From Bradyrhizobium barranii subsp. barranii (GTDB taxonomy: Bacteria; Pseudomonadota; Alphaproteobacteria; Rhizobiales; Xanthobacteraceae): a stretch of 64,000 nucleotides of DNA. Location of the stretch: assembly GCF_017565645.3 (NCBI RefSeq), contig NZ_CP086136.1, forward strand, positions 2,308,001 through 2,372,000, read 5' to 3'. The number at the start of each line of letters is the position of its first letter. Positions within the stretch are counted from its first letter, which is position 1. Shown piece by piece: positions 1-64,000 of this stretch. The translations under genes and the position numbers were made by a program. The notes below the pieces were generated by a model that worked only from the letters and a program-made list of their open reading frames with translations, had not been told where the DNA came from and searched no databases.

Positions 1-41
1 GCGAAGGCTTTGCCGATGGGCTCGATGTCGCGGGATTCTGA
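1..41 (+). CDS. C-terminal end of a gene cut by the window start, possibly DUF898 (YjgN) family
   Basis: Reading from base 3 gives a short peptide tail, EGFADGLDVAGF, ending at TGA 39-41, four bases before the GTG start of the M48 protease. Tails of this kind are found in DUF898/YjgN-type membrane proteins, which often sit directly upstream of M48 peptidases. The family is inferred from this tail and the neighbour only. Another open frame ends at 46-48 and cannot be excluded. Confidence 0.35.
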   Translation, partial: EGFADGLDVAGF

Positions 42-44
42 TCT

Positions 45-1157
45 GTGAGTGAGTTGTCCACCGAGGTTCCGGCGCAGTCTGCCAAGCCGACGATCTTCTT
101 CGACGGCGTGTCGAGCCGCAGGCGGGAGGTGTCGCTGGCGCTCGGTGACGCGCTCGACATCGTCGAGGACGGCGGAGCGCCGGTTCGCTGGACCTATGCC
201 GACATTCGCCGCGCCGACAGTCCGGCCGGGATATTGCGCTTGGCCTCGACATCCGCGCCGCCGCTGGCGCGGCTTGAAATTCGCGACGCCGCGCTCGCCG
301 CCGATGTGACCGCCCGCTGCATGCGTCTCGACGAGCACCAGACGTCGCGCCGCGGTGTCGCAAAAATCGTCAGCTGGTCGGTGGCCGCCGCCGTCTCCAT
401 CGTTTGCGTCGTACTGTTCGGTGTGCCGCTCGCTGCCGACCGGCTCGCGCCGCTGGTGCCCAAGCCGATCGAACGGCGCATCGGCGACGCCTCCGAAGTC
501 CAGGTGAAAACCATCTTCGGCCGCAAAGCATGCGAAGACCCCGCGGGCAAGGCCGCGTTCACAAAACTGGTCAATCGTCTGCGCGATGCCGCCGGCCTCG
601 ACGACGATTCCATGACGGCCGGTGTGCTGCCGACCTCGGTGCCGAATGCATTCGCGCTGCCCGGCGGCAAGGTGTACGTGCTGAGGGGCCTAGTCGACAA
701 GGCCGAAAACCCCGACGAGCTCGCCGGCATCCTTGCCCATGAGCTCGGCCATCTCAAGCATTACGACAACATGCGCGGGCTGATCTACAACGGCGGCACC
801 TCGTTCCTGATCGGCCTGTTGTTCGGCGACGTCACCGGCTCGAGCGCCGTGATCTTCGCCTCGCGCAGCGTGGTCGAAGCCTCCTATTCGCGCGAGGCCG
901 AGACCGCTGCCGATACGTTCGCGATCGAGATCATGCACAAGCTCGGCCGCTCGCCGAAACCCGCGGCCGAATTGATGTTCCGCATCACCGGCAAGGAAGG
1001 CGGCTCCGGCCTCACCACGATCCTGGCGAGCCACCCGCTCACCGAAGACCGCCTCGTGCGCATGACGAAGGTAGATCGTCCCGCCAGCGGCCCCCCTCTG
1101 CTGACGGACAAGGAATGGCAGTCGCTCAAGCTGATTTGCGGCAGCGGGAAGATCTAG
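45..1157 (+). CDS. M48 family membrane-anchored zinc metallopeptidase
   Basis: 370 aa. The zinc motif HELGH lies at residues 232-236, and a downstream REAETAAD segment around 283-290 supplies the glutamate ligand typical of M48 (HtpX/Ste24-like) proteases. One transmembrane segment lies at about residues 108-132 and separates an N-terminal domain of about 105 residues from the peptidase domain, so the protease probably faces the periplasm. The start is a GTG that closely follows the upstream partial gene, which suggests co-transcription. The substrate is unknown; envelope protein quality control is a family-based guess. Confidence 0.85.
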   Translation: MSELSTEVPAQSAKPTIFFDGVSSRRREVSLALGDALDIVEDGGAPVRWTYADIRRADSPAGILRLASTSAPPLARLEIRDAALAADVTARCMRLDEHQTSRRGVAKIVSWSVAAAVSIVCVVLFGVPLAADRLAPLVPKPIERRIGDASEVQVKTIFGRKACEDPAGKAAFTKLVNRLRDAAGLDDDSMTAGVLPTSVPNAFALPGGKVYVLRGLVDKAENPDELAGILAHELGHLKHYDNMRGLIYNGGTSFLIGLLFGDVTGSSAVIFASRSVVEASYSREAETAADTFAIEIMHKLGRSPKPAAELMFRITGKEGGSGLTTILASHPLTEDRLVRMTKVDRPASGPPLLTDKEWQSLKLICGSGKI

Positions 1158-1158
1158 A

Positions 1159-1202
1159 GCGTTTTCGAGCGAAGTGGCGACCGGTTCGCGTGAAGAAAAC
1201 GC
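1159..1202. repeat. Dispersed palindromic intergenic repeat
   Basis: The arms GCGTTTTC (1159-1166) and GAAAACGC (1195-1202) enclose a core with GAAGTGG and ACCGGTTCGCG. This layout is a common intergenic repeat in Bradyrhizobium and Rhodopseudomonas. It lies between convergent genes (M48 protease and upp) and could act as a bidirectional terminator. Confidence 0.55.
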
Positions 1203-1223
1203 GTCAAAAAAAGAGCTTTTCGC

Positions 1224-1853
1224 CTACCGCGTCCCGTAAGCGCGGTCGCCGGCATCGCCGAGGCCCGGCAGGATAAAGCCGTTCTCGTCGAGACCTTCGT
1301 CCACTGCAGCCGTCCAGATCGGAACGTCGGGATGCAGTCCACGCAGCCGTTCGAGCCCCTCAGGGGCCGCGATCAGGCAGGCGAGGCGGATGTCCCTGGC
1401 GCCGCGCTCCTTCAGCCGGTCGATTGCGGCGACGGCCGTGTTGGCGGTGGCAACCACCGGGGTCACCACGATCGCCAGGCGCTCGCTGAGGTCGGACGGC
1501 GATTTGAAGAAATACTCGACCGCGGCAAAACTGAGCGGCTCGCGGTAGAGGCCGATATGGGCGACGCGCGCGGTCGGCACCAGATCCATCATGCCGTCGA
1601 CGAAGGTCGTGCCGGCCCGCAGCATAGGCACGAACACCAGCTTCTTGCCGGCGATCTTGGCCGAATGCATCGTCGCCAGCGGCGTCTCGATGACGGTATC
1701 GGCGAGCGGCAGATCCCGCGTGATCTCGTAGCACAGCAGCATGCCGATCTCCTTGATCAGCTCGCGGAAGGACTTGGTCGAGATGGACTTGTCCCGCACC
1801 AGCGTCAGCTTGTGCTGCACCAGCGGATGATCGACGATCGTGACGCCTTCCAT
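1224..1853 (-). CDS. upp: Uracil phosphoribosyltransferase, URC-associated, with a divergent PRPP loop
   Basis: 209 aa, the usual UPRT length. UPRT makes UMP from uracil and PRPP in the cytoplasm. The uracil-binding C-terminus [14 protein letters not shown], the VPMLRAG segment and the [11 protein letters not shown] segment are all conserved. The PRPP loop, normally DPMLATGGS, reads TPVVATANT here: the acidic residue and the glycine pair are gone. It is the last gene of a minus-strand operon with the URC4-like and URC1-like genes, which fits the URC pathway, where uracil is first converted to UMP. The altered loop may mean changed PRPP binding or loss of activity; family membership itself is secure. 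Confidence 0.9.
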
Positions 1854-1905
1854 GATGGGATGCTCCTGAAATTCATCGATATGGACTACGCTGCGGACGA
1901 ATGGA

Positions 1906-3144
1906 TTAAAAAACCGTGCCGTCGCTGATCACCTTGAGCGGCGGTGCGCCGTCGGGCCGGAGCGCGAAGGCGATGGCGCGGCCGGCAGCCCAGCTGCCAC
2001 CTTCGAGAATGCTTGCGAGGGGCAAGGTCTCGGGCGTGCGGCCGAGCTTGCTGCGGACGCTGCTCGCAAGCCGGTCGAGCAGCGCGACGGTGAGCGCGCG
2101 CCACTCCACGACGAGCAGGGAATCCACCGCATGCGCGCGCTCGGCATCGGCGGGATCGCGCAGGCGCAACACCTCGTGATCGACGAACAGGCCGCCATTG
2201 CGGTATTCGGCAAGTCCGGTCAGGCCGTCGATGTCGGTGACGTCAAAGCCGGCGCGCTGCAGCGGCTCGATCAGCGAATAGCTCAGCCATTGCGACAGCT
2301 TGTGCAGGGGTACGAGGCCTGCCGTTCCGTCGTCCGCCCCGATCGCCGGATGACGCCAGCAATCGCCGAGCGGAATCCCGGCGAGCTCGAGCCGTGACGG
2401 CCAGATCGGTCCAAGCTGGTTCAGCACTGCGGACAGGATGGCGGGTGCGGCGACCGCGCCGCCCACAGCCTGTGCCGCGATGTGATCGAACAAGCCGCCT
2501 GGCCGCGGCGTATCGTGCAGGCCGAAAATGTCCGCACGCTCGGCAACCAGCTTGCCCAGACGTCGCAGCAGATCAGTGCGTCCGTCGAGACCGAGCAGCG
2601 GATTGGCATCGCTCACCTGAAAGGCCGAGGTGAGGGAGGCGAGCGGTAGTTTCGCCAGCACGTCTGCATCGGCCCTGAACGGCGCACGCGCATCGCCGGA
2701 GAACAGGCCGCCTGCAAACATGTCGAGGCTTGCGATGGCAAGCCCCTCCGATCGGCCGATACTTTCGCCGGTCACAGCGTCGCGATAGCGCCACGTGGCT
2801 CCCGCACCTGCGTCGAGCAGCACGCTGACAATGGCGAGGTCGAACTCGGCGCGCGCACGTGCCGCGCGATCCGGCCACGATGCGACGTTGGCAAGCCTCG
2901 CCCAGCGATCGACGCCGCCGAGCACGAAATGCCGCCAGCGGGCATGGAAGGGAATCTCCAGCGTCGGATAGGCCTTGCGCGTGACCGCGATCACGGCCTC
3001 CGCGACGCCGTCCATGCGGTCGAGGTCGATCGTGAAGTGCCGGAGCCCGCCGGCAAGGCCGATCTCGAGCATTTTGCCGGCACGCGCACGAACAGCTCCT
3101 GCGCTGAGCAGGGAGCGGGCCTGTTGTTCCAAAGCCTCCGCCAT
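1906..3144 (-). CDS. URC4/Urg3-like protein (DUF1688), uracil catabolism
   Basis: 412 aa, matching DUF1688 proteins related to yeast URC4. Recognisable segments include the N-terminal [20 protein letters not shown] region, PYHARWRHF-like residues ([10 protein letters not shown]) near 105, a [14 protein letters not shown] segment near residue 210, and the C-terminal [16 protein letters not shown]. No signal peptide or membrane segment is seen, so it is cytoplasmic. It lies only 7 bp after the URC1-like gene and 52 bp before upp, so the three are very likely one transcript. In the yeast URC pathway URC4 acts after UMP formation; its exact chemistry is not settled, and the role here is inferred from family and context. 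Confidence 0.85.
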
Positions 3145-3151
3145 CGCGCGA

Positions 3152-4408
3152 TCAGTACTTTTCCAGCGAGCGCCCGACCACGCCGTTCACGTCCTTCTCC
3201 GGCGCGATGTCGGTCGAGTAATAGCCGGCAGCCTTTTTCGCGGCGATCTCGACATAGGCGTCGGCCGGGATCAGCTCCGGCGGGATCGGCACGCGCTCGA
3301 CGATGTCGATGCCCTGCGAGGTCAGCGCGTCATGCTTCATGTCGCTCATCGACAGGAAGCGGTCGATGCGCTTCAGGCCGAGCCAGTGAATGGTATCCGG
3401 CATCAATTGCTGGAAGCGCGCGTCCTGGACGCCGGCGACGCATTCGGTGCGCTCGAAATAGGCGGCCGCCGCGTCGCCGTCCTCCTGGCGCTTGCGCGCA
3501 TTGTAGACCAGGAATTTGGTGACCTCGCCGAGCGCGCGGCCTTCCTTGCGGTTGTAGATGACGAGCCCGAGCCCGCCTTCCTGCGCGCCGCGCGCGGATT
3601 CCTCGATGCCGTGAATGAGATAGGGCCGGCAGGTGCAGATGTCGGAGCCGAACACGTCGGAGCCGTTGCACTCGTCATGCACGCGGCAAGTGATCTTGGT
3701 GCGGTGGTCCGGCAGTTTTGTCACATCGCCGAACATGTAGACGGTGGTGCCGCCGATCGGCGGCAGAAACACCTTCATGTCCGGTCGGGTGACCAACTCG
3801 GGGAACATGCCGGCGGTCTGCTCGAACAGCGTGCGCCGCAGCTCGGTCTCGCCGGTGCCGAAGCGCGTCGCGAGGCCCGGCAGGTACCAGACCGGATCGA
3901 TCGCGATCTTCACCACCGACACGCTGCCATTGGCATGCACGACCTCGCCGTCGGCGCGCAGCCGTTTTGCGGCCAGCGCTTCACGGATCTCTGGCAGGTC
4001 GAGCCGCGCTCGCGTCACCGCGATACTCGGGCGGATGTCGACGCCCTCGGCGATGTCCTTGCCGAAATTCTCCGCGACGAGATGCCCCCAGGGATCGAGC
4101 GCGACGATCTTGTCGGGATCGCGCCATTGCTCGAACGGCCCGATGGTCGCGGCCGGAAAAGTGTTGGTGAGGTCGGGCCGGCGGATCGGATCGAGCGCGC
4201 CTGCGGACACCGCGAGAGCCCGGTACATCGCGTAGGAGCCGCCATGGCTGCCGATCACGTTGCGATCCCCAGCGCGCGATACCGTGCCGATGATCGGCCC
4301 CCGGGCGCGCGCGTCGGCTGCGTCCCAGTGAATTGGAAACGCGGCCTTTTTGCCCGGCTCCGGATGGGAGGTAAGGCGGATGTGATCGGTACGGTTCGCG
4401 CGGCTCAT
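3152..4408 (-). CDS. URC1-like GTP cyclohydrolase II family enzyme, uracil catabolism
   Basis: 418 aa, about twice the length of RibA. The zinc-binding pattern C-x10-C-x-C is exact at C247, C258 and C260 (within DECNGSDVFGSDICTC), followed by a GLVIYNRKEGR segment that matches the RibA catalytic region. The long N-terminal extension (about 1-200) and the absence of a DHBP synthase domain fit the URC1 type rather than riboflavin RibBA. The start ATG follows GGGAGC at a good distance. First gene of the urc1-urc4-upp operon. By analogy with yeast it would open the pyrimidine ring of a uracil nucleotide; that is knowledge of the family, not shown here. Confidence 0.88.
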   Translation of the reverse strand: MSRANRTDHIRLTSHPEPGKKAAFPIHWDAADARARGPIIGTVSRAGDRNVIGSHGGSYAMYRALAVSAGALDPIRRPDLTNTFPAATIGPFEQWRDPDKIVALDPWGHLVAENFGKDIAEGVDIRPSIAVTRARLDLPEIREALAAKRLRADGEVVHANGSVSVVKIAIDPVWYLPGLATRFGTGETELRRTLFEQTAGMFPELVTRPDMKVFLPPIGGTTVYMFGDVTKLPDHRTKITCRVHDECNGSDVFGSDICTCRPYLIHGIEESARGAQEGGLGLVIYNRKEGRALGEVTKFLVYNARKRQEDGDAAAAYFERTECVAGVQDARFQQLMPDTIHWLGLKRIDRFLSMSDMKHDALTSQGIDIVERVPIPPELIPADAYVEIAAKKAAGYYSTDIAPEKDVNGVVGRSLEKY

Positions 4409-4791
4409 GTCCAGGCTCCCAAAAAGCCGACGGCCCGCCGCTCGGACGGGCCTGGCTCACTTGCGCTACCGGTGCCGAACACCGGCGACGCGAGCTCAAT
4501 CCAACATATTGTAGCGGCTGGCGACGACAGACAAGTTAATGGTTCCCCGCCGGGCAGGCGACCCTGGCCAAATTCCCGTCACCGACGGGCCGGTCCGGCT
4601 CGCCTGGATGCCGCGCCTTCGCCCCGGCCGAACCTTGCTATTCGATCCGCGCGATAGGTCTAAGGATTTGAAATAGTTTTATTTTTTATGTTTTCAAGAG
4701 GGTGTCCCGCAAGTTGCGCCACCGCGGTGCCGTGGGCTGGACCGGACCCACATAATCGGACAAATAGGTCGCCTCTCGCCTGGAGAACGCC
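4409..4791. other. Intergenic region with divergent promoters (URC operon / PLP enzyme)
   Basis: 383 bp between divergent genes. It contains no convincing gene. An AT-rich stretch at about 4660-4700 contrasts with the GC-rich surroundings and is a likely place for promoter elements of the PLP enzyme. No operator could be named; the uracil-responsive control region of the URC operon would be expected here. Confidence 0.5.
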
Positions 4792-5919
4792 ATGCCCACC
4801 GCCAGCTACATCGACCCCCGCAACGGACAGCTCTATCCGCTGGACCAGCCGCGCTGGTGCTCGGACGAGCGCACGCCGCTGCTGGTGACGCCGGGACCAG
4901 GCATATCGCGCGCGGACATCGACGGCGCCACGCGCTCGCTCTGGCGCTACCGGGCGGCGCTGCCGGTCGAGATCAAGAAGCTGATCACGCTTGGCGAAGG
5001 CTGCACGCCGCTGGTCCAGCAGGACTGGGGCGATTTGCGTCCGTTCTTCAAGCTCGAATGGTTCAACCCGACCGGCAGCTTCAAGGACAGGGGGTCTTCG
5101 GTGATGCTGTCGTTCCTGCGGCAGATCGGCGTCGACGCGATCCTGGAGGATTCTTCGGGCAATGGCGGCTCGTCGATGGCGGGGTTAGGCGCCGCCGGCG
5201 GCATGCGCGTGAAGATCCTGGCGCCGGCCTCGACGTCGCCGGCCAAGATCGCGCAGGTGCGCGCCTATGGCGCGACGGTGCAGCTCGTCGAGGGGCCGCG
5301 CGAGGAGTCGGAGGCCGAGGCCATCCGGCAGTCGAGCCAGACCTTCTATGCCAGCCACAATTGGCAACCGTTCTTCCTCGAGGGCACCAAGTCGCTCGCC
5401 TATGAAATCTGGGAAGACCTCGGTTTTCGTGCGCCCGACAACGTCATCGTTCCCGTTGGCGCCGGCAGCAGCCTGCTCGGTTGCGCCTTCGGCTTCCGCG
5501 AGCTGCTGAAGGCCGGGCAGATCGCGAAGCTGCCGCGCCTGTTCGCGGCGCAGCCGCTAAACTGCTCGCCGATCGATGCCAGCTTCAAGGCCGGTGTCGA
5601 CACGCCGGTCGCCCGCGAGGTGAACAAGACCGTCGCCGAAGGCACCGCCATCAAGAATCCGCTGCGCCTGCGCGAGATCATCGGCAGCTTGCGCGAGAGC
5701 GGCGGCGGCACCGTTGCGCTGACCGAGGACGAGATCGTCGCCGCGTTGCGGCGTCTTGCGCGGCAGGGATTGTTTGCCGAACCGACCAGCGCCAGCGCGG
5801 CCGCTGCGTTGGAAAAACTCTCCGCGGCGGGATCGATCAAGGCGAACGAGACCACGGTCGCGGTCCTCACCGGCACCGGCCTGAAGGCCGCGACCACCGT
5901 CGCCGATCTCGTACAATAG
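4792..5919 (+). CDS. Threonine-synthase-like PLP-dependent enzyme (fold type II)
   Basis: 375 aa. The PLP lysine is K98 in NPTGSFKDRG, and the phosphate-binding segment SGNGGSSMAG follows at about 123-132. The C-terminal VAVLTGTGLK (near 358-367) matches threonine synthase / threonine dehydratase type proteins. Family enzymes convert O-phosphohomoserine to threonine or act in related beta-elimination and replacement reactions. No threonine-pathway gene is nearby, so the substrate is open; a second, specialised homologue is plausible. It is followed by a long palindromic repeat and stands alone on its strand. Confidence 0.8.
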   Translation: MPTASYIDPRNGQLYPLDQPRWCSDERTPLLVTPGPGISRADIDGATRSLWRYRAALPVEIKKLITLGEGCTPLVQQDWGDLRPFFKLEWFNPTGSFKDRGSSVMLSFLRQIGVDAILEDSSGNGGSSMAGLGAAGGMRVKILAPASTSPAKIAQVRAYGATVQLVEGPREESEAEAIRQSSQTFYASHNWQPFFLEGTKSLAYEIWEDLGFRAPDNVIVPVGAGSSLLGCAFGFRELLKAGQIAKLPRLFAAQPLNCSPIDASFKAGVDTPVAREVNKTVAEGTAIKNPLRLREIIGSLRESGGGTVALTEDEIVAALRRLARQGLFAEPTSASAAAALEKLSAAGSIKANETTVAVLTGTGLKAATTVADLVQ

Positions 5920-5940
5920 AGGCGGAGGAGGCGTTCCGCT

Positions 5941-6097
5941 TACCCTCCCCTGGAGGGGGAGGGTCGATCGCGCGTAGCGCGAGCGGGGTGGGGTGATCTC
6001 TCCACACGGGCAGCGCTTCGGTGGAGAGACTTTCACCCCACCCCGTCTCACGTCGCTGACGCGCCGCGAGCCGACCCTCCCCCTCCAGGGGAGGGTA
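5941..6097. repeat. Long palindromic intergenic repeat (about 157 bp)
   Basis: The outer arms TACCCTCCCCTGGAGGGGGA and its reverse complement bound the element at 5941 and 6097. Inside lie GGGGTGGGGTGA and TTTCACCCCACCCC, so the whole unit can fold into one long imperfect hairpin. This composition is common in rhizobial intergenic repeats. It separates convergent genes and may terminate both. Confidence 0.8.
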
Positions 6098-6105
6098 ACG
6101 GCATC

Positions 6106-6921
6106 TCACTCCTTCAGATCATTCACCCGCTTCACCCACGCCCTGACATCGGCGAGCACCTGGGGCAGCACCGCCCTGACCTCCTGCACGGTCATGCCGG
6201 GCTTGATGCGGGGATCGTAGAGCAGGTTGAGGATGTACTGGTCGTAGACGTCGAAATAGCCCATCGACACATTGTCGTTGAACATGGTCCACGGCACGCT
6301 CGCGGTGTCGTTGATCGGGCCGAGCGATTGCAGCAGTTCCTCATAGGCGCAGTCGAGGAAGGTGAAATCGCCGTTGTCGACGGTGAGGATCACGTCGGAA
6401 TGCTCGATCTCGAAATTGTCGTTCTTGCGGAAGCCGGACAGGCATTGCGGATCGAGCGAGGTGCGGATCTCGCGCGCCTTCTCCGCGCCGTAGAAGCTGG
6501 AAATCGTCCGAAACAGGTCGCGGTCGCGAACCAGCTTCACCCGCACGTTCGCGGCTTCGCTGGTGTCGATCATGGCGATGTCGAGATGCTGTACGCGCCT
6601 GCCGATGTCGGCCACGACCTTGGCGAGCTGCGTCTTGCGGTCGGCGCGCTCGCTCTCGGCGTAGACGCGCACCGGCCCGTCGAATTTCCGGATGCGGTCG
6701 ACGCGGCCGGCGAGGTGGTATTCGGCGCCGAACGCCGTCTTCAGAAAGCCTTCGACGATCTCGCCGTCGGTGAAGCTCTTCTTCTCGGCGCGCTGGCGCG
6801 AGGCGATCGCGGGCAATTCGCCCGCGACGGCGATGGTAGCGGTGTCAGGGGCGAACGCGAAAGTGGCGAGCGCCAGCAGGGCGATGCGAAAGCCTGACGA
6901 AGGCGGGGCCAATGCGCTCAT
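6106..6921 (-). CDS. DUF2927 family secreted protein
   Basis: 271 aa from the ATG at 6921; a start 12 codons upstream is possible but adds an Arg-rich stretch before the signal peptide. A hydrophobic segment (FRIALLALATFAFA) followed by a small-residue region looks like a signal peptide, so the protein is probably periplasmic. The middle and C-terminal parts (DPQCLSGFRKND, LDCAYEELLQSLGP, LYDPRIKPGM) match DUF2927 proteins. The biochemical role is unknown. It lies 84 bp downstream of the L,D-transpeptidase on the same strand, so a cell-envelope role is a reasonable but untested guess. Confidence 0.75.
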   Translation of the reverse strand: MSALAPPSSGFRIALLALATFAFAPDTATIAVAGELPAIASRQRAEKKSFTDGEIVEGFLKTAFGAEYHLAGRVDRIRKFDGPVRVYAESERADRKTQLAKVVADIGRRVQHLDIAMIDTSEAANVRVKLVRDRDLFRTISSFYGAEKAREIRTSLDPQCLSGFRKNDNFEIEHSDVILTVDNGDFTFLDCAYEELLQSLGPINDTASVPWTMFNDNVSMGYFDVYDQYILNLLYDPRIKPGMTVQEVRAVLPQVLADVRAWVKRVNDLKE

Positions 6922-7005
6922 TGCGTCCCGACGCTGCCGTATTCGGCAGCGACGCACAAGACCGCATATTCACGCGCCCTGCGGGTTCCCGCAGTTCGCC
7001 GACGG

Positions 7006-7584
7006 CTAGTTGTTGAGCACGACCACCTTGGTGCCGACCGAGACGCGGCTGTAGAGATCGCTGACGTCCTCGTTGGTCATGCGGAAGCAGCCCGAGGACA
7101 CGGCCTGGCCGATCGTCTCCGGCTCGTTGGAGCCGTGGATGCGGTAGAGCGTCGAGCCCAGATACATCGCGCGCGCGCCGAGCGGATTCTCGATGCCGCC
7201 CTTCATGTGGCGCGGCAGGTCGGGCCGGCGGGCCAGCATCTGCGACGGCGGCGTCCAGTCCGGCCATTCCTTCTTGGCGGTGATCCTGTGCACTCCGCCC
7301 CAGCGGAAGCCGTCGCGGCCGACGCCGATGCCGTAGCGCAGCGCCTGGCCGTTCTGGAGCACCAGATACAGGCGGCGCTCGCTCGTGTTCACCACGATCG
7401 TGCCGGGGGCGTAATTGCCGTTGTACATGATGGTGGTGCGGGGGATCGGGCTAGAGCCGCCGCGGAAGAAGCTCGGGCCGAAGCCCATGATCTCGCGCGA
7501 GTCGAACCCCTCGGCGAATGCGCCGCCGGCGGTGGCCGACAGCAGTGCGATGGCGGCAATCGGCGCGGCAAAAAATCGGATCAT
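7006..7584 (-). CDS. L,D-transpeptidase (YkuD domain)
   Basis: 192 aa from the ATG at 7584, chosen because GGGGGAAAC lies directly upstream and the signal peptide (MIRFFAAPIAAIALLSATAG) starts there. The catalytic motif runs from HGSNEPETIG to SSGCFRM, with the active cysteine in SGC. Such periplasmic enzymes make 3-3 peptidoglycan cross-links or attach proteins to peptidoglycan. The domain fills most of the protein. It is first in order before the DUF2927 gene. Confidence 0.9.
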   Translation of the reverse strand: MIRFFAAPIAAIALLSATAGGAFAEGFDSREIMGFGPSFFRGGSSPIPRTTIMYNGNYAPGTIVVNTSERRLYLVLQNGQALRYGIGVGRDGFRWGGVHRITAKKEWPDWTPPSQMLARRPDLPRHMKGGIENPLGARAMYLGSTLYRIHGSNEPETIGQAVSSGCFRMTNEDVSDLYSRVSVGTKVVVLNN

Positions 7585-7614
7585 TGTTTCCCCCAGCAAA
7601 AAAATCGGATTCAA

Positions 7615-7853
7615 CTGAAGTCACAGGCCATATTTGCGGGCATTTCGCAAGCCACGGGCCCGTGAGGGAGATCATCCTTAACGTTTGGCGTTACCAAACC
7701 GGCAACCACGCTAATTTGCCTGAAAGCATTAGCCAAACAAGCGCATCGTCGCGCGGAGCAGGCCAGCGATGCCGGCTATTGCTTTGACGGAGGCGGCGAA
7801 CAATGATTGATCGAGGGGACATTTGAATATTGCCGGTTGCAGGGAGCTTTGGG
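7615..7853. other. Divergent intergenic region without a recognised gene
   Basis: About 240 bp between the divergent L,D-transpeptidase and ThDP-enzyme genes. It should hold both promoters. It is relatively AT-rich around 7670-7740. No hairpin, RNA gene or named operator was recognised. Confidence 0.4.
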
Positions 7854-9401
7854 ATGAACGGTGCGGAAAGCCTGGTGCGGACGATGGTCAAGGGTGGGGT
7901 GGATGTCTGCTTCACCAACCCAGGCACCTCCGAGATGCATTTTGTCGCGGCGCTCGATCGCGTACCGGGCATGCGCTGCGTGCTCGGCCTGTTCGAAGGC
8001 GTGGTGACGGGGGCCGCCGACGGCTATTTCCGCATGAAGGGCACGCCGGCTTCGACGCTGCTCCATCTCGGCCCCGGCCTGGCCAATGGCCTGGCCAATC
8101 TGCACAACGCCAAGAAGGCGAATTCCGGCATCGTCAACATCGTCGGCCAGCATGCGGTCTACCACATCGACTACAACGCGCCGCTGACCTCCGACATCGA
8201 GGGCCTGGCCCGGCCGATGTCGTCCTGGGTCCGCACCTCGCCGGACTCCAAATCGGTTGCAGCTGACGGCGCCGCGGCGATCGCCGCCGCCAAGAGCGCA
8301 CCGCCACAGATCGCGACCCTGATCCTGCCCGCCGACACCGCCTGGAACGAGGCCGATGGCATCGCCGAGGTACCGGCCGAGCAGCAGCGCGCCAGCTATT
8401 CGCCGCAGGCGGTCGAGCGGGCCGCGAAGATCCTGCACGGCGACGGCGAGGGTACGCTGCTGCTGATGACCGGCAGCGCGCTGAGCGAACAGGGCTTGGC
8501 GCTGGCCGAGCGTATCGCCGGCAAAACCGGCTGCACGGTGATGGGCCCGACCTTCCGTCCCAAGATGGCGCGCGGCCGCGGCCGCTATTCGATCGACCGC
8601 ATTCATTACGTGATCGAGAACGCGCTGCCGATGCTGGCGAAGTTCCGGCACATCGTGCTGGTCGAGTCCGATGATCCGGTGGCGTTCTTCGCCTATCCGA
8701 ACAAGCCGAGCATGCTCAAGCCCGAGGGCTGCGAGGTGCATCGCATGACCTCCTGGGGCGAGAATTCGGTCGCGGCGCTCGAAGCACTGGCCGGCGCGGT
8801 GAAGGCGAGCGCGAAGGACGTCAAGCCGCAGGCCTTGGCTGAGCTGGTGAAGCCGACCGGCGCGCTGACCTTCGCCTCGATCGCGCAGGCGATCGCATGC
8901 GCCATCCCCGAGAACGCGATCATGGTCGACGAATCCCTGACCACCGGCCGCGGCTTCTTCCCGCCGACGGCGGCGGCCGCTCCGCACGACTGGCTCCAGA
9001 ACATGGGCGGCTCGATCGGCTTCTCCACGCCGCTGTCGATCGGCGCGGCGATCGCCTGTCCGGACCGCAAGGTGATCACCATGGTCGGCGACGGCAGCGC
9101 GATGTACACGATCCAGTCGCTCTGGACGCAGGCCCGTGAGAACCTCAACATCGTCACCATCGTGTTCGCCAACCGCATCTACCAGATCCTGCGCGGCGAG
9201 TTCGACAATGTCGGCGCCGGCGAGCCCGGCCAGCGCGCCAACGACATGCTGCGGCTCGACCGTCCGACGCTGGACTTCGTCGCGCTGGCGAAGGGCATGG
9301 GCGTCCCCGGCCGCGCCGTCACCAATGCCGAAGAGTTCAACAAGGCTCTGGCCGAAGCCGTCGCCGAGCCCGGGCCGCGGCTGATCGAAGTCCAGATGTA
9401 G
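7854..9401 (+). CDS. Acetolactate-synthase-like ThDP-dependent enzyme
   Basis: 515 aa from the ATG at 7854, preceded by AGGGAGC; an upstream TTG at 7830 is less likely. The N-terminal segment NPGTSEMHF supplies the glutamate that activates ThDP, and GDGSAMYTIQSLW with a following asparagine (FANRIY) is the ThDP/Mg motif. Annotated relatives are called acetolactate synthase large subunit, but no small subunit or ilv gene is nearby, so branched-chain synthesis is doubtful; a 2-oxoacid decarboxylase or carboligase is the safer description. The next gene follows by 38 bp. Confidence 0.8.
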   Translation: MNGAESLVRTMVKGGVDVCFTNPGTSEMHFVAALDRVPGMRCVLGLFEGVVTGAADGYFRMKGTPASTLLHLGPGLANGLANLHNAKKANSGIVNIVGQHAVYHIDYNAPLTSDIEGLARPMSSWVRTSPDSKSVAADGAAAIAAAKSAPPQIATLILPADTAWNEADGIAEVPAEQQRASYSPQAVERAAKILHGDGEGTLLLMTGSALSEQGLALAERIAGKTGCTVMGPTFRPKMARGRGRYSIDRIHYVIENALPMLAKFRHIVLVESDDPVAFFAYPNKPSMLKPEGCEVHRMTSWGENSVAALEALAGAVKASAKDVKPQALAELVKPTGALTFASIAQAIACAIPENAIMVDESLTTGRGFFPPTAAAAPHDWLQNMGGSIGFSTPLSIGAAIACPDRKVITMVGDGSAMYTIQSLWTQARENLNIVTIVFANRIYQILRGEFDNVGAGEPGQRANDMLRLDRPTLDFVALAKGMGVPGRAVTNAEEFNKALAEAVAEPGPRLIEVQM

Positions 9402-9439
9402 GGCACAGCACCAGGGAGCGCCGAGGGCCGGGGGGCAAG

Positions 9440-9958
9440 ATGCAGACCGAGCTGAACAAGGTGATCGCGGCGCTCCGGGACTTCTACACCCACGAAGGAT
9501 TCCTGTTCGAGAAGGACGTCGGCGAGCGGGCGATGACGCACCGCTTCGCCGTCTATCTTGAGCGGCAATTCTCCGGCTGGTCAGTCGATTGCAATTACGA
9601 CCGCCTCGGCGAGCGCACGCTGCACCTGCCGCACGGCACCATCGTCTCCACCGACGATCATCTGGGAAAGTCGATCTACCCCGATGTCGTCGTGCATCAG
9701 CGCGAGATTCCGAACAATCTGCTCGCCGTCGAGATCCGCAAGGCGAGCAATCACACCTCGCTCGACCACGACCAGTACAAGCTGATGGCGCTGACCGACG
9801 CGCATGTCTGGTTCGCGTACTGGATCGGCGTGCTGCTGGTGCTGGACAGGCAGCATGTGACGATTTCGGAAGTCTATGTCAGCGGCGTCGTTGATCAACC
9901 ACTGTCGTTATGGTTTGCGGCGCGGCTGGAGGAGATCGGTCTCGGGGCCGCGCATTAG
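9440..9958 (+). CDS. Conserved hypothetical protein, possible PD-(D/E)XK fold
   Basis: 172 aa, start preceded by a GGGGGGCAAG ribosome site. The segment IYPDVVVHQ, then about 12 residues, then LLAVEIRKAS resembles the D-x(n)-E-x-K core of PD-(D/E)XK nucleases, with R in the position before K. No signal peptide or clear membrane segment; FAYWIGVLLVLD is hydrophobic but reads as a core beta strand. It is only 38 bp after the ThDP enzyme, so probably co-transcribed, yet the two functions have no obvious link. Nuclease activity is not shown; many proteins with this core are inactive. Confidence 0.65.
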   Translation: MQTELNKVIAALRDFYTHEGFLFEKDVGERAMTHRFAVYLERQFSGWSVDCNYDRLGERTLHLPHGTIVSTDDHLGKSIYPDVVVHQREIPNNLLAVEIRKASNHTSLDHDQYKLMALTDAHVWFAYWIGVLLVLDRQHVTISEVYVSGVVDQPLSLWFAARLEEIGLGAAH

Positions 9959-9971
9959 AGCGTCTCCACAT

Positions 9972-10057
9972 CGTCATGGCCGGGCTTGTCCCGGCCATCC
10001 ACGGCTTGTCACGCAGTGCAAAGAACGTGGATGCCCGGGACAAGCCCGGGCATGACG
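9972..10057. repeat. Palindromic intergenic repeat, CGTCATGGCCGGG family
   Basis: The arms CGTCATGGCCGGGCTTGTCC and the near reverse complement ending in GGGCATGACG bound the element, with ATCCACG/CGTGGAT inside. A related copy lies at 52287-52412. It separates convergent genes. Confidence 0.75.
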
Positions 10058-10182
10058 ACCTCTTGTGAATGGTCAAACACGATTGCCCTCCCCCGCATCC
10101 GCCTTCGCTGAAGCTACGGCGGACGAGAGGGGGAGGGAACGCACCTCCATCGGGGCGCTAGTCCAGCCTCATCGTATCAAGC

Positions 10183-11721
10183 TCAGTGCAGCGGATCGCC
10201 CTGGCCGAGCGCGTAGGCGACGAGGTCCTTCAGCGCGAAGCCGGAGCCGGTCACCGGCGTCCATTGCGGGTCGAGCGACAGCACGGAGGAATTGTCGCCG
10301 AACATCATGCCGAGGAAGACCTCGGCCACGATGCGACCGCCGACGGGGCCGAGCTGCGGCGTGTTGATTCCGGTCGCCGGCGCGCCGGTAGCCGGGATCG
10401 TCACCGCGGTCTGGAATTGCCGCGCCTCGGCCAGGATGTAGGTCCAGAGCGGGCAATTGCCGGCAAACACCCCGTTCGCGATGGTCGCGATCCCAGTTTG
10501 CGGATCGCCCGCGCCGGGCTCGTCGACGGCCTTGCCGATGATGATCTGATCATCCGTCAGCGGCGTCAGGTTCATCGCCTTGGCGACAGCCTGGCCCGAG
10601 GGCAGGCCGAGCCGCCAGCTGCGCTCGAGATTGCGCAACGCCAGCGACGACGGATTGGACGCGACCTCCGGTGGCAGCTTGCGCAGCGGATCGACCAGCG
10701 AGGCGTCGATGCGGTAAGCGAACTGCAGCCGCTTCTTGTTGTCGGGATTGGTGTCGTCGTCCTCGACGCCATAGGGGCGCGCGTCCAGATCGATGAAACG
10801 GCCCCAGTCCATGGCGCGTCCCGGGCCCATGGCGCGGAAGCCGGTCAGCGCGTTCTTGTCGGGATTGTGGGGGTCGGGGAAGATCTGCAACAGCATGTTG
10901 TCCGCATCGTTCAGCCGATAGCCGGGGCGGATCATGGAATGGCCGAGACGGTAGGCCGCAACCGAGAATTCGACCGGCATGAACGGATAAGTCTTCCAGT
11001 GGTAGTGGGCGAGCTTGCTGCGGTCGTACTGGCCCGCGGTCTTCAGCTCGTCCAGCACGCTGGCGTGGACGATGCGCGGCAGGAAGTCGTTCAGCACGAC
11101 GTATTGATAATGGAAGCGGACGCGCTGCTGCACGTCCTCGAACGACAGGCTGTCATTGTCATCGACCATGCGGTTGTGAAAGCGCAGCATCAAGGCCTGG
11201 AACTGCGAGACGATGCTGTTCTCGTCGTTGCGGGGGTCGCCGATCAGGGCGCGGCCTTTGAAGCGCGGCAGGTCGCTGGCATCGGGTACGCCCGCGCCGG
11301 TCAGCTTCTCGCCGAGCCGGAACTTGATGCCGTCATACATGTAGGGCTGATCGTTCGGACCACGACCGTAGAGATTGTCCAGATCGAGCGACGGCGTGCG
11401 GAAGTCGACGAGCCCGTCGGGATCCTGCTGCTTGGTCAGCGAGCTGACCGGATCGAAGGTGATGTCGTGGTCGATGAACTGGCCGAAATAGGTGTAGAGC
11501 GCGGGAATGCCGCTCTCCTCCGCGTCCGGCCCGTCCTTCGGACCATCGAAGTCGGCGACCATCTTGTCGGCCAGCGCCGAAAGGTTCGCGACATTGTCGG
11601 CGTCGTTCGGACCGAATTTCGCCGGCGTGAGCTTGCGGAACATGCGTCCGAAGCGGCCCTGGGAAAGCGGCGAACGCGTTGCGTTCAGACCGCGCGGAAC
11701 AATGCTGTGGCGGCTGCTCAT
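10183..11721 (-). CDS. Animal-type heme peroxidase family protein
   Basis: 512 aa from the ATG at 11721, chosen because GGAGGTG lies 6-12 bases upstream; an ATG three codons earlier has no such site. The distal heme motif YFGQFIDHDITFD and the proximal-histidine region AYRLGHSMIRPGY are both present, with LPRFKGRALIGDPRNDEN and HNRMVDDND between them, as in bacterial members of the animal peroxidase-cyclooxygenase superfamily. No signal peptide is visible, so the location is uncertain. Its partner substrate is unknown; oxidative stress or halide oxidation are family-based guesses. Stands alone. Confidence 0.88.
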   Translation of the reverse strand: MSSRHSIVPRGLNATRSPLSQGRFGRMFRKLTPAKFGPNDADNVANLSALADKMVADFDGPKDGPDAEESGIPALYTYFGQFIDHDITFDPVSSLTKQQDPDGLVDFRTPSLDLDNLYGRGPNDQPYMYDGIKFRLGEKLTGAGVPDASDLPRFKGRALIGDPRNDENSIVSQFQALMLRFHNRMVDDNDSLSFEDVQQRVRFHYQYVVLNDFLPRIVHASVLDELKTAGQYDRSKLAHYHWKTYPFMPVEFSVAAYRLGHSMIRPGYRLNDADNMLLQIFPDPHNPDKNALTGFRAMGPGRAMDWGRFIDLDARPYGVEDDDTNPDNKKRLQFAYRIDASLVDPLRKLPPEVASNPSSLALRNLERSWRLGLPSGQAVAKAMNLTPLTDDQIIIGKAVDEPGAGDPQTGIATIANGVFAGNCPLWTYILAEARQFQTAVTIPATGAPATGINTPQLGPVGGRIVAEVFLGMMFGDNSSVLSLDPQWTPVTGSGFALKDLVAYALGQGDPLH

Positions 11722-12057
11722 TGAAAACACCTCCCTGAAAAGTCATGACGTGCAACGAATAAAGCTAAAGTTGTTCGCAGTAGAATATGCAGGTCACGCT
11801 AGATCAGGCGATTGGGTGCCACAAGCGATCTGCTTCACACGCTGCGCGACATCGATGATGTTCCGAAAGGGAGCGTTGCGAACAAGCTGCGGTCGCGCTT
11901 TGCAAATTTTTCCCGGAGCGATGACGGATAACATTCTCGTCATCGGCATGCGCGAGCGGCTTCGCGCAAGTGAGTTCGCCGGACTGTCGGCGAAGTGGAT
12001 CGTCTTCACGCAATAAGTGTGGCGGCGTGCGCGTCATGCGCGCACGCCGCGACGTGT
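11722..12057. other. Intergenic region, nothing recognised
   Basis: About 336 bp upstream of the peroxidase and downstream of the DUF3551 gene, both on the minus strand. The peroxidase promoter must lie here. Short open frames are present on both strands but none has a ribosome site together with a plausible protein. Confidence 0.4.
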
Positions 12058-12291
12058 TCAGTAGGCGTACTGCTGCGAGAACGCGTAGCGCGGATTGATG
12101 CCGCAAGAGGCCGACGTGCCGGAGGCGGAGGCGAGGCACTGCTGATAGCTTGCGAACTGGCAGTTGCCGGGATAGCCCCACATGCGTCCCTGCAGGCAAT
12201 ATCGATCGTTTGCAGGATGTGCCTGGGCGGCCGGGGATGCTACGGCGACCAGGGCGGCGAACGATGCGAGAGTGAGGATGATGCGACGCAT
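12058..12291 (-). CDS. DUF3551 small secreted protein
   Basis: 77 aa from the ATG at 12291, preceded by GGAGATTGAA; longer frames upstream lack a signal peptide. The first 24 residues form a clear signal peptide ending AQA. The mature part carries cysteines in YCLQG, GNCQFASYQQCLAS and SCGINPRY, the pattern of DUF3551 proteins, which are numerous in Bradyrhizobium. Two disulfides are likely in the periplasm. Function unknown. It is divergent from the small secreted protein that starts at 12546. Confidence 0.85.
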   Translation of the reverse strand: MRRIILTLASFAALVAVASPAAQAHPANDRYCLQGRMWGYPGNCQFASYQQCLASASGTSASCGINPRYAFSQQYAY

Positions 12292-12545
12292 TTCAATCTC
12301 CTTCGAGAGCGGGTGGACGGGAACGTCAGCGAGCCGGGCTCGTCTGAGGCATGTCATGCCTATCTTGGTGTCGGCGGAATGCCGTGCGTTCGCGACATGG
12401 CACATCATGACGCAGCCGGCGGCCAGCAATGTGATCTACGCCACAGTTCGCGGTGGGGGTCCGGGCCTATCGTGAGCAGACTTGTATGCGTCGATCCCGG
12501 AGAACCAGGCTTGTCTCATTCGGATCAGGTATTTTGGAGGTTCTA

Positions 12546-12884
12546 ATGCAAAGGTCATATTTGCTGGCTACGACAGCAGCGCTGGCGCTTCTCATGCAAA
12601 TACCGCTCGCGCTGGCCCAGAGTGCGCCGGCCGCCGGTGGAACCGCAGCGCCTGCCGCGACAACCACTGCGCCGGCAGCGACGACGACAACGCCGACCGC
12701 GACCAGCGACACCTCCAGCCAGCCCGCCGACTCCAAGAAGAGCGCGTCGAAGAAGCCGGCGAAGAAGAAGATGACGCGGCAGCAGGAAATCGATCATTCG
12801 GTCGACCGCGGCACCGTGCCCGCGCGCTACCGCAGCTCTGTGCCCAGGCAGTACCAGCAGTACATTCCGTTCGATAAGAAGTGA
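12546..12884 (+). CDS. Small secreted Ala/Thr- and Lys-rich protein
   Basis: 112 aa from the ATG at 12546, with TTTGGAGG seven to fourteen bases upstream. Residues 1-25 form a signal peptide ending ALAQ. Then come a low-complexity Ala/Thr region (about 27-60), a Lys-rich KKSASKKPAKKK stretch, and a C-terminal block with QEIDHSVDRGTVPARYRSSV. Similar short exported proteins occur in Bradyrhizobium without a known role. The basic segment could bind nucleic acid, lipid headgroups or cell-wall polymers; that is speculation. Confidence 0.75.
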   Translation: MQRSYLLATTAALALLMQIPLALAQSAPAAGGTAAPAATTTAPAATTTTPTATSDTSSQPADSKKSASKKPAKKKMTRQQEIDHSVDRGTVPARYRSSVPRQYQQYIPFDKK

Positions 12885-13060
12885 CGGATCTCACGGCGGC
12901 GCGACGTGACCGGACGTCGGGCCGCCGGTGTCATCGTGTGACGGCCTTGGCGTGACGGCCGGTCTTGGCGTGAGGCCTTAACCAAGCGGAATCCGGCCAT
13001 ACATCCCCAGTGGCGGTCTGCGAGAGCGGTGCTAGAGTAGGCCGAAGCCCGGGGGGAGAA

Positions 13061-13546
13061 ATGAGCGACGACGTGAAGGATGCTGGCCTTGTGGCCATGA
13101 TCAGCAGCATCCTGGGAGGCAACAAGCGCGCAGACAGCAGTGCTCCGCCGCCGCTCACCGAGGTTCCGCCGACAGCGCCGACGAACGGGTTCGACCTGAT
13201 CGAGCCGTCCACCCCCGATCCTGCACCGGCCGAACCCGACGATGCGCCCGATGCCGTGCCGGCTGCCGCGAAGCCGGTCGAGCGGCCGGCGAAAATCACG
13301 ACGACGCCTGATGGCAAGAAGTTGCTTCCTGCCGAGGCGATTGCCGATCTGGTGCTTGGCGAGCTGCGCAAGCTGGAGAATTTTCCGGCGACCGGCGCCT
13401 CCGTCACGGTCTACGGTTACAAGCACTGGAACGCGATGATCACCTTCGCGCCGTTCTCGACCACGTTCCAGAACGCGACGCGGTTCCGCCAGGCCGTACC
13501 GGACCTGGTCTTCAAGCTGCGCCGTTTCGTCGAACTTGAGATATAG
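13061..13546 (+). CDS. Conserved hypothetical cytoplasmic protein
   Basis: 161 aa from the ATG at 13061, directly after a GGGGGGAGAA ribosome site. The first 85 residues are acidic and Pro/Ala-rich and look disordered; the rest (about 90-161) looks folded and includes LLPAEAIADLVLGELRKLENFP and GYKHWNAMITFAPFSTTF. No signal peptide or membrane segment. No family recognised. It lies 99 bp before the Gre-like gene. Confidence 0.65.
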   Translation: MSDDVKDAGLVAMISSILGGNKRADSSAPPPLTEVPPTAPTNGFDLIEPSTPDPAPAEPDDAPDAVPAAAKPVERPAKITTTPDGKKLLPAEAIADLVLGELRKLENFPATGASVTVYGYKHWNAMITFAPFSTTFQNATRFRQAVPDLVFKLRRFVELEI

Positions 13547-13645
13547 TCCGGGACAATCACCGGCTGCTGTTCGACCCGATTCCCCGCTCTGGGGCGCGGG
13601 ACGAGGCGCGAGCGGGTGCCCGAAACAGTTCGACAGGATCTTGAT

Positions 13646-14128
13646 TTGAGCGTCGCCTTTACCAAGGAAGAAAGCGCCGAAACCGCGTCCGAGACGCTGC
13701 TGCCGGATCGCCCGATCTCGCCGCATCCAAACCTGGTGACGGAAGCCGGCTTGCAGGCGCTGCAGGCGCAGCTTCGCGAGGCGCGCGAGGCCTATGAAGC
13801 CGCGCAAGCCATCGAGGACGTCAACGAAAAGCGCCGGCAGTCGGCGGTGCCCTTGCGCGATGCTCGCTATCTGACCGAACGGCTGCGCACGGCGCAGGTC
13901 ATTCCCGATCCGGCGTCGACCGATGTCGTCGCCTTCGGCAGCACCGTGACCTTCAGCCGCACCGACGGCCGCGTGCAGACCTATCGCATCGTCGGCGAGG
14001 ACGAAGCGGATCCAAAGGCCGGATCGATTTCGTTCGTGGCGCCGGTTGCGAAGTCGCTGATCGGGAAGGCGGTCGGCGATGTCGTGGGTTCAGGCGCGCA
14101 AGAGATCGAGATTCTGTCGATCGCGTAG
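13646..14128 (+). CDS. GreA/GreB-type transcription factor
   Basis: 160 aa from a TTG at 13646, chosen because relatives begin MSVAFTKE; a GTG at 13616 would add ten residues. The N-terminal part is helical (LQALQAQLREAREAYEAAQ) and the C-terminal part (VAFGSTVTFSRTDGRVQTYRIVG to SLIGKAVGDVV) is a clear GreA/B C-terminal domain. Such proteins act in the RNA polymerase secondary channel; divergent ones may instead regulate polymerase or bind other partners. The acidic loop tip residues expected for RNA cleavage could not be confirmed. Confidence 0.8.
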   Translation: MSVAFTKEESAETASETLLPDRPISPHPNLVTEAGLQALQAQLREAREAYEAAQAIEDVNEKRRQSAVPLRDARYLTERLRTAQVIPDPASTDVVAFGSTVTFSRTDGRVQTYRIVGEDEADPKAGSISFVAPVAKSLIGKAVGDVVGSGAQEIEILSIA

Positions 14129-14331
14129 GGATGCGATCTGAGGCCTGCATGGTGGGCGCGTGAGGATCCAACTCCGACGGCTCTGGCTTCGGATTGGTTG
14201 CGCCAACTCCGATCGCGTCACTGGGTCAGTTGCGCTGCCGCGATTCACTTCGCTGTTCAAAAGCCGCGAAGGTCATATAGTGAGGGGGTATCAAGACCAA
14301 TTCATTGCGTGTCAGGCCAAGGGAGCGATCC

Positions 14332-15918
14332 ATGCGGAAGTCCCTATACTTCGTCATCGCAGCCGGTCTCGGCCTATCAGGACCACAAGCTCTGGTCGCG
14401 CAAGACGATGTAGATCAGCAGCTCGGCAGCGTTCATTTCCAGACCTCTTGCAACGATGTGGCCCAGCGTCGTTTCGATCGCGGGATGCGCTATCAGCATT
14501 CCTACTGGTACGCCAACGCCAAGGAGATCTTCGAGGAAGCCATCAAGGCTGACCCGACATGCAGCATGGCCTATTGGGGCATTGCGCTCACCTACATGGA
14601 CAATCCGCACAATGCGATTCCAAGGCCGAACCTCGCGCCAGGCCTCGCCGCGATCATGAAGGCCAAGGAGATCGGCGCCGCGACCGAGCGCGAACGCGAC
14701 TACATCGATGCGCTGATGGTGATGTATGCCGACTACGACAAGATTCCTCACGTCCAGCGGATGCGCATGCTGCGTGACGCGCAGGCCCGCGTCGCGGCAA
14801 AATATCCAGACGACGACGAAGCCCAGATCGCCTACGCCATTACGCTCAATACGTCGGCGGATCTGAACGACAAGACCTATGCGCAGCAAATTAAAGGCGC
14901 GGCGATTCTCGAGCCGATCTCCAGGCGGCTGCCGATGCATCCGGGCGTGACGCATTATCTGATCCATCTGTACGACTACCCGGCGCTGGCGCAGAAAGGG
15001 CTCGATGCCGCCAATCGTTACGCCAAGATCGCGCCGGCCGCGCCGCACGCCCAGCACATGCCCTCCCACATCTACACGCGCGTCGGCTATTGGAAGGAAT
15101 CGATCGACTCCAACGTCGCTTCCGTGAAAGCCGCGATGGCCGAAAAGTCGGTCGGCAACTACCTGCATGCGCAGGACTACATGGTCTATGCTTACCTGCA
15201 GCTCGGCCAGGACAAGCAGGCGCGTGCCGTCATCGACGACATGATCAAGGAGACCGACTTCAAGGCGACGGTCGCGGCGGCAGACTACGCGCTGGCGGCT
15301 TCGCCGGCGCGTTATGCGATCGACCGTGGCGATTGGGAGGGGGCCTCGCAGCTGCCGGTCAGGCCGAGCAACCTCAACTTTGCGATGGCGGTAACGCATT
15401 TCGCCCGGGCTCTCGGCGCGGCGCGCTCCGGCAAACCGGAAGCCGCCAAGGCCGAGATCCAGAAGCTGGCGGAATTGCGCGACAAGTTGCAGGACGCCAA
15501 GGACAATTATTGGTCCGGAATCGTCGACATCCAGCGTCAGGTCGCCGTCGCCTGGGTGCTTTACGCCGAGGGCAAGTATGACGAGGCGCTCAATGCGATG
15601 AGTGCCGCGGCGGACGCAGAGGACAAGACGGAAAAGCACGTCATCACACCCGGACCGCTAGCGCCGGCGCGCGAGCTTTACGGCTTCATGCTGCTCGATC
15701 GCGGCATGGCCAAGGAGGCGCTTGCTGCATTCGAGGCAACCAAGGCGAAGGAGCCGAATCGCTTGCACGCGTTCGCGGGAGCGGCCAAGGCGGCCGAAGC
15801 CCTTGGTGACAGGGAAGCGGCACGACAGAACTGTCAGCAGCTCGTAACGCTGACGGCCAGTGCCGATTCAGAACGCCCCGAGGTCGCGGCGGCGAAGCAA
15901 TACCTCGCCAGCAACTGA
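14332..15918 (+). CDS. Secreted tetratricopeptide-repeat protein
   Basis: 528 aa from the ATG at 14332, preceded by GGGAGC. A signal peptide covers about residues 1-23 (to LVAQ). TPR-like helical pairs are visible, for example RGMRYQHSYWYANAKEIFEEA near the N-terminus and YGFMLLDRGMAKEALAAFE near the C-terminus. Between them are conserved HPGVTHYLIHLYD and APHAQHMPSHIYTRVG segments; the histidines of the latter recur in this family and hint at metal binding. Function unknown; an exported scaffold or enzyme is possible. Confidence 0.75.
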   Translation: MRKSLYFVIAAGLGLSGPQALVAQDDVDQQLGSVHFQTSCNDVAQRRFDRGMRYQHSYWYANAKEIFEEAIKADPTCSMAYWGIALTYMDNPHNAIPRPNLAPGLAAIMKAKEIGAATERERDYIDALMVMYADYDKIPHVQRMRMLRDAQARVAAKYPDDDEAQIAYAITLNTSADLNDKTYAQQIKGAAILEPISRRLPMHPGVTHYLIHLYDYPALAQKGLDAANRYAKIAPAAPHAQHMPSHIYTRVGYWKESIDSNVASVKAAMAEKSVGNYLHAQDYMVYAYLQLGQDKQARAVIDDMIKETDFKATVAAADYALAASPARYAIDRGDWEGASQLPVRPSNLNFAMAVTHFARALGAARSGKPEAAKAEIQKLAELRDKLQDAKDNYWSGIVDIQRQVAVAWVLYAEGKYDEALNAMSAAADAEDKTEKHVITPGPLAPARELYGFMLLDRGMAKEALAAFEATKAKEPNRLHAFAGAAKAAEALGDREAARQNCQQLVTLTASADSERPEVAAAKQYLASN

Positions 15919-15938
15919 GCCGGAACGAGAACGGTGGA

Positions 15939-16502
15939 ATGATGAGAAGGGCAGCCGCCATCGCCGTCGCAGCAATCTCGCTGGGAAGCGCGCTGGCGGC
16001 CTCGCTCGTGTGGCTCCATGTGCCACGGCATGCCGCCGCAAATTCCGCCACGCCGGTGTGGCACGAGGTGACTTGGCCGTTCTCGATCGACCAATGGGGC
16101 AAGGGAAAGGCGTTCCGCTGCAAGGCCGCCGACTGCGGCGTCGAGGTGACGCTGTACCTGCGTGCCAAGATAGGTTTTTGCAATTGCACGACGGGCGTCG
16201 CCGATGACGAGGACCTCGATCGCATGGGCGATACCGTTCTCCTGGGCGAAGTCTCTCCACGCGGTTCCGGCCATCCCATCAGGATTGCGTCGATGAACGG
16301 TCGCAGCCGCGCCTACACGCTCAACTCACGTGGCGCTCCCGGCAAAACGCTGGTGTCGGTCGTCTACAACGAGCGTTGCGACATGATCGCAGCGACCGCT
16401 GTCACTGGCTCCGATCGGCCGGAGACCATCGAACCCCGCGTGATCGAGTTTCTGGGCGGCAGCACCGCGATGCACTGGGCTGAGGTCACACTGGGTCTGT
16501 GA
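15939..16502 (+). CDS. Hypothetical exported protein
   Basis: 187 aa; a second ATG follows at 15942. A hydrophobic N-terminus (about residues 5-26, AAAIAVAAISLGSALAASLV) is a signal peptide or anchor. Cysteines occur in RCKAADCG and FCNCTTG, a spacing that could form disulfides or bind metal. It begins 20 bp after the TPR gene and is probably in its operon. No family recognised. Confidence 0.6.
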   Translation: MMRRAAAIAVAAISLGSALAASLVWLHVPRHAAANSATPVWHEVTWPFSIDQWGKGKAFRCKAADCGVEVTLYLRAKIGFCNCTTGVADDEDLDRMGDTVLLGEVSPRGSGHPIRIASMNGRSRAYTLNSRGAPGKTLVSVVYNERCDMIAATAVTGSDRPETIEPRVIEFLGGSTAMHWAEVTLGL

Positions 16503-16682
16503 TCGACTGCACCTTCCCGATCGGCGGGCATTTCAATGCGGCGATTGGCCCGCGCAGCTGGGGCGAGGATTGCTATCGACAGGGGCAATCTCATTCGCCT
16601 AAACATGAGCCATGCATTTCGGTCGTCTTGTCCCGATATCGAAGGTCTCCGCCGTGTCCGCGAAACAAAGCGCGGCGGCTGG

Positions 16683-17360
16683 ATGAGACGGTTTCTGTCG
16701 GGGGCGTTGCCGTTCTACGCGCTGGCCGGATTGGCCATGTGCATGTACCTCGTCCTGTACAAGACGAACCTGTTCGACTTGAACGCCATCGTCCAGGATG
16801 CGACCGGTTCGGCATGGTTTCCGGTCTTCATGTTCGCTTGCGTGCTCCTGGAGTCGGTCTTTCCGTATTTCGGCTATTTTCCCGGAACCGCCCTCATCCT
16901 GATGTCCGTGGCGCTCAATCCGAAGCCTGCGGATGTCTCCGTTTTCATCGTGGCGTGGGCGGCCATCATCGTGGGCGCCGTTCTGAGTTACGGACAGGCT
17001 CGCTTTTTCAGACCGATGTTGCAGCGGGTTACCTCAAAAGCGGCACTGGGCCGATGTGAGTCCCTTCTCGACTCCTATGGTCCGTACGCGCGCGTTGCCT
17101 TGTTCGTTCATCCCAACGCTTGCGCGATGTATTTCACGGCCCTCGGACTTCTTGGCCGGAACCTGACGCGAGAGCTCGCTTATCTCAGTGTGGGTGCAGC
17201 AGCCTCCGTGGGCATTCTGTTCGTCATTGTGACCAGACTGGTGTCGTCCGCAGGCGCCACCGATGACGGGGAATTGCAGGTGCTGCTGGCGGCAGGCCTG
17301 GTCGCCATCGGAACCCTCGTCGGTCTCTACGCGGCCTTACGGCCGGATCGGGCTGCTTGA
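16683..17360 (+). CDS. Multi-pass membrane protein, DedA-like
   Basis: 225 aa from the ATG at 16683; an ATG at 16605 would add an unusual hydrophilic N-terminus. About five to six hydrophobic segments are visible. The layout ESVFPYFGYFPGTALILMSV, then a glycine-containing helix (IIVGAVLSYGQARFF), then a paired region with YARVALFVHPNACAMY, recalls the two re-entrant segments of DedA/VTT proteins, thought to move lipids across membranes. The match is by pattern only. The IS110 element begins just after its stop. Confidence 0.5.
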   Translation: MRRFLSGALPFYALAGLAMCMYLVLYKTNLFDLNAIVQDATGSAWFPVFMFACVLLESVFPYFGYFPGTALILMSVALNPKPADVSVFIVAWAAIIVGAVLSYGQARFFRPMLQRVTSKAALGRCESLLDSYGPYARVALFVHPNACAMYFTALGLLGRNLTRELAYLSVGAAASVGILFVIVTRLVSSAGATDDGELQVLLAAGLVAIGTLVGLYAALRPDRAA

Positions 17361-17497
17361 AGCTTGATCCGGAAGAGCGCGAAGCGGTTTTCCGAACAAA
17401 GAGCCCGCTTTGAGCTTGGTCGGTCATGATCCATGTGCGGAAGCACCCAAGTCAGATGGGGTATTCGGCCTGTTGCTGAGCCCCGCGTTAGCAGGGT

Positions 17498-17569
17498 GCT
17501 GCGCTTCAGGTTGATGATAAACGTGGTCTGTTTTCGAACAGCCACAAGCATCAGACGGAGAAGCGCAGC
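17498..17569 (+). ncRNA. Candidate IS110 bridge RNA segment / structured transposase leader
   Basis: A perfect 10-bp inverted repeat, GCTGCGCTTC (17498-17507) and GAAGCGCAGC (17560-17569), closes a loop that holds a second hairpin, CTGTT-TTCG-AACAG (17528-17541), with a UUCG-type tetraloop. The 3' arm ends directly at the transposase ATG and the GGAG ribosome site overlaps it. In IS110 elements the non-coding left end encodes a bridge RNA that pairs with target and donor DNA; position and structure fit, but the full RNA probably starts further upstream (about 17390). Guide loops were not assigned. Confidence 0.45.
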
Positions 17570-18607
17570 ATGAAACATTACGCTGGACTGGACGTGTCGG
17601 TCAAAGAGACGTCCCTGTGCATTGTCGACGAAACGGGCCGCATTTGCCGGGAAGCGAAGTTGGTGAGTCACCCGGACGATCTTCTTGCTGCACTCAACGA
17701 TCCGATTTGGCGGTTTGATCGGATTGGGCTCGAGGCTGGACCGCTGTCGCAATGGCTGTTCAGCGGGCTGGCGGAGGCTGGCCTGCCGGTAATCTGCATC
17801 GAGACGCGACATGCCAAGGCGTTCCTCAAGGCGCAGGTGAACAAGAGCGACCGCAATGATGCGCGTGGCATTGCGCAGATGATGCGCGTCGGCTTGTTCC
17901 GGCCTGTCCACGTCAAGACCCTGATCAGCCAAAAGCGACGGGTCCTGCTTGCCGGTCGCAAGCTGCTTCAGGAGAAGGCCATTGCCATCGAGAATGACAT
18001 TCGTGGGCTGTTACGCAACTTCGGCTTGAAGGTCGGAATTGTGGGGGTGATCGGCTTTGAACAACGTATCCACGAACTCGTCGGCGGTCAGCCGGAGCTG
18101 GCCGAACTCATGGAACCGCTTCTCGTCGCCCGACGCGTTTTACGCGAACAGTTCACACAACTGCATCGCAAAGTGCTTCTACTTGCCCGGGAAAGCGAGG
18201 TCTGTCGTCGGTTGATGACGATCCCTGGTGTCGGCCCCGTCACGTCGCTGGCCTTTATCAGCACGATCGACGTTCCCGCCCGCTTCAAGAGTTCGAAAGC
18301 CGTCGGGCCGTCCCTTGGATTGACGCCAGTTCTCAACCAGTCCGGCGAAAGCCACCGCATCGGCCGGATTTCGCTGTGCGGTGATGAAGCCATGCGAGCG
18401 CTACTCTATGAGGCCGCACAGGTCATGCTGACGCGGGTGCAGAAATGGTCCTGGCTCAAGGCGTGGGCCATGCAGATCGCCAAACGACGCGGGCAGCAGA
18501 AGGCGATCGTCGCTTTGGCGCGGCGGCTCGCCGTCATCATGCACCGCATGTGGAGCGACGGAACGGAATTCCGCTGGACACGGGAGGCCACGCCCGCGGC
18601 ACAATAG
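17570..18607 (+). CDS. IS110-family transposase (DEDD type)
   Basis: 345 aa, full length for the family. The N-terminal RuvC-like domain carries D8 in GLDVSVKE, a glutamate in RIGLEAGPLSQWL and the aspartates of NKSDRNDARGIAQMM. The C-terminal domain begins with LMTIPGVGPVTSLAF and contains GLTPVLNQSGES, the region of the serine nucleophile. No frameshift or internal stop, so the gene could be active. The start ATG lies at the base of a strong stem that overlaps its ribosome site, which may limit translation. Confidence 0.93.
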   Translation: MKHYAGLDVSVKETSLCIVDETGRICREAKLVSHPDDLLAALNDPIWRFDRIGLEAGPLSQWLFSGLAEAGLPVICIETRHAKAFLKAQVNKSDRNDARGIAQMMRVGLFRPVHVKTLISQKRRVLLAGRKLLQEKAIAIENDIRGLLRNFGLKVGIVGVIGFEQRIHELVGGQPELAELMEPLLVARRVLREQFTQLHRKVLLLARESEVCRRLMTIPGVGPVTSLAFISTIDVPARFKSSKAVGPSLGLTPVLNQSGESHRIGRISLCGDEAMRALLYEAAQVMLTRVQKWSWLKAWAMQIAKRRGQQKAIVALARRLAVIMHRMWSDGTEFRWTREATPAAQ

Positions 18608-18745
18608 TGCGACGCGCGGTCCACGCACCCGTTGTTTAGCGGGAGGAGGTCCCTCGCGGGACGATGGACGAGATGAGTTCGCTTTGGGCTCTTGTACGGT
18701 CGCGTCCTTGCGATCAGCACGCGAGTCAGATTGTTCCGTCTCGTT

Positions 18746-19060
18746 CTACTGATCCCATGCTGGGAGAGCCATACGGCTGATTCGCACTGAACGTCCGGGT
18801 AACGACGCAGCAACGAGGGCGACGATCAGTGCCCCGAGCGCGGCCGTCGCGGCCCACCCGTACCAGTACATCGCTGGAGCTAGAAATCCCATCGCAGGGT
18901 CAGCAACGTCTCGCGAATGATGCGTGCCCGCCAGCACGATGCCGAGCGACGGGAAAACGGTGAAAAGAGCAAGGTCCTTTGCGAGTGCAACCACGTAGAG
19001 GAAGCCAAATGTCGTCCCGAACGCGAATGCAAAGCGGCGGAACGCAGCCGATAACGTCAT
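18746..19060 (-). CDS. Small membrane protein, second of a coupled pair
   Basis: 104 aa from the ATG at 19060. About three hydrophobic segments are visible: FGTTFGFLYVVALAKDLALF, VFPSLGIVLAG and WYGWAATAALGALIVALVAA. The start overlaps the stop of the upstream gene by four bases (ATGA), so the two are translationally coupled and may form one membrane complex. No family recognised. Confidence 0.65.
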   Translation of the reverse strand: MTLSAAFRRFAFAFGTTFGFLYVVALAKDLALFTVFPSLGIVLAGTHHSRDVADPAMGFLAPAMYWYGWAATAALGALIVALVAASLPGRSVRISRMALPAWDQ

Positions 19061-19491
19061 GCGCCGAAACCCCTGATGTTGTTTACGACGTGGCCAGTTA
19101 GGAAGCCCCACCAGATGACAAAGGCGAGGATCGAGGTGAGCATCGTGCGCGTCTGAGCAGGATCGTCGGCACGCGGCCGTCGCCAGCAAACCCAGTAGGC
19201 TGGTAGCAACGCAAAACCGATAGCGGCGAAGTGCTCCTTGAGGTCGAAGTAGCCCAGGGCTGGCCAATGACCGGCGCGCTCTAACTCCGGCCTGATGTCG
19301 ACGCGAAAATACAGATAGATGATCCCACCAAGCAGGATGGAGATGGCATACAAGACGACGACGGCATCGGCGAACCGGGCCGATGACACGGAGCGAAAGC
19401 GGCCGAAAAACGAACTGGGGCGCGTTCGCACAGTCGCCCACGTCGCCAAGGTCTGGTGCGTAATCGCGCCAAGCAGTGCAACGGCGACCAA
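19057..19491 (-). CDS. Membrane protein, first of a coupled pair
   Basis: 144 aa with about four hydrophobic segments: an N-terminal helix (AVALLGAITHQTLATWA), ADAVVVLYAISILLGGIIYLYF, HFAAIGFALLPAYWVCW and MLTSILAFVIWWGFLTGHVV. A histidine in ITHQ and another in TGHVVNNIRG sit at helix ends, as in some heme- or quinone-binding membrane proteins, but this is only suggestive. Overlaps the next gene by four bases. No family assigned. Confidence 0.65.
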   Translation of the reverse strand: MVAVALLGAITHQTLATWATVRTRPSSFFGRFRSVSSARFADAVVVLYAISILLGGIIYLYFRVDIRPELERAGHWPALGYFDLKEHFAAIGFALLPAYWVCWRRPRADDPAQTRTMLTSILAFVIWWGFLTGHVVNNIRGFGA

Positions 19492-19553
19492 GCCGTGAAT
19501 AATCAGGAGTACTGTCGCCAGAACCTCACTCCCGGCCTATTGCCCGCTTGCTG

Positions 19554-20891
19554 TCACGTGAAGAGTTCCTCAGTCCCGAATGGCTCCGCCGACCACGGCC
19601 GGAAGCGATTGAGGGTGAACTTCGTCTTCTGGCCGGGTTCAACGTCCACCAGCACGTAGTTGTACTCCTCTTGCGGAGGCTGGCCCTTCCAGTAAAGGTC
19701 CCGCGGATAGTCGGCGGCCACCTTGATGCTGGTTCGCCCCGGCAGGATTGGGTCTTGTTCTGCGCCCCCACCGCCCAACATCAGATACTTTACCCCATCT
19801 ACATCGTAGATTTCCGTGGTGTGGACGTGCCCGTTCAACACGATCACCTCCATGTCCTTGGCATACGACGCAATCACCTTGTGCGGGTTATCGGGAGCCG
19901 GGATCGGGCCTAAGCCTGACCGCGCAAACACGGGATAGTGGAAGACGATAAACGCCTTCCGAATGCCGTTGGCCTTCGCCTCGTCCATCCACTTTTGAAG
20001 CTGGGTCATCTGCTCGGCATATTTTGGCCGATCAGCGTCCCACAGCGACGGCGAACGGTAATCGTACTTGCCACTCCAGAGATAGATGAAGCGGGTGCCC
20101 TTGAAGTCGAATTTGTAGATGAGGTTTTCCGGCGTGACGCCGAATTTTTTCAGATACGGCACAGCCGAAAGTACGCCCTCAATCTTTGGGTCGGCCCACA
20201 CCTCATGATTACCCACACTCATGAAAAAGCGCCCATCCAGACCGGCCGCGCGCATCTCGTCATCCGGCGCGGGTAGCTTCTTCAACATTGTTTCGTTCAC
20301 GCGCTTCCAGTATGGGCTGTCACTCACGGTCAAGCCCTGATTGCCCCACCACACAGCGTCACCGCTATTGACCACGAATTTGGCGCGACCGGATTGAACG
20401 TCCTTGACAATTTCGCGCGTCACCCATTCGCCGCCCTGAAGCCGGAACATGGTTCGATGCACTCCGGGAAGCAGTTTCACGTCTTCAACGGATGCCTCAG
20501 TGACCCAACCCTTATCTACCGTCAGGGTCATCACTTCCGTCTTGGATGCGAACGGCATGACGACCTTGACCAGGTCCTTTGTGACCGGATCGAAGATCAT
20601 CTTCACATCCTTCGCTACGACGGCCTCGGCGACCTTTTCCGGCATGACCAATCCGAACATCTCGACGAAGAACTTGCTGAGGTCCGGTTGTCCCTCTTTC
20701 AACGGGAGGTACATCATCGGTCGGGTATCGCCGACCGCAGCGAATGAAAAACCGGCTGCGGGAAGCGGTGCTTGCGCGGGCGTTGTTTGTGTCTGGGCAC
20801 CGGCAACGAGTGGCACGGAGAATGCGGGCACTGCTGCGAGTGCGCCTAGAACCAGGCGACGACTGGGCTCGTTAGGCCAAGAGGATTGCAT
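19554..20891 (-). CDS. Secreted metallophosphoesterase
   Basis: 445 aa from the ATG at 20891, preceded by AGGGGTGATC. The N-terminus PSRRLVLGALAAVPAFS is a twin-arginine-type signal, suggesting export of a folded, metal-loaded enzyme. The calcineurin-like metal motifs occur in order: GDTRP near 55, SGDAVWWGN, VGNHEVW, HYP and GHVHTTE. Such enzymes cleave phosphate mono- or diesters; the substrate is not evident. The gap to the upstream divergent TAXI gene is about 250 bp; the membrane pair follows 62 bp downstream on the same strand. Confidence 0.85.
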   Translation of the reverse strand: MQSSWPNEPSRRLVLGALAAVPAFSVPLVAGAQTQTTPAQAPLPAAGFSFAAVGDTRPMMYLPLKEGQPDLSKFFVEMFGLVMPEKVAEAVVAKDVKMIFDPVTKDLVKVVMPFASKTEVMTLTVDKGWVTEASVEDVKLLPGVHRTMFRLQGGEWVTREIVKDVQSGRAKFVVNSGDAVWWGNQGLTVSDSPYWKRVNETMLKKLPAPDDEMRAAGLDGRFFMSVGNHEVWADPKIEGVLSAVPYLKKFGVTPENLIYKFDFKGTRFIYLWSGKYDYRSPSLWDADRPKYAEQMTQLQKWMDEAKANGIRKAFIVFHYPVFARSGLGPIPAPDNPHKVIASYAKDMEVIVLNGHVHTTEIYDVDGVKYLMLGGGGAEQDPILPGRTSIKVAADYPRDLYWKGQPPQEEYNYVLVDVEPGQKTKFTLNRFRPWSAEPFGTEELFT

Positions 20892-21140
20892 GATGATCAC
20901 CCCTGATCGAGGAGAGGGAATGAGCCGCCGCATAGGGCGCGCAAACAGCCCGATTTGCCGGCCGTTTCCCGTAGACCTTCAGCGGTGGGTGAGCTTGATA
21001 TAGATCAACGTCCTCATCTGCCGTAGCAGCGAGCACGTAGAGCGGCGGCTGGCAGCTATTCTGGCCGCGGACGTTTGCGGGCATCGCAGGTGTGCAGAAT
21101 ACAGCGGCAGGGACGTGGCGAACCCACACAGGTGGCGAGC

Positions 21141-22478
21141 ATGATGTCGATGAAATTGCCGCTGTGGCTTCGCTTTTTCCTGCTCCTCGGCGTCGTCGCC
21201 TTTGCGGCAGGCGCGGGTCTCCTTGCCTATCGGTACTACAGCCGCCCGGTAACGCTGACTGTGGCGGTCGGTTCGGTCGACGGCGAGGCGGCCAAGGCAA
21301 TGTCAGCGATGGCAGGCGAGTTCGTTTCAGTGAACGCGCCGGTCCGACTCAAGGTCATCGACAGCGGCACCGCGCTTGAGGCCGCTGCCGCTTTCTCCGC
21401 GGGCAAGGTCGATCTCGCTGTGGTTCGCGGCGATGTCGGCGACTTGTCGCAGGCGCAAGCCGTCGTCGTCGTCAGCCATATGGTCGTACTGATCATCGCG
21501 CCGCCGGGATCGTCCATCGACAGCATTGCCAACCTGAAGGGACGCACGGTCGGCGTGGTCGGCGGAGCAGTGAACGCCAAAGTTGTCGATGTGTTGACCA
21601 AGGGATACGATCTGGCGGGCGCAAAAACTGTCTTCAAGAACCTTGCTTTGACGGATGTCCGGCAAGCCATTCAGTCAAAACAAGTCAGTGCCCTGCTTGT
21701 CGTGATCCCGCTCGCCGAAAAATACCTTTCGCTCGTTCGCGGATTTTTTCAGCTCGACCGTAAAAAGACCCCGGTACTGATCCCAATCGATTCCGCGGGG
21801 GCAATTGCAGAGAATGAGCGCGCTTTTGAAAGCTTCGACGTCCCGAAGGGCACGCTGCGGGGATCGCCGCCGGTCCCGGAAGATGACCTGACGACCCTGA
21901 GGACCTCGCTATACCTGGTTGCGCAAAAGAAGCTTGGCACTGATCTGGTAACCGACCTCACGGAGGCGATCATGAGCGCGCGCAGGAATCTGCTGCGCGA
22001 GCAGCCGATTTTCGCACAGATCACCGCGCCCAGCACCGACCAGGATGCCTACCTTCCGCTGCATCCTGGCGCGGCAGCCGTCTACAACAGCACCACGCAA
22101 AGCTTCATGGATGAATACGGCAACTGGATCTATTTGACGCCGATGGTACTGGGTGGCGCTGCCACCATGCTTGCGGCGGCGTGGAAATTCCTGGGCCTCG
22201 GCAGCCGCGCAGCCGAAGGCCCGCTCGATTCTCTCTACGCCCTGGCGCGCCGGATTCGGAAAGTCGATACAGAGGCCGAACTTTCGGATATCGAAGACGA
22301 AATCGACCGCATTCTAAAGGCGGAGCTCGCCAAATCCGCTGCTGGAGACGAGAGCGCGGTGGATGATGCCACATTGAACGTGGCAGCCCACCGGCTGGAG
22401 AGCTTGATTCACGACCGACGCACATTGATCGCCAAGGGACCCGCAGTTGCCTCCGCGGCGAAGGCGACACAGCGCTAA
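21141..22478 (+). CDS. TAXI-type TRAP solute-binding protein, membrane-anchored
   Basis: 445 aa from the ATG at 21141 (ATG codons at 21144 and 21150 are alternatives). An N-terminal hydrophobic segment (about 7-30, LWLRFFLLLGVVAFAAGAGL) is followed by a TAXI-family binding domain with VGSVDGEAAKAM, DLAVVRGDVGDL and LKGRTVGVVGGAVNAKV. Near residue 335-355 a second membrane segment (IYLTPMVLGGAATMLAAAW) leads to a helical cytoplasmic tail. No TRAP permease (DctQ/DctM) is present nearby. Two membrane segments with a long tail suggest a sensor or anchored receptor rather than a free binding protein. Confidence 0.75.
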   Translation: MMSMKLPLWLRFFLLLGVVAFAAGAGLLAYRYYSRPVTLTVAVGSVDGEAAKAMSAMAGEFVSVNAPVRLKVIDSGTALEAAAAFSAGKVDLAVVRGDVGDLSQAQAVVVVSHMVVLIIAPPGSSIDSIANLKGRTVGVVGGAVNAKVVDVLTKGYDLAGAKTVFKNLALTDVRQAIQSKQVSALLVVIPLAEKYLSLVRGFFQLDRKKTPVLIPIDSAGAIAENERAFESFDVPKGTLRGSPPVPEDDLTTLRTSLYLVAQKKLGTDLVTDLTEAIMSARRNLLREQPIFAQITAPSTDQDAYLPLHPGAAAVYNSTTQSFMDEYGNWIYLTPMVLGGAATMLAAAWKFLGLGSRAAEGPLDSLYALARRIRKVDTEAELSDIEDEIDRILKAELAKSAAGDESAVDDATLNVAAHRLESLIHDRRTLIAKGPAVASAAKATQR

Positions 22479-22511
22479 GTCACGACACGCCTCGCAACAC
22501 AGTGGTGAATC

Positions 22512-23261
22512 ATGAATGCAATCGCGCTATCGTGCATCACGTTTCTATGCATCTCAGGCGGTGCCCTGCTCGGTATGTTCCTTCCTGGGCATCACCTGAG
22601 CACGGATGACAAGGATGTGGTCAGGCTGGGCACGGGCCTCATCGGGACGATAGCCGCGCTTGTCCTCGGCCTGCTGATCGCATCGGCGAAGGGCTCCTAC
22701 GACACGCAGAGCACTCAAGTCACGCAGATGACGAGTAATGTTGTCCTGCTCGACAATCTGCTGGCGCAGTACGGACCGGAGGCGAATGACGAACGCAATC
22801 TGTTGCGGCGCGCCATCGTTGTTTTAGCCGATCGAATGTGGCGCGAGAAAAGTTCCGAGGTTGCCAAGGCGAACCCCTTCGAGGCCAGCGCCGTAAGCGA
22901 AGCATTCTTTGCGAAGCTTCAGGAGCTTTCGCCGCAGAACGATTCCCAGCGCTCCCTGCAAGCCAGGGCCATACAGATCGCCACCGACATTGCGCAAACC
23001 CGCCTGTCGCTGTTCGCACAGACGAACAACTCGATCCCTATGCCGTTCCTGGTGGTGCTGATTGTCTGGCTCACCATCATCTTTGGAAGCTTCGGCCTGT
23101 TTGCCAAACCCAGCGCAACCGTTTTCGGCTCGCTGTTCGTTTTTGCACTGTCGGCCGCCGGGGCGATCTACCTGGTCCTGGAACTGGGGCAGCCATTTGC
23201 GGGTTTGATGCAGATTTCCAGCGCACCACTGCGCAGCGCCCTCACGCCGCTCGGTCCCTAG
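22512..23261 (+). CDS. Bestrophin-like / DUF4239 membrane protein
   Basis: 249 aa, 33 bp after the TAXI gene and likely in the same transcript. Two hydrophobic segments near the N-terminus (ALSCITFLCISGGALLGMFL and TGLIGTIAALVLGLLIAS) and two near the C-terminus (PFLVVLIVWLTIIFGSFGLF and VFALSAAGAIYLVLEL) surround a helical soluble middle. The motif GLIGTIAALVLGLLIASAKG with later QLD/LLAQYGPEA is typical of DUF4239 proteins. Transport or channel activity is unproven. Confidence 0.75.
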   Translation: MNAIALSCITFLCISGGALLGMFLPGHHLSTDDKDVVRLGTGLIGTIAALVLGLLIASAKGSYDTQSTQVTQMTSNVVLLDNLLAQYGPEANDERNLLRRAIVVLADRMWREKSSEVAKANPFEASAVSEAFFAKLQELSPQNDSQRSLQARAIQIATDIAQTRLSLFAQTNNSIPMPFLVVLIVWLTIIFGSFGLFAKPSATVFGSLFVFALSAAGAIYLVLELGQPFAGLMQISSAPLRSALTPLGP

Positions 23262-23546
23262 CGTTCGCATGATCGAGGTTGCCGGCCAGAGCGAGCCCCG
23301 ACTGCTATCGTGGTCGTCGCGACCTGCTGCGGCGGCTGTTCGAGTTGATCAAGATGCGCATTGTGCTGCGATGTCCGAATCTGGCCCATGTCGGTCGGCT
23401 GCCTGATTTCTGCTTGCGAGGGCAAAGCGGACATTTGGGAAATTAGCGAGGTCGGCTAAGGGCCACAAGCAGACTCCGGCGTCTGGTCGATCACTTCGAA
23501 ACAGTCGTCATCCGCACCGGACGATGCGTCGAGTGCGACAAGGCGC
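23262..23546. other. Intergenic region with repeat remnants
   Basis: 285 bp. No gene recognised. Words such as GCAAAGCGGACATT (23424-23437) and GAGGTCGGC (about 23448-23456) also occur in the repeat at 28416-28490, so this may hold fragments of the same dispersed element. Confidence 0.4.
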
Positions 23547-24467
23547 CTAGACGTTGATCTCGGCCGCTGCCCGCACAATCGCTGCTACGGTTGCCTTGGC
23601 TGCCGGCGACGAGGTTCTCCCTCGCAAACACACGATGCCCGTGCTTGACGGCGGCGACTGCCAGCCATGTACGACAAGCCGGACAAGCGCGCCGGATTCC
23701 AGCTCCCCCCGTACCGCCGCGTTCGTCGCACCCAGAACGGTATCCGTGGTGAGCGCGACCGTCTTGAGCAGGCCGTAGTTGTCGCACTCGAGCGCAATGG
23801 CGGCCTCCTGGCCCGCAGGCAGGCCCAGCAGGGCGGCGAGCTCCACCTTTGAGGGGCTCAGCAACTTCGGTGCGGCGAGACCGTACGCCCAGACGTCCTG
23901 CAGCATGTGCTCGCGCCCGGCCAGCGGATGTCCTGCCCGCACATACAGGCCGGCCTGCTGCCCCCCGATCAACTGGATGTCCAGCGCGGCATCCCCAGGC
24001 ATGTCACGGACATCGGCGGCAAAGAACTCGATGCTTTCGGTACGCAAGCTCTCCAGCAACTGCACCCAGTTGCCGACCTCCATGCGCAGCGCCACCTGCG
24101 GGTGCTGGCGGCGCAACGCCACAAGCGCGCGTGGCATCAGGGTGGCCGTTAGCAGCGGCCCGACGCCGAAGGCCGTGTCGCCGAGCTGGCTGTCGCGGTA
24201 AAGATCCACGTCGCGCTGCAGGCAACGCGCCTCGAACAGCAGCTTGCGCGCCCGCTCAATGACGAATTCCCCGGCACGGGTAGGGCGGACATCACCAACG
24301 TCGCGGTCGAACAGGCGGATACCCAGGTCGTTCTCGATGGCCTGGATGCTGCGGCTGAAGGCCGGCTGGCTCAGGTGGGCGGCTGCGGCGGCGCGGGCGA
24401 AGTGCAGAGTGTCGGCAAGGGCGACAACGTGATTCAGGCGGCGCAGATTCACGGCATTGCTCTCCAT
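23547..24467 (-). CDS. LysR-family transcriptional regulator
   Basis: 306 aa. The N-terminal helix-turn-helix (LHFARAAAAAHLSQPAFSRSIQAIE, in two parts about residues 21-45) is followed by a periplasmic-binding-type effector domain from about residue 95. It is divergent from the sterol desaturase gene with only 98 bp between, the usual arrangement for control of the divergent gene and its own transcription. The effector is unknown; an aromatic aldehyde, alcohol or lipid is a guess from the neighbours. Confidence 0.9.
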   Translation of the reverse strand: MESNAVNLRRLNHVVALADTLHFARAAAAAHLSQPAFSRSIQAIENDLGIRLFDRDVGDVRPTRAGEFVIERARKLLFEARCLQRDVDLYRDSQLGDTAFGVGPLLTATLMPRALVALRRQHPQVALRMEVGNWVQLLESLRTESIEFFAADVRDMPGDAALDIQLIGGQQAGLYVRAGHPLAGREHMLQDVWAYGLAAPKLLSPSKVELAALLGLPAGQEAAIALECDNYGLLKTVALTTDTVLGATNAAVRGELESGALVRLVVHGWQSPPSSTGIVCLRGRTSSPAAKATVAAIVRAAAEINV

Positions 24468-24565
24468 GCATCAAGACGATGAGTATTATGCATTGGACGC
24501 AATATGGCGACACCCCTTAGACCGTTCCACAATTTAAAACATGAGAGCGGCAGGAGACGTCCCAT
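24468..24565. promoter_or_regulatory. Divergent promoter region, likely LysR operator
   Basis: 98 bp between the LysR gene and the sterol desaturase. It is AT-rich compared with the genes and holds TATTATGCATTGGACGCAAT at about 24483-24502. A T-N11-A LysR box is expected here but no single one stood out. Confidence 0.45.
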
Positions 24566-25462
24566 ATGAGCTCGCAATTGCAGTACCTCTTAATTGGCGC
24601 CTGCATCCTAGGCTTTGCCGCCATGGAGTTCGTCACCCGGCGGTATCAAGCCACCGTGCGCGGCAACGCGACAGCCAACGACGCCTCGCTTGAAGTGCTG
24701 ATGTTCGTCAGCCCGATCGCCATCACCCAGCCTATCGCACTGCTGGGCAGCAACGCGTTGTGCAGCTGGCTCATGCCGACGCAGCACGACGCCTGGGCCA
24801 ACCTGCCATGGTGGGCGATGGCCGGACTGCTGCTCATCGGCGATGACCTCACGCAGTACCTCTGGCACCGCGCCTCGCACACGCCCTTGCTGTGGCCGCT
24901 GCACCGCGCGCATCACAGCGCGGCCTACATGAGCGTGCGCATTACCTACCGCAACAACTTCTTTTACTACCTGATGATGCCGGGCCTGTGGATCGGCGGC
25001 GTGGCGGTGTACCTGGGTTTCGGCCCAGTCTATGCGGCGTACCTGGTGATCAAGTTGGCGGTCATCCTGGGCGCGCACTGCGCTTGGGCGTGGGATGCGC
25101 CGCTGTACCGCATCCGCGCGCTGCATCCGCTGATGTGGGTGCTGGAGCGCACCATCTCCACGCCGGCCACGCACCAGGCGCACCATGCGCTCACCAACGA
25201 AGATGGCATTGGCCACTACAAGGGCAACTTCGGCAACCTGCTGTTCTTCTGGGACGTGCTGTTCGGCACGGCGCATATCACACGCAAATATCCCGCCAAG
25301 GTCGGCCTGCAGGACGACATCCTGTTTGGCCCGGAGCGCTGGACGACGCAGATGTTCTACCCGCTCGTCCACTCAAAGCGCGAACATTCGGCGCTCCGCC
25401 CCGGCGGCCGTGGCTTCACCGAAGCAGACCTGCAGACCGAAGCTAAGCAGAAGGCCACCTGA
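24566..25462 (+). CDS. Sterol desaturase / fatty acid hydroxylase family protein
   Basis: 298 aa integral membrane protein with several hydrophobic segments. The di-iron histidine boxes are complete: HRASH, HRAHH and HQAHH, with a further histidine in THITRK near the C-terminus. Family members hydroxylate or desaturate lipids, sterols or hydrophobic substrates with oxygen. It is divergent from the LysR regulator, which is its likely regulator. The substrate is unknown; a hopanoid or fatty acid is possible. Confidence 0.88.
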   Translation: MSSQLQYLLIGACILGFAAMEFVTRRYQATVRGNATANDASLEVLMFVSPIAITQPIALLGSNALCSWLMPTQHDAWANLPWWAMAGLLLIGDDLTQYLWHRASHTPLLWPLHRAHHSAAYMSVRITYRNNFFYYLMMPGLWIGGVAVYLGFGPVYAAYLVIKLAVILGAHCAWAWDAPLYRIRALHPLMWVLERTISTPATHQAHHALTNEDGIGHYKGNFGNLLFFWDVLFGTAHITRKYPAKVGLQDDILFGPERWTTQMFYPLVHSKREHSALRPGGRGFTEADLQTEAKQKAT

Positions 25463-25657
25463 ACGCGGGTAGCGTCGAGGCGCCGCAGCAAGCGTTCGCG
25501 ATGCCTCGGAAGGAGCTGGAATGGGTAACCATCTGGTCCGCGAGCGGCCTCTTGGCCACACCGAGATGAGCCGAGCGGAAACCATCGTGCTTGCGGCTGG
25601 AGCACCGCGCTTGTGGCGGTCTTCATCCGACTCATTGGTATTGGTTAGGAGAAGGCG
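25463..25657. other. Intergenic region, nothing recognised
   Basis: 195 bp between the desaturase and the Bfd-like gene. It should contain the promoter for bfd. No iron box (Fur/Irr) could be named with confidence. Confidence 0.35.
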
Positions 25658-25855
25658 ATGATCGTCTGTTCTTGCAATGTGTTCAGCGACCACCAGGTGC
25701 GGTCAGTGGTCATAAAAGAAGCGCGACGGCCCCGCATGAGCGAGGTGTATGCTTGCCTCGGATGCTGCGCCCAGTGCGGCTGCTGCGCTCGCGCCATCAA
25801 GCGGATCATGGATGAGAGGCCGGGCTCCGTCCATGCGAGCGCAAGCATGCACTGA
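25658..25855 (+). CDS. bfd: Bacterioferritin-associated ferredoxin-like [2Fe-2S] protein
   Basis: 65 aa, with AGGAGAAGGCG immediately upstream. C4 and C6 in MIVCSCN and C40/C43 in QCGCC align with the four cluster cysteines of Bfd (C-x-C and C-x2-C). Four additional cysteines (C33, C36, C37, C42) crowd the second half, which is unusual. Bfd reduces bacterioferritin to release iron; no bacterioferritin gene is in the window. An aldehyde dehydrogenase starts 83 bp downstream, so this ferredoxin may serve another partner. Confidence 0.8.
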   Translation: MIVCSCNVFSDHQVRSVVIKEARRPRMSEVYACLGCCAQCGCCARAIKRIMDERPGSVHASASMH

Positions 25856-25937
25856 CTTGGAGTTGACACGGTCACGGTCAGCGCGTGCCCTGGTTATCCA
25901 CCTGGAGGACACGCGAAACCCAGAGAAAGCGAACATC

Positions 25938-27383
25938 ATGAACGTGCCTGTCAATTTCCGTTCCGTCGACATTCCCGCCGAACTGCAGTCCTGCTTCGCC
26001 GCGCAGCGGGCGGCCTATTTGGCGGCGCCCGAGCCATCCTACGATCAGCGCATTGCTGACCTGAAGGCCCTCGGGCAACTCCTGAAGGACAACAAGGACG
26101 AGCTGGTCGCAGCGATCAACGCCGACTACGGCAACCGGTCTGAATTCGAGACCCTGTTCGCCGAATATTTCGTTGTCCTGGAAACAATCGCCGACGCCAG
26201 AAAGAACCTGAAAAAGTGGATGAAACCGCAGCGCAGGCACGTCGACTTCATGACCTACCCGCTCGCGCGCAACCGCGTCATCCCACAGCCGCTCGGCGTC
26301 GTCGGGGTCATCGTTCCCTGGAATTTCCCGCTTAACCTCAGCTTCTGCCCGCTCGCCGCAATTCTGGCCGCCGGCAATCGTGCGATGGTCAAGATGTCGG
26401 AAAATTCAAGAGCGCTCGCCGAGGTCCTGATCCGTGTCTCGCCGAAGTATTTCCCGCTCGAGAAGCTTGCCTTTTTCGAGGATGGCGGCGGACGAGGACC
26501 CGCATTCTCGTCATTGCCCTTCGACCATCTGCTGTTCACGGGATCCGGCGCGACCGGTCGCGCAGTCATGGCAAACGCGGCCCGCAACCTCACCCCTGTC
26601 ACGCTTGAATTGGGCGGCAAGGCACCTGCAATTGTTGGGCCTGACTTCCCGGTCAAGACAGCGGCAGAGCGCATTCTCTGGGTGAAGATGTTCAATGCCG
26701 GTCAGATCTGTACGAATGTCGACTACATGTTTCTGCCCAAAGGGGGTGAGGACGAGTTCGTCCATCATTGCCGCAAGCTGTTTGCCGAGCGCTTCCCGGA
26801 CATCAACGGTCAAGACTACACGTCGATCATCGATGAACCGTCGTTCACGCGGCTGCAGGCGACCCTGGATGATGCCCGTACAAAGGGTGCAGTCCTGGTC
26901 AATCTTGCGGAACGGCAGATTCCGGACACGAAGCAGCGCAAATTTCCACCGCATCTCGTGCTAAATCCGACGGACGACATGATTGTCATGCAGCGCGAGA
27001 TCTTTGGCCCGATCCTGCCGATCAAGACCTATACAGATCGGCAGGAGGTCGCCGACTATATCAATAGTCACGACCGACCGTTGGCAATCTATCCATTCAC
27101 CTCCGATGCCGAGCTGCGCGACTTCTACATCTCGCGGGTGATGTCGGGTGGCGTATCGGTCAATGAAGCTCTCCTGCACGTCGGCCAGCACGACCTGCCA
27201 TTCGGTGGGATCGGTGCGAGCGGTATGGGCCATTACCACGCGCGCGAGGGGTTCAACACCTTTTCAAAATTGCGCCCGGTCTTCTATCAAGGTCCTCTCT
27301 CGCCGATCCAAATGCTATTTCAGCCGCCCTACGCCGGCCGCCCAATGAGCATCCTGCGGACGATGATCAAGTGGAAGACGTGA
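25938..27383 (+). CDS. Coniferyl-aldehyde-dehydrogenase-like enzyme
   Basis: 481 aa from the ATG at 25938. The catalytic cysteine lies in NAGQICTNVDY and the general-base glutamate in LELGGKAP; the NAD-binding FTGSGATGR and VPWNFPLNLS segments are present. The C-terminus (FNTFSKLRPVFYQGPLSP) matches coniferyl aldehyde dehydrogenases, which oxidise lignin-derived or related aldehydes to acids using NAD(P)+. An SDR gene follows 183 bp downstream. The specific aldehyde is inferred from similarity only. Confidence 0.85.
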   Translation: MNVPVNFRSVDIPAELQSCFAAQRAAYLAAPEPSYDQRIADLKALGQLLKDNKDELVAAINADYGNRSEFETLFAEYFVVLETIADARKNLKKWMKPQRRHVDFMTYPLARNRVIPQPLGVVGVIVPWNFPLNLSFCPLAAILAAGNRAMVKMSENSRALAEVLIRVSPKYFPLEKLAFFEDGGGRGPAFSSLPFDHLLFTGSGATGRAVMANAARNLTPVTLELGGKAPAIVGPDFPVKTAAERILWVKMFNAGQICTNVDYMFLPKGGEDEFVHHCRKLFAERFPDINGQDYTSIIDEPSFTRLQATLDDARTKGAVLVNLAERQIPDTKQRKFPPHLVLNPTDDMIVMQREIFGPILPIKTYTDRQEVADYINSHDRPLAIYPFTSDAELRDFYISRVMSGGVSVNEALLHVGQHDLPFGGIGASGMGHYHAREGFNTFSKLRPVFYQGPLSPIQMLFQPPYAGRPMSILRTMIKWKT

Positions 27384-27566
27384 TGCGTGACTGTGGCAGA
27401 TCGGCGCCAATGATACGCGCCGCAAGCCTGGGCGGATGCCGGGCGTCGTCGGCATTTTATCCCGGTATCGTCGCGGTCGATCTCAGCCAGGGCGGCGCAC
27501 ATTTTGAAGCTCTGCTGACTATAGTGACTGCGGCGTCGATTCATTCTCATTCGCACGGAGACCGCC

Positions 27567-28247
27567 ATGAAGGGTAACGTCTTTATCATCACCGGCGCGC
27601 TGGGCGCGCTTGGCAAGGTGGTCGCCGAGGAAGCCCTTTCGCGCGGCGCGCGAGTCGCCGGTATCGATCATGCTGAGTCGCAGTTCGCCGCAACAGCCCA
27701 GCGGATCGAATTCGGCCGCATCGACCTGACTGATGCGGCACAGGCGAAAGAGGCGATCGATGCCGCAGCCGCGCATTTTGGCGCGATCGACGCGCTAATC
27801 AATATTGCTGGCGGATTTGCCTTCGAGACCATTGCCGACGGCGATCCCAAGGTTTGGCAGCGCATGCATGCTCTCAATGTCGAGACCGCGCTGAATGCTT
27901 CGCGCGCAGCGATCCCGCATCTTCTCAACTCGCGGGCGGCCCGCATCGTCAATATCGGTGCGACGGGCGCACTGCAGGCCGGCCCCGGCATGGGTCCTTA
28001 TGCGGCGTCGAAGGCCGGCGTGCATAAGCTGACGGAGTCACTAGCTGCCGAGTTGAAAGGCAAGATCACCGTCAATGCGGTGCTGCCCTCGATCATCGAT
28101 ACCGCGGCAAACCGCGCCAGCATGCCGAAGGCCGATTCTTCCGAATGGGTCGCGCCAAAGGAACTCGCCGATGTCATCCTCTTCCTGGCGAGTGACGCCG
28201 CCAGCGCCGTTACCGGCGCGCTGCTGCCGGTCAACGGACGGGTCTGA
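27567..28247 (+). CDS. Short-chain dehydrogenase/reductase
   Basis: 226 aa, a short SDR. The cofactor motif TGALGALG lies at about residues 10-17, the NIAGG segment near 80 and the active-site YAASK near 148-152 after the catalytic serine position (here NIGATGAL, where the usual S is replaced by A/T residues). The apparent change at the serine position is worth noting. Likely NAD(P)-dependent oxidoreductase of an alcohol or ketone, perhaps acting with the upstream aldehyde dehydrogenase. Confidence 0.85.
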   Translation: MKGNVFIITGALGALGKVVAEEALSRGARVAGIDHAESQFAATAQRIEFGRIDLTDAAQAKEAIDAAAAHFGAIDALINIAGGFAFETIADGDPKVWQRMHALNVETALNASRAAIPHLLNSRAARIVNIGATGALQAGPGMGPYAASKAGVHKLTESLAAELKGKITVNAVLPSIIDTAANRASMPKADSSEWVAPKELADVILFLASDAASAVTGALLPVNGRV

Positions 28248-28415
28248 AGCGCGGTTGCGCCGCTACCAGCTTCCGAAGCACAGCTCAGCTACCGGATGCC
28301 CCTGCGCCGATATCGATGTACGTCCCAGTCACCTGTCCCGCAAAGACCACCGAAAGATGATAGTCCTCGAGGTTCTGTGAATAGGATAGCTCCAACCCAG
28401 CTTACTGCGATGACC

Positions 28416-28490
28416 GAGGTCGGCATGTCCGCTTTGGGTCAAAAGCCGACCTCGGGTGAATGACCGCTTTTGGCAAAGCGGACGTTCGCA
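28416..28490. repeat. Short dispersed palindromic repeat, AAAGCGGAC family
   Basis: GAGGTCGGC (28416-28424) pairs with GCCGACCTC (28445-28453). Next to it CCGCTTT-TGGC-AAAGCGG (28463-28480) forms a second hairpin. Related words occur near 23424-23456, on the other side of the LysR-to-SDR block. Confidence 0.55.
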
Positions 28491-28534
28491 CGCCTCGCAA
28501 GGGAGCTTTCAGCGACTCTTGAAATCTAGGATCA

Positions 28535-28582
28535 ATGGTGGGCGCACATGGGTCGAACCATGGGCCTCTCGCGTGTCAAGGC
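28535..28582 (-). pseudogene. Degenerate 3' half of tRNA-Val, possible attachment-site remnant
   Basis: The 48 bases align with the 3' half of the intact tRNA-Val at 28806, in the same orientation, including the CCA end, the acceptor arm and the T-arm GGTCGAACC-like core, with about seven differences and one gap. The 5' half is missing. A partial tRNA 3' end beside an intact copy is what integration at a tRNA gene leaves behind. Confidence 0.65.
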
Positions 28583-28805
28583 GGGCTAGTCGCAGGGGGG
28601 GGGTGCGGGCCTCTCCTTGGATGATGCCATCATGCCGGTGTTTTGCCCGACGCGTCAATCGAATTTCGGAAAAGGCGTAACCCATTGATCCGACTGACGC
28701 CGGCTACTGTGCATGGGGTTGTTTTCGACATTTTGGTTCGGACGGTCCCCGACAGCCGCGAGGCTTGGGCGATCGTCGGCAACCGTCAGGGTTCAGGAGG
28801 ATGGA

Positions 28806-28880
28806 TGGTGGGCGCACAAGGGATCGAACCTTGGACCTCTCCCGTGTGAAGGGAACGCTCTCCCGCTGAGCTATGCGCCC
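28806..28880 (-). tRNA. tRNA-Val (anticodon CAC)
   Basis: On the minus strand the gene begins GGGCGCATAGCTCAGCGGGA and ends TGCGCCCACCA, so CCA is encoded (28806-28808). The 7-bp acceptor stem GGGCGCA/TGCGCCC is perfect, the D arm AGCTCAGCGGGAGAGC and T arm GGTTCGATCC are canonical, and the anticodon loop TTCACAC gives CAC, reading GUG valine codons. 75 nt including CCA. Confidence 0.96.
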
Positions 28881-29037
28881 GGGACCATCATGCCGACGGC
28901 CGGACTTTCGGCCGGCCGGCACATCGGAGCCCGCGATTTAGAAGTGCGGGCCAAAGGTGTCAAGTTTCCAGGCGCCTCGAGGCCGGAAAACCTTCCGCCA
29001 ATCACGCAATCGCAGGCGAATCCGTGGTTTGGGCCGC

Positions 29038-30336
29038 TTATGCGCCCTGCTGGCGGGCGCGGGAGGCGTGGGCCTGGAGCGCGCGGATGCGCTCGGCGAG
29101 CGTTCCGCCGCCTTCGGGCAGGGTGATTGCGGCCGCGCCATTGCCGGCGGCGTCATTGGCCGGGCGGGGCGCCGGTTTCGGGGGCTGGCCGGCCTCGGCC
29201 GCCAGCAGCGCCTCGATCGGCGAGTTCGGGCCTTCGAGCTGCATCGCGAGCTTGGCGACCTCGGCCGCGATGTCGTTGATGCGTTCGCGCAGCAGCGCAT
29301 TCTCCATGCGCTCGGTCGCCCAGGAACTCTCCGCCTGCTGTTGGATCGCGTTGATGTCGCGCTGGAGCTTGGCGCGCTCGTCGCGCGCGGTGCGCAGCTG
29401 CTCCTCCAGCGCGGTCTTTTCCGCGCGGAGCGATTCGAACGCCGCCGACGATTTGCCGCCGCTCAAGCCGGCGATCTCGACGCGCAGCTCCTTGATGGTA
29501 CGATCATTACCCTCATTGGCCTGGCGGAGCTGGTTGTTCTCGTAGTCGCGCTCGGCGAGCAGCTTGCCCTGCGTGGCGAGGCGGCCTTCGAGATCGGCGA
29601 CGCGGCCCGACAGCATCTCGGCCTCCTTGACCTGCACGATCAGCTGGCGATCGAGCTCGGTGACGCGCTGGCTCAGATTCTCGACACGGCCGCGCGCATC
29701 GCCGAGCTCGCGGGAGGCGGTCTCGGATTCGGTCCGTTCCTGCGTCAGCCGCGCCTGCGTGGCGGCAAATTCCTTCTCGGCGTCGCCGACGCGATTTTTC
29801 AAGTTCTCGATCTGCGCGCGCACCGCGACCAGCTCGACCTGCCGGCTCTCCGCCATCATCGAGCGGTCGGACAGCTCGGAGTTGATTTTTGCGAGTTCGC
29901 CCTGCTTGTCGGTCAGCGCGTTCTCGGCGGCGCGCAGGGCCTCGGTCTTGGCGCTGAATTCCTCTTCGGTGGCGCGGAGCTGCTCCTTCACCGCCTTCTC
30001 GCGTGCCTCCAGCGCGAAGATCGTGGCGTTCTTCTCGCCGAGCTCGATCTTCATGCGGTTGATGGCGTCGCTCTTCTTGCCGAGCTCGGCGAGCTGGCTC
30101 GTGGTCTTGTTCTTGAGCTGGTCGACACTCATCTCGAGCCGCCGCGCCGACATGGCGAATTCGGCGCGGAGCTGGTCCTTGTCGGCCTGGATCTCGGCCA
30201 TCGAGAGGGGGGTGGCGGCCTCGAGCCGGCGCGTGGTCAGGCGGACCGCGCGGTTATGCACCAGCGGCACGATGGCAAGCCCGCACAGCATCGAGAGCAG
30301 GAAGCCGATCGCCAGGTACATGATCGGTTCGACCAT
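29038..30336 (-). CDS. Membrane-anchored coiled-coil protein
   Basis: 432 aa. One N-terminal transmembrane segment (about 4-27, PIMYLAIGFLLSMLCGLAIVP) is followed by a very long helical, charged region (about 45-355) rich in heptad-like E/K/L/A, predicted coiled coil, and an Ala/Pro-rich tail with EGGGTLAERIRALQAH. Such proteins in Rhizobiales have no assigned function; structural or envelope-organising roles are plausible. The upstream DUF1134 gene lies 119 bp away on the same strand. Confidence 0.75.
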   Translation of the reverse strand: MVEPIMYLAIGFLLSMLCGLAIVPLVHNRAVRLTTRRLEAATPLSMAEIQADKDQLRAEFAMSARRLEMSVDQLKNKTTSQLAELGKKSDAINRMKIELGEKNATIFALEAREKAVKEQLRATEEEFSAKTEALRAAENALTDKQGELAKINSELSDRSMMAESRQVELVAVRAQIENLKNRVGDAEKEFAATQARLTQERTESETASRELGDARGRVENLSQRVTELDRQLIVQVKEAEMLSGRVADLEGRLATQGKLLAERDYENNQLRQANEGNDRTIKELRVEIAGLSGGKSSAAFESLRAEKTALEEQLRTARDERAKLQRDINAIQQQAESSWATERMENALLRERINDIAAEVAKLAMQLEGPNSPIEALLAAEAGQPPKPAPRPANDAAGNGAAAITLPEGGGTLAERIRALQAHASRARQQGA

Positions 30337-30455
30337 GGGGCCAGAACTCCGAAAGCAAGGAAAAATTTACCAAAGACAATGCATGGCGGGCCGGCAAAAA
30401 GCCAGCCCCGCCCTGTTGTTAACGTGAATCCGGAATCGGACCGGAGGAGGGAGCC

Positions 30456-31061
30456 CTAGAACGGGTTCCAGGTCGCGCGCGGGGTGAATTTCAAATAGCC
30501 GATATTGGCGCCCAGCCGTAGCCCGAGGCCCGAGCGGATCGGCACCAGCACGATGTTGTTGGCGGTGAGCGCCGTCATGCCGAAGCCGCCGATGATATAG
30601 GCCGAGCCGTCGATGCCGGCGAAGCGCTGGTAGATCGCGTTGGTGGCGGGCAGGTTATAGACCAGCGTCATGGTGCGCGCGCCGTCGCCGCCCCAGTCGA
30701 AGCCGAGCGAGGGGCCTTGCCAATAGACGCGCAGGTCGCCGGCGTTCTTGGTGTAGAGCGTGCCTTCGCCGTAGCGCAGGCCGGCAACGAAGGCGCCGGA
30801 CCCTTCCTCACCCAGGATATAGCCGTTGGGCAGGCCCCACTGGCTGACGGCCTTCTCGATGATCGAGGCGAGCCCGCGCGAGACGTTGCCGAAGAAGCGG
30901 TGGCCGGCGGTTACGAGTTCGTCAGGCCCATAGGTGCTGGGTGACGGGCTCCGCTGCGGCGGCGGCAAATTGGGCGGCGGCGGCTGCTGGGCGGAGGCCG
31001 GGACGATCCAGCCGACCAGCGCGGCAAGCGCGACCGCAGCAAGGCGTGATGCGAAAGTCAT
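30456..31061 (-). CDS. EipA/DUF1134 family envelope protein
   Basis: 201 aa. Signal peptide at about residues 1-24 (to ASAQ), then a short Pro-rich linker, then a DUF1134 domain with GYILGEEGSGAFVAGLRYGEG, WQGPSLGFDWGGDG and GLRLGANIGYLKFTP. In Brucella, EipA is a periplasmic beta-barrel protein needed for envelope integrity. The length and motifs fit this family well. The role here is inferred from the family. Confidence 0.9.
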   Translation of the reverse strand: MTFASRLAAVALAALVGWIVPASAQQPPPPNLPPPQRSPSPSTYGPDELVTAGHRFFGNVSRGLASIIEKAVSQWGLPNGYILGEEGSGAFVAGLRYGEGTLYTKNAGDLRVYWQGPSLGFDWGGDGARTMTLVYNLPATNAIYQRFAGIDGSAYIIGGFGMTALTANNIVLVPIRSGLGLRLGANIGYLKFTPRATWNPF

Positions 31062-31170
31062 AAAAGAACCCCTGGTATCGAATCCCGCCGCTTCCTTAAC
31101 CTGACGCCAACAGGCACGGCTCTAGGTTGCGCCGGATGTCCCCTCGACTCGGATGTTATCCGCAGCAACT

Positions 31171-31686
31171 ATGACGGCACAACGGCAGGAAGATAGCCCT
31201 TTGCGCCCCGGAATCGCCTTGATCCGCTTTCTGGTCTGCCTGCTGGCCGGCATTTGGATCGCTTGCGCAGGTTTGCCGGCCGAGGCTGCCACCACCGAGC
31301 GGATCGTCGTCAACCGCTTCAGCGGCGTGGCGATCGAGGGGTTCGACCCCGTATCCTATTTCGTCGATGGCGCGGCCGTGCAGGGGACGGCCGAGTTCGA
31401 GGCGAACCTCTGGGGCGCGGTCTGGCGTTTCCGCAACGAGGGCAACCGGGCGTCCTTCCTGGCCCATCCCGAGATCTATGGACCGCAGTTCGGCGGGTAC
31501 GATCCGGCCGACATCGCCCGCGGCGTCGCCGTCGCCGCCAATCCCCGCTTCTACGTGATTTCGGCGCAGCGGCTCTATCTGTTCAGCCGGGAGGCCAACC
31601 GCGATGCCTTCGCCGCCGACCCGGAGCGCTTCCTCTATGAGGTACGCAAGCGCTGGCCGGCGCTCCAGGAACAGCTTAGTCAATAA
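31171..31686 (+). CDS. YHS-domain exported protein
   Basis: 171 aa from the ATG at 31171; an ATG at 31153 adds six residues and is also possible. A hydrophobic segment (IRFLVCLLAGIWIACAG) ends at a signal cleavage-like AEA. The YHS-type domain contains VAIEGFDPVSYFVDG and a C-terminal FSREANRDAFAADPERFL, typical of copper- or metal-linked YHS proteins. No metal partner gene is adjacent. Confidence 0.75.
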   Translation: MTAQRQEDSPLRPGIALIRFLVCLLAGIWIACAGLPAEAATTERIVVNRFSGVAIEGFDPVSYFVDGAAVQGTAEFEANLWGAVWRFRNEGNRASFLAHPEIYGPQFGGYDPADIARGVAVAANPRFYVISAQRLYLFSREANRDAFAADPERFLYEVRKRWPALQEQLSQ

Positions 31687-31694
31687 CAGCTCAG

Positions 31695-32525
31695 TCAGTA
31701 GCAGCCTGCCGCCCGCGGATCGCCCCAAGCGATGAACTCTGGGATAATGAAGCCGGTGTCGCCGCGCTGGCCGAATCGGAGCTCGCCACCCTTGCCGTCG
31801 GTGACCTTGCCGCCGGCCGCCGTCACGACCGCGCAGCCCGCCCCGACATCCCATTCGCAAGTGGGTCCGAAGCGGGGATAGATGTCGGCGCTGCCCTCCG
31901 CGATCCGGCCGAATTTCACCGCCGAGCCGACCGTCTTCCTGACCGCATTGGGCCGGCCATCGATGAACGCTTCGCTCCTGAGGTCGCCATGGGAACGGCT
32001 CACCGCCGCGATCCAGGGCTCGCCCTGCGTCGGCAGCGTGCGGGTGCGGACCGGTTCGGCAGCACCGATGTTCACGCCGTCGAACCTGACGCGCTCGGCG
32101 CCGCGGCCGACGATGCCGCGCCAGAGCAGGCCGAGCGCGGGCGCGGCTACGATGCCCAGCAGCGGCACGCCTTCGGTCACGAGGGCGAGGTTGACGGTGA
32201 ACTCGTCGCGGCCGGCGACGAACTCCTTGGTGCCGTCGAGCGGGTCGATCAGGAAGAAACTGTCGCGGAATGGCGGCGAGGCGAGCTGGGTCCGCTCTTC
32301 CGACAACGTCGGCACGTCGGCCGCGAGCTGCGCCAGGCCGTCAGCGATGATGCGGTCGGCGGCGAGATCGGCCTCGGTGACCGGCGAGCCGTCCTGCTTG
32401 CCGTCGACCCGCATCGCCGCGCGGTTGACCGCGAGAATCGCTTCGCCCGCCTTCACCACCAGCGCGGTGAGCGGCTCCATCAGGTGGGAGGCGGCCGGGC
32501 CGTCGATGATCCGCTTCACCTGCAT
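31695..32525 (-). CDS. cysQ: 3'(2'),5'-bisphosphate nucleotidase
   Basis: 276 aa, the usual size. The metal-binding motifs of the inositol-monophosphatase superfamily are present: DPLDGTKEF, TEADLAADRII upstream, and WDVGAGCAVV near the C-terminus. CysQ removes the 3'-phosphate of PAP released during sulfate assimilation. It converges with the YHS gene. Assignment to CysQ rather than another superfamily member rests on the LDGTKEF motif. Confidence 0.88.
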   Translation of the reverse strand: MQVKRIIDGPAASHLMEPLTALVVKAGEAILAVNRAAMRVDGKQDGSPVTEADLAADRIIADGLAQLAADVPTLSEERTQLASPPFRDSFFLIDPLDGTKEFVAGRDEFTVNLALVTEGVPLLGIVAAPALGLLWRGIVGRGAERVRFDGVNIGAAEPVRTRTLPTQGEPWIAAVSRSHGDLRSEAFIDGRPNAVRKTVGSAVKFGRIAEGSADIYPRFGPTCEWDVGAGCAVVTAAGGKVTDGKGGELRFGQRGDTGFIIPEFIAWGDPRAAGCY

Positions 32526-32696
32526 GCCTCATTCATCGGCAATTCCATCCCTACTCGACTGATTCGCCGCGGCTTTAGGGCCGCTTCGAACCGATCGCAA
32601 GCTAGCTGCCACGGGCTTGCGAATGTTAGAACCTGCGGCATTCGTCAAGCATGCGTGATTCGCCGCGTCCGCGCCGTGCAATTCCAGGAACCCTTT

Positions 32697-33350
32697 ATGT
32701 CTGACGCTTCGTCACCCGGTACCGCTACCGCTCCAGATGCGCTCGAACTCGCCGCGCTCCTGTGCTCGCGGGTCTGCCACGATCTCATCAGCCCTGTCGG
32801 CGCCATCGTCAATGGGCTCGAAGTGCTCGACGACGATCCCAAGCCCGAGGATCGCGAGTTCGCGCTCGATTTGATCCGCAAGAGCGCGAAAACCGCCTCC
32901 GCCCGCCTCCAGTTCTGTCGCCTGGCCTTCGGCGCGGCCGGCTCGTCCGGCGCGCAGATCGATCTCGGCGACGCCCAGACCATGGCGCGCGGCCATATCG
33001 AGGACGGCAAGTGCTCGATCACCTGGAATCTGCCGCGGCTCTTGCTGCCGAAGAATCGCGTCAAGCTGCTGCTCAATATGCTGGTTGTTTCCCAGCACAC
33101 GATCCCGCGCGGCGGCATGCTGACGATCGATCCGATCGGTGACGGCGAGACCATGAGCTTCCGCGTCACCGCGACCGGTCATAATGCGCGCCTGCCGCAG
33201 AACATCTCCGAGCTCCTGAGCGGGGAGCGCGGCCCGGCTGCGGATGCGCACGCGATCCAGCCTTATTATACGCGGCTGTTGGCGGAGGCTTGCGGGCTCA
33301 CCGTGAGGCTCGCGCACGAGGGCGAAGCGATCACCATTACCGCGTCGTAG
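32697..33350 (+). CDS. chpT: Histidine phosphotransferase ChpT
   Basis: 217 aa from the ATG at 32697. The phosphorylated histidine is H28 in CSRVCHDLISPVGAIVNGLE, followed by a degenerate ATPase-like domain with LLLNMLVVSQHTIPRGG. ChpT transfers phosphate from CckA to CtrA in the cell-cycle phosphorelay; ctrA lies about 9 kb away in this same window. The cheA gene follows 195 bp downstream on the same strand, linking cell-cycle and chemotaxis genes. Confidence 0.9.
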   Translation: MSDASSPGTATAPDALELAALLCSRVCHDLISPVGAIVNGLEVLDDDPKPEDREFALDLIRKSAKTASARLQFCRLAFGAAGSSGAQIDLGDAQTMARGHIEDGKCSITWNLPRLLLPKNRVKLLLNMLVVSQHTIPRGGMLTIDPIGDGETMSFRVTATGHNARLPQNISELLSGERGPAADAHAIQPYYTRLLAEACGLTVRLAHEGEAITITAS

Positions 33351-33371
33351 GCGCGCCGCCGCCCTCAAACG

Positions 33372-33386
33372 TTAATCGAATCTTTA
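33372..33386. promoter_or_regulatory. Candidate CtrA-type site upstream of cheA
   Basis: TTAA-TCGAATC-TTTA (33372-33386) matches the CtrA consensus TTAA-N7-TTAA with one mismatch. A second TTAA lies at 33460-33463 after AACCATTA. They lie between chpT and cheA. Binding is inferred from the pattern only. Confidence 0.35.
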
Positions 33387-33545
33387 CGAGGCGCTTCGGC
33401 TTGTCCGGAGCGCCTTATCTCTTTGTTGGTTCCGTTCTTTTGTACATACTCAACCATTATTAAACGCTTTGCGGTGAAGCTGGCCCCATTCCGAAATGGC
33501 GCATCACAAGTCGTGCGCGCCCTCCCTGTATGAAGGCCTGTTTTC

Positions 33546-36329
33546 ATGGATGATCTGTTGCGGGAGTTTTTGACGGAGACCAGCGAGAGCCTGGACACCG
33601 TCGACAATCAGTTGGTGAAGTTCGAGCAGGAGCCGAACAACGCCAAGATCCTGGATAACATCTTCCGCCTGGTCCACACCATCAAGGGCACTTGCGGCTT
33701 CCTCGGACTGCCGCGGCTTGAAGCGCTGGCACATGCCGGCGAGACGCTGATGGGCAAATTCCGCGACGGCATGCCGGTGACGGGGCAGGCCGTGACGGTG
33801 ATCCTGTCCTCGATCGACCGCATCAAGGAGATCCTCGCCGGGCTGGAGGCGACCGAAGCCGAGCCCGAGGGCACCGACCGCGATCTCATCGACAAGCTGG
33901 AAGCGATGGTCGAGCAGGGCATGGCGGCTATGGCCGCAGGGGCCGCTGCTCCTGTCGCTGAAGCGCCGCCGCTGGTACCGGAAGCGCCGGCCGAAGCCAA
34001 AGCCGTGCCTGCCAAAGAGATGACGCAGGGCTCGCTGATCGACCAGACCCTGGAGCGCCCGCTGCGTCCGGGCGAAGTCTCGCTCGACGAGCTCGAGCGC
34101 GCCTTCCGCGAGACCGCGATCGAAGCGCCGGCCCCCGTCGTCAAGGCCGAGCCCGCGCCGGCTGCTGAAGCTCCGGCGCCCGCCGCCAAGGAAGCTGCGA
34201 AGCCCGCCAAGGAAAAGGTCGCGCCGAAGAAGTCGATGGCCGACGAGGGCGCCGCCGAGGGCGACCGCATCGCCAACCAGTCGATCCGCGTCAACGTGGA
34301 TACGCTGGAGCATCTGATGACCATGGTCTCCGAGCTGGTCCTGACCCGCAACCAGCTGCTGGAGATCTCCCGCCGCAACGAGGACACCGAGTTCAAGGTG
34401 CCGTTGCAGCGCCTCTCCAACGTCACCGCCGAGCTGCAGGAAGGCGTCATGAAGACGCGCATGCAGCCGATCGGCAATGCCTGGCAGAAGCTGCCCCGCA
34501 TCGTCCGGGACCTCTCGAGCGAACTCGGCAAGCAGATCGAGCTGGAGATGCACGGCGCCGACACAGAGCTCGACCGCCAGGTGCTCGATTTGATCAAGGA
34601 CCCGCTCACCCACATGGTGCGCAACTCCGCCGACCACGGCCTGGAGACCCCCGCCGAGCGGCTCGCGTCCGGTAAGGGCGAGCAGGGCACCATCCGCCTG
34701 TCCGCCTATCACGAGGGCGGCCACATCATCATCTGCATCGCCGACAACGGCCGAGGCCTCAACACCGAGAGGATCAAGGCCAAGGCGATCTCCTCCGGTC
34801 TCGTCACCGAGGCCGAGCTCGAGAAGATGAGCGAAGCCCAGATCCACAAGTTCATCTTCGCGCCCGGCTTCTCGACCGCGGCGGCCATCACCTCGGTCTC
34901 GGGCCGCGGCGTCGGCATGGACGTGGTGCGCACCAATATCGACCAGATCGGCGGCACCATCGACATCAAGTCGGTGGCCGGCGAGGGTTCCTCCGTCACC
35001 ATCAAGATCCCGCTGACCTTGGCCATCGTCTCGGCGCTGATCGTCGAGGCCGCCGGCGACCGCTTCGCGATCCCGCAGCTCTCGGTGGTCGAGCTCGTCC
35101 GTGCCCGCGCCAACTCCGAGCACCGCATCGAGCGCATCAAGGACACCGCTGTCCTCAGGTTGCGCAACAAGCTCTTGCCGCTGATCCACCTCAAGAAGCT
35201 GCTCAAGATCGACGACGGCGCCGCCTCCGATCCCGAGAACGGTTTTATCGTGGTGACCCAGGTCGGCAGCCAGACCTTTGGCATCGTCGTCGACGGCGTG
35301 TTCCACACCGAAGAGATCGTGGTCAAGCCGATGTCGACGAAGCTCCGTCACATCGACATGTTCTCCGGCAACACCATTCTGGGCGATGGCGCTGTCATCA
35401 TGATCATCGATCCCAACGGCATTGCCAAGGCGCTCGGCGCCGCCGGCTCCTCGGCCCATGACATGGGCGACGAGAATGGCGCGCATCACATCGGAAGTGG
35501 CGAGCAGACCACCTCGCTCCTCGTGTTCCGCGCTGGCTCCAGCCAGCCCAAGGCGGTCCCGCTCGGGCTCGTTACCCGCCTGGAAGAGCTGCCGGCCGAC
35601 AAGATCGAGTTCAGCAACGGCCGCTACATGGTGCAGTACCGCGAGCAGCTGATGCCGCTCGTCGCCATGGAGAGCGTCACCATTGCGAGCCAGGGCGCCC
35701 AGCCGATCCTGGTGTTTGCGGACGACGGCCGCTCCATGGGCCTCGTCGTCGACGAGATCATCGACATCGTCGAGGAACGGCTCAACATCGAGGTCGGCGG
35801 CTCCGCCTCCGGCATTCTCGGCTCGGCCGTGATCAAGGGCCAGGCCACCGAGGTGATCGACGTCGGCCACTTCCTCCCCATGGCGTTCGCCGACTGGTTC
35901 ACCCGCAAGGAGATGAAGCCGTCGCAGCACTCGCAGTCGGTGCTGCTGGTCGACGACTCGGCCTTCTTCCGTAACATGCTGGCCCCGGTGCTGAAGGCGG
36001 CCGGCTACCGCGTCCGCACCGCGCCGACCGCGCAGGAGGGCCTGGCTGCACTGCGTGCGCAGAGCTTCGACGTGGTCCTGACCGACATCGAGATGCCCGA
36101 CATGAACGGGTTCGAGTTCGCCGAAGTGATCCGCTCCGACACCAATCTGGGCGCGATGCCGATCATCGGCCTGTCCGCGCTGGTGTCGCCGGCGGCGATC
36201 GAGCGCGGCCGTCAGGCCGGCTTCCACGACTATGTTGCCAAGTTCGACCGTCCCGGTCTGATCGCGGCGCTGAAGGAACAGACCGCGGGCGCCGCCGGCG
36301 CCTCCGAGCTGAGCCGGGCAGCGGCGTAA
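33546..36329 (+). CDS. cheA: Chemotaxis histidine kinase CheA with C-terminal receiver domain
   Basis: 927 aa. The Hpt domain carries H44 in FRLVHTIKGTCGF; a Pro/Ala/Glu-rich linker covers about 130-235. Then come the dimerisation helices, the ATPase domain (HMVRNSADHGLE, GRGVGMDVV), CheW-like modules (about 490-640 and a second from about 660), and a receiver domain from about residue 798 with phospho-acceptor D847 in LTDIEMPDMNG. The CheA–receiver fusion could act as a phosphate sink. First gene of cheA-cheW-cheY-cheB-cheR. Confidence 0.95.
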   Translation: MDDLLREFLTETSESLDTVDNQLVKFEQEPNNAKILDNIFRLVHTIKGTCGFLGLPRLEALAHAGETLMGKFRDGMPVTGQAVTVILSSIDRIKEILAGLEATEAEPEGTDRDLIDKLEAMVEQGMAAMAAGAAAPVAEAPPLVPEAPAEAKAVPAKEMTQGSLIDQTLERPLRPGEVSLDELERAFRETAIEAPAPVVKAEPAPAAEAPAPAAKEAAKPAKEKVAPKKSMADEGAAEGDRIANQSIRVNVDTLEHLMTMVSELVLTRNQLLEISRRNEDTEFKVPLQRLSNVTAELQEGVMKTRMQPIGNAWQKLPRIVRDLSSELGKQIELEMHGADTELDRQVLDLIKDPLTHMVRNSADHGLETPAERLASGKGEQGTIRLSAYHEGGHIIICIADNGRGLNTERIKAKAISSGLVTEAELEKMSEAQIHKFIFAPGFSTAAAITSVSGRGVGMDVVRTNIDQIGGTIDIKSVAGEGSSVTIKIPLTLAIVSALIVEAAGDRFAIPQLSVVELVRARANSEHRIERIKDTAVLRLRNKLLPLIHLKKLLKIDDGAASDPENGFIVVTQVGSQTFGIVVDGVFHTEEIVVKPMSTKLRHIDMFSGNTILGDGAVIMIIDPNGIAKALGAAGSSAHDMGDENGAHHIGSGEQTTSLLVFRAGSSQPKAVPLGLVTRLEELPADKIEFSNGRYMVQYREQLMPLVAMESVTIASQGAQPILVFADDGRSMGLVVDEIIDIVEERLNIEVGGSASGILGSAVIKGQATEVIDVGHFLPMAFADWFTRKEMKPSQHSQSVLLVDDSAFFRNMLAPVLKAAGYRVRTAPTAQEGLAALRAQSFDVVLTDIEMPDMNGFEFAEVIRSDTNLGAMPIIGLSALVSPAAIERGRQAGFHDYVAKFDRPGLIAALKEQTAGAAGASELSRAAA

Positions 36330-36356
36330 CGGCACTGGGGATCAGGAGATACCGCT

Positions 36357-36830
36357 ATGAGCAACAAGAAGACGCAGATCGGCGAAGGCGCCATGGTCGA
36401 ATACGTCACCGCGATGATCGGCGGCCAGCTGTTCGGCCTGCCGATCTCCCGGGTCCAGGACGTGTTCATGCCCGAGCGCGTCACCCGCGTTCCCCTGTCC
36501 TCGCGCGAGATCGCGGGGGTGCTGAACCTGCGCGGCCGCATCGTCACCGTGGTCGACATGCGCGCCCGGCTCGGCCTGCCCAAGCCCGAGGACGGCAAGG
36601 CCCCGATGGCGGTCGGCGTCGACCTGCGCGGTGAATCCTACGGCCTCCTGATCGACCAGATCGGCGAAGTGCTGCGCCTTGCCGAGGCCGGCATGGGAGA
36701 GAACCCCGTCAACCTCGATCCCCGCATGGCCAAGCTCGCCGGCGGCGTCCACCGCCTCGACGGCCAGCTCATGGTCGTCCTCGACGTCGATCGCGTCCTC
36801 GAGCTCGCGCCCGAGATGATGGCGGCCTGA
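36357..36830 (+). CDS. cheW: Chemotaxis adaptor CheW
   Basis: 157 aa, one CheW domain: LFGLPISRVQDVF, RVPLSSREIAGVLNLRGRIV (in its parts) and VVDMRARLGLP. It couples chemoreceptors to CheA at the inner membrane. It begins 27 bp after cheA with an AGGAG site. No receptor gene is in the window. Confidence 0.95.
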   Translation: MSNKKTQIGEGAMVEYVTAMIGGQLFGLPISRVQDVFMPERVTRVPLSSREIAGVLNLRGRIVTVVDMRARLGLPKPEDGKAPMAVGVDLRGESYGLLIDQIGEVLRLAEAGMGENPVNLDPRMAKLAGGVHRLDGQLMVVLDVDRVLELAPEMMAA

Positions 36831-36868
36831 TACGGCGGCATCGCCGCCGACGGACTCGCAATTGGAAG

Positions 36869-36886
36869 TACCCCCACAAGGGGGTA
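36869..36886 (+). other. Stem-loop between cheW and cheY
   Basis: TACCCCC-ACAA-GGGGGTA forms a perfect 7-bp stem with a four-base loop 16 bp before the cheY start. There is no T run, so it is not a simple terminator; an mRNA processing or stabilising element is possible. Confidence 0.55.
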
Positions 36887-36902
36887 GGAAGCAGAGGTTC
36901 AC

Positions 36903-37268
36903 ATGCGCACTTGTCTCGTCGTTGATGATTCCAGCGTCATCCGCAAGGTTGCGCGCCGGATCCTGGAGGGCCTCGACTTCCAGATTCTCGAAGCCGAGGA
37001 TGGTGAGAAGGCACTGGAGGCCTGCAAGCGCGGCTTGCCCGATGCCGTGCTGCTCGACTGGAACATGCCGGTCATGGACGGCTACGAATTCCTTGGCCAT
37101 CTCCGGCGGATGCCCGGCGGTGACCAGCCCAAGGTGGTGTTCTGCACCACTGAGAACGACGTCGCGCACATCGCCCGTGCGCTGCACGCCGGCGCCAACG
37201 AATACATCATGAAGCCCTTCGACAAGGACATCGTGACGGCGAAATTTCAGGAAGTCGGACTTATCTGA
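36903..37268 (+). CDS. cheY: Single-domain response regulator CheY
   Basis: 121 aa, a lone receiver domain. The acidic pair sits in VVDDS, the phospho-acceptor is D52 in LLDWNMPVMDG, and the switch residues T (CTTEN) and K (MKPFD) are in place. Phospho-CheY would bind the flagellar motor switch. It lies between cheW and cheB. Confidence 0.93.
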   Translation: MRTCLVVDDSSVIRKVARRILEGLDFQILEAEDGEKALEACKRGLPDAVLLDWNMPVMDGYEFLGHLRRMPGGDQPKVVFCTTENDVAHIARALHAGANEYIMKPFDKDIVTAKFQEVGLI

Positions 37269-37342
37269 GCGAACATCCGGAGGCTGAACGGATCCTTCGG
37301 CGATTGTTTCAACTGAACCGTTTCAGTCTGAGTTGGTGAGTA

Positions 37343-38530
37343 ATGAGTGTTGCGTTCGCAGGTAATTCGACCACGGGTCCGTCGCGCGACGCCGGGCCGC
37401 TGCGGGTGATGGTCGTCGACGACTCGGTCGTCATACGCGGTCTGATCTCGCGCTGGATCGGTGCCGAGCATGACATGGAGGTCGCGGCCTCGCTGCGCAC
37501 CGGGCTCGAGGCGGTCAACCAGCTCGAACGCATCAATCCCGACGTTGCCGTGCTCGACATCGAAATGCCCGAGCTCGACGGCATCTCGGCGCTGCCGCAA
37601 CTGCTGGCGAAGAAGCGCGATCTCGTCATCATCATGGCCTCGACGCTGACCCGCCGTAACGCGGAGATCAGCTTCAAGGCGCTGTCGCTCGGTGCGGCCG
37701 ACTACATTCCGAAGCCGGAGTCGACGCGCGAAGCGTCGGCCGCGGACATCTTTCATCACGATTTGATCCAGAAGATCCGTCATCTCGGCGCGCGGCTACG
37801 CCGCAGGCCCGCAGTCGCGAGCCCGCCGCTGGCGCCCGCGACCCCGGCTGCACGTGCACCGGCTGTCGTGCGGCCCGCCGCGCCCGCACCGGCTCTGCAT
37901 GCGCCGTCGTCTGGGGTACTGTCCACGCGCCCGTTCTCGGCCCACGCACCGAAGGTGCTGCTGATCGGCTCCTCGACCGGCGGTCCGCAGGCGCTGATGG
38001 CGCTGGTCACCGAGCTCGGCCCGGTGATCGACCGCTTCCCGGTGCTGATCACCCAGCACATGCCGCCGACCTTTACCACCATTCTCGCCGAGCACCTGGC
38101 GCGCGCGAGTCGCAAGCCGGCGGCCGAGGCGGTCGACGGCGAGCCGGTGAAGCCGGGACGGATCTACCTCGCGCCCGGCGGCAAGCACATGCGTGTCGTG
38201 CGCAGTGGCGCGGACACGGCGATCGCGCTCGACGACGGTCCCGCCGTCAATTTCTGCAAGCCCGCGGTCGATCCGCTGTTCACCTCCGCCATCGACATCT
38301 GGCACGGCAACATCCTCTCGGTGATCCTGACGGGCATGGGCTCGGACGGCATGCGTGGCGGCAAGGACATCGTCGCCGCCGGCGGCAACGTGATCGCGCA
38401 GGACGAAGCCTCCAGCGTGGTCTGGGGCATGCCGGGCGCGGCCGCCAATGCCGGCATCTGCGCGGCGATCCTGCCGCTCAACCAGATCGGCGCCAAGGTC
38501 AACCGCCTGTTCGCGGGAGACCGCTCGTGA
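37343..38530 (+). CDS. cheB: Chemoreceptor methylesterase CheB
   Basis: 395 aa. N-terminal receiver domain with D72 in [11 protein letters not shown], a Pro/Ala-rich linker (about 155-195), and a C-terminal methylesterase with catalytic S211 in GSSTGGPQA, a histidine in ITQHMPP and the aspartate in [10 protein letters not shown]. Phosphorylated CheB removes methyl groups from, or deamidates, receptors. Its stop overlaps the cheR start (GTGA). Confidence 0.95.
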
Positions 38531-39399
38531 CGCCGGTCGACTACGAATATCTGCGCAAGTTCCTGAAAGAGCGCTCTGGCCTCGATCTCTCCGCCGACAA
38601 GCAGTATCTCGTCGAGAGCCGGCTGCTGCCGCTTGCCCGCAAGGCGAGCTTGCCCGGGATTCCCGATCTCGTGCTGAAGATCAGGAACGGCGACGGCCGG
38701 CTTGCGACCGACGTGGTCGAAGCGATGACCACTAACGAGACCTTCTTCTACCGCGACAAGATCCCGTTCGATCATCTGCGCGACACCATCCTGCCGGGCC
38801 TGCTCCAGGCGCGCGCGGCGCGCAGGTCGCTCCGCATCTGGTCGGCGGCCTCGTCGACCGGGCAGGAGCCCTATTCGATCGCGATGTGCCTTAAGGAGAT
38901 GGGCGCGGCCTTCGCCGGCTGGCGCATCGAGATCGTCGCCACCGATCTGTCGCAGGAGGTGCTGGAGAAATCCAGGGCTGGCATCTACAGCCAGTTCGAG
39001 GTGCAGCGCGGCCTGCCGATCCAGCACCTGATGAAATACTTCACGCAAGTCGGCGAGCTCTGGCAGCTCAATGCCGACATTCGCGCGATGGTGCAGTTCC
39101 GTCAGCTCAATCTGTTGCAGGACTTCTCCCATCTCGGCACGTTCGACGTGATCTTCTGCCGCAACGTCCTGATCTATTTCGACCAGGACACCAAGGCCGT
39201 GATTTTCGAACGCATGGCGAAGGGACTGGAAGCCGACGGCACGCTGCTGCTTGGCGCCGCCGAATCCGTCGTCGGCATCACCGACGCGTTCCGCCCGATC
39301 ACCGAGCGCCGCGGTCTCTATCAGCTCAACCCCGCGCGCTCCGGCCGTCCGATGGGCGGATTGATGCCGCAGCCGCTGAAAATCGCAGCGGCGAGGTGA
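38527..39399 (+). CDS. cheR: Chemoreceptor methyltransferase CheR
   Basis: 290 aa from the GTG at 38527, overlapping cheB by four bases. The SAM-binding and catalytic parts are clear: [29 protein letters not shown] and [13 protein letters not shown]. CheR methylates receptor glutamates. The preserved cheB-cheR coupling fits joint adaptation control. It is the last gene of the cluster. Confidence 0.95.
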
Positions 39400-39410
39400 T
39401 CTCCGTTTCT

Positions 39411-39554
39411 GTCATTCCGGGGCGGCGCGTCAGCGCCGAGCCCGGAATCCATAACCACAGGCAATCGTAACAGGCAGGCTGACAGAGCCGGCCTCTTTCA
39501 TCTGCCTGTGGTTATGGATTCCGGGCTCGCGACTACGTCGCGCCCCGGAATGAC
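39411..39554. repeat. Palindromic intergenic repeat (about 144 bp)
   Basis: GTCATTCCGGGGCG (39411) pairs with CGCCCCGGAATGAC ending at 39554. An inner arm set (CCATAACCACAGGCA and TGCCTGTGGTTATGG) extends the fold. It lies between convergent cheR and the GspS-like gene and is likely to terminate both. Confidence 0.8.
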
Positions 39555-39560
39555 GAGACT

Positions 39561-40721
39561 CTACAAAATCGCATGCGGCAGAAACCGCGAGCGGTTGCCC
39601 GTGATCGGGCTCTCATCCTCGCGGATCGACAGGCCGCACGGCTCGTGGTTCACCAGCCAGCTTCCCACCACCACATAGAAGCCCGAGAAATTCGGCAGCG
39701 GTGACAATGCCTGCCGCACGAAGCCTTCTGCGCCGTAAGGTCCTGCCTGCTCGTCGAGCGGCGTGCCTCCGGACACCAGCGTGACATTGGCGCCTTCGCG
39801 CGACAGCAGCGGCTTGCGGACGTAGGAGCTGCCGAGCTCGGCTGCCCGCGCGTCGTCCTCGAAGAAGGCCGGCAGCAGATTGGGATGGTTCGGAAACATC
39901 TCCCAGAGCAGCGGCAAAATGCCCTTGTTGGAGAGCACCGCCTTCCACGGCGGCTCGATCCAGCGTGTCGGCGCGCTCATCAGCTTGGCGCCGAAGGCGT
40001 CGTGGAACATCCATTCCCAGGGATAGAGCTTGAAGGCGAACGCGATGTCGCCGTCGTCGAGATCGACGAAGCCGCCAGGCTCGTCGCGCCAGCCGATCTC
40101 CTCGATGTCGAGCATCCTGGTCGAGAGCCCCGCCTGGCGCGCGGTGTCCTCGAGATAAGCGAGTGTGCCGGCGTCTTCCTCGTTGCCGGTGGTGCCGGTG
40201 AGATGGACATGGCGGCCTGCGGCAATCTCCTTCCACGCCGCGATCAGCCGCTCGTGGATGGAGTTGAACTGGTCGGCGCGCGCCGGAATGATGCGGCGTT
40301 CGATCGCCTGTTCGAGCCAGGTCCATTGAAACACCGCGGCCTCGAAGATCGAGGTCGGCGTATCCGCGTTGTATTCGAGCAGCTTTGCAGGCGACTGTCC
40401 GTCGAACTTCAGATCGAGCCGGCCATAGAGGCTGCGGTCGTCGCGCTCCCAGCTCTCGGCGATCAAGCTCCAGAACGCCTCCGGAATCTTCAGGCGTCGC
40501 AGATAGCGCTCGTCACCGATCACGCGGCCGGCAAGCTCGATGCACATCGCGTCGATCTCGGCTGTCGGCGCCTCGATGCCGCGCTCGATCTCGTCGAGCG
40601 TGAAGGCGTAATAGGCGCTCTCGTCCCAATAGCGTTCGCCGTCGATGGTGTGGAAGGCGAAGCCGCATTGTTCGGCGGTCTGCCGCCAGTCGTCGCGCTC
40701 GGGGCAGACGATGCGTCGCAT
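39561..40721 (-). CDS. Glutathionylspermidine-synthase-like ATP-grasp protein (YjfC/YgiC type)
   Basis: 386 aa, the size of YjfC/YgiC and of the synthetase half of Gsp. Typical segments are KLLEYNADTPTSIFEAAVFQW, TGNEEDAGTLAYLEDTA, WIEPPWKAVLSNKGILPLLW and the C-terminal YVRKPLLSREGANV and GSWLVNHEPCGLSIREDESP. ATP-grasp enzymes join a carboxylate to an amine. It follows a YjfM-like and a YjfL-like gene, as in E. coli yjfL-yjfM-yjfC. The real substrate of these stand-alone homologues is unknown; spermidine or a protein peptide are proposals. Confidence 0.88.
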   Translation of the reverse strand: MRRIVCPERDDWRQTAEQCGFAFHTIDGERYWDESAYYAFTLDEIERGIEAPTAEIDAMCIELAGRVIGDERYLRRLKIPEAFWSLIAESWERDDRSLYGRLDLKFDGQSPAKLLEYNADTPTSIFEAAVFQWTWLEQAIERRIIPARADQFNSIHERLIAAWKEIAAGRHVHLTGTTGNEEDAGTLAYLEDTARQAGLSTRMLDIEEIGWRDEPGGFVDLDDGDIAFAFKLYPWEWMFHDAFGAKLMSAPTRWIEPPWKAVLSNKGILPLLWEMFPNHPNLLPAFFEDDARAAELGSSYVRKPLLSREGANVTLVSGGTPLDEQAGPYGAEGFVRQALSPLPNFSGFYVVVGSWLVNHEPCGLSIREDESPITGNRSRFLPHAIL

Positions 40722-40733
40722 GTTATTTCCTGC

Positions 40734-40806
40734 GCATGATCTCCGCGCAAACGCGTTCCGCGTTTGTCGCGAGGGAAAACCGGTGGCCGCTTTTCCGGAT
40801 CATGCG
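40734..40806. repeat. REP-like palindromic repeat
   Basis: GCGCATGATC (40734) pairs loosely with GGATCATGCG (ending about 40806), with AAACGCGTTCCGCGTTT (40749-40765) as an internal palindrome and AAAACCGG / CGCTTTTCC near the right end. Its right part in reverse (TGATCCGGAAAAGCGG) resembles the sequence next to the IS110 element at 17364. It lies between the YjfM-like and YjfC-like genes. Confidence 0.7.
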
Positions 40807-41185
40807 TTAGCCGCCGCCCGAGAAGCCATGGCCGAACGAGCCGAAGCCGCCACGGCTCACGCTGCTGGAGCCTGAGTCCGAAGAGGTTCCGGGAATGGCT
40901 CGAGGAATCGCTGCTGAAGAAGCTTGACCGCGACGACCAGCGCGAGCTGCTGCCGCCCGATGAACTGCTGCTACTGCTGCACGTCGTGGTCGTCTGGCCC
41001 GGCACGGCTCCTGGCGAGGGCTCGCAGTGCTGCCGTGGCATCAGCGTGTAGGCGGTGGTGCCGACCGCGATCGTGCCCATCACCAGTAGCGCGACATGGC
41101 CGGAGCGCTTCACCGGCGGCCCCGATGGCGGCGCCGCGGGCGCCGGCCGGCGCTTGCCGAACTCCTTTTTGGAGGGTTTGGCCAT
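40807..41185 (-). pseudogene. YjfM/DUF1190-like protein with a frameshift
   Basis: From the ATG at 41185 (RBS GGAGGG) the protein has a basic N-terminus, one membrane segment (HVALLVMGTIAVGTTAYTLM, about 30-49), cysteines at QHCEP and TTTTCSS, and a Ser-rich region. In frame it runs past the gene end. Removing one C from the CCC near 40890-40893 (HSRNLF becomes HSGTSS) restores a tail SDSGSSSVSRGGFG followed by SFGHGFSGGG and TAA at 40807-40809. RGGFG is typical of the DUF1190 C-terminus. A single inserted C is the simplest reading, so the gene may be intact in the organism. Confidence 0.65.
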
Positions 41186-41186
41186 G

Positions 41187-41591
41187 TCAGTAGATCATGC
41201 AGGCGGCGTTCAACAGGCCCGCCGCGAGGGAGGACAGCCCGAGCCAGATCGCCGGCGCAAGCTCGCCTGCGGCAATCCGTGCCGACAGGTTCGGCACCGG
41301 GACCTTCACCAGGAAGAGCACGATAATCTGGACGATCAGGGCGATGACCGCCCAGATCAGGCAGTCCAGCACATTGGCCGAATGCGCGATCGCGCTGACC
41401 AGTGGCGCCACGAAGCCGAGCAGGCTGAGGCCGAGCGCGATCGCGGCGGCCGGCTCGTTGTCGCGGATGAGCTGGAACTCATTGTGCGGGGTGATGCGGG
41501 TGTAGACGAACAGATACGCCACGATCGCGATCAGGCCGGTGCAGAAATAGACCAGGAAGGCGGGCAGGCCGGCCAGTGATTGCAGGATCAT
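41187..41591 (-). CDS. DUF350 / YjfL-like membrane protein
   Basis: 134 aa from the ATG at 41591, preceded by GGGGGAACG. Four hydrophobic segments are visible (AFLVYFCTGLIAIVAYLFVY, AAAIALGLSLLGFVAPLVSA, VLDCLIWAVIALIVQIIVLF and AAGELAPAIWLGLSSLAAGL), the DUF350 layout. The stop is one base before the YjfM-like start region, so the two are coupled. With YjfM and YjfC it forms a conserved trio of unknown function, possibly a membrane-linked ATP-grasp modification system. Confidence 0.85.
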   Translation of the reverse strand: MILQSLAGLPAFLVYFCTGLIAIVAYLFVYTRITPHNEFQLIRDNEPAAAIALGLSLLGFVAPLVSAIAHSANVLDCLIWAVIALIVQIIVLFLVKVPVPNLSARIAAGELAPAIWLGLSSLAAGLLNAACMIY

Positions 41592-41675
41592 CGTTCCCCC
41601 ATCGTGCAGCGACCATTCGTCGGCGGGGGGAGGATAGCGGTTCAATGGCGCAAGGACGATGAGGCCGCGTTGGCG

Positions 41676-41720
41676 TCCCCAAAAAACAAAACCCCGCCAT
41701 TTGCGGCGGGGTCCAGGCTG
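41676..41720 (-). terminator. Intrinsic terminator of ctrA
   Basis: On the minus strand ACCCCGCCGCAAATGGCGGGGT forms a strong stem and is followed by TTTGTTTTTT. It lies 40 bp after the ctrA stop and points the same way. Confidence 0.85.
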
Positions 41721-41761
41721 GGAGGAGCGAGCCCCGGGGGCTCGCGGCGTAAACTTAGGGA

Positions 41762-42463
<702 letters not shown>

Positions 42464-42894
42464 GCCAGTTCCCCATAGTCGCCGCTCCTGGGCGTCAGGT
42501 CGGCCGCATTCGCGGCACTCAACAAAACGCCTTTGAACAACTGATTCGGATCCTGACAACAGATGGTTAACAAACTCTGATTCTGGAACGCAAGTCCCCC
42601 CGGTGCAATTTTTGTCGAATCGCCCTAAGGTCTTGCGCGCGAAGCAGCTTTCGTCACCCCGTACCGTTCAAGTTCCACTTTAAGAGACGGGCCTAACCGA
42701 CTCCCGCGACTCAGCCTTCTTCTGAAGGGGAGTCACGCTCAGTCACAAAGACAGTGACGCAATGATTAACGATGCGGGTAAACACGAAGTTAAGCGCCGT
42801 TCAGAAATATGGCGAAACTTAAGTCTTTCGCCATGAAGCCCGGGATCGGAGGCGATCACCTTATGAAGGTCCTCTTATTAAAGGCGCGCCCCTG
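42464..42894. promoter_or_regulatory. Divergent ctrA / fliI control region with CtrA-type sites
   Basis: 431 bp, more AT-rich than the genes. TAAA-CACGAAG-TTAA (42779-42793) is one mismatch from the CtrA consensus TTAA-N7-TTAA and lies about 100 bp before fliI. TTAACCAT reads on the minus strand at 42563-42570, about 100 bp before ctrA, and another TTAA lies at 42766-42769. Auto-control of ctrA and control of flagellar genes by CtrA fit, but are inferred from pattern. Confidence 0.5.
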
Positions 42895-44220
42895 ATGAAG
42901 GCTCTTGCCGAACAGATCGGCGACATCGACGGCGTCAACATCTATGGCCGCGTGGTCGGCGTTCGCGGCCTGATGGTCGAAGTGGCCGGACCCATTCACG
43001 CGATGTCGGTCGGTGCGCGGCTCGTGATCGAGACCGGCGCGAACCGTTCCATTCCCTGCGAGGTGATCGGCTTCTCCGGCAACAACGCTGTCGTGATGCC
43101 GTTCGCCGGCCTGGACGGCGTGCGCCGCGGCTGCAAGGCCGTCATCGCCAATGCCGCCAATCAAGTGCGTCCGTCATCGGCCTGGCTCGGCCGCGTCGTC
43201 AACGCGCTGGGCGAGCCGATCGACGGCAAGGGGCCATTGCCGCAGGGCCCGGCGCCGATGCCATACCGCAATTCGCCGCCGCCGGCGCATTCGCGCAAAC
43301 GCGTCGGCGCCCCGCTCGATCTCGGCGTGCGCGCGATGAACACGTTCCTCACCTGCTGCCGCGGCCAGCGCATGGGCATTTTCGCAGGGTCCGGCGTCGG
43401 CAAATCGGTGCTGCTGTCGATGCTCGCGCGCAACGTCGATGCCGCGGTCAGCGTCATCGGGCTGATCGGCGAACGCGGCCGCGAGGTCCAGGAATTTTTG
43501 CAGGACGACCTCGGCGAGGAGGGCCTGGCGCGCTCGGTCGTGGTGGTCGCAACCTCGGACGAGCCGGCGCTGATGCGGCGCCAGGCCGCCTATCTGACGC
43601 TCGCGGTGGCCGAATATTTCCGCGACGAGGACAAGGACGTGCTCTGCCTGATGGACTCGGTGACGCGCTTTGCCATGGCCCAGCGCGAGATCGGCCTGTC
43701 CGCCGGCGAGCCGCCGACCGCCAAGGGCTATACGCCGACCGTGTTCACCGAACTGCCGAAGCTTCTGGAGCGCGCAGGGCCGGGCCTGGGTGAGGGCGCG
43801 ATCACCGCGATCTTCACGGTGCTGGTCGACGGCGACGACCATAACGAGCCGATCGCGGATGCCGTCCGCGGCATCCTCGACGGCCATATCGTGATGCAGC
43901 GCTCGATCGCAGAGCGCGGCCGTTACCCCGCCATCAACATCCTCAAATCCGTCTCCCGAACCATGCCGAAATCGGCCGATCCGCAGTTCTGGCCGACCAT
44001 CCAGCGGGCCCGCCAGGTGATGGCGACCTATGCCGACATGGAGGAATTGATCCGGCTCGGGGCCTACCGGGCCGGCTCCAGCCCCGAGGTGGACGAGGCG
44101 ATCCGGCTGCACGAGCCGCTGGAGGCGTTCCTGCGGCAGCGCAAGGACGAAAATGCATCACTGGCGGACGGCTACCGCCAGTTGGCGCAAATCCTCGGTG
44201 ATTTGGAAACGGAACGCTAA
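42895..44220 (+). CDS. fliI: Flagellar type III export ATPase FliI
   Basis: 441 aa. Walker A GSGVGKS with K170, Walker B region [20 protein letters not shown] (in its parts), and [22 protein letters not shown] are typical of FliI rather than F1 ATPase. It energises export of flagellar subunits at the inner membrane with FliH and FliJ. fliJ follows 120 bp downstream; fliH is not seen. Confidence 0.96.
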
Positions 44221-44340
44221 CTTTGTCAGGTCATTATCCGCTCTCACAGAGTAGCAGAGCCGGTCTTGGCCCAATCGGGCCTGTGGGGAGACCGGTGACG
44301 TCCCACGTGCAGCCAGGGGACTTCTGGGGAGTATGAGTCG

Positions 44341-44760
44341 ATGAAGTCACGTGATACCCTCATCCGCCTGAAGAAATTTCAGGTCGACGAGAAGCGCCGC
44401 CGGGTCACCCAGATCGAGACCATGATCGCCGACTTCCAGCGGATGTCGACCGATCTTGAACGCGAGATCACGACCGAGCAGGAGCGTGCCGGGATCAACG
44501 ATCCCTCGCACTTCGCTTATCCGACCTATGCCAAGGCCGCGATTCAGCGCCGTGAGAACCTGACCCGCTCGGCCGACGAACTGAAGGGCCAGCTCGACGA
44601 AGCCAAGGCCGCGCTGGCCGAAGCCTTCGAGGAACTGAAGAAGGTCGAGCTCCTCGACGAGCGTGACCAGGCCCGCGAGCGCGCCGAAGAAAACGCCCGC
44701 GAGCAGGCCGACCTCGACAGCATCGGCCTGATGCGCGCCCGCATCGGCGCCGTCGCCTGA
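44341..44760 (+). CDS. fliJ: Flagellar export protein FliJ
   Basis: 139 aa, almost wholly helical and charged (RLKKFQVDEKRRRVTQIETM and a long heptad-rich middle), the FliJ pattern. It binds FliI and the export gate. Start ATG at 44341 after GGGGAGTATGAG. It lies directly after fliI and before a terminator. Confidence 0.88.
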   Translation: MKSRDTLIRLKKFQVDEKRRRVTQIETMIADFQRMSTDLEREITTEQERAGINDPSHFAYPTYAKAAIQRRENLTRSADELKGQLDEAKAALAEAFEELKKVELLDERDQARERAEENAREQADLDSIGLMRARIGAVA

Positions 44761-44797
44761 CGGCGCAGCCAGCGGTCCAACAGCCGAGAATTCGTCG

Positions 44798-44830
44798 AAC
44801 CCGGACCCGCAAGGTCCGGGTTTTGCGTTT
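44798..44830 (+). terminator. Intrinsic terminator after fliJ
   Basis: AACCCGGACC-CGCAA-GGTCCGGGTT (44798-44822) is a perfect 10-bp stem followed by TTGCGTTT. It closes the fliI-fliJ transcript before the sigma-factor gene. Confidence 0.8.
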
Positions 44831-44940
44831 GCTATCCACAGTGTGGCGCGCCGCCCCTTGGTGATGGGCTTTGCCGCGCGCTATGGTAGCGGAGTGCCAG
44901 GGCCTGCGCCGAACGCGACAGGCCGTGCGTGGGGGGCTGA

Positions 44941-45486
44941 ATGCTGACGCCAGCAGAGCTGGTCGGGCTGATTGGGGAGGTCGCCAGGGGCGATCAGGCC
45001 GCGTTCGAGCGCCTCTACGTCGCCACGCGCGCGAAACTCTATGGCGTCGTGCTCCGTATCTTGCGCCGACAGGATCTCGCAGAGGAGGTCATTCAGGAGA
45101 CCTACGTCAAGATCTGGAACGGCGCCGGCCAGTTCAATCCGGCCTTGTCGTCGCCGATCACATGGATGGCATCGATCGCGCGCAACCGCGCCATCGACAT
45201 CGTGCGCAAGAAGACGGAAGTCTCCATCGAGGAAGAGCCGCAGGCGATGGAAGTCGCTGCCGACAGCCCCGATCCGCTGGCGCGGAGGGAGATGACCGAG
45301 GAGTTGAAGCGGCTCCTGGAATGCATCGGCCGGCTCGAGCCGGATCGTCAGAGGCTCGTGCTTCTCGCCTATTACAACGGCTGGAGCCGCGAGCAATTGG
45401 CGGAAAAATTCGCCGCGCCCGTCAATACGGTGAAGACGTGGCTCCGGCGCAGCATGTTGGATATCCGCGAGTGCCTCGGACTATGA
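44941..45486 (+). CDS. ECF RNA polymerase sigma factor
   Basis: 181 aa. Region 2 is visible in LYVATRAKLYGVVLRILRRQD to ETYVKIWNGAGQFNPAL, and WMASIARNRAIDIVR is typical of region 2.4 neighbours; region 4 is LVLLAYYNGWSREQLAEKFA followed by VKTWLRRSMLDIRECL. It would direct polymerase to a small regulon when released from its anti-sigma factor, encoded 37 bp downstream. The signal is unknown. Confidence 0.92.
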   Translation: MLTPAELVGLIGEVARGDQAAFERLYVATRAKLYGVVLRILRRQDLAEEVIQETYVKIWNGAGQFNPALSSPITWMASIARNRAIDIVRKKTEVSIEEEPQAMEVAADSPDPLARREMTEELKRLLECIGRLEPDRQRLVLLAYYNGWSREQLAEKFAAPVNTVKTWLRRSMLDIRECLGL

Positions 45487-45523
45487 GGGCTCGCATTGTG
45501 AGGGTGGTTCTGGACTGCAAGTG

Positions 45524-46582
45524 ATGGCCTACACGGAGGACCATATCGCGCTCGCCGCGGAATATGCGCTCGGTACGCTCGACGCCAGTGAGCGCGCGCA
45601 GGTCGAGACCATGATGGCCGTGGACAAGGCGTTCGCCGATGTCGTGCAGGCCTGGGCTTACCGGCTCGGCGTCCTCAACCAGATGGTCGGCTCGGTCGAG
45701 CCGCGTCCGATCGTGTGGGAGAACATCCGGTCCGAGCTTGCGCGGACGGACTTTGCGCAGGAGACGCCTGCGCCGGAAGCTTCGCCGCCGCCACCACCTG
45801 TGCCGGAGTCCTCCTCGATCGAAGCTGCACCGCCCGAGCTGGCACCGGACGTCGCGCCGCAACCGGAGCTGCAGCCTTCCGAAGCAGAGCAGCCCGGGAC
45901 GGCGCGGCCGGCACCCGATGCGCTTCCCGACATCGCGCCGATATTCATGCCGCAGGTCCATGCGCCCGATCCTGACGTCGCGCGCGCGCCGCCGGCGCCG
46001 GTCGCCGACAACAGCAACGTCATCCGGCTTGAGAGCCGCGTGAAACGCTGGCGCACCATCGCCTCCGCGGTGGGCGCGCTTGCGGCGGCACTGCTGGTGA
46101 CGCTATCGCTTCAGATCTTCCAGCCCGATGCGCTGCCGGGCGGCTTGCGTCCGGCGCCGCGCATCCAGACGGTGGAAGTGAAGACACCGGCGCCGCTCAC
46201 GGCTGCTGCGCAATATGTCGCGCTGTTGCAGGGCCAGGGCGGCGGTCCCGCCTTCATCCTCACCATCGACGGCGCGACGCGGAATTTCACCGTGCGCAAG
46301 GTCGGCGCGACTCCGGAGGCCGGCAAGAGCTTCGAGCTCTGGCTGATCTCCGACAAGCTGCCGCGTCCGCGCTCGCTCGGCGTGATCGGCGCGGGCGATT
46401 TCACCGCGCGCCCGGTGCTCGGCTCCTTCGATCCCGAGGTCGTCAACGGTGCGACCTACGCCGTCACGGTCGAGCAGGCCGGCGGCTCGCCCAACGGCCA
46501 GCCGACCTCGGCTCCGGTGTTTTCCGGCAAGCTGATCGAGACCGTGCCGCCGTCTCAACCGCAGGCGCCCGCGAAGAAGTAG
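45524..46582 (+). CDS. Anti-sigma factor, RskA/anti-sigma-K type
   Basis: 352 aa from the ATG at 45524 (a GTG directly before is an alternative). N-terminal sigma-binding part with LAAEYALGTLDASERAQVE, a Pro/Ala/Glu-rich linker of about 100 residues, a membrane segment (IASAVGALAAALLVTLSLQ, about 180-198), and a periplasmic RskA-type domain with GKSFELWLISDKLPRPRSLG. It should hold the sigma factor at the membrane. The long linker is unusual. Release probably needs regulated proteolysis. Confidence 0.88.
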   Translation: MAYTEDHIALAAEYALGTLDASERAQVETMMAVDKAFADVVQAWAYRLGVLNQMVGSVEPRPIVWENIRSELARTDFAQETPAPEASPPPPPVPESSSIEAAPPELAPDVAPQPELQPSEAEQPGTARPAPDALPDIAPIFMPQVHAPDPDVARAPPAPVADNSNVIRLESRVKRWRTIASAVGALAAALLVTLSLQIFQPDALPGGLRPAPRIQTVEVKTPAPLTAAAQYVALLQGQGGGPAFILTIDGATRNFTVRKVGATPEAGKSFELWLISDKLPRPRSLGVIGAGDFTARPVLGSFDPEVVNGATYAVTVEQAGGSPNGQPTSAPVFSGKLIETVPPSQPQAPAKK

Positions 46583-46595
46583 GTGTCGTGGCGCC

Positions 46596-46630
46596 GTAGC
46601 CCGAATGGAGCGCAGCGCAACCCGGGCTAC
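46596..46630. repeat. Short REP hairpin
   Basis: GTAGCCCG (46596) pairs with CCGGGCTAC ending at 46630, around ATGGAGCGCAGCGCAA. This hairpin is frequent in rhizobial intergenic DNA. It lies between the anti-sigma and AraC genes. Confidence 0.7.
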
Positions 46631-46792
46631 ACGGCGCTCGACCGTCGCCAAGGTCCGTCCAGCCGTCGCAACCCGACAAGTCCCGCCGAATCCACTCCCG
46701 CGTTGAACCTCCCCGCAATCCACGGCGTCAAATGCCCGGAATTTGCAGTCGGCGCCGCACATCATGGCGCCGGAAAAGGGGCTAGAAGTCAG

Positions 46793-47752
46793 ATGGATGC
46801 AGCTAGGACGCCGGGCATCTTCGTCCACCAATATGCGGGCCTTCCGCATGGTCCGGCCTTCGAACATTGGCGCGAGCGGGCCTTCGGTCCCTGCGGCCTC
46901 GACGTCGGGCCGAGCCATGGCGACAGCATCGATTGCCGGCTCCAGGTCAGCGTGGTCGACAATATCGCTTTGGCCATTCCCGAAGGTGCCTCCGCGCAAT
47001 ATTCGCGGACGCAGAGCCATCTTGCCGACGGCAGCGACGATCTCGTCCTGATCGCCGCGCATGCGGGTCTCGTCTGCGTCGGGCAGAACGGCCACACCGT
47101 CGAACTTGCGCCCGCGCAGATGGTGCTCGTCGACATGGGCGTCACCGGCACCGTCGGCCACACCCAGGAAGATCGCTTCACCAGCATCCGCATGCCGCGC
47201 CGCGCGCTGCTCGACATCAATCCGCGTGCCGAGGACAAGCTGTCGCAAGTGCTCTCGGATGGCGCGGTGGCCGAGACGATCTTCCGCTACCACGCACTCG
47301 CCGCCAATCACGCGCCGCATCTCGACGCCGTCGGCCAGCGCCTGACCGCGCAGCACGTGATCGATCTCGTCGGCCTGCTGCTCGGCACCGATGCGGAGCA
47401 TGCAAGCCTTGCGCGCGGTCGCGGACATGCGGCGGCCCGTCTCGATCTCATGCGTGCCGACGTGATGGCCGCGCTCGGCCGCAACGATCTCTGTCTGTCC
47501 GAGATCGCGACGCGCTCAGGGCTCAGCCCGCGCCAGGCGCAACGCTTGTTCGAGCAGGCCGGCACGACCTTCACCGAATTCGTGCTGGAGCAGCGCCTGT
47601 TGCTGGCACGCAAGCTGCTCGGCGATCCCCGCGCGAGGGCGCGCAAGATCAGCGACATCGCGCATTCCTCGGGCTTCTCCGACCTGTCCTATTTCAACCG
47701 CGCCTTCCGCAAGCGTTTTGGCGCGACGCCATCGGAGCTGCGCGAGGCCTGA
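46793..47752 (+). CDS. AraC-family transcriptional regulator
   Basis: 319 aa from the ATG at 46793. The C-terminal domain has two helix-turn-helix units, LCLSEIATRSGLSPRQAQRL and ISDIAHSSGFSDLSYFNRAF followed by KRFGATPSELR. The N-terminal part resembles the AraC-binding-like (DUF) domains of transcription activators. The divergent or downstream target is probably the flavoprotein that starts 115 bp later on the same strand. Confidence 0.9.
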   Translation: MDAARTPGIFVHQYAGLPHGPAFEHWRERAFGPCGLDVGPSHGDSIDCRLQVSVVDNIALAIPEGASAQYSRTQSHLADGSDDLVLIAAHAGLVCVGQNGHTVELAPAQMVLVDMGVTGTVGHTQEDRFTSIRMPRRALLDINPRAEDKLSQVLSDGAVAETIFRYHALAANHAPHLDAVGQRLTAQHVIDLVGLLLGTDAEHASLARGRGHAAARLDLMRADVMAALGRNDLCLSEIATRSGLSPRQAQRLFEQAGTTFTEFVLEQRLLLARKLLGDPRARARKISDIAHSSGFSDLSYFNRAFRKRFGATPSELREA

Positions 47753-47867
47753 GCCGCGATTTTATGCGGCGGAGCGGCGACGCCGCGGTTGGTCGATCCG
47801 GGCAAATGAGCTATATCTGCCTGCGCGGGCAGACCGCCGGAATTCTTGGACAAAGCAGTAATCGGAC

Positions 47868-49088
47868 ATGGCGCGTATCGTCGTGCTCGGCGCCGGGTTT
47901 GCAGGTCTATGGGCGGCCATCGGCGCCGCGCGCAAGCGCGACGAGATCGGCGCGGCCGGCCGTGACGTCGAGATCCGTGTCGTCGATCGCAATCCCTATC
48001 ACAACATCCGGGTGCGCAATTACGAGGCCGACCTCAGCGAGGTCGCGCTGCCGTTGCCGCAACTGCTCGATCCGATCGGCGTCACTCATGGCATTGGCGA
48101 GGTCGAAGCCATCGACCCGTCACGGCGCGAGATTTCGCTCGTCACGAGCGGCGGCGAGGAGACGCTGAGCTACGACCGCCTGGTGCTGGCGCTCGGCAGC
48201 GAAGTGATGCGTCCCGCCATCCCCGGCCTTGCCGAGCATGCTTTCGACGTCGATACCTATGCCGCCGCGCTCATCCTCGAAAATCATCTCGTCTCGCTCG
48301 GACACGGCGCGCCCTCGCCGGGGCGCTCGACGGTCGTGGTGGTCGGCGCCGGATTCACCGGCATCGAGGTGGCGGCCGAGATGCCGGACAGGCTGGCGCG
48401 CGCCGGCATCACCGGCAGCCGCCGCATCGTCCTGGTCGATCCCAACCCTGCGGTCGGCGCCACCATCGGCGCGCATGCGCGTCCCGTCATCGAGACGGCA
48501 TTGGCCTCGCTCGACGTCGAGACGCGGCTTGGCGTGCGCGTCGTGTCCGTCGAGGCCGCCGGCATGCACCTGAGCTCAGGCGAATTCATCCCGGCGCAGA
48601 CGGTGATCTGGTGCGCCGGGATGCGCGCGAGCCGGCTGGCCGAGAGCTTCGTGGGCGCGCGCGATCGCCTCGGCCGTCTGCTGGTCGATCCTTTCATGCG
48701 GGTGGCCGATGTGCCGGGCGTGTTCGCCGCCGGCGATGTCGCCTCGAGCGTGGTCGACGGACTGCACCCGACGGTGATGTCCTGCCAGTTCGCCCGTCCC
48801 ATGGGCCGCTTCGCCGGTCACAACGTCGTAGCCGATCTGGCGGGCCTGCCGATGCTGCCGCTGCGCATCGACTGGTACGTGACCGTGCTCGACCTCGGCG
48901 GCTGGGGCGCGCTCTATACCGAAGGGTGGGATCGCGAGGTTCGCACCACTGGCGCGGCCGCAAAGGCGACCAAGCAGACCATCAACTGCAAGCGCATCTA
49001 CCCGCCGCTCACCGGTAGCAAGGACGAGCTCTTCGCTGCCGCAGCGCCGACCGTGCAGGCGCCGCCGCCGACTTATGGGGCGCGGTAG
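47868..49088 (+). CDS. FAD-dependent oxidoreductase, NADH dehydrogenase II-like
   Basis: 406 aa. Two Rossmann motifs, VVLGAGFAGLWAA at the N-terminus and VVVGAGFTGIEVAAE near residue 160, and the FAD-binding VFAAGDVASSVVDG near 285 are present. The protein resembles type-II NADH dehydrogenase and related disulfide-family flavoproteins. No membrane helix is clear, though the C-terminus could attach peripherally. It follows the AraC gene and is probably under its control. Confidence 0.85.
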   Translation: MARIVVLGAGFAGLWAAIGAARKRDEIGAAGRDVEIRVVDRNPYHNIRVRNYEADLSEVALPLPQLLDPIGVTHGIGEVEAIDPSRREISLVTSGGEETLSYDRLVLALGSEVMRPAIPGLAEHAFDVDTYAAALILENHLVSLGHGAPSPGRSTVVVVGAGFTGIEVAAEMPDRLARAGITGSRRIVLVDPNPAVGATIGAHARPVIETALASLDVETRLGVRVVSVEAAGMHLSSGEFIPAQTVIWCAGMRASRLAESFVGARDRLGRLLVDPFMRVADVPGVFAAGDVASSVVDGLHPTVMSCQFARPMGRFAGHNVVADLAGLPMLPLRIDWYVTVLDLGGWGALYTEGWDREVRTTGAAAKATKQTINCKRIYPPLTGSKDELFAAAAPTVQAPPPTYGAR

Positions 49089-49122
49089 CTGGGGCACGGT
49101 AGCGCCAAACACTCGGTGTCAT

Positions 49123-49219
49123 CGTCCGCGAAGGCGGACGATCCAGTATTCCCGAGACGGCAGTGGGATACGGAGAAGCTGCGGCGTACTGGATTCCCCG
49201 CTTTCGCGGGGAATCCAGT
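49123..49219. repeat. Palindromic intergenic repeat
   Basis: CGTCCGC-GAAG-GCGGACG-type hairpin at 49123-49140 and ACTGGATTCCCCG...CGGGGAATCCAGT at 49188-49219 form two stems. GATCCAGTATTCCC beside the first links them. Typical of rhizobial repeats. Confidence 0.7.
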
Positions 49220-49276
49220 GGTGTTCGGGGCGACGTCCCACGCTACGTCCGCAGTGAAAACATACCCCAGACATGA

Positions 49277-49304
49277 GAAAGCGCCCGTGGGGGCGGGCGC
49301 TTTC
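49277..49304 (-). terminator. Terminator-like hairpin after the 67-aa protein gene
   Basis: GAAAGCGCCCG and CGGGCGCTTTC form a perfect 11-bp stem around six bases. It lies about 100 bp after the stop of the minus-strand small gene. There is no long T run, so strength is uncertain. Confidence 0.5.
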
Positions 49305-49402
49305 CGTAGTCGACTTGGGGTTGGGGTCGTCTACATATCCACGTGGCGACTTTGGGGGGCTGGTAAAGAGCCGCGTGAATTCACAAAACTCGTCAAATCT
49401 CC

Positions 49403-49606
49403 TTATCGAACGAGGGATGCGTTCGAGCTGGTGATAACAACCGGCTTGCCGGCCTTGATGACGCGGGCGGTCTGGGTCAGGCCTTCGTCCGAACCCGTGC
49501 GCGCCGCCGTGATGCCGAAGCCTGCCACCGCGATGCCGGCGACGAGGGCTACGACCACGATTTTCAAGTGGGTCGAGCGATCGGCGCTGTAAATCGAGTG
49601 GTTCAT
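49403..49606 (-). CDS. Small membrane protein, Bradyrhizobium-type
   Basis: 67 aa, start preceded by CAGGAGCC. A basic N-terminus is followed by one membrane segment (HLKIVVVALVAGIAVAGFGI, about 13-32) and a short hydrophilic tail ending with VIKAGKPVVITSS. Proteins of this size and sequence pattern recur in Bradyrhizobium genomes, often in several copies, without a known function. The small tail would face the periplasm. Confidence 0.75.
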   Translation of the reverse strand: MNHSIYSADRSTHLKIVVVALVAGIAVAGFGITAARTGSDEGLTQTARVIKAGKPVVITSSNASLVR

Positions 49607-49901
49607 GGAAGGCTCCTGCCGCCATCTACCCGAAGTAGTCGCTACCCTGTTGGGGGAGGTTCATGCTTCCGGTCACCAACAACCTAGTATTGGGGGGATT
49701 CGTTCCCAAGGGGCGATCACAAGAGCGTGACAGGACGTGAAAGATCGCGATCGAAAGCGACCCCTCAATCGTGCGATTATATAATTATTTCAAAGGTGTA
49801 ATGTGCTTGCGAGGCGCCTTGTTTGCATTTGGTCGACAAGGCGCCAGGAACTCAAAAACCATTTGCCTGTGGCCGAAAAACATACGGCTTCTTAAGGCAA
49901 A
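49607..49901. other. Intergenic region, nothing recognised
   Basis: 295 bp between flhA's end and the small-protein start, both on the minus strand. The promoter of the small gene should be in the right-hand neighbour side, near 49640-49700, where GGGGGGATTCG occurs. It is fairly AT-rich at 49770-49800. No RNA gene or operator recognised. Confidence 0.35.
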
Positions 49902-52043
49902 TCAGATGCTTCCGACCGTTTTCAATCTCGCCCTGGGGTGGATTTCAGCCTGCGACAGCACCGTCGTCTGGGCCCGGAACCGCTCGACGAGGGAGCGTAC
50001 GAAGGGACGAATTGCCGCAGACGTGACCAGCACCGGCGCCTCGCCTTCGCGCGCGGCGCGCTCGAAGGCCTCGCGCACGCCGGTCATGAATTCCGACAGC
50101 TTCGAGGGCTGCATCGCGAGGCTGCGTTCCTCGCCCTGGCCGATGATGGATTCGGCGAAGGCCTGTTCCCACCGCGCCGACAGAGCGATTAGCGGCAGAT
50201 AACCGCTGTAGGAGGTGTTTTGCGCGCAGATCTGCCGCGCGAGGCGGGCGCGGACGTGCTCGACCATGGTCGCGGGATTGCGCGAGAAGGCGAGCGAGTC
50301 GGCGATGCCTTCCAGGATGGTCGAGAGGTCGCGGATCGAGATGCGCTCGGCGAGCAGCAGCTGCAGCACGCGCTGGATGCCGGAGACCGTGACCTGGCCC
50401 GGCACGATGTCCTTGACCAGCTCGCCCTGCTCCTTCGGCAGCTCCTTGAGCAGCTTCTGCACCTCGCCGTAGGAGAGCAGGTCCGACATGTTGGCCTTGA
50501 GCAGCTCGGTGAGGTGGGTCGAGAGCACGGTCGCGGCGTCGACGACGGTGTAGCCCTTGAGCGAGGCTTCTTCCTTGAGGCTGGCATCGACCCAGGTTGC
50601 GGGCAGACCGAAGGTCGGCTCGGTGGTGTGGATGCCGGGCACCTGCACCTGGCTGCCGCCGGGGTCCATGACCATGAACTGGTTCGGCCAGATCTTGCCG
50701 GTGCCGGCGTCGACCTCCTTGATCTTGATGATGTAGGTGTTGGCTTCGAGCTGGACGTTGTCGAGGATACGCACAGCGGGCATCACGAAGCCCATCTCGA
50801 TGGCGAGTGAACGGCGCAGCGCCTTGATCTGCTCGGTGAGGCGGTCGGTGCCATCAGGGCCGTTGACGAGCGGCAGTAGCGCATAGCCGAGCTCGATCTT
50901 GAGATCGTCGATCTTGAGCGCGGCGGAGATCGGCTCTTCGGCCGCAGCGGCGCCAGGTGAACCCGGCGTTCCCGGAGCGAGTGCGGTCTTTGCAACTTCG
51001 TCAGCCCTGGCAGTCGCCCGGTTGCGGTTGCGGGCGTGCCAGGCGAGCGCACCGGCGCCGCCGCCGAGCGCCAGGAAGGGGATGGTCGGGATACCCGGCA
51101 GCGCCGCCAGCACCAGCATGACCGCCGCGGACATCGCCAGCGCCTGCGGATAGCCGGAGAACTGTTTCATCAGCGCCTTGTCGGCGGCGCCGGACACGCC
51201 GGCCTTGGAGACGAGCAGGCCGGCCGCGGTCGAAACGATCAGCGCCGGCACCTGGGTGACGAGGCCGTCACCGACGGTCAGCAGCGTGTAGCTGCGCCCG
51301 GCATCGGCGAAGGAGAGGCCTTGCTGCGCGACACCGATGATCATGCCGCCGACGATGTTGATGAAGACGATCAAAAGGCCCGCGATGGCATCGCCGCGGA
51401 CGAATTTGGAGGCACCGTCCATGGCGCCGAAGAAGCCGCTCTCGTCCTCCAGATCCTTGCGCCGCTGCTTGGCGACCTTCTCGTCGATCAGGCCGGCGGA
51501 GAGATCAGCGTCGATCGCCATCTGCTTGCCGGGCATGGCGTCGAGGTGGAAGCGGGCGGCGACTTCGGCGATACGGCCCGAACCCTTGGTGATGACGACG
51601 AAGTTGACGATGATCAGGATGGCGAAGACGATGATACCGATGACGAAATTGCCGCCCATCACGAAGCTGCCGAAGGCTTCGATGACGTGACCGGCGGCAT
51701 CCGTGCCCTCGTGCCCGTGCGACAGGATCAGGCGGGTCGAGGCCATGTTCAGCGACAGCCGCAGCATGGTCGAGATCAAGAGGACGGTCGGGAAGGCGGA
51801 GAATTCCAGCGGCGCCTGGATGAACAGCGACGTCATCAGGATCAGGATCGAGAGCGTGATCGAGATCGCCAGGAACAGGTCCAGCACGATCGCGGGCAGG
51901 GGGAGGATCAGCACCACCAGGATGGTGAGGACGCCGAGCGCCAGCGCGATATCGCCGCGCTTGAGGATGTTGCCGATCTCGGTAAGGGTCGGGAAGCCGG
52001 CGTTCGTGCTGCCTACGCCCTGTCCCGCGGTGACGTCGACCAT
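49902..52043 (-). CDS. flhA: Flagellar biosynthesis protein FlhA
   Basis: 713 aa from the ATG at 52043, chosen for GGGGGAGC upstream; a longer frame to 52145 lacks this. About eight membrane segments fill the N-terminal half, with the FHIPEP-type conserved stretch FHLDAMPGKQMAIDADL and RLSLNMASTRLIL. The C-terminal cytoplasmic domain includes LLSYGEVQKLLKELP. FlhA is the core of the flagellar export gate. It is alone here, far from fliI-fliJ, with an inverted repeat upstream. Confidence 0.96.
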   Translation of the reverse strand: MVDVTAGQGVGSTNAGFPTLTEIGNILKRGDIALALGVLTILVVLILPLPAIVLDLFLAISITLSILILMTSLFIQAPLEFSAFPTVLLISTMLRLSLNMASTRLILSHGHEGTDAAGHVIEAFGSFVMGGNFVIGIIVFAILIIVNFVVITKGSGRIAEVAARFHLDAMPGKQMAIDADLSAGLIDEKVAKQRRKDLEDESGFFGAMDGASKFVRGDAIAGLLIVFINIVGGMIIGVAQQGLSFADAGRSYTLLTVGDGLVTQVPALIVSTAAGLLVSKAGVSGAADKALMKQFSGYPQALAMSAAVMLVLAALPGIPTIPFLALGGGAGALAWHARNRNRATARADEVAKTALAPGTPGSPGAAAAEEPISAALKIDDLKIELGYALLPLVNGPDGTDRLTEQIKALRRSLAIEMGFVMPAVRILDNVQLEANTYIIKIKEVDAGTGKIWPNQFMVMDPGGSQVQVPGIHTTEPTFGLPATWVDASLKEEASLKGYTVVDAATVLSTHLTELLKANMSDLLSYGEVQKLLKELPKEQGELVKDIVPGQVTVSGIQRVLQLLLAERISIRDLSTILEGIADSLAFSRNPATMVEHVRARLARQICAQNTSYSGYLPLIALSARWEQAFAESIIGQGEERSLAMQPSKLSEFMTGVREAFERAAREGEAPVLVTSAAIRPFVRSLVERFRAQTTVLSQAEIHPRARLKTVGSI

Positions 52044-52185
52044 GGTAGCTGCTCCCCCGCGCGACTGCCGTCCGCGCGCCCCAAATGTCTGCGCGGCGGC
52101 CGAAGGGCCGCCGTTTCGAAAGTGAGGCACCGCACTGGCGTCCACGGGGGACCTCCCGTTCTACGCGGCTGACGACACTCGACTT

Positions 52186-52208
52186 CACCCGGCAATTCTT
52201 GCCGGGTG
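52186..52208. other. Perfect hairpin upstream of flhA
   Basis: CACCCGGCAA-TTC-TTGCCGGGTG is a 10-bp perfect stem with a three-base loop, about 143 bp before the flhA start. It lacks a T run. It may be an operator or a leader structure; it could also be part of a dispersed repeat. Confidence 0.5.
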
Positions 52209-52286
52209 TATGGTTAGCAAAGGGTTAACGGAGGGTGCGGCAGGAGGTCAGACCGGGGTGTTTCGGGCACCTGGCAGGGACGAAGT

Positions 52287-52412
52287 CGTCATGCCCGGGC
52301 TTGTCCCGCCTGCGCGGCCGAAGCCGCTTCGGCGCGGCGAAGGCCCGGGCATCCCCACGTTCTTCATGTCGCGCCCAAGCCGTGGATGGCCGGGACGAGC
52401 CCGGCCATGACA
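52287..52412. repeat. Palindromic intergenic repeat, CGTCATGCCCGGG family
   Basis: The arms CGTCATGCCCGGGCTTGTCC (52287) and GGACGAGCCCGGCCATGACA (ending 52412) are nearly complementary. It is longer than the related copy at 9972-10057 because of a GC-rich insertion in the loop. Confidence 0.75.
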
Positions 52413-52457
52413 TTGTGGAAGCGTTTGGCGCCGAAATCAGCTGCGGAGGACGTAGCC

Positions 52458-52760
52458 CTATTTCGCCTTCTGCATCGTCGTCACCGTATACCCCGAAGCG
52501 GCCTCCTCGGCCTCGAAGGTCACCTTGTCGCCGACCTTCACCTGCTTGAGCAAAGCGGGGTCCTTGACGCGATAGACCATGGTCATGGGCTCATCCATGC
52601 CGAGGCTTTTCGCCGGTCCGTGCTTGAGCGTGATCTTGCCGGCGCCCTCGTCGATCTTCTTGACCTCGCCGCTGATCGCGGCGCCCTGGGCTGCGAAGGC
52701 CTCCGCGGCAAGACCGACGGTCAGCGCCAGCGCTGCGGCGATACGGATGGTGCGGTTCAT
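52458..52760 (-). CDS. CusF-like periplasmic copper-binding protein
   Basis: 100 aa. Signal peptide to about residue 23 (AEAFA). The OB-fold part has KITLKHGPAKSLGMDEPMTM and VKVGDKVTFEAEEA; the M-x-M pair and a histidine match the CusF metal site, though the usual tryptophan near the site is not seen. It carries Cu(I)/Ag(I) in the periplasm to an efflux pump. Last gene of the copper operon. Confidence 0.85.
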   Translation of the reverse strand: MNRTIRIAAALALTVGLAAEAFAAQGAAISGEVKKIDEGAGKITLKHGPAKSLGMDEPMTMVYRVKDPALLKQVKVGDKVTFEAEEAASGYTVTTMQKAK

Positions 52761-52774
52761 GGGCGTCTTCCTCG

Positions 52775-53230
52775 TTACTTCACGGTGACGTGGCCGACCA
52801 TGCCGTAGTCGCGATGGTCGGGAATCAGGCAGGAGAATTCGAACGTGCCGGCCTTGCTGAACTTCCAGAGGATCTCGGCCGTCTTGTTCGGTGCGAGCCT
52901 GACGCCATTGGGATCGTCGTGCTCCATATGCGGATGCTTCTTCATCTCCACGGCATGCGCGAGATTCTCCTTCGTGGTGGCGAGCAGGAATTCGTGGTCC
53001 TCCTTGCCGACATTGCGCAGCACGAAACGAATCTGCTCGCCGCGTTTGACCTCGATCCTGGCGGGCGCGTAGTCCATCTCGTTCAGCAGGACCTCGATCG
53101 TGCGCGCGGGCTTCCTGGGATCGCCGGGCTCGCCGGCCGAAAAGGTCCCATGCCCGTGCTGGTCGTGGGCAAATGCCGCCGCGGTCGAAAGCGCGGCCAG
53201 CGCAAGTCCGAGTTCGATCGTCTTCTTCAT
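52775..53230 (-). CDS. Cupredoxin-domain copper protein
   Basis: 151 aa from the ATG at 53230, after TGGAGAACAAG. Signal peptide to about 21 (AFAHD), then a His-rich HDQHGHG stretch, then a plastocyanin-like domain with a histidine in KEDHEF and the ligand set C-x4-H-x4-M in EFSCLIPDHRDYGM. It is a periplasmic copper protein, probably an electron or copper carrier for the multicopper oxidase encoded 35 bp upstream. Confidence 0.88.
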   Translation of the reverse strand: MKKTIELGLALAALSTAAAFAHDQHGHGTFSAGEPGDPRKPARTIEVLLNEMDYAPARIEVKRGEQIRFVLRNVGKEDHEFLLATTKENLAHAVEMKKHPHMEHDDPNGVRLAPNKTAEILWKFSKAGTFEFSCLIPDHRDYGMVGHVTVK

Positions 53231-53265
53231 CTTGTTCTCCAGTTGGTGGTGGTTCATCGAAACGC

Positions 53266-54597
53266 TCACATCTTCATGTTCTTCATCGGCGCGCCTTGCT
53301 GCCGCGCCGGCTCGGCGGACGGCGGCGTGACCTCGTAGGCGACGGTGCCTTGCGGGAATCGGTAGGGGCCGGGATCGCGATAATCGTCGCGCGCGAGGTC
53401 CTCGCGGATCTTCATCACCGTGAACATGCCGCCCATCTCGATCGGCCCGAACTGACCGGTGCCGGTCATCATCGGCAGCGTGTTGTCGGGCGCGGGCATC
53501 TCCATGTTGCCCATCGCCATGCCGGTCGAGCCCATGGCCATGCTGTCAGGTGCGAGCTTGCCGACGGCCTTGGCGAGATCCTTGCGCGACACGCCGATCA
53601 GATTGCGCACCTCGTGCCCCATCGCGTTCATGGTGTGGTGCGACTTGTGGCAATGGAACGCCCAGTCGCCGGGATTGTCGGCAAGCACGTCGAACACGCG
53701 CACCGCGCCGACCGGCACGTCGGTGGTCGTCTCCGGATATTGCGCGCTCTCCGGAATCCAGCCGCCATCGGTGCAGGTCACCGCAAAGCTGTGGCCGTGC
53801 AGATGAATCGGATGGTTGGTCATGCTGAGATTGCCGATGCGCACGCGCACCTTGTCGCCGAGCCTGACCGGCAAGGGATCGATGCCGGGAAACACCCGCG
53901 AATTCCAGGTCCACATGTTGAAGTCGGTCATCTCGTTGACCTGCGGCAGGTATGTGCCGGGATCGACGCGATAGGTGCTCATCACGAAGACGAAGTCGCG
54001 GTCGACGGGCCGGAAGCTTTGATCGCGGGGATGCACGACGACCATGCCCATCATGCCCATCGCCATCTGCACCATCTCGTCGGAATGCGGGTGGTACATG
54101 AAGGTCCCGCTCTTCTTCATCTCGAACTCGTAGACGAAGGTCTTTCCCGGCTGGATGTGCGGCTGCGTCAGTCCGCCGACACCGTCCATGCCGCTGGGAA
54201 TGATCATGCCGTGCCAGTGCACGGTGGTGTATTCGGGCAGTCTGTTGGTGACGAAGACGCGGACCTTGTCGCCTTCGACCGCCTCGATGGTCGGGCCCGG
54301 CGACTGGCCGTTATAGCCCCACAGATTCACTTTCATGCCCTCGGCGAATTCCCGCACCACGGGTTCGGCGACGAGATGGAATTCCTTCCAGTCGCCGTTC
54401 ATGCGGAACGGCAGTGACCAGCCGTTCAGCGTGACCACAGGGCGATAGTCCGGGCCGCCGATCGGATGCAGCGGCGGCTGCATCACCACCTTATCCATGT
54501 GAGGCGCTTCCGGAATGGACGCGGCCTGCACACGGCCGCTGATGGCCGACGCGCTGGCAAGCGCGGCGGTGCCCAGAAATCCTCGGCGGGAATACAT
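53266..54597 (-). CDS. Multicopper oxidase (CopA-like)
   Basis: 443 aa from the ATG at 54597, after GGAGGCC. A twin-arginine signal SRRGFLGTAALASAS is at the N-terminus. The copper ligands are complete: TVHWHGMII, MYHPHSDEM, HPIHLHGHSF and HCHKSHHTMNAM. Met-rich segments (MAMGSTGMAMGNMEMP) near the C-terminus suggest Cu(I) oxidation. It oxidises Cu(I) to the less toxic Cu(II) in the periplasm. Confidence 0.92.
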   Translation of the reverse strand: MYSRRGFLGTAALASASAISGRVQAASIPEAPHMDKVVMQPPLHPIGGPDYRPVVTLNGWSLPFRMNGDWKEFHLVAEPVVREFAEGMKVNLWGYNGQSPGPTIEAVEGDKVRVFVTNRLPEYTTVHWHGMIIPSGMDGVGGLTQPHIQPGKTFVYEFEMKKSGTFMYHPHSDEMVQMAMGMMGMVVVHPRDQSFRPVDRDFVFVMSTYRVDPGTYLPQVNEMTDFNMWTWNSRVFPGIDPLPVRLGDKVRVRIGNLSMTNHPIHLHGHSFAVTCTDGGWIPESAQYPETTTDVPVGAVRVFDVLADNPGDWAFHCHKSHHTMNAMGHEVRNLIGVSRKDLAKAVGKLAPDSMAMGSTGMAMGNMEMPAPDNTLPMMTGTGQFGPIEMGGMFTVMKIREDLARDDYRDPGPYRFPQGTVAYEVTPPSAEPARQQGAPMKNMKM

Positions 54598-54610
54598 GTT
54601 GGCCTCCATC

Positions 54611-56035
54611 TCAATGACCGCCATCGGCAGGCGCTGCCGCGGCGATGGTGGTTGAAGTGTCGCCGCCCGACGCAGGTGCGCTGCCGCCGTTGACGGCGGC
54701 CTGGAGGTCGGACTGGGCGAGGAAGAATTTTTGCTTGGCATCGATCGCGCCGCGCAGCGACGCTAGGCGCTGCCGCGCTTCGGTGAGCAGCGCGAAAATA
54801 TCGACCTGCATGCTGGAGAAGCGCAGCTGCATCTCCTCCGTGATGATTTTTCGCAAGGGGAGGATTTCGCGCTGATAGTGGCTGGCGATGTCGTAGGTCG
54901 AGCGATAGACGCGATAAGCATCGCGCGCCTCCGAGCGGACGTTGACGGCGCGCTCGGTCAGGCGGTTGAAGGCGAGATTGTAGGTCTCCGCCGCCTGCCG
55001 CACCCGCACCTCGCCGCCGTCGAAGATCGGGATCTGGAACTGCACATCGAAACCGCGTTCGCGGAACGGCGGGCCCTCGGGATCCTGGGTGCGGCGGGAG
55101 ATGCCGGCGAGGTCGAGCAGCGTGACAAAGCGCGTCGCCTCGGTGAGGTTGAGCGACTTTGCCAGCGCCGTCAGCTCCAGCCGCGCGATCTGTAGATCGA
55201 TGCGATGGGCAACAGCATCAGCCTCGATCGAGGGCAGTGCCTGCGGCCGGCGCGGCAGCGGCGGCAATTGATCGGGCAGACGGAAGTCGAGGCCGCCGTC
55301 CCACAGCCCCATCAGGCGCGCGAGCCTTTCGCGCGCGCTCGTTGCCGCCTGCCGCGCGGTGGCGAGGTCGGCCGTGGTCTCGGCATAAAACACCTGCTCG
55401 CGGGCCTGGTCGAGCTTGTTGATCGAGCCGGTCTCGCCGAGTTTGACCGCGAGCTGCGCCGTCGATTCCGCCGTCGCCTTCGCGTCGGTGAGCAGCGCCA
55501 CCATTTCGTTGCCGGCGACCGCACGGATATAGGCGCGCCGAACATCTGCGGCCAGCCGCAGCGTCGCCAACGCCGCGCGCAATTGCGCCTGACGGAAACG
55601 GTCGCGGGCGATGTCGGAGCGGAACGGCAGGGTGGCCAGCGCGAGGATGTCGCCAACCACCTGACGCTCTATCTCGCTCGCGCCATTGCCTGCGATGCGC
55701 GAGATCGAAAACACAGGATTGGGCGGCAGGCTCTGCTCGACCAACTCGGTCTCGGCCAGCGCCAGCTCGTTATAGGTCGCTTGCAGTCCCTTGTTGTTGA
55801 GCAGCGCGATCTGCACGGCCGTCTCGGTGGTCAGCGTGCGCGCCAGCAAGCGGCGGACGGTCGCGTTGACGGCCTCCGCGCCTTCGGCCGTTCGCACGAA
55901 GGCGACGTCCTTGTTGATGGTCTGGCTGGTGAGGTCCGAGACCGTCGTCATGCCTCCGTCCGGCGAGAATGCCATGCAGCCGGAGAGTCCCAGCGCAGTG
56001 AGCACGAGCAGGCCCCGCGCAAAATGATGCGTCAT
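54611..56035 (-). CDS. TolC-family outer-membrane efflux protein (lipoprotein)
   Basis: 474 aa. Lipobox LSGC at about residues 17-20, then an OEP domain with two repeated coiled-coil halves (for example ALAETELVEQSLPPNPVFS and later AETYNLAFNRLTERAVNV). It lies 13 bp before the multicopper oxidase gene in the copper operon. TolC-type proteins form the outer-membrane duct of RND or similar pumps; no RND pump is in the window, so the partner must be elsewhere. Confidence 0.85.
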   Translation of the reverse strand: MTHHFARGLLVLTALGLSGCMAFSPDGGMTTVSDLTSQTINKDVAFVRTAEGAEAVNATVRRLLARTLTTETAVQIALLNNKGLQATYNELALAETELVEQSLPPNPVFSISRIAGNGASEIERQVVGDILALATLPFRSDIARDRFRQAQLRAALATLRLAADVRRAYIRAVAGNEMVALLTDAKATAESTAQLAVKLGETGSINKLDQAREQVFYAETTADLATARQAATSARERLARLMGLWDGGLDFRLPDQLPPLPRRPQALPSIEADAVAHRIDLQIARLELTALAKSLNLTEATRFVTLLDLAGISRRTQDPEGPPFRERGFDVQFQIPIFDGGEVRVRQAAETYNLAFNRLTERAVNVRSEARDAYRVYRSTYDIASHYQREILPLRKIITEEMQLRFSSMQVDIFALLTEARQRLASLRGAIDAKQKFFLAQSDLQAAVNGGSAPASGGDTSTTIAAAAPADGGH

Positions 56036-56044
56036 GGCGCGCCC

Positions 56045-56329
56045 CTACCGGTCTTGCTTCGGCTGCGGGGCGACAGCGTCGTTGCGGTCGCGCCATGGCC
56101 CCGTCGTCGCAGGTCGCAGGCTGGTGTAGGGCGCAATCGTCGAGCGATAGCCGACGCGCGCGAGCTTCACCGCCGGATCGGCCGGATCGGCGCCGGCCAC
56201 GGGCACAGTTGCCGGCATGCAGCCGGACAATATCAACGCGGTTGCGGCCAGCAGCGGCCAATTGAATCGAAAGTGTCGTCCACGCGCCGCGGATGCGGCG
56301 GCGAACTTCGCCCCGGAAAGCGTAAGCAT
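56045..56329 (-). CDS. Small lipoprotein of the copper operon
   Basis: 94 aa. A long positively charged N-terminus, then a hydrophobic stretch LLAATALILSGC with the lipobox cysteine near residue 37, then a short Pro-rich tail of about 57 residues. It lies 9 bp before the TolC gene. No family recognised; a lipid-anchored accessory of the efflux system is likely from context. Confidence 0.65.
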   Translation of the reverse strand: MLTLSGAKFAAASAARGRHFRFNWPLLAATALILSGCMPATVPVAGADPADPAVKLARVGYRSTIAPYTSLRPATTGPWRDRNDAVAPQPKQDR

Positions 56330-56408
56330 GAGTCATCCCTGATCTGTCGTAGAGACCACAGGTTCGCGCGCGCGGATGCGCGTGCGGCCCTGACGTCGTC
56401 GCGTCAGA

Positions 56409-56846
56409 TCAGGCGATGGGAGGGCGGTAGTGCTGAGGCGGCGCCGCGCTGTGCAGGCTGACCACGATCTCGGGCGCGCAGGCGGAAATCGGCTGCAGCG
56501 GCTTGGCGACGCCGGGCAGGTCGGCCGGCAGCGCGCTCACGCACATCATCGCGCAGCACGGGCCAGCCTTGCCGTCATGGTGATGTTGGGCGGGCGCATC
56601 CTGTGCGGCAGCCTGGTGATGCGCGTGCATGCCTGCGTGGTCATGCGACACACCGTCATGCACGTGGCCGACCTGCATCTGGTGATGCACCGGCACGAGA
56701 TCGGCGAGGAGCGCGTCGTCGAGGCACGGCGCCGGGCCGCTGCCCCAGGCGAGGGCTGCTGCCGGCGCGAGCACGCAGAACAGATAGGCGAGGGCGATGA
56801 TCCGCCCCACCCTGATCCGCATCGATCGCGTCAATCGCAACAGCAT
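56409..56846 (-). CDS. Histidine-rich exported protein, first gene of the copper operon
   Basis: 145 aa from the ATG at 56846; ATG at 56822 is an alternative. A hydrophobic segment (GRIIALAYLFCVLAPAAALA) acts as signal peptide or anchor. The mature part is rich in His and Met (VPVHHQMQVGHVHDGVSHDH, MHAHHQAAAQDAPAQHHHD) with CCAMMC near the centre, a pattern expected for copper binding. It resembles DUF2946-type proteins. It lies 79 bp before the small lipoprotein gene. Confidence 0.7.
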   Translation of the reverse strand: MLLRLTRSMRIRVGRIIALAYLFCVLAPAAALAWGSGPAPCLDDALLADLVPVHHQMQVGHVHDGVSHDHAGMHAHHQAAAQDAPAQHHHDGKAGPCCAMMCVSALPADLPGVAKPLQPISACAPEIVVSLHSAAPPQHYRPPIA

Positions 56847-56996
56847 TCCGCCGACAGGCTCCTCGCGCGGCAATGTTGCACACGCAGATTGCAAACTAAT
56901 GGCAAAGCGCGGCTTCGCCAAGCATCTTCTTACCGCAGTGCACCGCGCATGCCCAATATCGCGGCACGTTGCTTGACCGCGCGGCGATCAGCGAAC

Positions 56997-58261
56997 ATGG
57001 TCCGGCCCGTGCACGCGCCAAATCTTCCAGGACAGAGACCGGCCTCATTCACCCCTGATTCGCGTCAGGCTTGGGTGCGGCTGTTGCTTGCGCTGCTGAT
57101 CGGTTCGATCGGCGGCGTCGGCATGTGGGCGGTCGTCGTGGTGATTCCCGTCGTGCAGACCGAGTTCGCCGCCACGCGCGCAGCGGTCTCGCTTGCCTTC
57201 ACACTGATGATGTTCGGCTTCGGCCTCGGCGGCGTAATCGCCGGCAAGATCACCGACAAGTTCGGCATCGTGCCGGCGATGGCAATCAGCATCGCCTTCA
57301 TCGGCGTTGCCAATGTGCTGGCGGGGCTCTCGACCCAGCTCTGGCAGTTCGTCGCGGCCTATTTCCTGATCGGGCTCGGCACCTCGGCGACCTTCGCGCC
57401 GCTGATGGCGGAGGCCTCGCACTGGTTCGAGCGCTATCGCGGACTTGCCGTGACCATCGTCGCGAGCGGCAATTACGTCGCGGGCACGATGTGGCCGCCG
57501 CTCATCAGCGAGGGCATGCAGACGATCGGCTGGCGCACCACGCATATCGGCATCGCCCTCGTTTGCGTGGTCTTGATGACGATCCTGGTGCTGGTCCTGC
57601 GCGCACAGATGGGCGACGACAAGGTCGCAATCACGCCAATGCGCGCCCGCCGCAGGTCGATCTCAAGCTTTCGACCAATACGCTGACCGTGCTGCTCTCG
57701 ATCGCCAGCATCGCCTGCTGCGTCGCCATGGCGATGCCGCAGGTGCACATCGTCGCCTATTGCGGCGATCTCGGTTACGGCGTGGCGCGCGGCGCCGAGA
57801 TGCTGTCGCTGATGATGGCCTGCGGCATCGTCAGCCGCATCGGCTCGGGTTACCTTGCCGACAAGATCGGCGGCATCCGCACGCTGCTGGTCGGATCGCT
57901 GGCGCAGGGCTTTGCGCTGGTGTTCTATCTGTTCTTCGACAGCCTGACTTCGCTCTATCTGATCTCCGCGATGTTCGGCCTGTTTCAGGGCGGCATCGTG
58001 CCGAGCTACGCCATCATCGTGCGCGAGGCGATGCCGGCGAGCGAGGCGGCAACCCGCGTCGGCATCGTGATCTTCGCCTCGGTGTTCGGCATGTCCTTCG
58101 GCGGCTGGGTGTCGGGCGTCATCTTCGACGCGACGGGCTCCTACGCCGCGGCGTTCGCGAACGGGGTGGCGTGGAATGCCCTCAATGTCGGCATCGTGCT
58201 GACGCTGTTGATCCGGTCGCGGATGAATGCGGTCAAGACGGGGCCGGGTTTTGCGACCTAA
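56997..58261 (+). pseudogene. MFS transporter with a single-base frameshift
   Basis: The frame from the ATG at 56997 gives a signal-free N-terminal half with six membrane segments (LLLALLIGSIGGVGMWAVVV, GFGLGGVIAGKITDKFGIVP and others), ending after IRP at 57686. The second half (LSTNTLTVLLSIASIACCVA onward, to 58261) is in the next frame. The break is at about 57635-57638 (ACGCC then AATGCG), where one missing base restores ITP-NARPPQVDLKLS in one frame. Together they make a 12-helix transporter of about 420 aa. A missing base in the assembly is likely. Substrate unknown. Confidence 0.75.
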
Positions 58262-58665
58262 ACTTCTCGCCCCACCTTCAGCAACGAGCAGCCGGTGATC
58301 TTGTAGCTGCCGTCCGCCTGCTGCTCGAGCGTGTACAGCGCCTCCCAGGCTTCGCCATTGGCATCGACGATGTGGACGTGCTGGGAGATCCAGTTGCCTT
58401 CGCTCCTGCTCTCGCCAAACTCAAAGCTCCTGTGCCGGTAGACCGGCGCGTAGCCGTTTTGCACCATGGACATGAAGATGTCGGGTGCGGGGAAGATTTC
58501 CCTGATCGCCGGCGCGGCGTGGGAATAGGCCGCGGCCGCATCGTCGCGCGCAAAGGCCTGCTCCTGGGCACGGATGACGCCCTGTGCCGCAGTGACGTCG
58601 GCGGCGCATGCTGGAGCGGCACCAAGGGTAATCATAAGGGCGACGAGCAAGGCGGCGATGCGCAT
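58258..58665 (-). CDS. DUF4864 exported protein
   Basis: 135 aa. Signal peptide to about 21 (ACAAD). The rest has IRAQEQAFARDDAAAAYSHA, APAIREIFPAPDIFMSMVQ and NWISQHVHIVDANGEAWEAL, the DUF4864 pattern, related to small alpha-plus-beta barrel (NTF2-like) proteins. Function unknown. Its end overlaps the end of the MFS gene by four bases on the opposite strand, so the genes are convergent. Confidence 0.75.
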   Translation of the reverse strand: MRIAALLVALMITLGAAPACAADVTAAQGVIRAQEQAFARDDAAAAYSHAAPAIREIFPAPDIFMSMVQNGYAPVYRHRSFEFGESRSEGNWISQHVHIVDANGEAWEALYTLEQQADGSYKITGCSLLKVGREV

Positions 58666-58730
58666 GACAGGCTCCGTGTTGAAATCCCGGCGATGCCAAT
58701 CCTAGCACGCCCTCAGGGAAATACGGCGCG

Positions 58731-59381
58731 CTATCGCTTCCGTTTCACCGCGGGCTTTGCGGGCTTGGCGGCGCGCGCCTTGGTCTTGGTGCCGGACTTG
58801 CCGGCCGGCTGCACCCGCAGCCCGTCCACGAACACGTCGAGCATGCGCAGCACCGAGGATTGCCAACCGGGCTGGTCGTGCATGTAACACATGCCGACCA
58901 GTGCCCTGAGCAGATCCTCCGGGCTGACGTCGCCGCGCATCTGGCCGGCCGCGACTGCGCGGTCGAGCAGCGAGCCGATCGCCTTGGTCAGCCGGTCCAT
59001 CGAGAACGCCGCGAGTTCCGATGAGCTCTGGAACGTCAGCGCCAGCGCGGCCGACATGCCCTTTTTTGTGGCAACGAATTCGACGTTGGAGCGCAGCCAG
59101 CGCCGCAGCGCATCGACCGGGTCCTTGGCGTTCTTCAATTGCTCGGCAAGCTCGCTGAGCTGCTCGACCTCGCGCCGGTACACCGCCTCGAACAAATCCT
59201 CGCGAGTTGGAAAATGCCGATAGAGCGTGCCGATGCCGACGCCGGCGCGTTTGGCGACGGCTTCCAGGCTCGCCTCGGGACCGCCCGCGTTGAACACGAT
59301 TTTCGCCGCCTCGAGCACGCGCTCGCGATTGCGCACGGCATCGGCGCGGGGCTTCCGAATCTGGTCGGTCTGGTCGTCCAT
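58731..59381 (-). CDS. TetR-family transcriptional regulator
   Basis: 216 aa from the ATG at 59381; the longer frame lacks homology before it. The N-terminal helix-turn-helix is AAKIVFNAGGPEASLEAVAK to RAGVGIGTLYRHFPTREDLF. The C-terminus is Lys/Ala-rich (GTKTKARAAKPAKPAVKRKR). It is divergent from the PaoABC-like genes with 244 bp between and is their likely repressor. Confidence 0.9.
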   Translation of the reverse strand: MDDQTDQIRKPRADAVRNRERVLEAAKIVFNAGGPEASLEAVAKRAGVGIGTLYRHFPTREDLFEAVYRREVEQLSELAEQLKNAKDPVDALRRWLRSNVEFVATKKGMSAALALTFQSSSELAAFSMDRLTKAIGSLLDRAVAAGQMRGDVSPEDLLRALVGMCYMHDQPGWQSSVLRMLDVFVDGLRVQPAGKSGTKTKARAAKPAKPAVKRKR

Positions 59382-59625
59382 GACGGTAATGTAGATCACG
59401 AATTGGTTAGATTGAACCCTCGCAATGAACCCTTGCAAGGCTGCATCGCGTTGTATGCGCACGGGCTTTCGACGAATTTCAAATATTTTCGGGCTTAACC
59501 GGAGGGTGCCTCCGTATCTTCCTCGAGATGTTGGCCGGGTTCCGCCTGGCCAACGCATATCGACGGCGGCCACGGAGGTGGCGCGCTGGCCGATGACTCA
59601 TGTCCATATCTGATCGGAGCCTTGT
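59382..59625. promoter_or_regulatory. Divergent TetR / oxidoreductase control region
   Basis: 244 bp between the TetR gene and the [2Fe-2S] subunit gene. A TetR operator (short palindrome) is expected. AT-rich part at 59460-59500 (AATTTCAAATATTTTCGGGC). No exact palindrome was assigned. Confidence 0.4.
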
Positions 59626-60123
59626 ATGAACCACTCCATCAGCCTCACCGTGAACGGTGCGCGGCGCGACTTCGTCCTCGACGATCCGCGCGTCACGCTG
59701 CTCGATCTCCTGCGTGAGCGCCTCCATCTGACCGGAACCAAGAAGGGATGCGATCGCGGCCAGTGCGGCGCCTGCACCATTCTCGTCGACGGCAAGCGCA
59801 TCAACTCCTGTCTTGCTCTGGCCATCAGCCATGACGGCGCCGACATCCTCACCATCGAAGGCGTCGCGCGCGGCGACCAGCTTCATCCGGTGCAGGCGGC
59901 CTTCATCGCACATGACGGCTTTCAGTGCGGCTTCTGCACGCCCGGCCAGATCATGAGCGCGATCGGCATGATGCAAGAGGCGCAGGCCGGCAACGATCCC
60001 GAGCGCATCCGCGAATGCATGAGCGGCAATCTCTGCCGCTGCGGCGCTTATGCCGGCATCGTCGATGCCGTGCTGGAAGCCCAGGCCGGCACGGACGAAT
60101 CCAATCAGAGGCGCTTCGCATGA
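59626..60123 (+). CDS. [2Fe-2S] subunit of a xanthine-dehydrogenase-family oxidoreductase (PaoA/YagT-like)
   Basis: 165 aa. Two [2Fe-2S] cluster motifs: CDRGQCGACTILVDGKRINSC... (first cluster, C-x4-C-x2-C) and CGFCTPGQ with CRCGAY (second). No twin-arginine signal is seen, unlike E. coli PaoA, so the enzyme may be cytoplasmic. It passes electrons from the molybdenum site to FAD. Its stop overlaps the start of the FAD subunit (ATGA). Confidence 0.92.
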   Translation: MNHSISLTVNGARRDFVLDDPRVTLLDLLRERLHLTGTKKGCDRGQCGACTILVDGKRINSCLALAISHDGADILTIEGVARGDQLHPVQAAFIAHDGFQCGFCTPGQIMSAIGMMQEAQAGNDPERIRECMSGNLCRCGAYAGIVDAVLEAQAGTDESNQRRFA

Positions 60124-61175
60124 AACCGTTCGATTATATCAGGCCGGCCACAGTGGCCGAGGCCGTTGCGGCGGCCGGTCAGCCGGGCACTGCCTATCTC
60201 GCCGCCGGCACCAATCTGCTCGATCTGATGAAGGGCGGCGTCAGCCGACCGGATCGGCTGGTCGATGTCACGCATCTCGACGGGCTCGATCAGATCGAGA
60301 CTCTCGCCGACGGATCGTTGCGCATCGGCGCGCTGGTGAGCAACGCCGATCTCGCGCATGACGCAAACTTCGCGAAGTCCTACCCGGCCGTTGCTGAGGC
60401 GCTGCTCTCCGGTGCGTCCGCGCAACTGCGCAATGCCGCGACCGTCGGCGGCAATCTGCTGCAACGGACGCGCTGCGCGTATTTCTACGACACCGCCAGC
60501 CGCTGCAACAAGCGCGAGGCTAGCTCTGGCTGCGACGCGCGCGAGGGCGAGAACCGCACGCATGCCGTGCTCGGTTGGAGCGAGAGCTGTATCGCCACGC
60601 ATCCGTCGGACTTCTGCGTGCCGCTGGTCGCGCTCGACGCCATTGTGGAGATCGAGGGCAGGAACGGCCGCCGCGAGATCGCGCTCGACGCGCTGCATCG
60701 TCTGCCGGGCAACACGCCCGGGCGTGAATCGGGGCTCGACCCCGGCGACCTCATCGTCGCGGTGCGCCTGCCGCCCGCGGCGCGCGGCTTCGCCACGCAT
60801 GCGCGCTACCTCAAGGTTCGTGAGCGCACGTCTTACGCGTTCGCCGTGGTCTCGGCCGCGGCGGCGTTGCGGATCGAGAACGGCAAGATCGCGGAGGCGC
60901 GGCTGGCGCTCGGCGGCGTCGCCGCAAAGCCCTGGCGCGCTCTTGCCGCGGAAGACGTGCTCAAGGGCGTTACGCCCACGGCAGATGCCTTCCAGGAAGC
61001 GGCCTGGCGCGCGCTTACCGACGCAAAGCCGTCCGGCGACAACGCCTTCAAGATCGAGCTCGCACGCCGCATCGTCGTGCGCGCGCTGACCCTTGCCGCT
61101 GCCGGTACGCCCGCGCGTATTCCCGCGCTGCCGGCCTCTCCCTTTGCCTCGACGTCCGGAGCCATCCATGCCTGA
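60120..61175 (+). CDS. FAD subunit, PaoB/YagS-like, with extra cysteine motif
   Basis: 351 aa from the ATG at 60120, coupled to the previous gene. FAD-binding segments LAAGTNLLDLMKGGVSRPDR and GNLLQRTRC are present. Cysteines in RTRCAYF, SRCNKREASSGCDA and SESCIATHPSDFC match the additional [4Fe-4S]-type site of PaoB/YagS subunits. It links the iron-sulfur and molybdenum subunits with the final electron acceptor. Confidence 0.92.
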   Translation: MKPFDYIRPATVAEAVAAAGQPGTAYLAAGTNLLDLMKGGVSRPDRLVDVTHLDGLDQIETLADGSLRIGALVSNADLAHDANFAKSYPAVAEALLSGASAQLRNAATVGGNLLQRTRCAYFYDTASRCNKREASSGCDAREGENRTHAVLGWSESCIATHPSDFCVPLVALDAIVEIEGRNGRREIALDALHRLPGNTPGRESGLDPGDLIVAVRLPPAARGFATHARYLKVRERTSYAFAVVSAAAALRIENGKIAEARLALGGVAAKPWRALAAEDVLKGVTPTADAFQEAAWRALTDAKPSGDNAFKIELARRIVVRALTLAAAGTPARIPALPASPFASTSGAIHA

Positions 61176-63428
61176 GCTTAATCTACCAGCTCTCCCGCCC
61201 ATCTGCGCCACGGCTCGAACATCGGTCAGCCCCTGACCCGGCGCGACGGCGTCCTCAAGGTCAAGGGGCAGGCGACCTATGCCGCCGACAACCATCCGCC
61301 CGGCATGCTGTTTGCCGTGATGGCCGTCTCCAGCATCGCGCGAGGCCGCGTCACCTCGCTCGATGTCGCTGCCGCCAAACGCCATCCCGGCGTCGTTGAC
61401 GTCATGACATCTGAGCACAAGCCGCAGCTCGCAATCGATCCGGAGATCAAGACCAATCCGTTCGTGTTCCGGATGGAAGTCCTGCAAAGCGACGAGGTCC
61501 GCTACGCCAACCAGCCCATCGCCGTCGTGATCGCCGAGACGCTGGAGGCGGCGACCGAAGGCGCGATGCTGCTGGCGCCGCGCTACGAGACGCTGCCTGC
61601 GCTGGTCGGCCTCGATGCCGGCGAGAGTTACGTGCCGCCGGTCGTCGGCGTCGGCAACCCCACCGAAAATCGCCTCGGCGATGTCGAGGCCGGCCTTGCC
61701 GCGGCCGAGAAGCAGATCGACGCGATCTATGAGACGCCGCCGCAATATCACAACGCCATGGAGCCGCACGCGATTGTGGCCGCATGGAATGGCGACAGTC
61801 TGCAGATCGACATGCCGACCCAGGGGCTCATGCTGTCGCTTGCGCGCGTTGCCGAATTGTTCGGCATCGCGCATGACAAGATCCACATCCGCAGCCCGTT
61901 CCTCGGCGGCGGCTTCGGCTCGAAGGGGCTGATGGCTGGTCCGCCGGTCCTCGGCATCATGGCCGCAAAGCTGGTCGGCAAGCCGGTCAAGCTGGTGCTG
62001 CGCCGTGAGCAGATGTACGGCCCGGTCGGTCACCGTGCACCGACGCGTCAGCGGCTGCGCATTGGCACGGACGGCGAAGGGCGCCTGACCGCGCTCGATC
62101 ATCACGCCAGAACCGTGTCGAGCACATTCGACGATTTTTACGAGCCGGCCGCGGATGCCTCGCATACACTCTATGCCAGTCCGTCAATCCGTACCTCGCA
62201 TGACGCCGTGCGCGTGAACACCGGCACGCCGCTGTTCATGCGTGCGCCCGGCGAGGCCACCGGCTCGATCGCGCTCGAAAGCGCGATCGACGAGATGGCC
62301 TGGGCCTGCGGCATCGATCCGCTGGCTTTCCGCCTGAAGAACTACGCCGAGGTCGAGCCGATCACGGGAAAACCGTTCTCCTCGAAGGCGCTGCGGGCCT
62401 GCTACGAGCAGGGCGCGGCGCGCTTCGGCTGGTCGAAGCGTTCGCTCCAGCCGCTGCAGATGCGTGATGATGCCGGCCTTCTCGTCGGTTGGGGCATGGG
62501 CACGGCGACCTTCCCGGCGCTGATGTTCCAGGCCGAAGCGCGCGCAGTGCTCCGCCGCGACGGTAGCGGTGCGATGGAAATCGGCGCGCATGACATGGGG
62601 CAGGGCGCCTGGACGGCACTCGCCCAGATCGCAGCCGACGAACTCGGGCTCGACATCGACCGTGTCGAGTTCAAGGCCGGTTCATCCGACTTGCCCGACG
62701 CCGGTATTGCCGGCGGCTCGGCGCACACCGCGACCGCGGGTGCTGCGATCCATAGCGCCGGTGCGGCCGTGGTCGCAAAGCTCGCCGATCTCGCCACCAG
62801 TGACGAGCGCTCGCCGCTGTTCGGTGCCGGCAATGCCGGCGTCATCGCACGCGAGGGCCGGTTGATCCGTCGCGATGACGAAAACCGCGGAGAGAGCTAC
62901 GTCGAGATCCTCGCGCGCGCTGGCGTTGCCGAGGTCGAGGCGCGCGGCACCGGCGCGCCAAATCCTGCGGCGATGGAAGAGTATGCGATGCATGCCCACG
63001 GCGCGGTGTTCGCGGAGGTGAAGGTCGATCCCGAGCTCGGCCAGGTCCGGGTCAGCCGCATGGTCGGCGCCTTCGCTGCGGGGCGCATCGTCAATCCGCA
63101 TCTGGTGAAGAGCCAGCTGTTCGGCGGCATGATCTGGGGCATGTCCTTCGCGCTGCATGAGGAAGCCATCACCAACCGCCGCAGCGGCCGGATCATGAAT
63201 GCCAATCTCGGCGAGTACCATATCCCCGTGAATGCCGACGTGCCGCCGCTCGACGTGATCATGGTCGAGGAGCACGATCCGCATGTGAATGCGCTCGGCA
63301 TCAAGGGCGTCGGGGAGATCGGCATTACCGGCAGCGCCGGCGCGGTCGCCAATGCGGTGTGGCATGCGACCGGCGTGCGTGTCCGCCGCTTTCCGATCAA
63401 GATCGAGGAGTTGCTGACGCAGCGTTGA
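61168..63428 (+). pseudogene. Molybdopterin-binding large subunit (PaoC/YagR-like) with an N-terminal frameshift
   Basis: About 750 aa if repaired. The natural start is the ATG at 61168 (RBS GGAG, overlapping the FAD subunit). In that frame the protein stops after 22 codons at TGA 61234-61236. One missing base near 61198-61200 (CCGCCC then ATCTG; natural CCGCCCCATCTG) restores HLRHGSNIGQPLTRRDGVLK and the rest, in frame with the long part. MoCo motifs FLGGGFGSKG, GHRAPTRQR, RAPGEATG and the final catalytic glutamate in GVGEIGITG are all present. One lost C is the likely cause. Confidence 0.85.
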
Positions 63429-63471
63429 GACAAAAAGGCGGGACGAGATCTTCTCGTTCCGCCGCGTCCTG

Positions 63472-63624
63472 CTAGTGCAGTTTCTTGCGGAGCGCCTTCA
63501 GCGCCTCTCGCTGCGTCTCGATATAGTCGGCAATAACCTTACGCAGCTCCTGCGAACGGAGCTTGTCGGTGTCGCGCTGCACTTCATCGAGCGCAGCCTC
63601 TGCATTGGCGAGCGTGATCTTCAT
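63472..63624 (-). CDS. 50-aa helical protein
   Basis: 50 aa, from the ATG at 63624 to TAG at 63472-63474. Sequence is helix-rich and charged with heptad-like spacing (ALDEVQRDTDKLRSQELRKV then IADYIETQREALKALRKKLH), suggesting a short coiled coil. The ribosome site GGGCTCGCAG is weak. It lies 44 bp after the molybdenum subunit on the opposite strand. No function assigned. Confidence 0.5.
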   Translation of the reverse strand: MKITLANAEAALDEVQRDTDKLRSQELRKVIADYIETQREALKALRKKLH

Positions 63625-63770
63625 CTGCGAGCCCAGTTATGAAGCGGCGCCGGAATGTTTCCTCGGCTTGGGTTCGCAACATATAGAGGATCGACGCGCG
63701 GAAATTGAGATGCCTCAAGCTCCGTAAGACACCGGGGCACTCCGTAAGATTCCGGATAATGTCGAGCGCC
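63625..63770. other. Intergenic region, nothing recognised
   Basis: 146 bp between two minus-strand genes. CCGTAAGA occurs twice (about 63722 and 63742) within a short direct repeat CTCCGTAAGA(C/T), 19-20 bases apart. Otherwise empty. Confidence 0.35.
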
Positions 63771-64000
63771 TCAAAACGTCGGCGGCGTGCAGGCCGAGAT
63801 CACTTCGCACGGCTTGCCGCCGACGCAGCGGAAGCGATGCGGGCGACGGCTCTCGAAGTAGTAGGCATCGCCGGGATTGAGGATGCGGCGCTCGTCCTCG
63901 ACGGTGACTTCGAGCTTGCCCGAGATCACGATGCCGCCTTCCTCGCCGTCATGGACGAGGTGAACGCGTCCGGTGTCGCTGCCGGGCTCGTAACGCTCTT
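63771..64000 (-). CDS. Cupin-domain protein, cut by the window end
   Basis: At least 76 residues up to TGA at 63771-63773, start outside the window. The visible part has EGGIVISGKLEVTVEDERRI and LNPGDAYYFESRRPHRFRC, the two conserved motifs of a cupin barrel with HRF supplying a metal-binding histidine. Similar C-terminal cupins follow an N-terminal helix-turn-helix in XRE-family regulators; the DNA-binding part, if any, lies beyond 64000. Confidence 0.8.
   Translation of the reverse strand, partial: ERYEPGSDTGRVHLVHDGEEGGIVISGKLEVTVEDERRILNPGDAYYFESRRPHRFRCVGGKPCEVISACTPPTF

What the first reader, a model, noticed from the sequence alone, without database searches (positions are those of the whole stretch)
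1224..4408. URC uracil-catabolism operon with a UPRT whose PRPP loop is rewritten
The minus-strand order URC1-like GTP cyclohydrolase II (3152-4408), URC4-like (1906-3144) and UPRT (1224-1853), with spacings of 7 and 52 bp, matches the URC pathway first described in yeast. The sequence shows that the UPRT keeps its uracil-binding end but has TPVVATANT where the PRPP loop DPMLATGGS is expected. Inference: in this pathway the UPRT may use a different donor, need a partner, or have become a regulator. A normal UPRT elsewhere in the genome would support a specialised role.
Basis: partly seen in the sequence, partly recalled or inferred. Interest (0 to 1): 0.7.

Follow-up and report, generated by a model that had tools for sequence, protein, structure and literature searches.

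The report
Uracil-breakdown operon with altered UPRT
A soil bacterium carries the known three-gene uracil-breakdown operon, and its uracil-activating enzyme has lost an otherwise unvarying acidic residue in the sugar-phosphate (PRPP) site while keeping nearly all the rest of its conserved residues, which suggests a working but retuned enzyme dedicated to this pathway.

The parts
3152..4408 (-). URC1 (418 aa): GTP-cyclohydrolase-II-like, probable UTP cyclohydrolase, first gene of the operon
   Evidence: NF005536 742.4 bits, cut-off 403; PF12471 + PF00925; close to PDB 7ej3/7eev, 564 bits over residues 8-415, keeping the HDEC...ICTC cysteines (their role as zinc ligands is recalled)
1906..3144 (-). 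URC4 (412 aa, DUF1688): probable N-ribosyl hydrolase
1224..1853 (-). URC-linked uracil phosphoribosyltransferase (209 aa) lacking D131
1437..1463 (-). altered PRPP loop TPVVATANT, residues 131-139 in both the window protein and B. caldolyticus numbering
   Evidence: coordinates computed; alignment
4409..4791 (.). 383-bp gap between URC1 and the divergent threonine-synthase-like ORF (4792-5919 +); presumed to hold the operon promoter
   Evidence: coordinates; promoter not tested

Best explanation
This is a bacterial URC operon. Its UPRT is most likely still a uracil + PRPP -> UMP enzyme, dedicated to feeding the pathway, but with altered recognition of the PRPP ribose: D131, the one acidic residue left in the UPRT version of the PRPP motif (recalled to contact the ribose hydroxyls), is replaced by small residues, with co-changes at G83T, L109F, M133V, N189D and Y193F. 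I expect weaker PRPP binding or faster UMP release, suited to catabolic flux. Inferred chain: UPRT makes UMP; kinases make UTP; URC1 opens the ring; URC4 hydrolyses the ribosylurea intermediate to urea and a ribose (phosphate); ureases use the urea. Shown: gene set, residue loss, its distribution, co-occurrence with URC4, selection, predicted folds. Inferred: all catalysis and kinetics.
For: 48 of 53 columns at least 93% conserved in stand-alone UPRTs are kept in the D-less clade, including R79, R104, A135 and T136 in all 28 representatives and D200 in 96%. R104 and D200 correspond to the catalytic R102/D198 proposed for the M. tuberculosis enzyme, and R79/R104 to its PRPP-binding R77/R102 (PMC3570474, passages). 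Median dN/dS 0.022 for this gene against 0.037 for the normal paralogue, 54 pairs among the same 11 genomes. The D-less type (at least 77% identical to the window protein; loop read in 93, the other 56 are 95-98% identical) occurs in 149 of 195 genus genomes, each with DUF1688. It is the only UPRT found in 24 genus genomes and 11 of 11 outside the genus; in the 33 of these 35 that I tested, no uridine kinase reaches the TIGR00235 cut-off (0 of 38 genomes in all), leaving no other uracil/uridine-to-UMP step that I could see. URC1-UTP link: PMC12507026 cites a 'UTP cyclohydrolase' paper for the URC pathway (passages). URC4 to urea: PMC7530994 (passages). Two ureC genes.
Against: D131 is present in 73 of 73 stand-alone and 40 of 70 URC-linked representatives, which suggests that it matters for activity. 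Some members degrade further: S139L in the SPVLATANL group, P132S in TSVVATANT. Position 131 drifts among T, S, A, V, Q, G, N and H, which fits loss of a role better than gain of a tuned one. Across all genus D-less pairs (3817) median dN/dS is higher, 0.106, with no matched figure for the normal copy, and pairs share one tree. Most of the 11 outside genomes are MAGs of unstated completeness and 2 of the 24 genus genomes are about 80% complete, so second UPRTs could be missed. In G472 URC1/URC4 (URC1 cut by the stretch fetched) stand with only a 53-aa UPRT remnant and a normal-type upp whose reading frame is interrupted, so the operon may persist there without any intact UPRT, if the draft is right. 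No kinetics exist. Uridine kinases outside TIGR00235, and PyrR, were not searched.
Confidence: 0.58

Rival explanations
1. It is a pseudo-UPRT that binds uracil but no longer transfers phosphoribose, and acts as a uracil sensor or scaffold for URC1/URC4, for example to stop URC1 draining the UTP pool when no uracil is present.
For: Loss of an otherwise invariant PRPP-motif residue with the C-terminal uracil segment largely kept; found only with URC4, 149 of 149 genus genomes; retained even in the 124 genus genomes that also have a normal UPRT.
Against: Sole UPRT found, with no uridine kinase over the cut-off, in 33 tested genomes; the 5'-phosphate part of the loop (A135, T136, N138) is fully kept in the 28 representatives; sister genera use an ordinary D-type UPRT in the same position.
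Confidence: 0.21
2. Position 131 is simply dispensable in this lineage: neutral drift after some other compensating change, with ordinary PRPP kinetics.
For: Residue 131 wanders among T, S, A, V, Q, G, N and H while nearly everything else is conserved.
Against: D is invariant in 73 of 73 stand-alone representatives; losses fall only on URC-linked branches, which are 32% of tree length, so about 3% by chance if there were three losses. That test is weak: one origin is not rejected (AU p 0.177).
Confidence: 0.13
3. The enzyme has changed its donor or acceptor (not PRPP, or not uracil).
For: Within the PRPP motif mainly the ribose-contact position changed (that position 131 is the ribose contact is recalled).
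Against: C-terminal uracil segment largely conserved; phosphate loop conserved; no alternative donor gene is seen in the operon; same operon position as D-type UPRTs.
Confidence: 0.05

Closest known systems
URC uracil-catabolism pathway (Lachancea kluyveri URC1/URC4/URC6; S. pombe urg1/urg3/urg2)
   Same: GTP-cyclohydrolase-II-like, DUF1688 and UPRT genes; PMC7530994 assigns URC1 + URC6 to 3-hydroxypropionate + ribosylurea and URC4 to urea release (passages); S. pombe cluster in PMC2174524 (passages)
   Different: Bacterial operon order URC1-URC4-UPRT; urease genes elsewhere in the genome, where the yeast has urea amidolyase; UPRT lacks D131. The fungal UPRT loops were not examined.
Ordinary bacterial UPRT (upp; B. 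caldolyticus 1i5e)
   Same: Family models, full-length fold, R79, R104, T136, D200, C-terminal uracil segment
   Different: D131T and M133V; Y193F; G83T
URC-linked D-type UPRTs (Tardiphaga, Microvirga, Bosea, Azospirillum, Cupriavidus, Gordonia plasmid)
   Same: Same operon and position
   Different: They keep D131, and 36 of 40 representatives keep M133
Animal UPRT homologues (human UPRT, Drosophila kri)
   Same: A UPRT relative with an altered substrate site whose activity was doubted (PMC4536494, passages)
   Different: The mirror case: they lack two glycines of the uracil site and keep the PRPP site
Queuosine-5'-phosphate hydrolase DUF2419 (7ugk, 7ulc) for URC4
   Different: 17-22% identity; substrate presumably ribosylurea (phosphate); no sequence-level match in the PDB at E up to 10

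Membership tests
Uracil phosphoribosyltransferase (TIGR01091/NF001097/PF14681) | curated family cut-offs | tested here: met
   247.3 (cut-off 208.35), 266.6 (114), 236.6 (27) bits
Uracil phosphoribosyltransferase (TIGR01091/NF001097/PF14681) | UPRT fold | tested here: met
Uracil phosphoribosyltransferase (TIGR01091/NF001097/PF14681) | catalytic and PRPP residues R79, R104, D200 | tested here: met
   all three present in the window protein; roles from PMC3570474 (passages)
Uracil phosphoribosyltransferase (TIGR01091/NF001097/PF14681) | acidic residue D131 of the PRPP motif (DPM) | tested here: not met
   T in the window; S/T/A/V in 28 representatives, N/H in 2. A near-universal feature rather than part of the curated family definition, so I call it a UPRT-family protein whose activity is unproved.
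Uracil phosphoribosyltransferase (TIGR01091/NF001097/PF14681) | uracil + PRPP -> UMP activity | not testable with these tools
   needs an assay
URC pathway | URC1, URC4 and UPRT genes together | tested here: met
URC pathway | URC1 acts on UTP | not testable with these tools
   homology to 7ej3/7eev only; the UTP link comes from a reference title in PMC12507026, and that these PDB entries belong to that paper is recalled
URC pathway | urea-using enzyme in the genome | tested here: met
   two ureC over cut-off; urea amidolyase not searched
Rut pathway (alternative) | RutA | tested here: not met
   best 104.3 bits against cut-off 498.3
DUF2419/Qng1 hydrolase (for URC4) | fold | tested here: met
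DUF2419/Qng1 hydrolase (for URC4) | queuosine-5'-phosphate hydrolysis | not testable with these tools
   URC4 is not claimed to be a Qng1, only to work like one

The most novel reading that the evidence does not exclude
In this clade the URC-linked UPRT has stopped being a salvage enzyme and become a uracil-sensing partner that licenses URC1 to open the ring of UTP, with the loss of the PRPP-motif acid as the switch from catalyst to sensor; the same loss in Caulobacterales would be a parallel case.
Probability: 0.15. Interest if true: 0.8.

Novelty: new variant of a known kind. Interest (0 to 1): 0.5.

Why it matters
A residue that is invariant in all stand-alone UPRTs sampled is absent from a widespread, strongly conserved, pathway-bound group, often the only UPRT found in the genome. 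That makes the role of this acid directly testable by nature's own series of variants (T, S, A, V, N, H against D in the same operon). The URC4 fold match also turns a domain of unknown function into a concrete enzyme hypothesis for the urea-releasing step.

Tried and rejected
Loop tracks the operon everywhere: rejected; URC-linked UPRTs of Microvirga, Bosea, Methylobacterium, Brevundimonas, Tardiphaga, Azospirillum, Cupriavidus and Gordonia keep D131.

Paralogue redundancy explains the loss: rejected as a general cause; in 24 genus genomes and 11 of 11 outside it only the altered copy was found.

Decaying pseudogene: rejected. Three proven independent losses: not claimed; parsimony gives three changes, but one clade is not rejected (AU p 0.177).

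G472 as natural complementation: I first read it as a normal upp replacing a lost D-less copy. I lowered the best explanation from 0.60 to 0.58 for this and moved the points to two rivals.

Protein P0173, which Pfam scans as UPRT + DUF1688, looks like a frame-shifted metagenome read-through rather than a fusion, so I did not use it. Ten paper searches showed nothing on the altered loop in their listings (open-access library only). Papers not held.

Limits: 'stand-alone' means no URC1/URC4 hit in the flank fetched (about 1.5-2 kb, less at contig ends); a few loci were sampled in both draws (e.g. L291 and L322). 58 D-less single-gene loci without flank were labelled URC by their loop; coordinates put 57 of 58 within 1.4 kb of DUF1688, and G492 has the two on different contigs. 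Representatives (143 of 348 UPRTs) were clustered at 93%. The 40 URC-linked D-types are D by selection and give no independent support for invariance.

Full report
WHAT IS THERE. On the minus strand, 4408-3152, 3144-1906 and 1853-1224 encode URC1, URC4 and UPRT with gaps of 7 and 52 bp. The genome (11.4 Mb, 4 contigs; Bradyrhizobium by the names of near-identical proteins) has one DUF1688 match and one further full-length UPRT, 61% identical, with DPMLATGNS. A third PF14681 hit is marginal, 27.9 bits.

WHICH LOOP CHANGES MATTER. In B. caldolyticus numbering, which here equals the window's own, the loop reads T131 P132 V133 V134 A135 T136 A137 N138 T139. Among 73 stand-alone representatives D131 and M133 are invariant, but N138 is the commonest residue (37 of 73), A137 occurs in 4 and T139 in 7; V134 is seen in 3dmp. 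So only D131T and M133V fall outside the normal range. The PRPP motif of phosphoribosyltransferases carries two acidic residues (PMC10380321, passage). UPRTs have a proline at the second (alignment, with recalled motif register), so this protein has none. That D131 contacts the ribose hydroxyls is recalled, not from a call.

DISTRIBUTION. In the first phylum draw DUF1688 was found in 26 of 398 genomes. From a class draw (123 genomes) and a second phylum draw (140), 96 loci with UPRTs were read, not all the hits listed: 83 without and 13 with URC1/URC4 in the flank, all with D131 (counts checked). Of 80 named DUF1688 loci (the best 80 of 570, so relatives near the query are favoured), 78 held 80 UPRTs: 31 with D131 (two of them divergent normal copies) and 49 without (T31 S10 V4 A2 N1 H1). 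D131-less ones occur in Bradyrhizobium, Pseudolabrys, other Xanthobacteraceae/Hyphomicrobiales MAGs, one unclassified Proteobacteria MAG, a MAG labelled Rhizobium and Caulobacter; Microvirga, Bosea, Methylobacterium, Brevundimonas and Tardiphaga keep D. The normal paralogue has DPMLATGNS in 30 of 30 read. Among the best 120, 120 and 118 proteins of three searches, position 131 is T, A, S, V, Q, G, N or H as well as D. After clustering at 93%: stand-alone 73 D, 0 other; URC-linked 40 D, 30 other.

HISTORY. On a tree built without the loop columns, D/not-D needs three changes: one large clade (28 representatives, S/T/A/V; support 80, not strong) next to a group with DPMLATANT or DPMLATANS (Tardiphaga-like), one in Caulobacter, one in a Pseudolabrys MAG. 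Holding all D-less rows together is not rejected (AU p 0.177). URC-linked branches make 32% of the capped tree length, so three of three losses there by chance is about 3%: suggestive, not strong.

CO-CHANGES AND SELECTION. Of 53 well-conserved columns the large clade keeps 48; the others are T108 (some S), D131, M133, G137 (A in half of the URC-linked D-types too) and Y193 (mostly F). G83T, L109F, R187G and N189D are also typical. In 54 of the 55 pairs of 11 genomes (one dropped for low dS), median dN/dS is 0.022 against 0.037 for the normal copy; across all genus D-less pairs (3817) it is 0.106.

CO-OCCURRENCE. In 195 genus genomes DUF1688 is in 153 and the D-less UPRT type in 149, all of which have DUF1688; the type was called by at least 77% identity, with the loop read in 93. 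The four exceptions are G111 (contig edge), G429 and G485 (fragmented assemblies) and G472, where a 53-aa UPRT remnant follows URC4 and the normal-type upp beside the operon has an interrupted frame. 124 genomes have both copies; 25 lack a recognised normal copy: 24 with a single UPRT match plus G200, whose second match I did not identify. Outside the genus 11 of 11 D-less genomes have one UPRT match (L135, a Bradyrhizobium, was not held). Uridine kinase reached its cut-off in 0 of 38 genomes, 33 of them D-less-only; weak hits of 24-48 bits are probably other kinases. In the same search 7 of 14 control genomes pass the cut-off.

VERDICT. A known kind of operon with a real, lineage-specific and pathway-restricted change in an otherwise invariant residue. 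The genomes where it is the only UPRT found, with no uridine kinase over the cut-off, and the conserved catalytic residues favour a working enzyme with altered PRPP handling; only an assay can decide.

Noticed in passing
L128 3790-4416, L144 3766-4392; G540, G502, G513, G583, G564, G563, G445, G545, G438, G530: In at least ten Bradyrhizobium genomes the normal upp lies divergently just upstream of URC1, so both UPRTs flank the operon.
   Followed up: partly
L204, L206, L211, L213, L215-L220, L222-L224, L226: A Bradyrhizobium subgroup has also lost the loop S/T139 (SPVLATANL or APVLATANL), including genomes where no other UPRT was found (G567, G493).
   Followed up: partly
L102, L229; 13 of 120 proteins of one search: Some members also lose the conserved P132 (TSVVATANT).
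   Followed up: no
L032 (G091), L041 (G246): URC1-URC4 with only a divergent upstream D-type UPRT (L032), and with no UPRT in the 5 kb on either side (L041).
   Followed up: partly
L228 and L358 (G472): URC1-URC4 with a UPRT remnant behind URC4 and a neighbouring normal-type upp with an interrupted frame.
   Followed up: partly
L056, Gordonia polyisoprenivorans plasmid p174: A complete URC1-URC4-upp operon on an actinobacterial plasmid.
   Followed up: no
window 4792-5919 +: Threonine-synthase-like ORF divergent from the operon, under the family cut-off (256.7 of 301 bits).
   Followed up: no
window 7830-9401 +: Acetolactate-synthase-like protein (NF005760, 802 bits).
   Followed up: no
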